From Alistipes sp. (GTDB lineage: Bacteria; Bacteroidota; Bacteroidia; Bacteroidales; Rikenellaceae), in NCBI GenBank assembly GCA_017647025.1, contig JAGCLL010000015.1, positions 1-32,119 of the forward strand: 32,119 nucleotides of DNA, written 5' to 3'. Positions 1-32,119 of the stretch are shown here, one piece after another (positions within the stretch are counted from its first letter, which is position 1; each line of letters starts with the position of its first letter). The notes beneath the pieces were generated by a model. It was not told the origin of the DNA and did not search any database. It saw only the letters and a list, made by a program, of their open reading frames with translations. The translations under genes were made by a program, and so were the position numbers.

Positions 1-17
1 GAGGTTCTTAGAAACAC

Positions 18-91
18 GCCTGAATAGCTCAGTCGGTTAGAGCACATGACTGTTAATCATGGGGTCCTAGGTTCAAGTCCTTGTTCAGGCG
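18..91 (+). tRNA. tRNA-Asn (GTT)
   Basis: Cloverleaf visible by eye. The acceptor strand GCCTGAA (18-24) pairs with TTCAGGC (84-90) and the discriminator is G91. The anticodon loop CTGTTAA (50-56) carries anticodon GTT at 52-54. CCA is not encoded. Its promoter lies outside the window. It is followed 129 bases later by tRNA-Val on the same strand, so the two may be co-transcribed. The spacer 92-220 holds no gene I can recognise. Confidence 0.97.
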
Positions 92-220
92 CTATTGCGC
101 AAGGGTTGCAAAAGAGATTTTTCAACGGAGGCACATCAGTGCAGCGAGTAAACAGAGTTAGTGTGGATAGCAACTTTGTTGAAGTAAGAAGAATCGGCAG
201 TCCCGAGCCCTTTTTGAAAA

Positions 221-295
221 GGGAGTTTAGCTCAGCTGGTTTAGAGCATCTGCCTTACAAGCAGAGGGTCGGCGGTTCGAATCCGTCAACTCCCA
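221..295 (+). tRNA. tRNA-Val (TAC)
   Basis: The acceptor strand GGGAGTT (221-227) pairs with AACTCCC (288-294), with discriminator A295. The anticodon loop CTTACAA (254-260) gives anticodon TAC at 256-258. CCA is not encoded. The last 16 bases of the gene plus the next five (280-300) are repeated perfectly at 501-521, on the far side of a structured element of about 200 bp. The real terminator only comes after that copy. Confidence 0.97.
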
Positions 296-300
296 CAAAA
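280..300 (+). repeat. 21 bp direct repeat, left copy (tRNA-Val 3' end)
   Basis: This copy starts in the T loop (AATCC...) and ends with ...CCCACAAAA five bases past the discriminator. It is identical to 501-521. The flanking bases differ (G279 versus C500, C301 versus T522), so the repeat is exactly 21 bp. It resembles an attachment site or target-site duplication at a tRNA 3' end. Confidence 0.95.
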
Positions 301-500
301 CAAACGAAGCAATGAGATGTCGAGCAATCGACATCTTTTTGTTTTCATATGCTTTGGCACAAACTTGTTTGTAAGCATAGGTATATGAAAACAAAAGAAG
401 TTGTGCAACAACTCATTGCGCAGTGAAGTTTTGTAAGGGCCCCTGCGGCGAGCAGAACGGAAAGGCGTTAAGCGGAGCGAGCAGAGCGAGCGCAGTAGCC
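301..500 (+). ncRNA. tRNA-linked structured element, copy 1 (tRNA-Val)
   Basis: This 200 bp non-coding segment is shared with 10391-10591. The most conserved parts are the ACAAACTTGTTTGT apex (359-372), GGGCCC followed by GCGGCGAGC (437-453) and GGAAAGGCGTTAA (459-471). Predicted helices are: P1 GCAATGAG 309-316 with 412-419; P2 GATGTCGA 316-323 with 328-335 around a GCAA loop; P3 GTTTTCATAT 341-350 with 383-392, with an inner ACAAA/TTTGT apex; P4 AGTTGT 399-404 with 408-413; P5 CTGC 443-446 with GCAG 452-455; P6 AACG 456-459 with CGTT 466-469. P1, P3, P4 and P5 differ in sequence from copy 2 but keep pairing. It should be transcribed with tRNA-Val if read-through occurs past P2, which is followed by TTTTT and looks like a terminator. 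Whether it acts as RNA, as a mobile element or both is unknown. I do not recognise it as a named family. Confidence 0.8.
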
Positions 501-521
501 AATCCGTCAACTCCCACAAAA
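501..521 (+). repeat. 21 bp direct repeat, right copy (duplicate tRNA-Val 3' end)
   Basis: Perfect copy of 280-300. It contains the 3' half of the T loop, the 3' T-stem strand, the 3' acceptor strand and the discriminator, but not the matching 5' strands, so it is not a tRNA by itself. It lies directly before the tRNA terminator. Recombination between the two copies would remove 221 bp and leave an intact tRNA-Val next to its terminator. Confidence 0.95.
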
Positions 522-523
522 TC

Positions 524-551
524 AAGACGACTTTTTAGTCGTCTTTTTTTT
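524..551 (+). terminator. Rho-independent terminator of the tRNA-Val unit
   Basis: Stem AAGACGACT (524-532), loop TTTT, stem AGTCGTCTT (537-545), then a T tract. The sequence is specific to this locus and differs from the terminator after the second element, so it is probably the original tRNA terminator. Confidence 0.9.
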
Positions 552-636
552 GTGTTCGTTGACGAATTCGGTCAGCGTGTTGCGCCTCGGCAGAGTTGTC
601 TGCGCTGTGTGAATCCGTGGTGGGGATTGGGTATGT

Positions 637-748
637 CAGTGATAATAGGATTTGATGGGATTTGATAGGAAACGCACCTTCGGTGCTTAATAGGAGATTA
701 TAGGAAGTAGCATCTAATCCTATCTAATCCTATCTAATCCCTCACTAC
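637..748. repeat. Inverted array of a 10 bp repeat
   Basis: The right arm holds three tandem ATCTAATCCT-type units (712-741). The left arm holds the same unit in the opposite orientation (AGGATTTGAT 647-656, GGGATTTGAT 657-666, then AGGA). Both arms are flanked by CAGTGA/TCACTA. The centre (674-686) has a small GCACC-TTC-GGTGC hairpin. The unit length equals one helical turn of DNA. It sits just upstream of the MFS gene promoter. No gene is seen in 552-810, and 552-636 shows nothing else I can name. Confidence 0.75.
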
Positions 749-768
749 TTAAAAAGTTTTTCTGGCAT

Positions 769-777
769 TAACCTTGC
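769..777 (+). promoter_or_regulatory. Possible -7 element for the MFS gene
   Basis: TAACCTTGC resembles the Bacteroidetes -7 element TAnnTTTGC with one mismatch, about 34 bases before the ATG at 811. A T-rich stretch (757-761) may stand in for the -33 box. Weak match. Confidence 0.4.
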
Positions 778-810
778 ACCTATCCCATCAAAACAAAAAA
801 CTTTACCACT

Positions 811-2010
811 ATGAAAATATACACTGGCAAGGGTTACATCTCCCTTCTTGCGCTGTTAGCAATATGGTCGGTATCGGCTGTAACATCGCTACCAGGCTTG
901 GCTATTTCGCCCATTTTGGAGGATTTGAGCCGCATATTCCCAAAAGCCTCCGAACTCGAAGTGCAGATGCTCACATCGCTGCCATCGCTACTCATCATCC
1001 CCTTTGTACTCATCGCAGGGTGGCTCTCGGAACGAGGCAAATCGTTGCGTCCACTCGCCATTGGCTTGGCTATATTCTTCGCAAGTGGCGTAGTCTGCAT
1101 CTTCGCCAAAGACATCCGACTACTCATCATCGCAGGATGTATTATGGGCGCAGGTGCGGGCATTGCCGTACCTTACTCTACGGGATTGGTTGTCAACTTC
1201 TTCACCGGCGATAGTCGTGTGCGCCAACTCGGCATCAGTTCGGCAGTAAACAACCTATCATTAGTCCTCGCTACCGCCGTAGTGGGATGGATTGCAACAC
1301 GGGATTGGCACCTCGCCTTCACGGTCTATCTGCTACCTGCCGTATCGTTGATATTGCTTCTTGCACTCCGCAACACCAAGGCTGCGCCAGAGCCCAAGGA
1401 GAGCGACCAACTACGCCAATCCAAAATACAGTGGGGTAGGCTCACTGGGCTCTCGGTGCTCTATTTTGTGATAACCCTCACCACCTTGGTTATCACCTTC
1501 TACCTCTCATTCTTGCTCGAAAAGTATCGTTTTCCGCAGGAGTTTTCCAGCATAATGATTTCGCTCTTCTTCCTCTCGATAATGTTGCCTGGTATCATCA
1601 TCAACAACATTATACGCAGAACTCGCTCAATGACAATTTTCATATCATTGTGTCTGATTGTCATAGGTTTATTACTTGTGGGCACCATACCCGACATTCC
1701 GCTTATGACACTTGGTGTGATACTCACAGGCGTAGGATATGGCGTACTGCAACCCATCATCTACGATAAGACCGCAATCATAGCACCCCCACAATCGGCA
1801 ACCAAGGCTTTGGCTGTGGTTATGACAGTAAATTATGTGGCGGTTGTTGTGTGCCCCTTCATAATCGACTTCCTCACCAAAATTTTCCAGCAACACAAAG
1901 GCTCATTTCCATTTGTGATAAGCGCAATCGTAGTTGCAATGGTGGCGCTCTTATCGCTAATTCTACGAAAAAGTTTCGTTCTTGGGCTCGATGAGTCGTA
2001 TTATAAATAA
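811..2010 (+). CDS. MFS transporter (CynX/NimT-like)
   Basis: A 399 aa inner-membrane protein with about 12 hydrophobic segments and a central cytoplasmic loop near residues 190-210, the usual length and shape of a major facilitator. The N-terminal part, with SLPGLAISPIL and a GWLSERGKSLRP stretch after the second helix, is like the cyanate/nitroimidazole (CynX/NimT) branch. That loop motif is the standard MFS 'GxLaDrxGrr' element between helices 2 and 3. The ATG at 811 follows an A-rich leader and is the natural start. The substrate cannot be read from the sequence. It stands alone on the plus strand, with a gap of about 80 bases holding a heptamer array before the next gene. Confidence 0.85.
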   Translation: MKIYTGKGYISLLALLAIWSVSAVTSLPGLAISPILEDLSRIFPKASELEVQMLTSLPSLLIIPFVLIAGWLSERGKSLRPLAIGLAIFFASGVVCIFAKDIRLLIIAGCIMGAGAGIAVPYSTGLVVNFFTGDSRVRQLGISSAVNNLSLVLATAVVGWIATRDWHLAFTVYLLPAVSLILLLALRNTKAAPEPKESDQLRQSKIQWGRLTGLSVLYFVITLTTLVITFYLSFLLEKYRFPQEFSSIMISLFFLSIMLPGIIINNIIRRTRSMTIFISLCLIVIGLLLVGTIPDIPLMTLGVILTGVGYGVLQPIIYDKTAIIAPPQSATKALAVVMTVNYVAVVVCPFIIDFLTKIFQQHKGSFPFVISAIVVAMVALLSLILRKSFVLGLDESYYK

Positions 2011-2040
2011 GTGATGGGAATGCAAAATTTGAGAAAATAA

Positions 2041-2068
2041 TTCTCAATTCTCAACTCTCAATTCTCAA
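2041..2068. repeat. Heptamer tandem array (TTCTCAA type)
   Basis: Four tandem 7 bp units TTCTCAA, TTCTCAA, CTCTCAA, TTCTCAA, followed by a T-rich tail. The same unit recurs at 6485-6514, and other heptamer arrays lie at 6447-6474, 6636-6660 and 31914-31934. It fills the gap between the MFS gene and the acyl-CoA reductase promoter. Confidence 0.8.
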
Positions 2069-2075
2069 TTTTTGC

Positions 2076-2083
2076 TATCTTTG
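2076..2083 (+). promoter_or_regulatory. -7 element directly before the acyl-CoA reductase
   Basis: TATCTTTG matches TAnnTTTG exactly, but ends only 5 bases before the GTG at 2089. Transcription would start at or near the start codon, implying a leaderless mRNA. The same TTTGCTATCTTTG context precedes tRNA-Arg on the other strand. Confidence 0.55.
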
Positions 2084-2088
2084 TACTC

Positions 2089-3084
2089 GTGAAGAGTACT
2101 ATTCAGATATTTTCGGAGTTGGGCGCACGCCTTGCCGAGTTTGGCAAGGAGGAGAGATCACGCTCGGCTATGGCTCGTGCTATTGCAGAGAACGAGTGGT
2201 TTTCGGCAAGTGATATTCACTATGCGGTGGAGGCCATTCGGAGCGAGATGCTCGACACCGAAAAAATCGAGAAGTGGCTCTCGAAATACCCCTCTCTTGT
2301 CCAGCATCGCAACCTTCGAGTGGCGATTATTATGGCAGGAAATATCCCTTTGGTAGGCTTTTTCGACCTTATGTGCGTCATCGCAAGTGGTAACACACCA
2401 TTTGTCAAACCGTCGAGCAAGGACCGAGTTTTGGAGGAGTATATCGAGCAGGTACTCCGAGAGATAGAGCCATCGTTGCGCATCGAAGCCTACGATGAGA
2501 AGGCTGATTATGACGCAATTATAGCAACGGGAGGCGACAGCGCAAACCTCTATTTCCGCACCGCTTTTGCCGACACTCCTGCGCTTTTGCGAGGTAGCCG
2601 ACACTCCGTAGCCGTACTCTCCGGCAAGGAGAAGAAGGAGGATATGGAAAGGCTCTCCGACGACATATTCATCCACTCTGGTTTGGGTTGTCGTAATGTG
2701 TCGTTGATATTTGCACCCAAAGGCTCAAAGCCGAAGATTGCACCTCGCAAGATGAGTCGTGCATACCATAATAACTACCTGCAATGCAGGGCTTTACTCA
2801 CGATGCAAGGAGAGAAATTTGAGGATTTAGGCGAGGCAGTATTAGTACGCTCAAAGGTGGCTACATTCCCTCGTTTTTTGAGCCAGATAAACATCGTAGA
2901 GTACTCCTCATTGGAGGATGTAAAGTCGTGGCTTGCTACGAACGACGAGAGTTTGCAGTGCGTAGTAAGCGCAATCGAGGGCATTCACTCTCGCCAAGTA
3001 GAGTTTGGCAAGGCACAGTTCCCATCTCTATTTGACTACGCAGATGAGCGAGATACAATGCAGTTTCTTTCAGCAATCTACTAA
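2089..3084 (+). CDS. Acyl-CoA reductase (LuxC family)
   Basis: A 331 aa soluble protein of the LuxC-type acyl-CoA reductase family, which shares the aldehyde dehydrogenase fold and reduces acyl-CoA or acyl thioesters to aldehydes with NAD(P)H. Visible features are a nucleotide-binding region around AGNIPLVG (83-90), ATGGDSAN (146-153), and SGLGCRNVS with Cys201 as the likely thioester-forming nucleophile. The start is GTG at 2089; the next in-frame ATG (2170) would remove the conserved N-terminal helix. The short Bacteroidetes version is smaller than Vibrio LuxC (about 480 aa). No luciferase or other lux gene is nearby, so its substrate is unknown and bioluminescence is not implied. The secreted protein gene starts 32 bases downstream. 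Confidence 0.8.
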   Translation: MKSTIQIFSELGARLAEFGKEERSRSAMARAIAENEWFSASDIHYAVEAIRSEMLDTEKIEKWLSKYPSLVQHRNLRVAIIMAGNIPLVGFFDLMCVIASGNTPFVKPSSKDRVLEEYIEQVLREIEPSLRIEAYDEKADYDAIIATGGDSANLYFRTAFADTPALLRGSRHSVAVLSGKEKKEDMERLSDDIFIHSGLGCRNVSLIFAPKGSKPKIAPRKMSRAYHNNYLQCRALLTMQGEKFEDLGEAVLVRSKVATFPRFLSQINIVEYSSLEDVKSWLATNDESLQCVVSAIEGIHSRQVEFGKAQFPSLFDYADERDTMQFLSAIY

Positions 3085-3116
3085 TTCACTATATTCACAC
3101 AAAAAACAACAGTACT

Positions 3117-3584
3117 ATGAAGAAAATTTTAGTTTTGATGATTGCCGTATTGGCATTTACAGCCGCTTCGGCTCAACCTCAATCTAACCCATCAGCCAAC
3201 AGAGGCGGCGACCGCAACGCTCGCACCATCGAGATGTTGCAGACTCGCTTGCATATGTCGCCTGATGCAGCAAAGAAGTTTGCTCCTGTATATATGGCAT
3301 ATATGCGTGAGTTGCGCCAGGTACGCAAGGATACCAAGACCTATGTAGACTCATTCAAAGACGAAGAGATGACCATCAAGGTTGCAAAGAAGATTATGTT
3401 GGCACAACTCAATGGCGACAAGCAGATTATCCAGGTTAAGAAGGAGTACATCAAGGTGTTTGTAAACTACCTCACACCAGAGCAGTTGTCAAAGATTTTC
3501 ACTCTTGGTCAAGGTCCTCGTCGCCCTCGTGGTGGTAATCCAGGACAGAGTTATGGACAGCAGGGCGTTCCTCCGCAGCGATAA
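3117..3584 (+). CDS. Small secreted protein, Spy/CpxP-like
   Basis: A 155 aa protein with a clear signal peptide (residues 1-20, ending ASAQ). The helical middle is rich in Lys and Arg (residues 38-130) and contains LTPEQLSKIF near residue 119, similar to the LTxxQ repeat of periplasmic Spy/CpxP-type stress proteins. The tail is a low-complexity PRRPRGG..GQSYGQQG stretch. It lies 32 bases after the acyl-CoA reductase and ends in a strong terminator, so the two may form a unit. The family assignment rests on the LTxxQ-like motif and overall helical character only. Confidence 0.7.
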   Translation: MKKILVLMIAVLAFTAASAQPQSNPSANRGGDRNARTIEMLQTRLHMSPDAAKKFAPVYMAYMRELRQVRKDTKTYVDSFKDEEMTIKVAKKIMLAQLNGDKQIIQVKKEYIKVFVNYLTPEQLSKIFTLGQGPRRPRGGNPGQSYGQQGVPPQR

Positions 3585-3605
3585 GCAGAGAATAACCCCA
3601 AAAAG

Positions 3606-3636
3606 ATACCCCGATAGCCAAACACTATCGGGGTAT
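3606..3636. terminator. Bidirectional terminator
   Basis: Perfect 12 bp stem ATACCCCGATAG / CTATCGGGGTAT (3606-3617, 3625-3636) with loop CCAAACA. It lies between convergent genes: the secreted protein on plus and the HAD phosphatase on minus. Confidence 0.85.
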
Positions 3637-3659
3637 TCTTATCTAATAGAGTCAATGGG

Positions 3660-4328
3660 TTACGCCTTATTCCACTCGTTCAAACCTTCAATTGTTAGCG
3701 ATGTATAGTCTTCGATACACATCGAAGCACCCGCCTCGGTCAATCCCTCAACCGAAGTTGTGGTAGTTACTGCGATACATTTGCATCCGTCAGCCACACC
3801 TGCACGAACACCATTTACAGCATCCTCCACCACGATACACTCCTCTGGCTGTAAGCCAAGAGCCTCTCGTGCCTTTGTGAAGATTTCGGGATGAGGCTTT
3901 GCGTAGGTAACATCTCCGCCACAAATCGATGCGTCGATATACTCCGCAATACCCAACCCTTCGATGATAAAGGCGACATTCTCACGAGAGCCAGCCGAGC
4001 CAATAGCGCACTTCACGCCCGCATTCTTGGCCGCTTGCAGCAACTCGATAAGTCCCGCAACAGGCTTCATATGAGGTCTATATATCTCTCGATATGTGGC
4101 TTCCTTACCATCTTCGAGTGTCTTTGCTCCATACTTTTGAACAATCTCCTTGCCAACAAGAGCATTGAAGCAATCTTCGGCGTGCATACCTCCGAACTTG
4201 GGTGTCATAGGCTCCAACACGGTGAAACCCATCTTCTTGGCATACTCCTCAAAGGCGATAAAATGATACTTCATATTATCGACCAGAGTGCCATCCATAT
4301 CGAAGAGCAATCCCTTTAACTCTGCCAT
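3660..4328 (-). CDS. HAD family phosphatase (beta-phosphoglucomutase-like)
   Basis: A 222 aa HAD-superfamily hydrolase of the beta-phosphoglucomutase/sugar-phosphatase subfamily. Motif I is DMDGT (nucleophile Asp10, acid Asp12), motif II is the Ser in IGSAGS, motif III is the Lys in YAKPHPEIF, and motif IV is VVEDAVNGV. A helical cap (about residues 18-85) sits between motifs I and II. It dephosphorylates or isomerises a small phosphorylated metabolite, probably a sugar phosphate, which the sequence does not identify. It is the last gene of the ruvB-gpsA run, 9 bases after the dehydrogenase, which suggests co-transcription and possibly a role in glycerol phosphate or other sugar phosphate turnover. 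Confidence 0.88.
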   Translation of the reverse strand: MAELKGLLFDMDGTLVDNMKYHFIAFEEYAKKMGFTVLEPMTPKFGGMHAEDCFNALVGKEIVQKYGAKTLEDGKEATYREIYRPHMKPVAGLIELLQAAKNAGVKCAIGSAGSRENVAFIIEGLGIAEYIDASICGGDVTYAKPHPEIFTKAREALGLQPEECIVVEDAVNGVRAGVADGCKCIAVTTTTSVEGLTEAGASMCIEDYTSLTIEGLNEWNKA

Positions 4329-4337
4329 TGCGACCTA

Positions 4338-5390
4338 CTATTTTGTGTGGTCAAAAGTGAACGACTCCCAAGGCAACTCCGAGTCCTTACCATTTTCGAG
4401 GACATCGTACGAGTGGCACATCATAGGGAAGTCAGCCAACGATACATGACCGAGTTCAGCCTTGCGGTATACAGCCTTAGCAACACGACGAGCAACAACC
4501 AACGATTCGAGAGTTACACCAGCCAAAATATCCATAGCCTCCTCGTATGTCTTACCCTCACCGAGCAAGATACCAATCTTACGGGTACGACCACCGTAAA
4601 CAGTTACATAGAGGTCACCGATACCGATATTGAGCGAATCCTGCTCACCGTTCTGCATAGCCATCAAACGAGTCATCTCGCGTACAGCCTGGAAGAATGC
4701 ACCAGCCTGCGAGTTGTAGTGCAAACCTGCATCCTCACCGTGGTGACGGTTAACCAAACCGATAGTCATAGCAACAGCCAAAGCGTAAGCATTCTTCAAT
4801 GCAACTGCGCTCTCCAAACCGATAACATCGTTAGTCAAAGAGATGTGGTAGTACGAAGTTGTCATCGCCTCCTTCATCATCTTCAACTCAGCAGTGTTAA
4901 CACCACAGAAAGCAACCTCAGTCTGGTCGTGGAATACCAACTCGTACGAAGTACAAGGACCACCCACAGCGCATACATGGCGGTCAATGCCCTTTGCGAG
5001 CAAGTTCTTGCGCCAGTAGTCAGGGTACGAAATCAAAGTACCATCTTCGAGGTTAATCAAACCCTTAGTAACCGAGAGTACAGGCATTGCAGGATCCAAG
5101 TTTGCCAAGATCTCCTCGCCAAACCAATCCACACCAAATGACGATACACCACCAATTACGAAATCTGCACCCTTAACAGCCTCTTTCCACTCTGTAACCT
5201 TGTAGTACTTTACGCCAGCAGGGAAATCGCGATCGAACTTAGGGTGGCGATTTGTAGCGATGCAAGCATCAATGATCTCATTGTCAAGTGGAGAACCCAC
5301 CAAACGAACCTCGTGACCATTCTCAGCAGCAGGGAACGCCAAAGCCGAACCCATCATACCTGAACCGATGATAGTAATAACTTTTGCCAT
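4338..5390 (-). CDS. gpsA: NAD(P)-dependent glycerol-3-phosphate dehydrogenase family
   Basis: A 350 aa cytoplasmic dehydrogenase that should interconvert dihydroxyacetone phosphate and sn-glycerol-3-phosphate for phospholipid synthesis. An N-terminal Rossmann motif GSGMMGSALAFPAAENG (residues 9-25) is followed by LSVTKGL, AVGGPCTSYEL, a GLESAVALKNAYALAV segment with the catalytic Lys, NSQAGAFFQAVREM, and GIGDLYVTVYGGRTRKIG. The GSGMMGSAL form of the Rossmann loop and the VRLVG...NEIIDA stretch resemble a divergent GpsA branch, not the common GGGSWATA type, so the symbol is given by family and not by close match. The ATG start directly precedes the Rossmann strand. It lies 49 bases after ruvB. 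Confidence 0.82.
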   Translation of the reverse strand: MAKVITIIGSGMMGSALAFPAAENGHEVRLVGSPLDNEIIDACIATNRHPKFDRDFPAGVKYYKVTEWKEAVKGADFVIGGVSSFGVDWFGEEILANLDPAMPVLSVTKGLINLEDGTLISYPDYWRKNLLAKGIDRHVCAVGGPCTSYELVFHDQTEVAFCGVNTAELKMMKEAMTTSYYHISLTNDVIGLESAVALKNAYALAVAMTIGLVNRHHGEDAGLHYNSQAGAFFQAVREMTRLMAMQNGEQDSLNIGIGDLYVTVYGGRTRKIGILLGEGKTYEEAMDILAGVTLESLVVARRVAKAVYRKAELGHVSLADFPMMCHSYDVLENGKDSELPWESFTFDHTK

Positions 5391-5439
5391 AGTTTTTGTT
5401 TAGTTTTTAATGTTTGTTTATATAAAAAAAGTGTGTTTT

Positions 5440-6450
5440 CTAAAATAATTCGCCCTCTCGCTCTGGTTGCGTCAAACCCAAGTGCTTGTATGCCAACTCG
5501 GTAGCCTCACGACCTCGTGGCGTACGCTTCAAGAAGCCCTCCTTGATAAGGAATGGCTCGTAGACCTCCTCGATAGTGCCGGCATCTTCGCTCACCGCAG
5601 TAGCGATAGTATTCAAACCGACAGGGCCTCCATTAAACTTGGCAATGATGGTCGAAAGAATCTTGTTGTCCATCATATCCAAGCCTCGTGAGTCGATATT
5701 GAGCGCCTCCAACGCCATTCGAGTGATAGCCAAGTCAATACAACCCTCGCCCTTAACCATCGCAAAGTCACGCACACGGCGCAACAGCGAATTGACAATT
5801 CGTGGTGTACCTCGTGAGCGCAACGCAATTTCGAGTGCGGCATCATCGTCAATCGAAACTCCCAAAATCGAAGCCGAGCGCTTGACGATACGGCTCAATA
5901 CCTTCGAATCGTAGTACTCCAAGTGGCACTGAATACCGAAACGGGCACGCAAAGGCGAGGTCAAAAGACCGCTTCGTGTGGTTGCTCCGATAAGGGTAAA
6001 TGGCGCAAGTTCAATCTGAATAGAGCGTGCCGAAGGACCTTTGTCCAATACAATATCAATCTTGAAATCCTCCATTGCCGAGTAGAGATACTCCTCAACA
6101 ATAGGGGAGAGGCGGTGAATCTCGTCGATAAACAACACATCACCAGCCGAGAGATTTGTCAAAAGTCCTGCCAAATCACCTGGCTTGTCGAGCACGGGTC
6201 CCGAAGTTACCTTCAACTGCGCACCCATCTCGTTGGCGATAATGTTCGCCAGGGTGGTCTTACCAAGTCCCGGAGGGCCGTGCAGTAGGGTGTGGTCGAG
6301 CGAGTCGCCACGCATCAATGCCGCCTTGATGAAGACACGCAAGTTCTCGACAATCTTCTCCTGACCGGAAAATTGCTCTAACTCCTGCGGGCGGATTCTA
6401 CCCTCAAACTCACTGTCGCTCTCGATTCTTCTATCCATATACTTAGCCAT
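5440..6450 (-). CDS. ruvB: Holliday junction branch migration helicase RuvB
   Basis: A 336 aa AAA+ ATPase that drives branch migration of Holliday junctions with RuvA and hands them to RuvC. Visible are Walker [10 protein letters not shown] (58-66), Walker B DEIH (109-112), sensor 1 ATTRSGLL, the arginine-finger region PLRARFG, and a C-terminal winged helix ending in a [13 protein letters not shown] stretch. I chose the ATG at 6450 (MAKYMDRR). An in-frame ATG at 6471 would add MANGQRL, but those codons come from a tandem heptamer array (6447-6474), so the extra residues are probably not functional. No ruvA or ruvC is adjacent. No promoter is evident, so transcription may continue from tRNA-Arg. 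Confidence 0.96.
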
Positions 6451-6474
6451 TAGCCGTTGGCCATTAGCCATTAG
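6447..6474. repeat. Heptamer tandem array overlapping the ruvB start
   Basis: Four 7 bp units CCATTAG, CCGTTGG, CCATTAG, CCATTAG. On the minus strand three of the units contain ATG, at 6450, 6464 and 6471; 6450 and 6471 are in the ruvB frame and 6464 is not. The same CCATTAG unit forms the array at 31914-31934. Confidence 0.8.
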
Positions 6475-6484
6475 TTATTTTATA

Positions 6485-6514
6485 ATTCTCAATTCTCAAT
6501 TTTTAATTCTCAAT
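6485..6514. repeat. Heptamer array (ATTCTCA type)
   Basis: Several ATTCTCA units with a T-rich interruption, matching the array at 2041-2068. It lies between tRNA-Arg and ruvB and ends beside the palindrome CTCAATTGAG (6509-6518). Confidence 0.7.
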
Positions 6515-6531
6515 TGAGCCTCTGGCTCTTG

Positions 6532-6603
6532 TGACTCCGAGCGGATTCGAACCGCTATCGTAAGAACCGGAATCTCAAATTCTATCCATTGAACTACGGA
6601 GCC
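6532..6603 (-). tRNA. tRNA-Arg (CCG)
   Basis: On the minus strand GGCTCCG (6603-6597) pairs with CGGAGTC (6539-6533) with one G-T pair, and the discriminator is A at 6532. The anticodon loop TTCCGGT (6572-6566) has anticodon CCG at 6570-6568. CCA is not encoded. No T-rich terminator follows; only a short GAGCC-AGA-GGCTC hairpin is seen. Unlike tRNA-Val and tRNA-Ser it carries no downstream element. Confidence 0.96.
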
Positions 6604-6614
6604 CATAAAACCTC

Positions 6615-6623
6615 GCAAAGATA
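6615..6623 (-). promoter_or_regulatory. Promoter -7 element of tRNA-Arg
   Basis: TATCTTTGC on the minus strand is a full match to the Bacteroidetes -7 element TAnnTTTGC, placing the transcription start about 5 bases before the tRNA. The -33 box is poor (TTTCG near 6646-6642). The surrounding 319-base gap (6604-6922) holds only this promoter, a heptamer array and the kinase promoter. Confidence 0.7.
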
Positions 6624-6635
6624 GCAAAATAAACT

Positions 6636-6660
6636 GAAAACCGAAAGCGGAAAACGGAAA
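6636..6660. repeat. Heptamer array (AAACGGA type)
   Basis: Imperfect tandem units AAACCGA, AAGCGGA, AAACGGA, then AAAC. It has the same 7 bp period as the other intergenic arrays but a different unit. It lies upstream of the tRNA-Arg promoter. Confidence 0.6.
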
Positions 6661-6870
6661 ACTTTGATAAAAATAACCAATCATTATTGCACACGAGCAA
6701 TACTCTCTTTTATAGGATGCCGACAAGTTGACTCAATAGTATTTATTTTTTCGAAAAATCTTCCATCTCACCCTATCAAGTAGTCGAAAGACAACATATC
6801 TATTAATCCAACATCAAATGCCATTTTTACCTAACTTTTAACTTTAAATTTTTAATTTTTAATTTGTTTT

Positions 6871-6891
6871 GTTATATTTGCAAAATATAAC
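6871..6891. promoter_or_regulatory. Palindromic promoter of the histidine kinase
   Basis: A perfect inverted repeat, GTTATATTT / AAATATAAC separated by GCA, overlies the -7 element TATATTTGC (6873-6881). The start codon follows at 6923. The palindrome could be a regulator-binding site or simply allow a weak opposite promoter. Short AATTTTT repeats fill 6845-6862. Confidence 0.6.
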
Positions 6892-6922
6892 GAAAGTGTA
6901 TAACCTTAAAACAAAACGAAAT

Positions 6923-7969
6923 ATGTTGAGAATTAAGACAAAAGAGGCTGGTTCGTGGCTGATTGGAGCCGTAGCGGGCGTGTGTGCAATGGTTGTATCA
7001 TTGACTACCCTCGACCTTAAATCGTTGTGGTGGGTGGTCTTGGTGGCTACCATCGGAACATTTGTTGGCGTGTCGCTTTTTGCGCTTTGGATAATGACCA
7101 AGTATGTCGCTTACAAATTACGCCCAATCTATTCGACTGTATTTTCGCGCGATGTTCACACCGCTGATGTACTCGATGAGTTGAAGGATAAGCGCGTGGA
7201 GAACATCTCGGAGGAACTTTCATCGTGGGCAGAGGATAACGACAAAGAGATTGCCCGACTCAAAGATGTGGAAAAGTTCCGCAAGCAGTATCTCGGAAAT
7301 GTAGCGCACGAGTTAAAAACCCCAATTTTTAACATTCAGGGCTACATCTCGACCTTGCTCGATGGCGGTATCGATGACGAGATTATCAACCGCAAGTACT
7401 TGGAGCGTGCCGAGAAGAGCGTAAATCGTATGCTCAACATCATTCGCGACCTCGACACTATCTCCTCGCTCGAAAACGATATGGAGATGATGAAGCCGGA
7501 GTCATTCGACATCGTAGCACTCGCCAAGGAGATTGCCGAGCAGTGCGAGATGGAGGCGGCGAAGAAGAGTATCTCTATTACCGTGAAGTTTGCAAACAAC
7601 TTACCTTCTCGTTTCTGGGTTTCGGCTGATAAGTTCTACATCGGTCAGGTGCTCGAAAACCTCATCATCAACGCCATCCGCTATGGCAAGGAGGGTGGTA
7701 TGGTAAAACTCGACTTCCGTGATATGCTCGATAAAATTTTGATTGAGGTGGAGGATAACGGTATTGGCATCGCAAAGGGCGACACCCCACGAGTATTCGA
7801 GCGTTTCTACCGCACCGATACTGGTCGCTCACGAGAGCAGGGTGGTACAGGACTCGGCTTGGCTATCGTTAAGCACATAATCGAAGGCCACGGTGAGCGA
7901 GTATCTGTTCGCAGCGAGTTGGGCGTAGGCTCGACATTTACATTTACTTTGAAAAAGGTTGAGTTATAA
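6923..7969 (+). CDS. Sensor histidine kinase
   Basis: A 348 aa membrane-bound histidine kinase. Two transmembrane segments lie near residues 11-29 and 36-58 with almost no periplasmic loop, so it probably senses membrane or cytoplasmic signals. After a linker comes the H-box NVAHELKTPIF (phosphorylated His129), the N-box (ENLIINAIRYG), G1 DNGIGIAKGDTPRVFERFYR, and G2 GGTGLGLAIV, all intact and PhoR/ResE-like. I chose the ATG at 6923 over an upstream TTG because it follows the promoter with a leader of about 35 bases. No response regulator gene is adjacent, so its partner is elsewhere. lgt starts only 6 bases after it, suggesting co-transcription. Confidence 0.92.
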   Translation: MLRIKTKEAGSWLIGAVAGVCAMVVSLTTLDLKSLWWVVLVATIGTFVGVSLFALWIMTKYVAYKLRPIYSTVFSRDVHTADVLDELKDKRVENISEELSSWAEDNDKEIARLKDVEKFRKQYLGNVAHELKTPIFNIQGYISTLLDGGIDDEIINRKYLERAEKSVNRMLNIIRDLDTISSLENDMEMMKPESFDIVALAKEIAEQCEMEAAKKSISITVKFANNLPSRFWVSADKFYIGQVLENLIINAIRYGKEGGMVKLDFRDMLDKILIEVEDNGIGIAKGDTPRVFERFYRTDTGRSREQGGTGLGLAIVKHIIEGHGERVSVRSELGVGSTFTFTLKKVEL

Positions 7970-7975
7970 TAGATT

Positions 7976-8854
7976 ATGAACTTATTGGCTGTCGTTTGGG
8001 ATTTTAACCCCACTTTGGTAAATCTTTTCGGCTTTGAAATTCGTTGGTACTCTCTGACTTGGGTAGCAGCACTCTTGTTCGGCGGTTGGCTCTTTTCGTA
8101 CTTCTGCAAGCGTGAGGGCAAGCCCGAAAGCGTTTCGGATACAGCATTTATGTATATCGCCCTCGGAACAATCATCGGCGCACGACTCGGACACTGCTTG
8201 TTCTACGAGCCAATGGAGTATCTGCGTGAGCCTTGGCGAATTATTACGGGTATTCGTGATGGCGGTCTTGCAAGCCACGGCGCAGCAATAGGTATCGTGC
8301 TCGGCATTTGGCTCTCGTCACGCAAGAGCAAAGTTTCAGTGTGGTGGACAGCCGACCGCTTAGGCATTATTGCTCCGTTGAGCGGTGCGATGATTCGATT
8401 TGGCAACCTCTTCAACTCGGAGATTATAGGCAACGAGACAACTGTACCGTGGGGATTTAAGTTTATGCGTCTATACCCAAATTGGCCAGAGGATATGGTG
8501 CCTATGCGCCACCCAACACAACTCTACGAGGCGTTATGCTACATCGCTTGCTTTGCAATTTTGTTCGCATTGTACCGCTACACAAAGGTAGCCAAGCGAG
8601 AGGGCTTCATCTTTGGTGGTGCAATGGTAGGCATCTTCCTACCTCGATTTCTGATTGAGTTTGTAAAAATTAATCAGGTAGCATTCGAGCAGGGTATGAC
8701 ATTCAATATGGGACAGTGGCTCTCCGTACCATTTATATTGGCAGGTGTAGCCATTATGCTCTGGGCGTGGTATCGCTACAAGGGTGAGCATATCGCAGTA
8801 GCCGAGCCGACAACTCCAAAGCAGCCAAAGAACAAACGACACTACAAGAAGTAA
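7976..8854 (+). CDS. lgt: Prolipoprotein diacylglyceryl transferase
   Basis: A 292 aa polytopic inner-membrane enzyme that moves diacylglycerol from phosphatidylglycerol to the lipobox cysteine of prolipoproteins, the first step of lipoprotein maturation. Characteristic motifs are GARLGHCLFYEP (68-79), GGLASHGAA with the conserved His (near 101), GAMIRFGNLFNSEIIG with the conserved Arg (near 141), and MRHPTQLYEA (177-186). About seven transmembrane segments are seen, and a short Lys-rich tail (KQPKNKRHYKK) ends the protein. The stop overlaps the start of the next gene (TAATGA), so the two are translationally linked. The lipoproteins at 13756 and 15304 are expected substrates. Confidence 0.96.
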   Translation: MNLLAVVWDFNPTLVNLFGFEIRWYSLTWVAALLFGGWLFSYFCKREGKPESVSDTAFMYIALGTIIGARLGHCLFYEPMEYLREPWRIITGIRDGGLASHGAAIGIVLGIWLSSRKSKVSVWWTADRLGIIAPLSGAMIRFGNLFNSEIIGNETTVPWGFKFMRLYPNWPEDMVPMRHPTQLYEALCYIACFAILFALYRYTKVAKREGFIFGGAMVGIFLPRFLIEFVKINQVAFEQGMTFNMGQWLSVPFILAGVAIMLWAWYRYKGEHIAVAEPTTPKQPKNKRHYKK

Positions 8855-9726
8855 TGAAACAACAGATTGATAATCTCATAGCCAACACGCTCCTCGACGA
8901 GGGCGAGGTTTATCTACCAGAGGTAGGTACGCTGATTTTGGTGCGTCATAGTGCAAAGTTGCTCTCCAAGAGAGAGTTACAACGCCCTTATCGAGAACTA
9001 CGACTCACAAAGGAGCAACGAGGCAAGAGCATCACTGCTCATATTTCGCATATTACTGGCGTGTCGGCAGAGCGCTCTGCGGATATATACGCCGAGTGGT
9101 TAGAGCAGTCGCTTCGCAACGATATTTTGACAATCAATGGTGTGTGTTGCATTGAAAAGGGCAATATCACCTCTCATCAAACTTTTGAAGATATGGCAAA
9201 TCCTAACGGTCGTGGTACAGTAAAGGTCAATCCACGCACAAACTACCTTATATATATAATAGCAGGTCTATGTATGGGCTTTGCTCTCGGTGTTGCGGGA
9301 TATGTTCTCTACACAAACGGCTCTTTCGAGCAACTATTTGCAAAGCAAAGCACAACGCCCGCAGTGGAGGTTGTCGAGAGTGTAGCAGTGGAGGCGACTC
9401 AACCAACCGAGGAGGTTATCGCAGCAGTAGAAGAGCCTGCTATCGACGAGGTTGCTGCACCTGCCAAACCTTCTATTCTGCCGATGCAGAAGGGTATGAG
9501 TTACGCAGTGTGGGGAGTTTATAACGAACTTAAAAATGCCGAAGATGCCCTGAATTGGCTCTCTACACGCATACCGAAGATTGTGGGCGTAGCCATCTAC
9601 GACTACAATGGTCGCTATATGGTAGCACTCTGTGAGGTTGCTTCTCGCTCGGAGTGTGGTCGCAAGGTCTCGGCTTGGAAAAAAGAACACAAGAGTTGTC
9701 AAAGCGTTTGGGTATATACCAGATAG
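8854..9726 (+). CDS. HU-CCDC81 / SPOR membrane protein
   Basis: A 290 aa protein. The N-terminal region (residues 1-110) resembles the HU-like CCDC81 module found in Bacteroidetes (LLDEGEVYLPEVGTLILVRHSAKL, then ITGVSAERSADIYAEWL). A single transmembrane helix follows at 131-153, then an acidic Pro/Val/Glu-rich linker (165-210) and a C-terminal SPOR-like domain (about 213-290, SYAVWGVYNELKNAEDAL onwards). SPOR domains bind denuded peptidoglycan glycan strands, and the HU-CCDC81 part has been proposed to tether such complexes. A cell-envelope or division-site role is an inference. The ATG overlaps the lgt stop, and a GtrA gene follows 2 bases after its end. Confidence 0.78.
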   Translation: MKQQIDNLIANTLLDEGEVYLPEVGTLILVRHSAKLLSKRELQRPYRELRLTKEQRGKSITAHISHITGVSAERSADIYAEWLEQSLRNDILTINGVCCIEKGNITSHQTFEDMANPNGRGTVKVNPRTNYLIYIIAGLCMGFALGVAGYVLYTNGSFEQLFAKQSTTPAVEVVESVAVEATQPTEEVIAAVEEPAIDEVAAPAKPSILPMQKGMSYAVWGVYNELKNAEDALNWLSTRIPKIVGVAIYDYNGRYMVALCEVASRSECGRKVSAWKKEHKSCQSVWVYTR

Positions 9727-9728
9727 TA

Positions 9729-10208
9729 GTGAGTAGTTTAGTTACATTCATAACCAAAGCGATAGACTTGTTCTACATAAAACCTCTGCGCAGAGTATTC
9801 TCGCAGCAGGTTTTTCGCTATTTGGCGTGTGGAGCAATCACGGCTCTGCTCGATGCTGTATGGTACTACATCACCTATCACTACATCGTTTGCGAGGAGT
9901 TTATCGAGGTTGGCACATTGGTCGTATCGCCCCATATTGCAGCCTTATGCGTAGTCTTCCCAATTACATTTTTTACCGGATTTTGGCTCAATCGCAATGT
10001 CGCATTTAGAGTTACGGAACTCTCTTCGCTCCCACAACTCGCCAAGTACGCCTTGACTGTCGTAGGCTCGATACTCTTAAACTACGCTTGCATGAAGTTC
10101 TTTGTGGAGGTTTGTGGCGTATGGGCAACACCATCAAAGATTCTCACCACCGCCGTCTGCGCCATATACAGTTTCCTTGTCGGAAGATATTTCACATTTC
10201 GCAGATAA
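9729..10208 (+). CDS. GtrA family membrane protein
   Basis: A 159 aa protein with four hydrophobic segments (beginning FRYLACGAITALLDAVWYY and ending AICAIYSFLVGRYFTFRR), the usual size and ending of GtrA/DPMS-type proteins. These help move lipid-linked sugars or take part in cell-surface polysaccharide modification. I chose the GTG at 9729, 2 bases after the previous stop; the upstream in-frame ATG at 9654 lies inside the preceding gene and would prepend non-family residues. The tight spacing makes it the last gene of the kinase-lgt-SPOR-GtrA run. No glycosyltransferase partner is adjacent. Confidence 0.85.
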   Translation: MSSLVTFITKAIDLFYIKPLRRVFSQQVFRYLACGAITALLDAVWYYITYHYIVCEEFIEVGTLVVSPHIAALCVVFPITFFTGFWLNRNVAFRVTELSSLPQLAKYALTVVGSILLNYACMKFFVEVCGVWATPSKILTTAVCAIYSFLVGRYFTFRR

Positions 10209-10240
10209 ACACAACTTTTTGTTACTTTTTTCGATAAAAT

Positions 10241-10272
10241 TTTGCATTATTACGAAAAAGAGTTACCTTTGC
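10241..10272 (+). promoter_or_regulatory. Promoter of tRNA-Ser
   Basis: TTTG (10241-10244), 19 bases, then TACCTTTGC (10264-10272): an exact match to the Bacteroidetes sigma consensus. The start site should be near 10279, about 20 bases before the tRNA. It is the clearest promoter in the window and would also drive the downstream structured element. Confidence 0.85.
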
Positions 10273-10298
10273 ACAACTTTTAAGGGTTACAGCACTAC

Positions 10299-10385
10299 GG
10301 AGAGTTGGGTGAGTGGCTGAAACCAGCAGTTTGCTAAACTGCCGATATCGTAAGGTATCCACTGGTTCGAATCCAGTACTCTCCG
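10299..10385 (+). tRNA. tRNA-Ser (GCT)
   Basis: The acceptor strand GGAGAGT (10299-10305) pairs with ACTCTCC (10378-10384), with discriminator G10385. The anticodon stem GCAGT/ACTGC encloses loop TTGCTAA (10331-10337) with anticodon GCT at 10333-10335. The 87-base length reflects the long class II variable arm (10343-10360). CCA is not encoded. Its 3' end plus five bases (10370-10390) is duplicated at 10592-10612. Confidence 0.97.
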
Positions 10386-10390
10386 CAAAA
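10370..10390 (+). repeat. 21 bp direct repeat, left copy (tRNA-Ser 3' end)
   Basis: It begins at the same T-loop position (AATCC...) and ends with CAAAA at the same distance past the discriminator as the repeat at tRNA-Val. It is identical to 10592-10612. The inner bases are those of tRNA-Ser, not tRNA-Val. Confidence 0.95.
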
Positions 10391-10591
10391 CAAGAAACGA
10401 AGCAAGAAGATGTCGAAAGACATCTTCTTTGTTTATGCATATCATAGAACAAACTTGTTTGTGAGATGAAATGCATAAACAGAGATACAGTTGCGAAGCA
10501 ACTTCTTGCGTAGTGAATTGGTTGCAAGGGCCCCCGCGGCGAGCGGAATGGAAAGGCGTTAAACGAAGCAGATATTATCTGCGTAGTAGCC
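10391..10591 (+). ncRNA. tRNA-linked structured element, copy 2 (tRNA-Ser)
   Basis: This 201 bp segment is homologous to 301-500 along its whole length. Helices are: P1 GCAAGAAG 10402-10409 with CTTCTTGC 10502-10509; P2 GATGTC 10409-10414 with GACATC 10419-10424 around GAAA; P3 GTTTATGCAT 10431-10440 with 10471-10480 and an identical ACAAA-CTTG-TTTGT apex (10449-10462); P4 AGTTGC 10489-10494 with GCAACT 10498-10503; P5 CCGC 10534-10537 with GCGG 10543-10546 around a conserved GGCGA loop; P6 AATG 10547-10550 with CGTT 10557-10560 around GAAAGG. A further GCAGA/TCTGC hairpin lies at 10568-10582. P2 can extend to 11 bp (10404-10414 with 10419-10429), which would consume the 5' strand of P1, so the two pairings compete. 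No coding potential is seen. Confidence 0.8.
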
Positions 10592-10612
10592 AATCCAGTA
10601 CTCTCCGCAAAA
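10592..10612 (+). repeat. 21 bp direct repeat, right copy (duplicate tRNA-Ser 3' end)
   Basis: Perfect copy of 10370-10390, 222 bases downstream, directly before the terminator. The base before it is C, as in the tRNA-Val copy, and both are preceded by GTAGC. Confidence 0.95.
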
Positions 10613-10615
10613 TTT

Positions 10616-10640
10616 GAAGACAACTTCGGTTGTCTTCTTT
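10616..10640 (+). terminator. Rho-independent terminator of the tRNA-Ser unit
   Basis: Stem GAAGACAAC (10616-10624), TTCG tetraloop, stem GTTGTCTTC (10629-10637), then a T tract. Its sequence is unrelated to the tRNA-Val terminator, so it belongs to the locus and not to the element. Confidence 0.92.
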
Positions 10641-10679
10641 TTTTTGTGCCATCACATACAAATTTTCACTATTTTTTCG

Positions 10680-10693
10680 TATATTTGTACAAA
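10680..10693 (+). promoter_or_regulatory. Promoter -7 element of the NfeD/SPFH pair
   Basis: TATATTTG (10680-10687) matches TAnnTTTG and is overlapped by the perfect palindrome ATTTGTACAAAT (10682-10693). The start codon follows at 10720. No good -33 box is seen. Confidence 0.5.
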
Positions 10694-10719
10694 TGTATAA
10701 TATATAAATATATTTTGTT

Positions 10720-11154
10720 ATGGAAGTTTGGCATATCTGGGTAATTGCGGCCCTTATCTTCTTTGTGATTGAGATGTTCACATCCGATTTCTCAATCATC
10801 TGTCTTTCGTTTGGTTGCTTCGGTGCGGCTATTGGTGCTGCGTGCGATGTAGAGTTGAAGATTCAACTCCTCATCTTTTCTATCGCAACACTCCTGGCTT
10901 TCGCACTTATCCGCCCTGCGCTCAAAAAGTTACTCTCTCGCAACAAAAAGGAGGTGCCAACCAACGCCGACGCACTCATTGGCCGCCACGCAATTGTTTC
11001 GGAGGCTATAAACCCTGCAACACAGCAAGGTAGGGTAGCCATTGATGGCGACGACTGGAAAGCGGTATCGGAGGACAACACTCCTATCGAGAAGGGTTCG
11101 CAGGTCGAGGTTGTATCTCGCAACAGCATTGTATTAACTGTTAAAAAATTATAA
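10720..11154 (+). CDS. NfeD-like membrane protein
   Basis: A 144 aa protein with about three N-terminal hydrophobic segments (residues 5-66) and a C-terminal beta-rich OB-fold-like domain (about 78-144: DALIGRHAIVSEAINPATQQGRVAIDGDDWKAVSED...GSQVEVV), the arrangement of short NfeD (NfeD1b) proteins. NfeD proteins are almost always encoded beside an SPFH protein and are thought to work with it in membrane microdomains. Here the SPFH gene begins 4 bases downstream, which supports the call. Confidence 0.9.
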   Translation: MEVWHIWVIAALIFFVIEMFTSDFSIICLSFGCFGAAIGAACDVELKIQLLIFSIATLLAFALIRPALKKLLSRNKKEVPTNADALIGRHAIVSEAINPATQQGRVAIDGDDWKAVSEDNTPIEKGSQVEVVSRNSIVLTVKKL

Positions 11155-11158
11155 AGTT

Positions 11159-12142
11159 ATGGGAACTATTATTATCTTCGCTATTATTGCGGCTATCGCA
11201 ATAATCTATGTACTTATGGGCGTACAGATTGTTCAGCAGTCAGAAACTCGTGTTATTGAGCGACTTGGAAAGTATGACCGTACTCTTCCTTCGGGCATCA
11301 ACCTCATTCTCCCTATTATTGACCGACCTCGTGAGATTTATACTCGCATCGAGCGTAGCACAATCGATGGAGAGAAGATTGCAATCTCTCGTACTACGGG
11401 CAAAATCGACCTCCGTGAGCAGGTCTACGACTTCCCAAAGCAAAGCGTTATTACAAAGGATAATGTAACAACCACTATCAACGCCTTGCTCTACTTCCAG
11501 ATTGTGGATCCGATGAAGGCCGTTTACGAGATTGACAATCTTCCAAACGCTATCGAAAAACTTACGCAAACAACCCTTCGTAATGTGATTGGAGAGTTGG
11601 AACTTGACGAAACTCTCACCTCTCGTGATACCATCAACTCGAAGTTGCGTGCAGTGCTTGATGATGCTACAAACAAGTGGGGTGTAAAGGTAAATCGTGT
11701 TGAGTTACAGGATATTACACCACCAGAGTCTGTACGCCGAGCAATGGAGCAGCAGATGCAAGCCGAGCGTGAGCGTCGTGCCAAGGTTTTGGAGGCTCGT
11801 GGACACAAAGAGGCTATGATTCTTCAATCCGAAGGCGAGAAGGAGTCGCAAATCAATCAGGCCGAGGCCGAGAAACAGACTCAAATTCTCAAAGCACAAG
11901 GTGAGGCAGATGCAAAAATTTTGCAGGCTTCTGCCGAGGCTGCCGCTATCGAGAAGGTTGCTGCCGCTATCGAGAAGTCAAAGACCGACCCTGCAACCTA
12001 TATGCTTTTGACCAAGTATATTGAGTCGTTGAAAGAGATTGCCGCAGGCGACAAGACAAAGACCGTATACCTCCCATTCGAGGCAAGCAATTTGATGGGC
12101 GCTCTCGGCTCATTGACCTCACTCATAGATAAGAATAAATAG
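11159..12142 (+). CDS. SPFH / band 7 domain protein (QmcA/stomatin-like)
   Basis: A 327 aa membrane-anchored protein. One N-terminal transmembrane helix (3-22) is followed by the SPFH/prohibitin-homology domain (VQQSETRVIERLGKYDRTLPSGINLILPIIDRP onwards, to about residue 190). A long Ala/Glu/Gln-rich coiled coil follows (about 190-275), then a short C-terminal domain. Such proteins oligomerise into rings or cages that organise membrane microdomains and influence membrane protein turnover. The length fits the QmcA/stomatin group, and no HflC-like second copy is present. It is coupled to NfeD (4-base gap) and ends at a strong terminator. Confidence 0.92.
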   Translation: MGTIIIFAIIAAIAIIYVLMGVQIVQQSETRVIERLGKYDRTLPSGINLILPIIDRPREIYTRIERSTIDGEKIAISRTTGKIDLREQVYDFPKQSVITKDNVTTTINALLYFQIVDPMKAVYEIDNLPNAIEKLTQTTLRNVIGELELDETLTSRDTINSKLRAVLDDATNKWGVKVNRVELQDITPPESVRRAMEQQMQAERERRAKVLEARGHKEAMILQSEGEKESQINQAEAEKQTQILKAQGEADAKILQASAEAAAIEKVAAAIEKSKTDPATYMLLTKYIESLKEIAAGDKTKTVYLPFEASNLMGALGSLTSLIDKNK

Positions 12143-12168
12143 GATATTCTGCCTATAAAAACACAAAC

Positions 12169-12203
12169 GAGGGAGTTGCAAACTTATCATTTGCAACTCC
12201 CTC
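12169..12203. terminator. Bidirectional terminator
   Basis: Perfect 14 bp stem (GAGGGAGTTGCAAA / TTTGCAACTCCCTC) with loop CTTATCA. It lies between the convergent SPFH gene and porin gene; TGTTTTA follows on plus. Confidence 0.88.
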
Positions 12204-12228
12204 TGTTTTAAGTTTATATACCACCTCA

Positions 12229-13584
12229 CTAAAAGCTATATTTAGCCAATATATTGATACGATTGGCGTGCGCTTTCAAACCGTCCATATTCTTGCGGTG
12301 AGCATAGAGATACTCTGCACCAAGCACAAATCGAGGAGTCAAATTCCAGAATACATTACCAAAGATATATTGTCCCTGCTTGTACATATCTTCGGCATAG
12401 ACACCATTCTTCTTGCGTACATTTACAGCCGAATAACCGCCCGAAACGAAGAGATTTTGTAGGATATTCACCTGGGCAGCAACCTGCCAGCCAAACATTG
12501 GGGTTGCCTGAACACGGGTGGCATCATCTGGACGAGGAATGAAGTCGAGTCCAGAGCCCATCAAGTCGTTGATATATCGGGTGATACCCTCACCATAAAT
12601 TCCATTCATAAACAACTCCAAATACTTGGTTATGTGGATATTACCACTGAATTGCACACCCCAGCCAAAGAGGTCATCCTCGGTATTACGAGCCTTGTTG
12701 TAGAGATACATATCACGGAACACTGCCGATGCTCGAATATGGCTATCACGATTTTCGCCCCACGAATACTGCAAGTAGATTGGGAAATCTGGTACTCGCT
12801 GCGGAATAGCCGACAAGGTTTCACCATATGTACCCGACACGCTTGGCATCTCGGCTGCCACACCCGCTTTGAGGTGGTTATCGAGGAATGAGCGCTCGTA
12901 TCTAATCATCGTTGCAAAGCGGAAATTATAGGCATTCGGACCTTGGAAATCGATAGTTGTAGGCGATGCGGTCAAGTCGCAGAATGTTGTTACATCACGA
13001 CCTATGGTCAAACCAAGCATCTGCACATATCCAGAGCGAATACGAGGAGTGTAACTGCCTGTCAATCCGCCACGGAAGTCAAAATCCATATAGATATGCA
13101 CCTGACCAAGTTTCTGCGTATTGGCAATACCTCGAATAAATAGTCGTGAGGTGGTTGCATCCATACGAATCTCCTGCTTGTCGGCAGGTGTAAGTGCCAT
13201 CGGCACATCGTAAGGTACAACATCGATATTATTCACAATTCTATCAAACGAGTAGGCTGCACGCAAAGCGATATCGCCACCAATAGCAAACGAGAATGTA
13301 TTGCGCTTGTCGGCGAAGATTGCCGAAGGTATAGCGACCTGCTGGAAACCATCACGGGTAGCCTTTTTGTGGTCATCGATAGCCGATTTCACAGCCGCAT
13401 TCTTCATAATCATATCCTGCTGGGCGTTCTGCGACGGACAGGATATAGTCTCTTTTTCGCTCACCGAAATGATGTAGACAGTAGGCTCTGCTCCGCCGTG
13501 ATCATATCGTTGCAAGCGGTGTTGTTGTGCCGAAACAGTTGCAGAAACTGCTGTGGCAGCAAAGAATAGGAAAAATCTTTTCAT
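12229..13584 (-). CDS. DcaP-like outer membrane porin
   Basis: A 451 aa secreted protein with a signal peptide (MKRFFLFFAATAVSATVSAQ) and a C-terminus ending NILAKYSF, where the terminal Phe is the usual BAM recognition residue of outer membrane barrels. DKQEIRMDATTSRLFIRG in the middle, followed by GYVQMLGLTIGRDVTTFCDLTASPTTIDFQGPNAYNFRF, matches the DcaP-type trimeric porin family. The mature part alternates in the amphipathic manner of beta-strands. A region before the barrel (about residues 45-85) is probably a periplasmic helical extension, also known from DcaP. It should let small anionic solutes cross the outer membrane; the substrate is unknown. It is transcribed divergently from the FISUMP lipoprotein. 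Confidence 0.8.
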   Translation of the reverse strand: MKRFFLFFAATAVSATVSAQQHRLQRYDHGGAEPTVYIISVSEKETISCPSQNAQQDMIMKNAAVKSAIDDHKKATRDGFQQVAIPSAIFADKRNTFSFAIGGDIALRAAYSFDRIVNNIDVVPYDVPMALTPADKQEIRMDATTSRLFIRGIANTQKLGQVHIYMDFDFRGGLTGSYTPRIRSGYVQMLGLTIGRDVTTFCDLTASPTTIDFQGPNAYNFRFATMIRYERSFLDNHLKAGVAAEMPSVSGTYGETLSAIPQRVPDFPIYLQYSWGENRDSHIRASAVFRDMYLYNKARNTEDDLFGWGVQFSGNIHITKYLELFMNGIYGEGITRYINDLMGSGLDFIPRPDDATRVQATPMFGWQVAAQVNILQNLFVSGGYSAVNVRKKNGVYAEDMYKQGQYIFGNVFWNLTPRFVLGAEYLYAHRKNMDGLKAHANRINILAKYSF

Positions 13585-13701
13585 AGCATTTTTGGTTTAT
13601 AAGTTACACTCTCCTCGGTTGCAAACCTTGTGCCACCTCGCCATTTTGCTCTATTTTTTCTGAATGAATGGTAATAATTGCCCGAAAGTGGGCGTTATAG
13701 C

Positions 13702-13732
13702 TTTGTATTTGACAACTTTTTTGTATATTTGC
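13702..13732 (+). promoter_or_regulatory. Promoter of the FISUMP lipoprotein
   Basis: TTTG (13702-13705), 18 bases, TATATTTGC (13724-13732): a near-consensus Bacteroidetes promoter. The expected start site near 13739 leaves a leader of about 17 bases before the ATG at 13756. Confidence 0.8.
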
Positions 13733-13755
13733 CGATTATAACGACACTCGAAGGT

Positions 13756-15228
13756 ATGAACAAAGTGAAATTCCTTTTTGTAGCATTGGTTGCAACAATG
13801 CTGCTCTCTTGCAATAAAGACGAAAGCGCATCGCTCACATTGGAGCGAACATCACTCTACTTCTCATCGTGGGAAGATAGTAGTGCGCAGACCATATCCT
13901 ATGTTGCCTCCAACGCCAAGTCGGTAGGCGTAGGCTCTATAAGTGAGGGTTGGACAGCCGTAGTGAATGAGGCATCTCGCACCATAACCGTATGGCCAGT
14001 AGTGGTAACCAACAAGGATGGCGTAATAAACGAAGATCTTCTGAAAGAGGGCTCGATGGTTGTAAATGCACTCAACAAAGAGGGTACAGCCAAGAGTTAC
14101 TATGTAAATCTATATATTGCCGAGAGCGAGGATATTGACACAGCAGGCAAAGCCAACTGCTATGTTATCTGCAAGCCCTCTTTGAACTATACATTCGATG
14201 CCTCGGTACGCCCCGACGGAGAGCCTTTGGCAACAGTCAATGTAGAACTTCTATGGCAAAGCAATCCCGATGTAGTAAAGCATGTAGAGTTTGTAGATGG
14301 CAAGGCGATGTTCTATATTGCACCATCGTACGATGATGCCGAGCGTGTAGAGAATACCAACGCTGTAATTGCAGCCTACAACCATTCGGGTGAGGTTATT
14401 TGGAGTTGGCACTTGTGGATTACAAACGAGAATCCACTCACCGCCACCGATAGATACTCTAATGGCAAGACCTTTATGCGCAATAACCTCGGTGCATTTA
14501 CCAATAGCAACGGAGAGAGCAACGAGCAGAAGATTCTCGACTCGCACGGTTTATACTATCAGTGGGGACGCAAAGATCCTTTCTCTCGTCCATACTTCCA
14601 CGATGCAGCAGGTGCCGAGATTGAGGATAAGTACAACGAATCGGGCACCTATATTGCCGAAGAGATGGTCGAGATATACACAAATGTCGGCACTCTCGAC
14701 TACATCACAAAATACCCAATGCGATTTATCACAAATGCCTCTTGCATTGAGGAGGGTGGCGACCGTATTGGCGATTGGCTCATAACAGCCAACCCGACAT
14801 TGTGGAACAACGACGGAGCAAAGAGCCTTTACGATCCGTGCCCATACGGTTGGCGAGTACCTACTGCCGAGGAGTTTGCTGTATTGACACTCTCCGATAG
14901 CGAGGATGCAATGGACCACTCAACTGCTCGCAAGCGATTTGGCTGGCACCTCTCGGATGGTAGCAATAACTATTTCTATCCGGCTTGTGGTCGTCGTCGC
15001 TACACCGATGGCAAAATCGAGAATATGAGTTACAAGGAGGGCGTATACCCAGCCCAGCCAGAGCCTTGGGAGGGTTACTATTGGACCTCGACAACCACAA
15101 ACGACGGCAAGGCGGTATCTCTATACTTCGACCTCACTACACCATCTCGTGCAGTGAACAACAAGTTCGACATTGCTCACCCGACTTGCAAAGCGAATGG
15201 TTTGCAAGTGCGTTGCATAAAGGAGTAG
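13756..15228 (+). CDS. FISUMP-domain surface lipoprotein
   Basis: A 490 aa protein with a lipoprotein signal peptide, MNKVKFLFVALVATMLLSC, and lipobox cysteine at residue 19. The N-terminal third looks like beta-sandwich (BACON-like) repeats. The C-terminal 230 residues carry the Fibrobacter succinogenes major paralogous (FISUMP) domain, seen in YYQWGRKDPFSRP, YDPCPYGWRVPTAEEFAVL, YWTSTT and the final GLQVRCIKE. Such lipoproteins sit on the surface of Bacteroidales and often form large paralog families; their ligand is unknown, and adhesion or carbohydrate binding is only a suggestion. I chose the ATG at 13756 because the upstream start at 13678 would precede the promoter and hide the signal peptide. 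Confidence 0.85.
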   Translation: MNKVKFLFVALVATMLLSCNKDESASLTLERTSLYFSSWEDSSAQTISYVASNAKSVGVGSISEGWTAVVNEASRTITVWPVVVTNKDGVINEDLLKEGSMVVNALNKEGTAKSYYVNLYIAESEDIDTAGKANCYVICKPSLNYTFDASVRPDGEPLATVNVELLWQSNPDVVKHVEFVDGKAMFYIAPSYDDAERVENTNAVIAAYNHSGEVIWSWHLWITNENPLTATDRYSNGKTFMRNNLGAFTNSNGESNEQKILDSHGLYYQWGRKDPFSRPYFHDAAGAEIEDKYNESGTYIAEEMVEIYTNVGTLDYITKYPMRFITNASCIEEGGDRIGDWLITANPTLWNNDGAKSLYDPCPYGWRVPTAEEFAVLTLSDSEDAMDHSTARKRFGWHLSDGSNNYFYPACGRRRYTDGKIENMSYKEGVYPAQPEPWEGYYWTSTTTNDGKAVSLYFDLTTPSRAVNNKFDIAHPTCKANGLQVRCIKE

Positions 15229-15303
15229 CAGATTTTAGAAGTGTGATTTTCAAGAAATAATTAACCTTTGGTTAGACATATAAAACCATAAAAAGATAAA
15301 CGA

Positions 15304-15888
15304 ATGAGAAAGATTTTTATCGCAGCGTTGGCATTTTTGGCATTTGCAGGCTGCAAAGAGGGCAAGAAGGGTGCTGAATCAGCAGAGAAGAGCGCAACAG
15401 AGGTTGTTGCCGAGGGCGATTTGGCTTATGTAAATGTAGATTATGTATTGGCAGAGAGCGACATCTTCAAGACAGAGGGTGTTGCACTCCGCGACAAGAC
15501 CGAGAAGACTCAGCAGAAGTGGGCAAAGAAGGAGCAAAACCTCCAAAACGACATCCAGCAACTTGCCGAGAAGTATCAGAAGGGATTGATTACTACTCGC
15601 TCTGCACAAGAGAAGGAGCAGGAGTTGCAGAAACTTGCAGCATCATACCAGACTGCCGCTCAGAAGGAGGGCCGTGAGTTGGAGGAGGAAGCAGCCGTAT
15701 TCCAGAACCGTATGAACGACCTCTTGATGCGTGCCGTTCAGGAGGTTAACGCCAACAAGCAGTACAAGATGATTGTGGCTGCATCAGCACTTCTCGATGC
15801 AGATGAGTCGCTCGACCTCACCGAGAAAATCCTCGCTAAGGTAAACGAGTTGTACGCAGCAGAGAAGAGCGAGAGCAAGAAGAAGTAA
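15304..15888 (+). CDS. OmpH/Skp-like lipoprotein
   Basis: A 194 aa protein whose signal peptide ends FLAFAGC, with lipobox Cys at residue 17. The mature region opens with DLAYVNVDYVLAESD, the strand typical of OmpH/Skp chaperones, followed by a long charged helical hairpin (about residues 55-150) rich in Lys, Glu and Gln. Skp-type proteins hold unfolded outer membrane proteins in the periplasm; here the protein should be lipid-anchored instead of soluble. A poor promoter-like AACCTTTG (15263-15270) precedes it. The diadenylate cyclase gene starts 27 bases downstream. Confidence 0.85.
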   Translation: MRKIFIAALAFLAFAGCKEGKKGAESAEKSATEVVAEGDLAYVNVDYVLAESDIFKTEGVALRDKTEKTQQKWAKKEQNLQNDIQQLAEKYQKGLITTRSAQEKEQELQKLAASYQTAAQKEGRELEEEAAVFQNRMNDLLMRAVQEVNANKQYKMIVAASALLDADESLDLTEKILAKVNELYAAEKSESKKK

Positions 15889-15915
15889 AAAACAACTATA
15901 AAAGGGTAGGCGGCT

Positions 15916-16707
15916 ATGGGTTTCATACCTTTTACATTTATAGATCTCCTCGATATTCTACTTGTTGCAGGATTACTCTTTATTGTCTACAAGGCGATGA
16001 AGGGTACGAATGCGCCATACATAATGGTAGGTATCGTAATGGTCTATCTCGCTTGGGTTGTAGTCAAGGCTCTCAATATGGAGTTGCTATCAACCATTCT
16101 CGGACAGATCATCAGCGTGGGAGTTATCGCCCTGCTGGTGATTTTCCAACCAGAATTACGCCGTTTTCTCTTTACACTCGGTATGCGACAGAAGGAGTTG
16201 GACTTCCTGACTCGTTTCTTTTCGCCTAACCGCAAGCAGAGTAGCACCAACACCTCGCCAATCGTATCGGCCTGCCTCGATATGAGCGAGAATAAGATTG
16301 GTGCGCTTATCGTATTTCGCCGTAAGGATGACTTGCAGTTTGTAATTGAGGGTGGTATTGCGCTCGATGCAAATATCACAATGTCGCTTATCAAAAATAT
16401 CTTCTTCAAGAATGCGCCACTGCACGATGGAGCAGTCGTTATCGACAATAACCGCATAGTGGCAGCCAAGTGCATATTGCCAGTTACACAGAGCAATGTA
16501 CCAAAGAGTTACGGTACCCGTCATCGTGCAGCCATAGGTTTGAGCGAGATGACCGATGCTGTGGTCTTGGTTGTATCGGAGGAGACCGGAGCGATTTCGA
16601 TTGTCAAGGGTGGCAAAGTTAAGTCCAAGGTTGACCCTCAAAAATTAAACACCCTTCTCAAACAGGCTCTCGAAGAGCAAGAGGAGAAGGCTCAGAGCGA
16701 AAATTAG
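15916..16707 (+). CDS. cdaA: Diadenylate cyclase CdaA
   Basis: A 263 aa membrane enzyme that condenses two ATP into cyclic di-AMP. Three N-terminal transmembrane helices (about 11-28, 34-53, 60-77) precede the DisA_N/DAC domain, which has both catalytic motifs intact: DGA (171-173, in LHDGAVVID) and RHR (202-204, in GTRHRAAIG). The size matches CdaA (DacA), not DisA. c-di-AMP commonly controls potassium uptake and osmotic balance, which is interesting because a trkH gene lies in this window, though 13 kb away. The ATG at 15916 follows the OmpH-like gene by 27 bases and the DUF1846 gene follows by 6, so all three are probably one operon. No YbbR/CdaR gene is adjacent. Confidence 0.94.
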   Translation: MGFIPFTFIDLLDILLVAGLLFIVYKAMKGTNAPYIMVGIVMVYLAWVVVKALNMELLSTILGQIISVGVIALLVIFQPELRRFLFTLGMRQKELDFLTRFFSPNRKQSSTNTSPIVSACLDMSENKIGALIVFRRKDDLQFVIEGGIALDANITMSLIKNIFFKNAPLHDGAVVIDNNRIVAAKCILPVTQSNVPKSYGTRHRAAIGLSEMTDAVVLVVSEETGAISIVKGGKVKSKVDPQKLNTLLKQALEEQEEKAQSEN

Positions 16708-16713
16708 AGTATT

Positions 16714-18177
16714 ATGAGAATAGGATTTGATAACGATAAGTATCTAAAAATACAGTCTGAACACATCAAGAAGCGCATCGAGCAGTTCGGAGATAAACTC
16801 TACTTGGAGTTTGGTGGCAAGTTGTTTGACGACCACCACGCAAGTCGTGTTCTACCAGGTTTCCAACCCGACAGCAAGTTGCAGATGCTCTTGCAGTTGA
16901 AGGAGGAGGCCGAGATGATTCTCGTAATCAGCGCATTGGATATCGAGAAGAACAAGATGCGTAGCGACCTCGGTATTACCTACAACGAAGATGTGTTGCG
17001 TCTGCGTGGCATATTCGAAGGTTTGGGACTCTGCGTGAGTGGAGTAGTCATAACCCACTACAATGGTCAATCAAGTGCCGACGCCTATCGCAAACGACTT
17101 GAACGCCAAGGCATTAAGGTCTACTACCACTACACCATCGAGGGCTACCCTCACAATGTAGCGCTTATCGACTCGGAGGAGGGTTTCGGAAAGAACGACT
17201 ATGTCGAGACCTCTCGTCCACTTGTCTTTGTTACTGCACCAGGTCCTGGTAGTGGCAAGATGGCTGTATGTTTGAGCCAACTCTACCACGAAAACAAGCG
17301 CAATATAAAGGCGGGATATGCCAAGTTCGAGACCTTCCCTGTTTGGAACTTGCCACTCAAACACCCCGTAAATGTGGCATACGAGGCGGCTACTGCCGAT
17401 TTGAACGATGTCAATATGATTGATCCATTCCACCTCGAAGCCTATGGAATTGTTGCGTCAAACTATAATCGTGATATTGAGATTTTCCCCGTTCTGAACA
17501 CCATCTTCGAAAGCATCTATGGAGAGAGCCCATACAAATCGCCTACTGATATGGGAGTCAATATGTTAGGCTTCTGCATCAGCGACGAGGAGGTGTGTGC
17601 GAATGCTGCGATGAACGAGGTTATTCGTCGCTACTACTACGCACTCTGCAATCTCGCACAAAAGGGCGACAACGAACACGAGGTGAACAAACTTTCGCTC
17701 ATTATGAAGCAGGCGAAGTTAACTACCGACTATCGCAAGACTACGGTGGCAGCCAACGAGCGAAAGAATAAGGATGGAGTGCCTTGCTCGGCTATCGAGT
17801 TGCAAGATGGCACAATTATTACAGCAAGCACCAGCGACCTATTAGGCCCAAGCGCTGCGCTTTTGCTCAATGCAGCAAAGCATTTGGCAGGTATTCCGCA
17901 CGATATAAAGTTGATACCGAAGCAGATGATTAAACCTATACAGAAAACAAAGGTAGGATTGTTACACGGAGGAAATCCTCGACTTCACACCGACGAGGTG
18001 TTGGTTGCGCTTTCGATGTTGAGCATCAACGATGAGAACTGTCGTAAGGCTCTCGACCAACTTCCAAAACTGAATGGTTGCCAAGTTCACTCAACAGTAA
18101 TGTTGAGCGAGGTAGACCGAAAGATATTCAATAAGTTAGGTATAGGCTTAACCTGTGATCCAGTAGAGAAAGAGTAA
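16714..18177 (+). CDS. DUF1846 family protein
   Basis: A 487 aa cytoplasmic protein of the DUF1846 family. It opens with IGFDNDKYLKIQSEHIKKRI and LYLEFGGKLFDDHHASRVLPGF, which are hallmark stretches. A P-loop-like APGPGSGK lies near residues 175-182, and the middle contains PVWNLPLKHPVNVAYEAATADL. The length is normal for the family (about 490-500 aa). Its biochemical function is not established. Being 6 bases after cdaA and before a strong terminator, it is the last gene of the OmpH-CdaA-DUF1846 unit; a functional tie to c-di-AMP is not shown by the sequence. Confidence 0.9.
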   Translation: MRIGFDNDKYLKIQSEHIKKRIEQFGDKLYLEFGGKLFDDHHASRVLPGFQPDSKLQMLLQLKEEAEMILVISALDIEKNKMRSDLGITYNEDVLRLRGIFEGLGLCVSGVVITHYNGQSSADAYRKRLERQGIKVYYHYTIEGYPHNVALIDSEEGFGKNDYVETSRPLVFVTAPGPGSGKMAVCLSQLYHENKRNIKAGYAKFETFPVWNLPLKHPVNVAYEAATADLNDVNMIDPFHLEAYGIVASNYNRDIEIFPVLNTIFESIYGESPYKSPTDMGVNMLGFCISDEEVCANAAMNEVIRRYYYALCNLAQKGDNEHEVNKLSLIMKQAKLTTDYRKTTVAANERKNKDGVPCSAIELQDGTIITASTSDLLGPSAALLLNAAKHLAGIPHDIKLIPKQMIKPIQKTKVGLLHGGNPRLHTDEVLVALSMLSINDENCRKALDQLPKLNGCQVHSTVMLSEVDRKIFNKLGIGLTCDPVEKE

Positions 18178-18209
18178 AAAAAAATAGCGGTTACAACCGC
18201 TATTTTTTT
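18177..18209. terminator. Bidirectional terminator
   Basis: Stem AAAAATAGCGGT / ACCGCTATTTTT around TACA, flanked by A and T tracts. It serves both DUF1846 (plus) and DUF418 (minus), whose stops lie directly beside it. Confidence 0.9.
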
Positions 18210-18213
18210 GTCC

Positions 18214-19395
18214 TTAATTGTGTTTGAGCCAAGTTAACTTTCGCCACAGAGCCTCGAATGGTCCGTGAGAGTGGCGAGAGAGCCACCAGCGACAGAATAT
18301 ATATTGCAACACTATACAGACTACGCCCAAAAGAAGGCTCACCGTATGGCCGCAATAACGATATAGACCAAGTCCCCAGTTATAGAACACAAATCCACCT
18401 ATTATCGACTGCGAGAGGTAGTTTGTGAGGCTCATCTTGCCGTATGGCGCAATCTTGATAAGGAAGTTGCGTGCCGAGGTGCGATAGAATAGCAGCACCA
18501 CACCCGCCACAATCATAAACATCATAGAGAGGTTACGCCACATCTTGAACATTACATCCAAACTTTTCTTGATACACGCAACATCAACCATCTCCGGTAC
18601 GAAGGTGTAAAGCGGTAAAATAAGTGCAAAAGCGCACGATGAAACAATAAGAATGTGCTTCCATATCTGCACATTATTCTCCTCATCGTAGAATAATCGC
18701 CTACGCCCGATATAGATACCCAATAGGAACAAGAAGATGGTCTGCGTCATACGACCGTGCTCGATAGCCCAGGCGAAGTTTACGGGAAATCCGTAGCGTA
18801 TACCCGCAACAGCCACATCCAACCACGAGCCCTCCGATTGTGCAGGCAAAATCGCCTTAAAAAGTGCCTTTGAGCCAAGATTGAGCGACTCTGTCGCAGG
18901 TTCTATAAGACCTTTTACTATATAGAACAACTCTATTGGTTGCAGTGCAAAGAGTATGATTGCGGCAAGCAACACCTTGTTATTCGCTCGAACAAATGGC
19001 ACCACAAGCACTCCACACACAGCATAGACAGTGAGAATGTCGCCATTGTAAAAGAGCAAATCGAACAAGCCGAATATCATCAACAACGCCATACGCCACA
19101 AGAAACGAGGTCTAAAATCGACACCTCGTTGTGCCTGATTGTCGTGCTGAATAAAGAGACTCAAACCAAAGAGTAGCGAGAATATGGCATACATCTTACC
19201 CGCAAGGAGAAAGAATATCGTATCCCAGACTCCATTGTTTAGCGCCTCCATAAAGTTGCTCGAAGGCTCTGGGAACATAAAGAAATTGAGATGCTCGATA
19301 AAGTGTATCAATATGATACCGCCGATAGCAATACCTCGCAAAACATCGGCAACATCTATTCGTGTGTTGGGTTTAAGCGATGGAGTATAAGTCAT
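18214..19395 (-). CDS. DUF418 / YeiB-like membrane protein
   Basis: A 393 aa polytopic inner-membrane protein with about ten hydrophobic segments. It begins with the family signature RIDVADVLRGIAIGGIILIHF (interrupted by a short periplasmic part) and has a C-terminal DUF418 domain with APYGKMSLTNYLSQSIIGGFVFYNWGLG. YeiB/DUF418 proteins are distantly like acyltransferase-3 membrane proteins; their reaction is unknown. The ATG at 19395 directly precedes the conserved start. It is preceded by a hairpin (19415-19449), so it probably has its own promoter, which I could not locate. Confidence 0.88.
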   Translation of the reverse strand: MTYTPSLKPNTRIDVADVLRGIAIGGIILIHFIEHLNFFMFPEPSSNFMEALNNGVWDTIFFLLAGKMYAIFSLLFGLSLFIQHDNQAQRGVDFRPRFLWRMALLMIFGLFDLLFYNGDILTVYAVCGVLVVPFVRANNKVLLAAIILFALQPIELFYIVKGLIEPATESLNLGSKALFKAILPAQSEGSWLDVAVAGIRYGFPVNFAWAIEHGRMTQTIFLFLLGIYIGRRRLFYDEENNVQIWKHILIVSSCAFALILPLYTFVPEMVDVACIKKSLDVMFKMWRNLSMMFMIVAGVVLLFYRTSARNFLIKIAPYGKMSLTNYLSQSIIGGFVFYNWGLGLYRYCGHTVSLLLGVVCIVLQYIFCRWWLSRHSHGPFEALWRKLTWLKHN

Positions 19396-19414
19396 ATAAT
19401 TAGATGTTAGTCAA

Positions 19415-19449
19415 AAGGCAGATGACTCTCATAAAGAAACATCTGCCTT
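19415..19449. terminator. Hairpin downstream of the DUF2795 gene
   Basis: Stem AAGGCAGATG (19415-19424) / CATCTGCCTT (19440-19449). On the minus strand it is followed by TT after the stem, a weak T tract; on plus a run of six T follows 8 bases later. It is best read as a terminator between the DUF2795 and DUF418 genes. Confidence 0.6.
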
Positions 19450-19474
19450 CTTCCGTTTTTTATAAAACCCTCTG

Positions 19475-19696
19475 TTAATACTCCTCCTCGTTAAACAGAA
19501 AATCCTCCTTCGAAGGGTAGTCAGGCCAAATCTCCTCGATGCTCTCGTAAGCCTCGCCATCATCCTCAATCTCTTGAAGGTTCTCAATAACTTCGAGTGG
19601 TGCGCCAGAACGAGATGCGTAGTCAATCAACTCCTCTTTGGTTGCTGGCCATGGTGCATCTTCCAACTTCGATGCAAGTTCAAGTGTCCAATACAT
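19475..19696 (-). CDS. DUF2795 family small protein
   Basis: A 73 aa acidic protein: MYWTLELASKLEDAPWPATKEELIDYASRSG at its start (shown here in part as a family signature), then VIENLQEIED and EEIWPDYPSKEDF. It matches the DUF2795 family of small Bacteroidetes proteins over its whole length. Function unknown; no signal peptide or membrane segment. It has its own promoter about 46 bases upstream and a hairpin after the stop, so it is a single-gene unit. Confidence 0.85.
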   Translation of the reverse strand: MYWTLELASKLEDAPWPATKEELIDYASRSGAPLEVIENLQEIEDDGEAYESIEEIWPDYPSKEDFLFNEEEY

Positions 19697-19741
19697 AGTT
19701 CTATTATTTTAATTGTTAGTACTTTTCTGTCAAAAGCGAGT

Positions 19742-19750
19742 GCAAAAGTA
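19742..19750 (-). promoter_or_regulatory. Promoter -7 element of the DUF2795 gene
   Basis: TACTTTTGC on the minus strand is an exact TAnnTTTGC match. The start site should fall near 19735, giving a leader of about 39 bases. The -33 region has only CTTG (19772-19769). Confidence 0.7.
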
Positions 19751-19789
19751 TAAAAAAAATCTAATATACAAGTAGTTCGCTAAAAAAAT

Positions 19790-20341
19790 TTAAGGACGCC
19801 ACAAAACCTCCTCTGCCTCAAACTTTTCGGTAATCGTACGACACAGTGCGTAGAGGTAGTCCGAGAGGCGATTTAACAACACCAACAAGTGCGAACATAT
19901 CTCATAACTCTCGGCGACCTCGATTGCTCTGCGCTCGGCTCTACGACACACTGTGCGACAGATGTGGCAGAGCGATGAGAGTTCGCATCCGCCAGGTATG
20001 GTAAAGTACTCCACAGGCTTCAACTCCGCCTGCAATGCGTCAATGCGCCCCTCCAACCAAGCAATATCCTCCTCCGTAAGTTGTGGCATCTTGTGCTCAC
20101 ACTTGCAACCCATAGCCAACAACGAGCAGGTGGTCATCAGCAACGAGCAAATTTTGCGACAATCCTCAACATAGGGCGACAAGCACTCCTCGTGCGCCAT
20201 CTTGTCCGCCAAGTAGGCGATATTTGCCTGCAACTCATCGGCTGTGCCATAGGCCTCAACCCTGACATCGGTTTTGCGTACACGCTCACCGCCAATCAGT
20301 GAGGTATTACCCTTATCTCCACCCTTTGTATACAATTTCAT
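19790..20341 (-). CDS. PduO-type cob(I)yrinic acid a,c-diamide adenosyltransferase
   Basis: A 183 aa cytoplasmic enzyme that transfers the adenosyl group of ATP to cob(I)alamin or its precursor to make adenosylcobalamin. The ATP-binding N-terminal motif is GGDKGNTSLIGGERVRK (residues 7-23), followed by EAYGTADEL (29-37), and the C-terminal half carries the CRRAERRAIE motif. The length is standard. No other cobalamin gene is adjacent. It is the last gene of the minus-strand run and starts 14 bases after the methyltransferase-like gene. Confidence 0.93.
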   Translation of the reverse strand: MKLYTKGGDKGNTSLIGGERVRKTDVRVEAYGTADELQANIAYLADKMAHEECLSPYVEDCRKICSLLMTTCSLLAMGCKCEHKMPQLTEEDIAWLEGRIDALQAELKPVEYFTIPGGCELSSLCHICRTVCRRAERRAIEVAESYEICSHLLVLLNRLSDYLYALCRTITEKFEAEEVLWRP

Positions 20342-20355
20342 AGACGACAGTATTA

Positions 20356-20859
20356 TTATAGACGATAGTGTTGTTTCGGTAAATGGTTATTAAAAAATAG
20401 TATATAGGCTCGATTATCAACCGAAGTTGAGCGATGGTCATCCAGCAACGCCACCACCTCTCTATGACGCTCTCGATTAGCATACGGCTGACACACAACA
20501 AGAGTCAATCTCTCCCGCTTTGCCACCTCCAATGCCTCACGCAGTCCCTCGGTAGGGTAGTCAGGCAGAAGTATAGATACCTCACCACCTACCTTATTTA
20601 TCGAATAGCCCTTTGCCTCAATATGAAAAATCAGATTATGCAGTTGTCGGGCACTCTTGACTGACAAGCCATTCGCTCGCAACACATCGTAGAGTTCCGA
20701 GCCCGTACCATCGAACAAATCCTTGCGCATAAAGACCTTGCGCACAAGCGAATAGACAAACGGTGAGTGTACACCGTGTCCTTTACGATGCTTGATGCGA
20801 GAGAGTCTGTTACCAAGCAATTGCAGACGGAGAGCCAGATTACGACCACTGATTTTCAT
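20356..20859 (-). CDS. Shortened SAM-methyltransferase-like protein
   Basis: A 167 aa protein. The N-terminus has KHRKGHGVHSPFVYSLVRKVF (seen at residues 24-43), the hallmark of a Bacteroidetes class I methyltransferase family, and the C-terminus (STSVDNRAYILFFNNHLPKQHYRL region) also fits that family's end. Members I know of are about 240-260 aa with a glycine-rich SAM motif I in between. That motif is missing here: after ARQLHNLIFHIEAKG the sequence moves to a shortened alpha/beta stretch. It may have lost methyl transfer. I chose the ATG at 20859, since the upstream start at 20967 lies inside the previous gene. It is 10 bases from the FAD oxidoreductase and 14 from the PduO gene. Confidence 0.65.
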   Translation of the reverse strand: MKISGRNLALRLQLLGNRLSRIKHRKGHGVHSPFVYSLVRKVFMRKDLFDGTGSELYDVLRANGLSVKSARQLHNLIFHIEAKGYSINKVGGEVSILLPDYPTEGLREALEVAKRERLTLVVCQPYANRERHREVVALLDDHRSTSVDNRAYILFFNNHLPKQHYRL

Positions 20860-20869
20860 ACTACTTATA

Positions 20870-22153
20870 CTATTTTTTGAGCAAGCCTGCCAAGTGTCCA
20901 GTCGAGAATGCAATCTGCAAGTTATAACCACCCGTATTTGCATCCACATCGAGCACCTCGCCCGCAAAGTACATACCCTTAACCTTCAACGACTCCATAG
21001 TATACTCGTTCACCTCCGAGCAACTTACGCCACCGGCGGTAACTACGGCATACTCAAACGGAGCATAGTCCGAAATTGGGAAAGACCAACCCTTCAACAC
21101 CTTAATCAATCGCTCGAACTCCTTGTCCGACACCTTCGAGATGTAGAGGCGAGAGTGAACATCCAACTCCTTACAGATAGGCACAACCAATGGTTTTGGC
21201 ACCAAACGACGCACCAACTCGGCAAAGAAATCCTCTGGTTGCATCTCGGCAACCTCACGCTTAATACGCTCACGGAGAATATCCTCGGTCAAGGCAGGTT
21301 TAAGGTCGAGTTCTATTTTGACACTCTTCTCGTCGAGCAGAGCATCTACCGCATCACGGCTCAAACGGAGAATTACAGCACCCTCCAAGCCACGATCCGA
21401 GAATGACATCTCTCCAAACTCCTCTCGTACCATCTCGCCCGCTACATATAGGCGTGCATTGATATTTTTTAGCCACACATCCTTGATATACTCAATCTGC
21501 GGATGGTTGGACTTCAATGGCGTAAGTGAAGGTCGCACATCCTCAACTTTATGTCCCGAACGGTCTGCAAAAGTGTAACCATCTCCCGTAGAGCCTGTAC
21601 CTGGGTACGACACGCCACCAGTAGCGATAATCACATTCTCAACCTCGATTTTACGCTGATAACCTCGCTTGTTCATATACTTCAAGCCATAGACCTTGCC
21701 ATCGGCAATCAAAATCTCGGTTACACGGCTATGGCACTGAATATCAACCTCGTAATCACGGCAATAAAACTCCAAAGCATTTGCAATATCTGCCGCCTTA
21801 CCACTTGCTGGGAATACACGCTCGCCACGCTCGGTAACGAGTTTCACGCCCATACGCTCAAAGAAGCGCATTGTCGAGCGATTGGTAAACTCCGACATCG
21901 CAACATTCAACCACTCGGCATTTGTGCGCACATTCTCGCCAAACTCCTCAACAGGGCGTGCATTGGTCAAGTTACAACGACCTTTACCTGTAATACGCAC
22001 CTTTCGAGCAGGCTTCTCCATCTTTTCGAGCAGAAGCACCTTCTTGCCGGTACGAGCGGCTGTGCCTGCTGCCATCAATCCTGCTGCACCGCCTCCAATA
22101 ACCACAACATCGTAGTGTGGGTGCAACATCTCCAATTCCAAAGACTCCTCCAT
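20870..22153 (-). CDS. HI0933/BaiN-like FAD-dependent oxidoreductase
   Basis: A 427 aa flavoprotein with an N-terminal dinucleotide-binding motif VVVIGGGAAGLMAAG (16-30) and the family signature KVRITGKGRCNLTN (about 51-64). Later parts include IIATGGVSYPGTGSTGDGY and a C-terminal GGVSCSEVNEYTMESLKVKGMYFAGE ending in GGYNLQIAFSTGHLAG, which closes the FAD site. The family is annotated variously as aminoacetone oxidase-like or BaiN; the substrate is unknown. A start at residue 9 (22129, MLHPHYDVVVIGGG) is also possible. It lies 22 bases after the GH2 gene. Confidence 0.88.
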   Translation of the reverse strand: MEESLELEMLHPHYDVVVIGGGAAGLMAAGTAARTGKKVLLLEKMEKPARKVRITGKGRCNLTNARPVEEFGENVRTNAEWLNVAMSEFTNRSTMRFFERMGVKLVTERGERVFPASGKAADIANALEFYCRDYEVDIQCHSRVTEILIADGKVYGLKYMNKRGYQRKIEVENVIIATGGVSYPGTGSTGDGYTFADRSGHKVEDVRPSLTPLKSNHPQIEYIKDVWLKNINARLYVAGEMVREEFGEMSFSDRGLEGAVILRLSRDAVDALLDEKSVKIELDLKPALTEDILRERIKREVAEMQPEDFFAELVRRLVPKPLVVPICKELDVHSRLYISKVSDKEFERLIKVLKGWSFPISDYAPFEYAVVTAGGVSCSEVNEYTMESLKVKGMYFAGEVLDVDANTGGYNLQIAFSTGHLAGLLKK

Positions 22154-22175
22154 TATATATAAATTATTGTTTCTT

Positions 22176-24770
22176 CTATTTCGATTTGAGTGTTACCGAA
22201 GCCGAGCCAACGCCCTTGCCCGATACTTTAAGTACTATATCGCCAGCCTGCTTGGTGGTCTGAACGCCAACAACCAACTCTCCATTAAAGAGTTTCATAG
22301 TTGGGTTTGTAAATACCTCCACCGAAGTCTGGTCGCCATTGCAAACGCCACGGAACTTACCCTCGCCCGTAACCTTCATAACGAGTTGGTGCTGAGCCGT
22401 AGGGCAGAAGTTACCATCCTTATCAACCACTCGCACCGCAACAAATGCCATATCCTCGCCATCGGCATTAAGATAACCTCCCAACGAGAAGTGCGAAGGG
22501 TTCGAACTGTTGAACATCTCGCTATACTTACGCACCGCTGCGCCTGTTCCTCTATCAGCACAGAGTTCGAGGTGGTGAGGCGCTCCGGCTGTTCTTACAA
22601 CCCTCTCGCCGACCTTCAATCCGTGTTTGTCGTAGACCACAACCTTAATTTCACCCGGCTCGTACTTAACCTCGTTCCAACGCAAACGATAGCGATCGAG
22701 AATATCGCCATCAGTTGTTTTTGTGCGCTTACCCTGACTCTTGCCATTTACAAACAACTCCGCAGTAGGGTAGTTGGTGTAGCAATATACTGGGGTAATC
22801 TCGCCTTCACGCCCCTCCCAATTCCAATGTGGAAGGAGGTGGATTGTAGGCTGCGTAGTGTTCCAGCGAGAGCGATAGAGGTAGTATCTATCTTTTGGCA
22901 AACCTGCCAAATCGAAAATTCCGAAGTAACTACTGCGTGAAGGCCAAACATCGTTGTACGGAGTGGGCTCGCCCAAATAGTCAAATCCAGTCCAAACGAA
23001 CTCGCCAATAACCCAAGGTTTCTCCTGCTGTACCCAGTCGTAATCTGGCAAGTTACCCCAAGTTACAACCTCGGTGTCATAACTGCTATTGTGATAATCA
23101 GCGTAGCAAATACCCGCCTTCTTCAACGCATCACGACTCTCTTTATCTCTACCCACCAAGCAAGTATTTACCACAGGGAAGTGATATACACCTCGCGAAG
23201 ATACTGTCGAAGCGGTCTCTGAACCGAGCACAAAGCCGTGTCCCGAACGAGCATAGACCTGATCGTACTTGCCTACGGCATAGTTGATACCCATAATATC
23301 GAAAACCTGCGCTGCGCCCATCTCGATATCGAGCAATGGTTTGTTCATTCCTGCCGTTACTGGTCGAGAAGGATCCAAGCGATGGAGTTCCTTAACCAAC
23401 ATATTTGCAATTGTCGCACCTGGATTTTTGCTCTGATTTTCGGGTTTTGGTCTATACCACAACTCTCGCAACTCATTTCCAGCGCTCCACATCACAATCG
23501 AAGGGTGCAACTTATGGTTATTTACCAAGTTTGCCAAATCACGCTTATACCAATCGTAGAAGAATCTGTTGTAGCCATTCTCCATCTTTCCGTCAACCCA
23601 CTCATCAAAACTCTCTGCCATAACCAAGAATCCAAGTTCATCGCAGAGATCCATCTGCCACTTCGACGGCATATTGTGCGATGTACGAATACCATCGCAA
23701 CCCATAGAACGCAACAATTCGAGTTGTCGGCGAATAGCCGCCTTATTCTCGGCTGCGCCCAACATTCCGAGGTCGTGGTGCATACATACACCCTTGATTT
23801 TGCGACTCTTACCATTCAACTCAAAACCCTTTTCAGGTGAATAATGAATAGTGCGGAAGCCAATGCGCTCGGTTTTGCTATCTACAACTCTGCGAGAGCC
23901 ATCTGCCGCAACAGCCAACACATCGACCTTCATATCGTAGAGTTTCGGCTCCTCTGGCGACCAAGGTGTGATACCAGCAAAGGTGTGCGCAGTAAATGCC
24001 TTACCAGTGCCATCTATCATCTGCTCGAACTCCTCGCCTGCCACGCTCCAACGAGCAACGAGTTTTTTACCTGCGAAGCCTGTTGTCTGCACCTCGAATG
24101 ATGCTGTAACATCGCCCTTATCGTTGAGCGAGAGGGTAGTCATATTCAATCCCCAACAATCAATCGCTGTTACCGATGTTGTGGTGAGGAATACAGGGCG
24201 GTAGATACCGCCACCCGGATACCAGCGACTTGTTTCGTTCAGGTTTTCGGCACGCACAGCCAATACATTATCTCTTCCATCACGATAGACAAATGGGGTA
24301 ATATCGACATTGAAGGTGTTGTATGGGTGTTTCCACTCGCCAGCCCAATGACCATTCACATAGACCACAGGCTCGCCAAAGACTCCACCAAAGGTCAAAA
24401 TTGCTCGTTCACAAGCCTCTGGCACCGAGAATTTTACACGATACCAACCTGCACCGATAAATGGCAATGCTCCGGTACGGCCTGTGCGAAGTTTCTTCAC
24501 CTTATCGCCATCCTCGACAACCATAACAACCTGACTATCATTCTTCTCGTCGAATGGGCCTTTGATTGCCCAATCGTGTGGCACAGCAACTACCTCCCAC
24601 GCTGTATCATCGTAGTTCTCGGCAGCAACCTTTGCTCCGTCAGCCTTCATCTGCTCACTTTCAAGCGAAAAACGCCAATTGTCAGCCAATTGCACCTCTT
24701 TACGCACGCTCTGTGCCATAACCATCAATGGCAACGCTATTGCAAGAAACAATAACAAGGTTCTTCTCAT
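22176..24770 (-). CDS. Secreted glycoside hydrolase family 2 (beta-galactosidase-like)
   Basis: An 864 aa enzyme with a signal peptide (MRRTLLLFLAIALPLMVMAQ). A GH2 sugar-binding domain comes first (about 25-195: VPHDWAIKGPF, GAGWYRVKF, WYPGGGIYRPV), then the immunoglobulin-like domain, then the catalytic barrel from KGVCMHHDLG (326 on). The acid/base is Glu433 in WSAGNELREL, and the nucleophile is probably Glu518 in LGSETAS. GEFVWTGFDYLGE (589-601) is the later barrel motif. C-terminal domains (DUF4982-like and a beta-sandwich) complete it. It should cleave a beta-linked galactoside or related sugar in the periplasm or at the surface. It lies between a HAD gene (15 bases) and a FAD oxidoreductase (22 bases). 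Confidence 0.92.
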   Translation of the reverse strand: MRRTLLLFLAIALPLMVMAQSVRKEVQLADNWRFSLESEQMKADGAKVAAENYDDTAWEVVAVPHDWAIKGPFDEKNDSQVVMVVEDGDKVKKLRTGRTGALPFIGAGWYRVKFSVPEACERAILTFGGVFGEPVVYVNGHWAGEWKHPYNTFNVDITPFVYRDGRDNVLAVRAENLNETSRWYPGGGIYRPVFLTTTSVTAIDCWGLNMTTLSLNDKGDVTASFEVQTTGFAGKKLVARWSVAGEEFEQMIDGTGKAFTAHTFAGITPWSPEEPKLYDMKVDVLAVAADGSRRVVDSKTERIGFRTIHYSPEKGFELNGKSRKIKGVCMHHDLGMLGAAENKAAIRRQLELLRSMGCDGIRTSHNMPSKWQMDLCDELGFLVMAESFDEWVDGKMENGYNRFFYDWYKRDLANLVNNHKLHPSIVMWSAGNELRELWYRPKPENQSKNPGATIANMLVKELHRLDPSRPVTAGMNKPLLDIEMGAAQVFDIMGINYAVGKYDQVYARSGHGFVLGSETASTVSSRGVYHFPVVNTCLVGRDKESRDALKKAGICYADYHNSSYDTEVVTWGNLPDYDWVQQEKPWVIGEFVWTGFDYLGEPTPYNDVWPSRSSYFGIFDLAGLPKDRYYLYRSRWNTTQPTIHLLPHWNWEGREGEITPVYCYTNYPTAELFVNGKSQGKRTKTTDGDILDRYRLRWNEVKYEPGEIKVVVYDKHGLKVGERVVRTAGAPHHLELCADRGTGAAVRKYSEMFNSSNPSHFSLGGYLNADGEDMAFVAVRVVDKDGNFCPTAQHQLVMKVTGEGKFRGVCNGDQTSVEVFTNPTMKLFNGELVVGVQTTKQAGDIVLKVSGKGVGSASVTLKSK

Positions 24771-24785
24771 AAGTGTATCTATTTT

Positions 24786-25391
24786 TTAGTTATTATAAAT
24801 CACCTTTCGCAGTTCATTGCAAGCATTTTCGGGATTGCTGCGATCAAAATGGAAGGGCACAATCCCCAACTCCGCTGCCGCATCAACATTCTCTCTGCGA
24901 TCGTCAATAAATATAGTTTCGTCTGCCTTTACTCCGTATCGCTCGAACAGCAACTCATAAATCTCCCTTTCAGGCTTTACTCGCTGCACCTCGCACGATA
25001 TAATCTGCTCGTCGAAGTGGGCAAATAGTGGCATCTTGCGCAAAAACTCAATATACTCTAACGACATATTCGAGAGCACAATCAGGCGATAGCCCTTTGC
25101 CTTCAACTCCTCGATAAGTGCCACAGTAGGCTCAACAGCCTCTTGGTATTCGACTGCCAGCAGCATATTTGCCTTGGCTGTATCAACATCGCAGCCACGA
25201 TACTCCGCCACCGCCTTGGCAACCTCATCTACCGAGCGCACACCACGGTCATAATCCTCCCAGAATTTCGGAACACCCCCTTCGGGTGTCGTGAAGACAA
25301 ACGAAAAGAATTCGTCCAAGTGCTTTGGAAAGCGTTGCGGATTACGAGCCACAACAACACCTGCAAGGTCAAAAACTATATTTTTAAGCAT
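24786..25391 (-). CDS. HAD family hydrolase (YihX-like)
   Basis: A 201 aa HAD-superfamily protein. Motif I is FDLAGVVV, with nucleophile Asp8 but Ala10 where classical phosphatases have the second Asp; this position is often Gly or Asn in the YihX-type branch. Motif II is VLSNMS, motif III is RVKPEREIYELL, and motif IV is FIDDRREN. A helical cap (about residues 17-85) is present. YihX removes phosphate from alpha-glucose-1-phosphate. A sugar phosphatase role would suit its place between GH31 (10 bases upstream) and GH2 (15 bases downstream), but this is inference. Confidence 0.85.
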   Translation of the reverse strand: MLKNIVFDLAGVVVARNPQRFPKHLDEFFSFVFTTPEGGVPKFWEDYDRGVRSVDEVAKAVAEYRGCDVDTAKANMLLAVEYQEAVEPTVALIEELKAKGYRLIVLSNMSLEYIEFLRKMPLFAHFDEQIISCEVQRVKPEREIYELLFERYGVKADETIFIDDRRENVDAAAELGIVPFHFDRSNPENACNELRKVIYNN

Positions 25392-25401
25392 TACTTGTCT
25401 A

Positions 25402-28038
25402 CTATTGTTTTGTGAGCAATGCCTTTATGTGGGTACGGAACTCCTCTGGGAGTTTATCCATCTTCTCAATCTCCACAAGGCACTCTGCCAACGACTTATA
25501 GTAAGCATCAACATACTTGTGAGCCTCTGGCAAGAACTCAACGATAAAGTTTGGAGCCTGCGAAACATTCATATAGAAGTCTGGCAAGAGCATATATGGG
25601 TCGTAGTACTGTGCAAACGACTCCTTAAACTCGGCTGTGAGTGCTACGCAACGAGTTACAATGCCCTGCATACCATACAACTTCGATTGCTGAGCCAAAT
25701 CCTCCTCGGCGAACTCTACCTCAACAGTGCAACCCTTTGTGCAATCAACCTCTCCAAGTAGAATATATGGTGCGAGTGTATAGCCATCATAACCCCACTC
25801 GCCAACCTCGGCATAGCGGCTATATGGCAACTCCTTACCATTAAGGCGAACACTCTTTGGAGGGAAGTTTGCAGGCAAACGCAATTCGTAAGATGTTGTA
25901 GGCAACATTCCCTCGTAAGCGCCTTGGCGTGGAGCAATAGTTATAACAACCTTATTGCCCTCGGTACACTTTGTAACCTTTGTAGTAGCGTATGCCGTAG
26001 CGTAATCCTTCGATTTACCATCATCCTCATAGATTGAGGTCTCTCCATCGCCACCTGGAACGAATGTCAAGACATACGAATTGATTGTCTGCTGCAAGTT
26101 ACGCACCGACTTTGGATACATCGGAATAATCGAGCCAGCCTCAACAAAGTATGTATTCTCCGACAATGTGCAGTGAATATCAATCAACTCGTCGCTACCC
26201 TCATACATCTTTCCGCTTGCCATATTGAACCAGCGCTTACCCTTTGGCAACCAGACCTTGCGAGAAGAGAGTCCTGTAACCTTGTCGGCAGGGCTTACGA
26301 TTGGGGCTACGAGCATATCATCACCAAACATAAACTGCTCCTTCTGCGAGTATGCCAACTCGTGCTCTGGGTAGGTGTAGTACATAGGACGACACATCGA
26401 AACGCCTGTGTCGAATGTCTGACGAGCAGCAGCATAGATGTATGGTGCAAGCGCATAACGCAAATGCATAGTAGCACGCATATCCAACATATGGTCAGGG
26501 AATTGCCAAATACGACGCTCAATGGTGCGGTCTTTGGTTGAGTGAGTCTTGAATACAGGGGTAAATACTGCATACTGCAACCAACGCAAGTACAACTCTG
26601 GATCTGTAATATGCGGATCACCATTCAAGAAGTGATGACCACCAATATCGTGTCCCCAATAACCATAACCCACATTCGATGCAGTAGCCGTAAACCAAGG
26701 CAAGAATGCCAACGACTCCCAAGCGATGTAAATATCGCCCGAAAAACCAGTCTGGTAACGATGTGAGCCAAGACCTCCCCAACGGTGGTAAATTGCAGGG
26801 CGCTCATTGCCCTTCTCTGCCATATGGTGGTCGAATGTATGGTTGAGCCAGAATGTATTGCTCAAACCCTCTACATATTTACTAGTTCTCCACTGCTGCC
26901 AATCGAGCCACCAGAGGTCGATACCTTGCTCCTCCATAGGTTTGAGTACGGTATCAAAATAGGCGTCTGCCCACTTCATATCCGACATTCTGTAAGGAAT
27001 ACCCTTGCTCATATCTGTCCAGCCATAAGCCTTTGCAAAACGCTCGTATGGCTCCTCGAATGTAGGGATACCTGATGCTGGGTGGAGATTAAGCGAAGTC
27101 TTCAAATTCTGCTTATGGCACCACTTCAAGAAGTTCTCTGGCGAAGGGAAGAGTTGCTGCTTCCAAGTGTAACCTGTCCAGCCAATCTTCTGCCCATACT
27201 CATCACGAGGTGAAGTCTTACCCTTGCGCAAGCCCCAAGTCTCGTGCCAGTCCATATCGATAATAAGCACATCGAGTGGAATATCCAACGAACGCATTGT
27301 CTCTACCAAATCACGCAACTCATTGTCCGAATACTGCCAATAACGACTCCACCAGTAACCGAATGTATACTTTGGAGGGAGTGGAATATCACCTGCTACA
27401 CGAGTGTAGTCCTTCAACGCCTTGGTATACTCGTGTCCATAAGCGAAGAGGTACAAATCGAGGCGATCACCCGCAGGACGACACTCAACCCAGTTTTTCC
27501 AGTGATTGTCAACTGGAACGAAGAGGTGGCGCTGCGAATCGTCTACCACTGTCCAACCACCACGAGAGAGAAGACCTGTCTCCATATCGTGATTCTTTTT
27601 GAGTGGTTTCGAGCCATAGTAGCAGTCGAGTGTACGAGTTGTACCCATCAAGTTAAGAGTATCCTTATCGCCATAGTGCCATACGGTCTTCTTGCCTGCC
27701 ACCAAAATCTCTGCCGAGAGGTTCTCTGCCGAGAACTTTGCACCTTTAATATAGGTCAATGTAACATTCGAAGTTGTAATTGTAAGTTTCGAACGGCTCT
27801 GGCGCACCTTAAACGCTGGAACCTCCAACTTACGATTTACGAATGTAAGCGACGCTCTATCCTCGAACTTACCATCTTCACTCCACTCCATACGAATCAT
27901 CTGCGGAGTGAGAATCGTAAATCGAGCATTGCCCACAATGACTTGCGCCTTTTCATCAGCCTTTGGATTGTTCTCTGCAAAGGCGACAAACGGCATTACA
28001 AGCATAATTGCTAATGACCAAAAAGAGATCTTTCTCAT
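25402..28038 (-). CDS. Secreted glycoside hydrolase family 31
   Basis: An 878 aa enzyme with signal peptide MRKISFWSLAIMLVMPFVAFA. The N-terminal beta-sandwich runs to about residue 215. The catalytic barrel starts with PPKYTFGYWWSRY (221-233), with IIDMDWH (259-265), the nucleophile Asp379 in WWLDWQQW, the acid/base Asp435 in FSGDIYIAW, and YWGHDIGGH (460-468). A DUF5110-like C-terminal beta domain follows, with ISGSIIPMYP-type features and YEDDGKSKDY. A helical extension of about 100 residues ends the protein and is unusual. GH31 enzymes cleave alpha-glucosides, alpha-xylosides or, in some branches, other alpha-linked sugars; the specificity is not clear here. It heads the GH31-HAD-GH2 group. 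Confidence 0.92.
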   Translation of the reverse strand: MRKISFWSLAIMLVMPFVAFAENNPKADEKAQVIVGNARFTILTPQMIRMEWSEDGKFEDRASLTFVNRKLEVPAFKVRQSRSKLTITTSNVTLTYIKGAKFSAENLSAEILVAGKKTVWHYGDKDTLNLMGTTRTLDCYYGSKPLKKNHDMETGLLSRGGWTVVDDSQRHLFVPVDNHWKNWVECRPAGDRLDLYLFAYGHEYTKALKDYTRVAGDIPLPPKYTFGYWWSRYWQYSDNELRDLVETMRSLDIPLDVLIIDMDWHETWGLRKGKTSPRDEYGQKIGWTGYTWKQQLFPSPENFLKWCHKQNLKTSLNLHPASGIPTFEEPYERFAKAYGWTDMSKGIPYRMSDMKWADAYFDTVLKPMEEQGIDLWWLDWQQWRTSKYVEGLSNTFWLNHTFDHHMAEKGNERPAIYHRWGGLGSHRYQTGFSGDIYIAWESLAFLPWFTATASNVGYGYWGHDIGGHHFLNGDPHITDPELYLRWLQYAVFTPVFKTHSTKDRTIERRIWQFPDHMLDMRATMHLRYALAPYIYAAARQTFDTGVSMCRPMYYTYPEHELAYSQKEQFMFGDDMLVAPIVSPADKVTGLSSRKVWLPKGKRWFNMASGKMYEGSDELIDIHCTLSENTYFVEAGSIIPMYPKSVRNLQQTINSYVLTFVPGGDGETSIYEDDGKSKDYATAYATTKVTKCTEGNKVVITIAPRQGAYEGMLPTTSYELRLPANFPPKSVRLNGKELPYSRYAEVGEWGYDGYTLAPYILLGEVDCTKGCTVEVEFAEEDLAQQSKLYGMQGIVTRCVALTAEFKESFAQYYDPYMLLPDFYMNVSQAPNFIVEFLPEAHKYVDAYYKSLAECLVEIEKMDKLPEEFRTHIKALLTKQ

Positions 28039-28070
28039 TGTTATAACTTGTTTTTAGGGTTAATAATTTA

Positions 28071-29576
28071 TTATTGTTTTGTTATTTTCACATTTACATT
28101 GCCACTCATAGTTCGCAAATCCGAAGCAACAGCCTCAGCCGAAGATTTACCTTCGAAAGTTCCCACAACAAAGTTTAAGCCTATGCGTGAGATTGTGCAG
28201 TCGCTCTTATGCGAGAGGATTTTAGCCTTCATCTCATCGGTCAAAGTCGCCACTCCCGATATCTCCAAGTTGTATTGACTCTGCGAACGATGCATCTCTT
28301 CGAGCGTAGGGTAGTACTCGCCATCAACCCACACTGCGATAATAGGCTCCTTAAATCCTAACTTTTTGAGATAACTGGCACCATCCTTCGCCTCCTGCTC
28401 GGTGCGGAAACCACCCACGAAATAGGCATACAGACCATTGTTATAAGCAGTAGTGTAGGACAACGGCATAACACCTCGCAGAGCCGAGATATTTGGTCGC
28501 TTCGAGAACAATCCTATACGAATACGATAGATAGTTCCAAAATCATAGATTTTAGTCTGTGGTACAGGATTTTTTGAGTTGTATATTGTCGGAGTTTTAA
28601 CCGCTATATCCTCGTAATTGATAAAACTACGACGCTCCAACGAGAGTTTCGATAGACGATAATCACGATTTTTAAGTTCAGCAGCCACAACCTTCAACGA
28701 ATCACGAGCAGTCGTAAGAGAGAGCATCGAAGCCAACTGCAACTCGTACTCAGTCAAAGCCTTTTTGCGAGCATAGTAGCCCACCAACGCATCCGACTGG
28801 TAGAGGTCGCTATTTTCATTCACCTCTCGCTCTGCTCGTGCTGTACCCTCTGCCGAAAAGTCGAGCATAGCGGTATTTCCACTGCGCTCCATAATCAAGT
28901 CGTAGGCGTACATCTTATTGTAGTAGAGCGATGACCATAGCGAGGTTATCTCGTTGTCGTACTCGGCAATCTGCGCCACCTTCGAGGCAAATACCTTGGT
29001 CAATCTATCCGCCTCCTCTCGTGTTGGAGCCTCCATATATTGACGCTGAATAGCGAGGAGTTCCCCATATCGTTTGGTCTGATTTTCGACCGCAGTCTTA
29101 ACCTTCAACTCACGCTGTTGAGCATCGCACAAACTCTTATAGTCGGTTGCAGACAAGCGCTCTACAAAGTAATCGTTCAACACCAAATTGCGTTTTAGAC
29201 GACTTGCATCAGGCTGATAACTACTCTTAACCTCGTTCGCAACCCCAGCCTCGCTCTTATGGTTTGCTTTGGGTTGCAGTTTTGCCTGCTCGTACTTTGC
29301 CAAAGCGGCTTTCGCATCTCTTGCCGACACCACCTCAACAACTCTCTCATACTTCGCCTGCAAGAGTCGCAACTCTCGCTCCAAGGTCAATATCGTAGGA
29401 GCAATCTGTTTGCGCTGCTGCTCACCCTCACGGGAATACCTTGCTCGATAATCTGCCAACACATCCGCCACAGAATCACGCTTGAAGGCTGCATTCTCTA
29501 TATCCTTCGCACTCTGCGCCTGCGCACCAAAAGCGCACGCCAAAGCCACTGCTAATATAATTGTTCGTTTCATCAT
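28071..29576 (-). CDS. Secreted SPOR-domain coiled-coil protein
   Basis: A 501 aa protein with signal peptide MKRTIILAVALACAFGAQAQ, a long helical Lys/Glu/Ala-rich region (about 25-320) suggesting coiled coils, and two SPOR-like units in the C-terminal third. The first is seen in IYRIRIGLFSKRPNIS...AYFVGGFRTEQEAKDGASYLKKLGFKEPIIAVWVDGEY and the second in the last 75 residues. It probably binds peptidoglycan in the periplasm. The ATG at 29576 overlaps the trkH stop (ATGA-type coupling); ATG 29573 is the alternative, and the in-frame GTG at 29582 is less likely. GH31 begins 32 bases after its stop. Confidence 0.75.
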   Translation of the reverse strand: MMKRTIILAVALACAFGAQAQSAKDIENAAFKRDSVADVLADYRARYSREGEQQRKQIAPTILTLERELRLLQAKYERVVEVVSARDAKAALAKYEQAKLQPKANHKSEAGVANEVKSSYQPDASRLKRNLVLNDYFVERLSATDYKSLCDAQQRELKVKTAVENQTKRYGELLAIQRQYMEAPTREEADRLTKVFASKVAQIAEYDNEITSLWSSLYYNKMYAYDLIMERSGNTAMLDFSAEGTARAEREVNENSDLYQSDALVGYYARKKALTEYELQLASMLSLTTARDSLKVVAAELKNRDYRLSKLSLERRSFINYEDIAVKTPTIYNSKNPVPQTKIYDFGTIYRIRIGLFSKRPNISALRGVMPLSYTTAYNNGLYAYFVGGFRTEQEAKDGASYLKKLGFKEPIIAVWVDGEYYPTLEEMHRSQSQYNLEISGVATLTDEMKAKILSHKSDCTISRIGLNFVVGTFEGKSSAEAVASDLRTMSGNVNVKITKQ

Positions 29577-31015
29577 CGCCACATTCTAATAAACAAGAAC
29601 TGAATAAATCCGAATATCTCCAAACGCCCCATAAGCATCAGTACCGAGCCCTGAACTTTCAGCAACGACGGCAACTCGGCATAGTTATCCAACGAGCCTA
29701 CCGAGCCAAAACCTGGGCCCACATTGCCGATAAATGCGACAGACGAGGAGAATGCCGAGAGCAAATCCAAACCGAAGAGCGCACTTGTCAGCGTTCCGAG
29801 CAGTATCAACACAAAATATGTCGTGAGGAATAGTGTTACAGTATTGACCTGTCTATCGTCTTGTAAAATACCGTCAAGGCGGATACGGATAACAGCGTTA
29901 GGGTGTTGCTGGCCTCGCAAACGAGCCACCAGCACCTTGAAATAGAGCAGAACTCTATCAACCTTTACTCCTCCCGAAGTTGAGCCTGCACAACCGCAGA
30001 TAATCGAGAGGATAATCAGTATAACCACCGCAAATGGAGTCCAGAGGTTGGTATCAGCCGTAGCAAAACCCGTAGTCGTAATAAGCGACACGGTCTGGAA
30101 TACCGACTGTCGCAACGAAGTAAAGATATTCGGATATATATCGGCAAAATAGAGGCTCGTGCCGATAAGGAGCGTTGCTCCAACGATTATCGCCACATAT
30201 ACACGCACCACCTCCGAGCGGAATATATTGTTTGCCTTGCGGGTAAAGGTCGAGTAGATAAGTCCGTAGTGCAAACTCGACAAAAACATTGCCACAATCA
30301 AAACCCACTCAATCAGCGGACTATCATAGAAACCGACACTTGCATTTTTGGTCGAAAAACCTCCCGTAGCACACGCCGACATTGCGTGATTTACCGCATC
30401 AAACCAGCGCATACCCGCAAATTTCAACACCAAAGTTGAGATTATCGTCAAGCCGATATAGGTTACAAGCAGAATCTTCGCCACCATCTGCGTGCGATAA
30501 CGATAGTTATCCTTCGCCAACGACGACATCTCGATACCCGACAACGCCATCTTGTTTGTTCCGAGTGACGGCAAAATCAAAAGTGCAAACATCACTACAC
30601 CCACACCGCCAATCCAGTTGGTTGCCGAGCGCCAAAAGAGCAGGCCTTGTGGCAGAGCCTCGATATTGGTCAAAATCGAGGCACCCGTAGTCGTAAAGCC
30701 CGAAACACTCTCGAACCACGCATTTACCAGCGAGAACTCGCCACCCCAGATCAGTTATGTGATCATACCCACCACGCACGACAACACCCACGAGCCTACG
30801 ACAATCATAAAGCCCTCTTTGGTGGTGATATTTGTCGCCTTCGATACAAAAATCATCGGAAAACCTCCGAGCAACAGTGTCAGCAGAGCCGACAACAACA
30901 GTGGATAGAAGCCCGTATCGTTCGACACGAGCGAGATACCTGCCGACACAGCCATAATGACCGAAAGGCAGAGCATCACCGTACCCACATATCTCAAAAT
31001 TACACTAAATCGCAT
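29573..31015 (-). pseudogene. trkH: trkH potassium transporter with in-frame stop
   Basis: A TrkH/KtrB-type potassium channel subunit spanning 481 codons, a normal length, but broken by TAA at 30757-30755. Upstream is an 86 aa N-terminal piece (MRFSVILRYVG...SWVLSCVVGMIT). Reading continues in the same frame after the stop as LIWGGEFSLVNAWFESVSG and FTTTGAS, the first selectivity-filter loop, and later filters SACATGGFST, TTTGFATAD and GNVGPGFG are all intact. The family's usual Gly-Met-x-Pro-Tyr before this point suggests a TAC or TAT tyrosine codon mutated to TAA. It may be a real lesion, a strain polymorphism or a sequencing error. A TTG at 30673 could in theory start a 366 aa fragment, but that would lack the first pore loop. 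The start ATG at 31015 is 6 bases after the preceding stop. Confidence 0.88.
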
Positions 31016-31021
31016 CTTCAA

Positions 31022-31813
31022 CTACTGCATTTTGTTCGACTTCGAGATATTTATCAAGTTCTCGATATTATCGTTCAACTCCTTAATCTCATCTATCATC
31101 TCCGCCTTCACCTTATATGGCAATTTGAACGACAGATGGTCTGCCAATGCCTTGTTTATACAGAGTATAGGCTTCACGCCATAGATATAGACGAAGAAGT
31201 AGAACATCAGCACGATAGCAATCATCACCACCAACGAAATCAGCACGGGAGCCACCGAGCGATAGGCATTTTTAGACAACTGTGCAGCACGAGGGGCAAC
31301 CTGACCGTGCGAAAGGGTAGTGTAGCGCTTAACCTGCTCGGTAAAGCGGTCGTACGAAGGCTCATAGGCCTCAACATACCACTTGCGACCATCAACCTTA
31401 TGCACCTCAACAGTCAGCGAATCAATGACAACCGTTTCTGTCGAATGGAAATTATCGGTCAGCAAGCGCAACTCTGCACTGAACAGCGATAGACTATCCA
31501 CGCAACCCTGCACCACCGCAGGAGCATTATCACGCACCGAGGAGATTTGCGAGTCGAGTTCGGCCAACGCCTTGTGGCAAGCCGACTTATCCTCCTTGCC
31601 GAAGATGGCGATATCGATAATTGCACGGCTGTGGTCGTGTGCCGAACGCAACAAATTTTTAGAAACCTCCATATCTCGGCCGCTTGCCGAGAGGATTGCA
31701 TCGGTGTCATAACTGAGATTACTCAACTCAAACAACGAAATAACACCCGACGCTGTAAGCAGTGCAACAATACTCAAAAATGCCACCGTAACTCTCTTTC
31801 CAATACCTTTCAT
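31022..31813 (-). CDS. HAMP-domain membrane protein without output domain
   Basis: A 263 aa protein with a first transmembrane segment (about 8-27), a periplasmic helical region (28-185) like the four-helix-bundle sensor of chemoreceptors, and a second transmembrane segment (187-212). A HAMP-like stretch follows (YGVKPILCINKALADHL ... DEIKELNDNIENLI, 211-254). It then stops after KSNKMQ, with no kinase, cyclase or methyl-accepting domain. Such proteins may act through protein contacts. The gene lies directly upstream of trkH, which suggests a link to ion transport. Its promoter is the element at 31850-31858. Confidence 0.75.
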   Translation of the reverse strand: MKGIGKRVTVAFLSIVALLTASGVISLFELSNLSYDTDAILSASGRDMEVSKNLLRSAHDHSRAIIDIAIFGKEDKSACHKALAELDSQISSVRDNAPAVVQGCVDSLSLFSAELRLLTDNFHSTETVVIDSLTVEVHKVDGRKWYVEAYEPSYDRFTEQVKRYTTLSHGQVAPRAAQLSKNAYRSVAPVLISLVVMIAIVLMFYFFVYIYGVKPILCINKALADHLSFKLPYKVKAEMIDEIKELNDNIENLINISKSNKMQ

Positions 31814-31824
31814 ATCCGCACAAA

Positions 31825-31866
31825 AAAATTGTTATCCTTGATTAATTTCGCAAAGATAACAATTTT
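31825..31866. promoter_or_regulatory. Promoter with a 12 bp inverted repeat
   Basis: On the minus strand TATCTTTGC (31858-31850) is an exact -7 element for the HAMP protein gene. It lies inside a perfect inverted repeat, AAAATTGTTATC (31825-31836) and GATAACAATTTT (31855-31866), with an 18-base spacer that includes the likely start site. The right arm covers the -7 box, so the repeat more probably acts as DNA (an operator) than as an RNA hairpin. Confidence 0.6.
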
Positions 31867-31913
31867 AACTAATAAAAACTATGTTTTTAAGGATATTTTT
31901 AATTGGCAGTTAA

Positions 31914-31934
31914 CCATTAGCCATTAGCCATTGG
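31914..31934. repeat. Heptamer tandem array (CCATTAG type)
   Basis: Three tandem 7 bp units CCATTAG, CCATTAG, CCATTGG. The unit is the same as that at the ruvB start (6447-6474). It lies just after the stop of the mtaB-like gene. Confidence 0.75.
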
Positions 31935-31939
31935 CTCTT

Positions 31940-32119
31940 TTATTCCACTATCTCGCCCAAAATATCGGTATTCGGTTCAATATCCAAAAGGCACACTTTG
32001 ACGATTTGGTTGATATATCGCTTGTCGTATGGAACTTTGATTTTCAGGTAGTTACTTGTAAATCCCGTCATCATTCCGCCACGCATCGTACTCTCGAACA
32101 ACACCTCTGCCGTAGTGCC
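31940..32119 (-). CDS. MtaB-like tRNA methylthiotransferase, C-terminal fragment
   Basis: The last 59 codons of a gene that runs off the window edge. The translation contains AEVLFESTMRGGMMTGFTSNYLKIKVPYD followed (in part) by INQIVKVCLLDIEPN, matching the C-terminal, TRAM-like end of MtaB-type radical SAM methylthiotransferases. These convert t6A37 of tRNA to ms2t6A37. The radical SAM and UPF0004 domains lie outside the window, so MiaB or RimO relatives cannot be fully ruled out. The stop TAA is at 31942-31940. Confidence 0.7.
   Translation of the reverse strand, partial: GTTAEVLFESTMRGGMMTGFTSNYLKIKVPYDKRYINQIVKVCLLDIEPNTDILGEIVE

What the first reader, a model, noticed from the sequence alone, without database searches (positions are those of the whole stretch)
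10370..10612. Second copy of the element at tRNA-Ser with the same repeat geometry
An independent tRNA of a different class carries the homologous element (201 bp) with a 21 bp direct repeat that starts at the same T-loop base and ends the same distance beyond the discriminator. The matching geometry at two loci rules out a chance duplication.
Basis: seen in the sequence. Interest (0 to 1): 0.85.

Follow-up and report, generated by a model that had tools for sequence, protein, structure and literature searches.

The report
Folded repeats inserted in tRNA genes
A 222-base folded, gene-less DNA unit sits in the end of a serine tRNA gene and repeats the tRNA's tail, so the tRNA stays whole; related units sit in several other tRNA genes of related gut bacteria, and each holds strands that pair with the tRNA in which it lies.

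Summary
It is one member of a family ("A") seen in 63 of 180 genomes of its genus and 0 of 88 other genomes of its family. All 78 of 97 core sites with a tRNA close upstream sit behind Ser, Val, His, Glu or Pro tRNAs with T-loop TTCGAAT. Occupied and empty tRNA-Val sites exist. The unit is best drawn from T-loop to T-loop. Its sense strand folds; two internal segments pair with the 3' end and trailer of its own tRNA; helix mismatches are mostly G.T, seldom A.C. The 21 bp is not fixed (6 of 46). Other families share the plan. IS200/IS605 and IS110 enzymes were found in none of the 63 carriers, reverse transcriptase in 19. Best reading: a gene-less insertion element using the T-loop, propagated through a folded strand by an unidentified enzyme. 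Mobility is inferred from comparison. Five paper searches found no description.

The parts
10299..10386 (+). tRNA-Ser (GCT), host gene of the unit
   Evidence: ARAGORN, Rfam RF00005
10370..10390 (+). left copy of the repeat: 3' end of tRNA-Ser from the T-loop, plus CAAAA
10370..10591 (+). family A unit, drawn T-loop to T-loop (222 bp)
10518..10525 (+). g2 strand (TTGGTTGC); its TTGC can pair with GCAA at 10385-10388; then two bulged bases 10526-10527 and GGG
   Evidence: sequence
10534..10546 (+). small hairpin CCGC-GGCGA-GCGG, covaries with CTGC..GCAG in other copies
   Evidence: helix 1
10549..10557 (+). g1 splint TGGA-AA-GGC: pairs with GCC at 10589-10591 and TCCA at 10594-10597, bridging the right junction
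   Evidence: helix 2
10592..10612 (+). right copy of the repeat, followed by a terminator-like hairpin
221..296 (+). tRNA-Val (TAC), host gene of the second unit
280..500 (+). family A unit at tRNA-Val, T-loop to T-loop (221 bp); between the copies lies 301-500
292..301 (+). CCC-ACAAAAC, last acceptor bases and trailer, pairs with g2
315..336 (+). hairpin 1 (terminator-like); the T tract behind it is part of hairpin 2
337..396 (+). hairpin 2, long stem capped by CAAACTTGTTTG
428..439 (+). g2 strand GTTTTGT-aa-GGG, complementary to 292-301
457..466 (+). g1 splint ACGGA-AA-GGC, pairs with GCC (498-500) and TCCGT (503-507)
501..521 (+). right copy at tRNA-Val, followed by the terminator that follows tRNA-Val directly at empty sites
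551..606 (+). probable remnant of a family D unit; 557-570 (CGTTGACGAATTCG) resembles the antisense of the tRNA-Val 3' end
   Evidence: own tRNA ranks second of 12 here

Best explanation
The feature is one copy of a gene-less insertion element, about 220 bp, that occupies tRNA genes at the T-loop. The natural unit runs from the T-loop base of the tRNA (AATCC..) to GTAGCC just before the next AATCC. It thus brings a tRNA 3' half of its own, the tRNA stays whole, and the displaced original 3' half becomes the right-hand repeat. Shown: homologous units behind tRNAs of seven anticodons, occupied and empty sites, a conserved sense-strand fold, and internal strands (g1, g2) matched to the tRNA that carries them. 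Inferred: that the 3' half comes with the unit; that the unit moves as a folded single strand (RNA or DNA) with two arms side by side; that g1, which pairs across the junction of the unit's 3' end and the tRNA 3' half, works as a splint that aligns element end and target; that an enzyme supplied in trans joins it there. Not known: which enzyme, and whether the moving strand is RNA or DNA.
For: Distribution: 63 of 180 genus genomes, 0 of 88 others in the family (pattern with up to 2 mismatches); by covariance model 1 of 393 genomes drawn from the order, the own one (strict filters). Of 97 distinct core sites in the loci then held 78 have a tRNA within 1.5 kb upstream on the same strand, all 78 with T-loop TTCGAAT; one later locus has TTCGAGC (L224). 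Of the 19 others 2 are chance matches (L101, L135) and 13 have under 600 bases of held sequence upstream. Val loci: of 8 with tRNA-Asn upstream 2 are occupied, of 5 without it 2. The own unit at the Asn/Val locus is 93% like G076's unit at the other Val locus, while G076's Asn/Val locus is empty, and 76% like G080's unit at the Asn/Val locus. Trailer/g2 pairing: mean -12.05 kcal/mol against -8.04 +/- 0.29 for permuted partners, best of 10000 -9.08 (51 units). Core fold on 64 sites: 92.1% of cells paired, 11 of 19 pairs with double changes, covariation score above all 500 shuffles (pair types: 1 of 500 reached it); one g1/copy column pair occurs as GC 44, CG 7, UA 5, AU 3. Single mismatches inside helices: G.T 45, A.G 22, G.G 12, A.C 5 (41 units); hairpin 2 alone G.T 29, A.G 18, A.C 1 (36 units). 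In L060 the tRNA 5' strand pairs perfectly with the right copy and by one wobble with the present 3' half (one case). Family D has the same plan: among 12 antisense strands the own tRNA is the best partner in 10, second in 2.
Against: No element with an enzyme gene of its own was found. Y1 transposases are in 2 of 180 and IS110 recombinases in 9 of 180 genus genomes, none of them carriers; reverse transcriptases in 19 of the 63 carriers (counted by eye). Of 20 carriers searched G027 and G031 show only two tyrosine-recombinase matches each, plausibly the host Xer pair (not tested). Listed neighbours above 85% identity are all at the same tRNA type, so no recent jump between tRNA types was seen. 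Between nine pairs of close units the G.T excess is small: 28 G.T to 21 A.C, 25 to 12 without one decayed pair. The two Val loci of a genome share downstream sequence, so gene conversion could move a unit between them. In the covariation test one of the two outer g1 pairs fails in 25 of 64 sequences.
Confidence: 0.5

Rival explanations
1. Miniature derivatives of integrative elements: a tyrosine integrase that crosses over in the T-loop (as phage Ms6 does) mobilises short att-flanked DNA in trans; the folding is incidental.
For: T-loop integration with a tRNA 3' end carried on the element is established for Ms6 (PMC1762012, abstract and passages); its 26-base core holds TTCGAATCC. A variable repeat end fits a crossover in the T-loop. 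All 20 carriers searched have tyrosine recombinases.
Against: Family A has GTAGCC, not TTCG, before AATCC at its right junction. Does not explain tRNA-matched g1 and g2, covariation or the G.T bias. G031, 98% complete, shows only two PF00589 matches; in the 20 genomes none lies within 7 kb of a listed core site on the same contig (compared by eye).
Confidence: 0.17
2. No dedicated mobility: units arose once or a few times and were spread by homologous recombination between tRNA loci and strains, while replication template switching keeps the arms complementary.
For: Template switching can create and maintain hairpins (PMC8794818, title and start of abstract in a search listing). Shared flanks of the two Val loci. 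Near-identical units listed only at the same tRNA type. Small G.T excess between close units.
Against: Units at unlike tRNAs are about as similar as units at the same tRNA (mean 0.59 and 0.61). Template switching should leave G.T and A.C equal (my reasoning); seen is 45 to 5. Differently built families stop at the same T-loop.
Confidence: 0.2
3. A cis-acting RNA: read-through transcripts of the tRNA fold so that the 3' end is held in g1/g2, controlling tRNA maturation or termination.
For: Sense-strand fold with G.U pairs, terminator-like hairpin 1, pairing that starts at the end of the acceptor strand.
Against: The right copy is shortened or decayed in 20 of 46, arrays of two or three units occur (7 tRNAs), and related genomes lack the unit at the same tRNA. 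Hairpin 1, if it terminates, would end most transcripts before g1 and g2 (inference).
Confidence: 0.13

Closest known systems
Integrative elements and phages with attB in the tRNA T-loop (e.g. mycobacteriophage Ms6)
   Same: Break point in the T-loop, tRNA 3' half present at both ends of the element
   Different: About 220 bp, no gene, tRNAs of seven anticodons, internal strands complementary to the tRNA, conserved single-strand fold, arrays of unlike units
IS200/IS605, REP/RAYT elements
   Same: Single-strand fold; the GGC 5' of the second arm pairs with the element's last bases GCC, like the guide at the right end
   Different: No Y1 transposase found in any of the 63 carriers; pairing also reaches into the tRNA sequence; a tRNA 3' half is repeated
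IS110 bridge RNA
   Same: A strand pairs with both element end and target sequence, and covaries with the target
   Different: No IS110 recombinase found in any of the 63 carriers; the guide lies in a gene-less unit and is complementary to the sense strand of the repeat beside it
Miniature elements (MITEs)
   Same: Short, gene-less, several copies per genome
   Different: No terminal inverted repeats noticed, no autonomous partner found, sites at tRNA T-loops

Membership tests
tRNA T-loop integrative elements (tyrosine integrase) | break point at the T-loop with the tRNA 3' end repeated at the far end | tested here: met
   (26 of 46 units keep 16 or more bases of the repeat)
tRNA T-loop integrative elements (tyrosine integrase) | integrase gene in or beside the element | tested here: not met
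   no PF00589 match within 7 kb of a listed core site on the same contig in 20 carriers; nearest about 7.2 kb in G027 (by eye; contig ends limit this)
tRNA T-loop integrative elements (tyrosine integrase) | overlap region identical at both junctions | tested here: not met
   right junction GTAGCC|AATCC against TTCG|AATCC for family A; families B and D do keep TTCGA
IS200/IS605 or REP/RAYT | Y1 HUH transposase in the genome | tested here: not met
   PF01797 in 2 of 180 genus genomes, 0 of 63 carriers
IS200/IS605 or REP/RAYT | hairpin with a 5' guide pairing with the element end | tested here: inconclusive
   the GGC/GCC pairs hardly vary in 64 sites, so there is no covariation to test
IS110 bridge RNA | DEDD recombinase in the genome | tested here: not met
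   PF01548 in 9 of 180, 0 of 63 carriers
IS110 bridge RNA | guide covaries with target | tested here: met
   g2/trailer and g1/copy
Retroelement | reverse transcriptase in carriers | tested here: not met
   PF00078 in 19 of 63 carriers, 61 of 180 overall
Known RNA family | match to an Rfam model | tested here: not met
   only tRNA at gathering score; best other match E 0.12, far below its gathering score
Mobile element in general | observed excision or new insertion | not testable with these tools
   only occupied and empty sites in different genomes

The most novel reading that the evidence does not exclude
A new class of selfish elements, of several families, that colonise tRNA genes as two-arm folded strands: an internal splint pairs with the element's own 3' end and with the tRNA 3' half, so that nucleic acid and not protein chooses the target, the tRNA is kept whole in the same step, and units stack into arrays behind one tRNA.
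Probability: 0.3. Interest if true: 0.9.

Novelty: new variant of a known kind. Interest (0 to 1): 0.7.

Why it matters
If right, tRNA genes are colonised not only by gene-bearing islands but by tiny folded units that recognise the tRNA by base pairing and leave it whole. It would be a natural, very small, target-matched insertion system, and would explain why the stretch behind many tRNA genes in these bacteria is filled with layered repeats.

Tried and rejected
IS200/IS605, IS110 and reverse transcriptase as mobilisers: not found in carriers or not enriched. Phage or plasmid carriage: the Val unit had no match; exact A and D patterns are in no viral contig. Fixed 21 bp target duplication: not borne out. 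Integron attC (GTTAARC motif) and group I or II introns: considered by eye only, dropped. Orthology of the Ser locus by the NfeD gene: of 30 loci only the own one showed a tRNA-Ser or a core beside it. A serine recombinase gene beside a unit in G051: its relatives were found at no other held locus (E up to 1e-4), and NCBIfam gave nothing above a cut-off. A paper on Haloquadratum (PMC3119063, passages) gave only ordinary prophages at tRNAs.

Rows dropped or chosen: one search took units within 165 bases of the tRNA and lost three without a recognisable right end (L072, L131, L133); one search left out units over 260 bases or over 93% alike; units over 245 bases, and its genome labels for named contigs are partly my inference from matching coordinates; one search used nine of the eleven pairs, which were picked for closeness and not shown to be orthologous (L075/L093 are different Ser tRNAs, L001/L109 are different Val loci); one search aligned 64 of the 89 sites listed, chosen by me; one search was given 14 of the 19 loci and could not read one (L236), the others left out being L230 (an occupied Val site), L234 and L235 (no whole tRNA) and L243, L244 (overlapping others); L233, counted as empty, has a core with 3 mismatches 279 bases further on; one search left out the tRNA-Lys row (L010) because its match lies in unrelated sequence. 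One search was replaced because its counting favoured G.U.

Full report
What is there. The window is contig 130 of a genome of 2.04 Mb in 219 contigs, itself unnamed. In a scan of named genomes 73 of 75 stretches with the core are titled Alistipes sp. or Rikenellaceae; where the title names a source it is a ruminant gut; the other two, L101 and L135, are from unrelated organisms and look like chance. tRNA-Ser(GCT) at 10299-10386 is followed by a unit that ends in a second copy of the tRNA 3' end; tRNA-Val at 221-296 has the same. A third copy of the same geometry is at tRNA-Glu. A covariance model finds four weaker sites in the genome: one behind tRNA-Ser(CGA) and two in tandem behind tRNA-His, and one without a recognised tRNA.

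Is it more than chance. Left parts of the two window copies score 56 against 2.9 +/- 5.0 for shuffles; the 29-base right parts only 6 against -1.4 +/- 2.3, largest 8. In the genus 63 of 180 genomes have the core, in the rest of the family 0 of 88. The covariance model matched 1 of 393 genomes drawn from the order, the own one (strict filters lose weak matches). Of 97 distinct core sites in the loci then held 78 lie within 1.5 kb behind a tRNA on the same strand: Ser 40, Val 12, His 12, Glu 11, Pro 3, all 78 with T-loop TTCGAAT. A later locus (L224) has TTCGAGC.

Extent of the unit. Over 46 units the exact repeat is 21 bases in 6, 16 or more in 26, and shorter in 20; its start is partly fixed by how units were cut. 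Past the tRNA the left trailer often differs from the right one, and at Val the right one is the trailer of empty sites. So the unit is best drawn from T-loop to T-loop. In L060 the present 3' half of the tRNA pairs with the 5' strand through one wobble and the right copy pairs perfectly: one case, also explained by one mutation.

Occupied and empty sites. Among Val loci with tRNA-Asn upstream 2 of 8 are occupied, among five without it 2 (for loci left out see Tried and rejected). At empty sites the tRNA end runs straight into the terminator that follows the right copy elsewhere. The own unit is 93% like the unit at the other Val locus of G076, whose Asn/Val locus is empty; G080 has a different unit (76%) at the Asn/Val locus. 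The two Val loci of a genome share downstream sequence, so gene conversion between them is not excluded.

Fold. Each of 14 printed units folds with arms of the same general kind: in most, an outer helix of trailer and g2 holds three hairpins, then a small hairpin, then a second arm closed by g1; a few fold otherwise, such as L043 and L055. Permuting partners lowers trailer/g2 pairing from -12.05 to -8.04 +/- 0.29 kcal/mol. On 64 sites 92.1% of cells pair, 11 of 19 pairs have double changes, the covariation score is above all 500 shuffles (the count of pair types was reached by 1), and sliding destroys it; the outermost g1 pair fails in 25 of 64. The g1 strand changes with the tRNA: Val ACGGA/TCCGT, Ser TGGA/TCCA, Glu GGGGA/TCCCC, Pro CAGGA/TCCTG. 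Single mismatches within helices are G.T 45, A.G 22, G.G 12, A.C 5 in 41 units; in hairpin 2 of 36 units G.T 29, A.G 18, A.C 1. This points to folding of the sense strand; it does not tell RNA from single-stranded DNA, since G.T is also a mild mismatch in DNA (recalled), and I did not control for strand bias of mutation. Between nine pairs of close units the excess is small, 28 to 21. The pressure may act mostly on copies that move; that contrast rests on unlike counting rules and is weak.

A superfamily. Behind the same tRNAs lie differently built units: B (GAGCCGATA..TATCGGCTC, ending GCCG|TTCGAATCC), C (ending GGCC or AGTC|AATCC) and D, in which the tRNA 3' half is followed, after a terminator-like hairpin, by its antisense, and which when complete ends CTGCGACCG|TTCGA (five B and D units were folded). 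For 12 D antisense strands of the own genome the own tRNA is the best partner in 10 and second in 2. The D pattern is in 35 of 180 genus genomes, some without A, such as G024 and G025. A remnant of D follows the Val unit in the window. The names A to D are mine.

Mechanism. Family A's g1 can pair on one side with the unit's last bases and on the other with the tRNA 3' half, so it bridges the junction like a splint; this the sequence and one search show. That it aligns the element with its target during insertion is inference. Known enzymes do not fit: Y1 in 0 of 63 carriers, IS110 in 0 of 63, reverse transcriptase in 19 of 63. Tyrosine recombinases are in all 20 carriers searched, but G027 and G031 show only two matches each, which may be the host Xer pair (not tested).

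Compared with the known. T-loop integration with a tRNA 3' end on the element is known for phage Ms6 (PMC1762012, abstract and passages). Guides that pair with element end and target are known for bridge RNAs (PMC11208160, passages) and for IS200/IS605 (PMC6006769, passages). Template switching as a maker of hairpins is a rival for part of the evidence (PMC8794818, search listing only). Structured RNAs of the human gut, some in Alistipes, have been listed (PMC8040213, passages); the passages name none behind tRNA genes. Five searches aimed at such elements showed none in their listings; most subscription journals and preprints are not in that library.

Verdict. Mobility is supported by comparison only, and the enzyme is unknown.

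Noticed in passing
G000:C34 27584-27658 and 68169 (L006, L235): A whole tRNA-Val, with a tyrosine recombinase match at C34:28463, and about 40 kb further a tRNA-Val 3' fragment starting near the anticodon: probably an integrated island using the anticodon-side site.
   Followed up: partly
L278 15266-16156 (G051:C16): A serine recombinase-like gene directly behind a family A unit at tRNA-Ser(GGA); the unit's right end recurs about 13 kb away without a tRNA, with TonB-receptor and transporter genes between.
   Followed up: partly
L207, L208, L209, L212 (G051, G062, G092): Here the stretch after the right junction is complementary, by eye, first to g2 and then to the tRNA 3' end, a further elaboration of the pairing scheme.
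   Followed up: no
L258 1378-1690 (G000:C193): A and C type ends in tandem beside a sequence like the tRNA-Arg(TCT) 3' end and its terminator, but no whole tRNA: probably a tRNA remnant.
   Followed up: no
L010 (G000:C102, tRNA-Lys): A copy of the tRNA-Lys 3' half preceded by GGCTTTGCCA, like a worn family B end.
   Followed up: no
family A hairpin 2 and family D: Long hairpins of both families are often capped by a palindromic CAAANNNNTTTG, role unknown (by eye).
   Followed up: no
both arms of family A: A loop CGRAGC / GCGNAG occurs in both arms of many units, as if one protein or contact read both (by eye).
   Followed up: no
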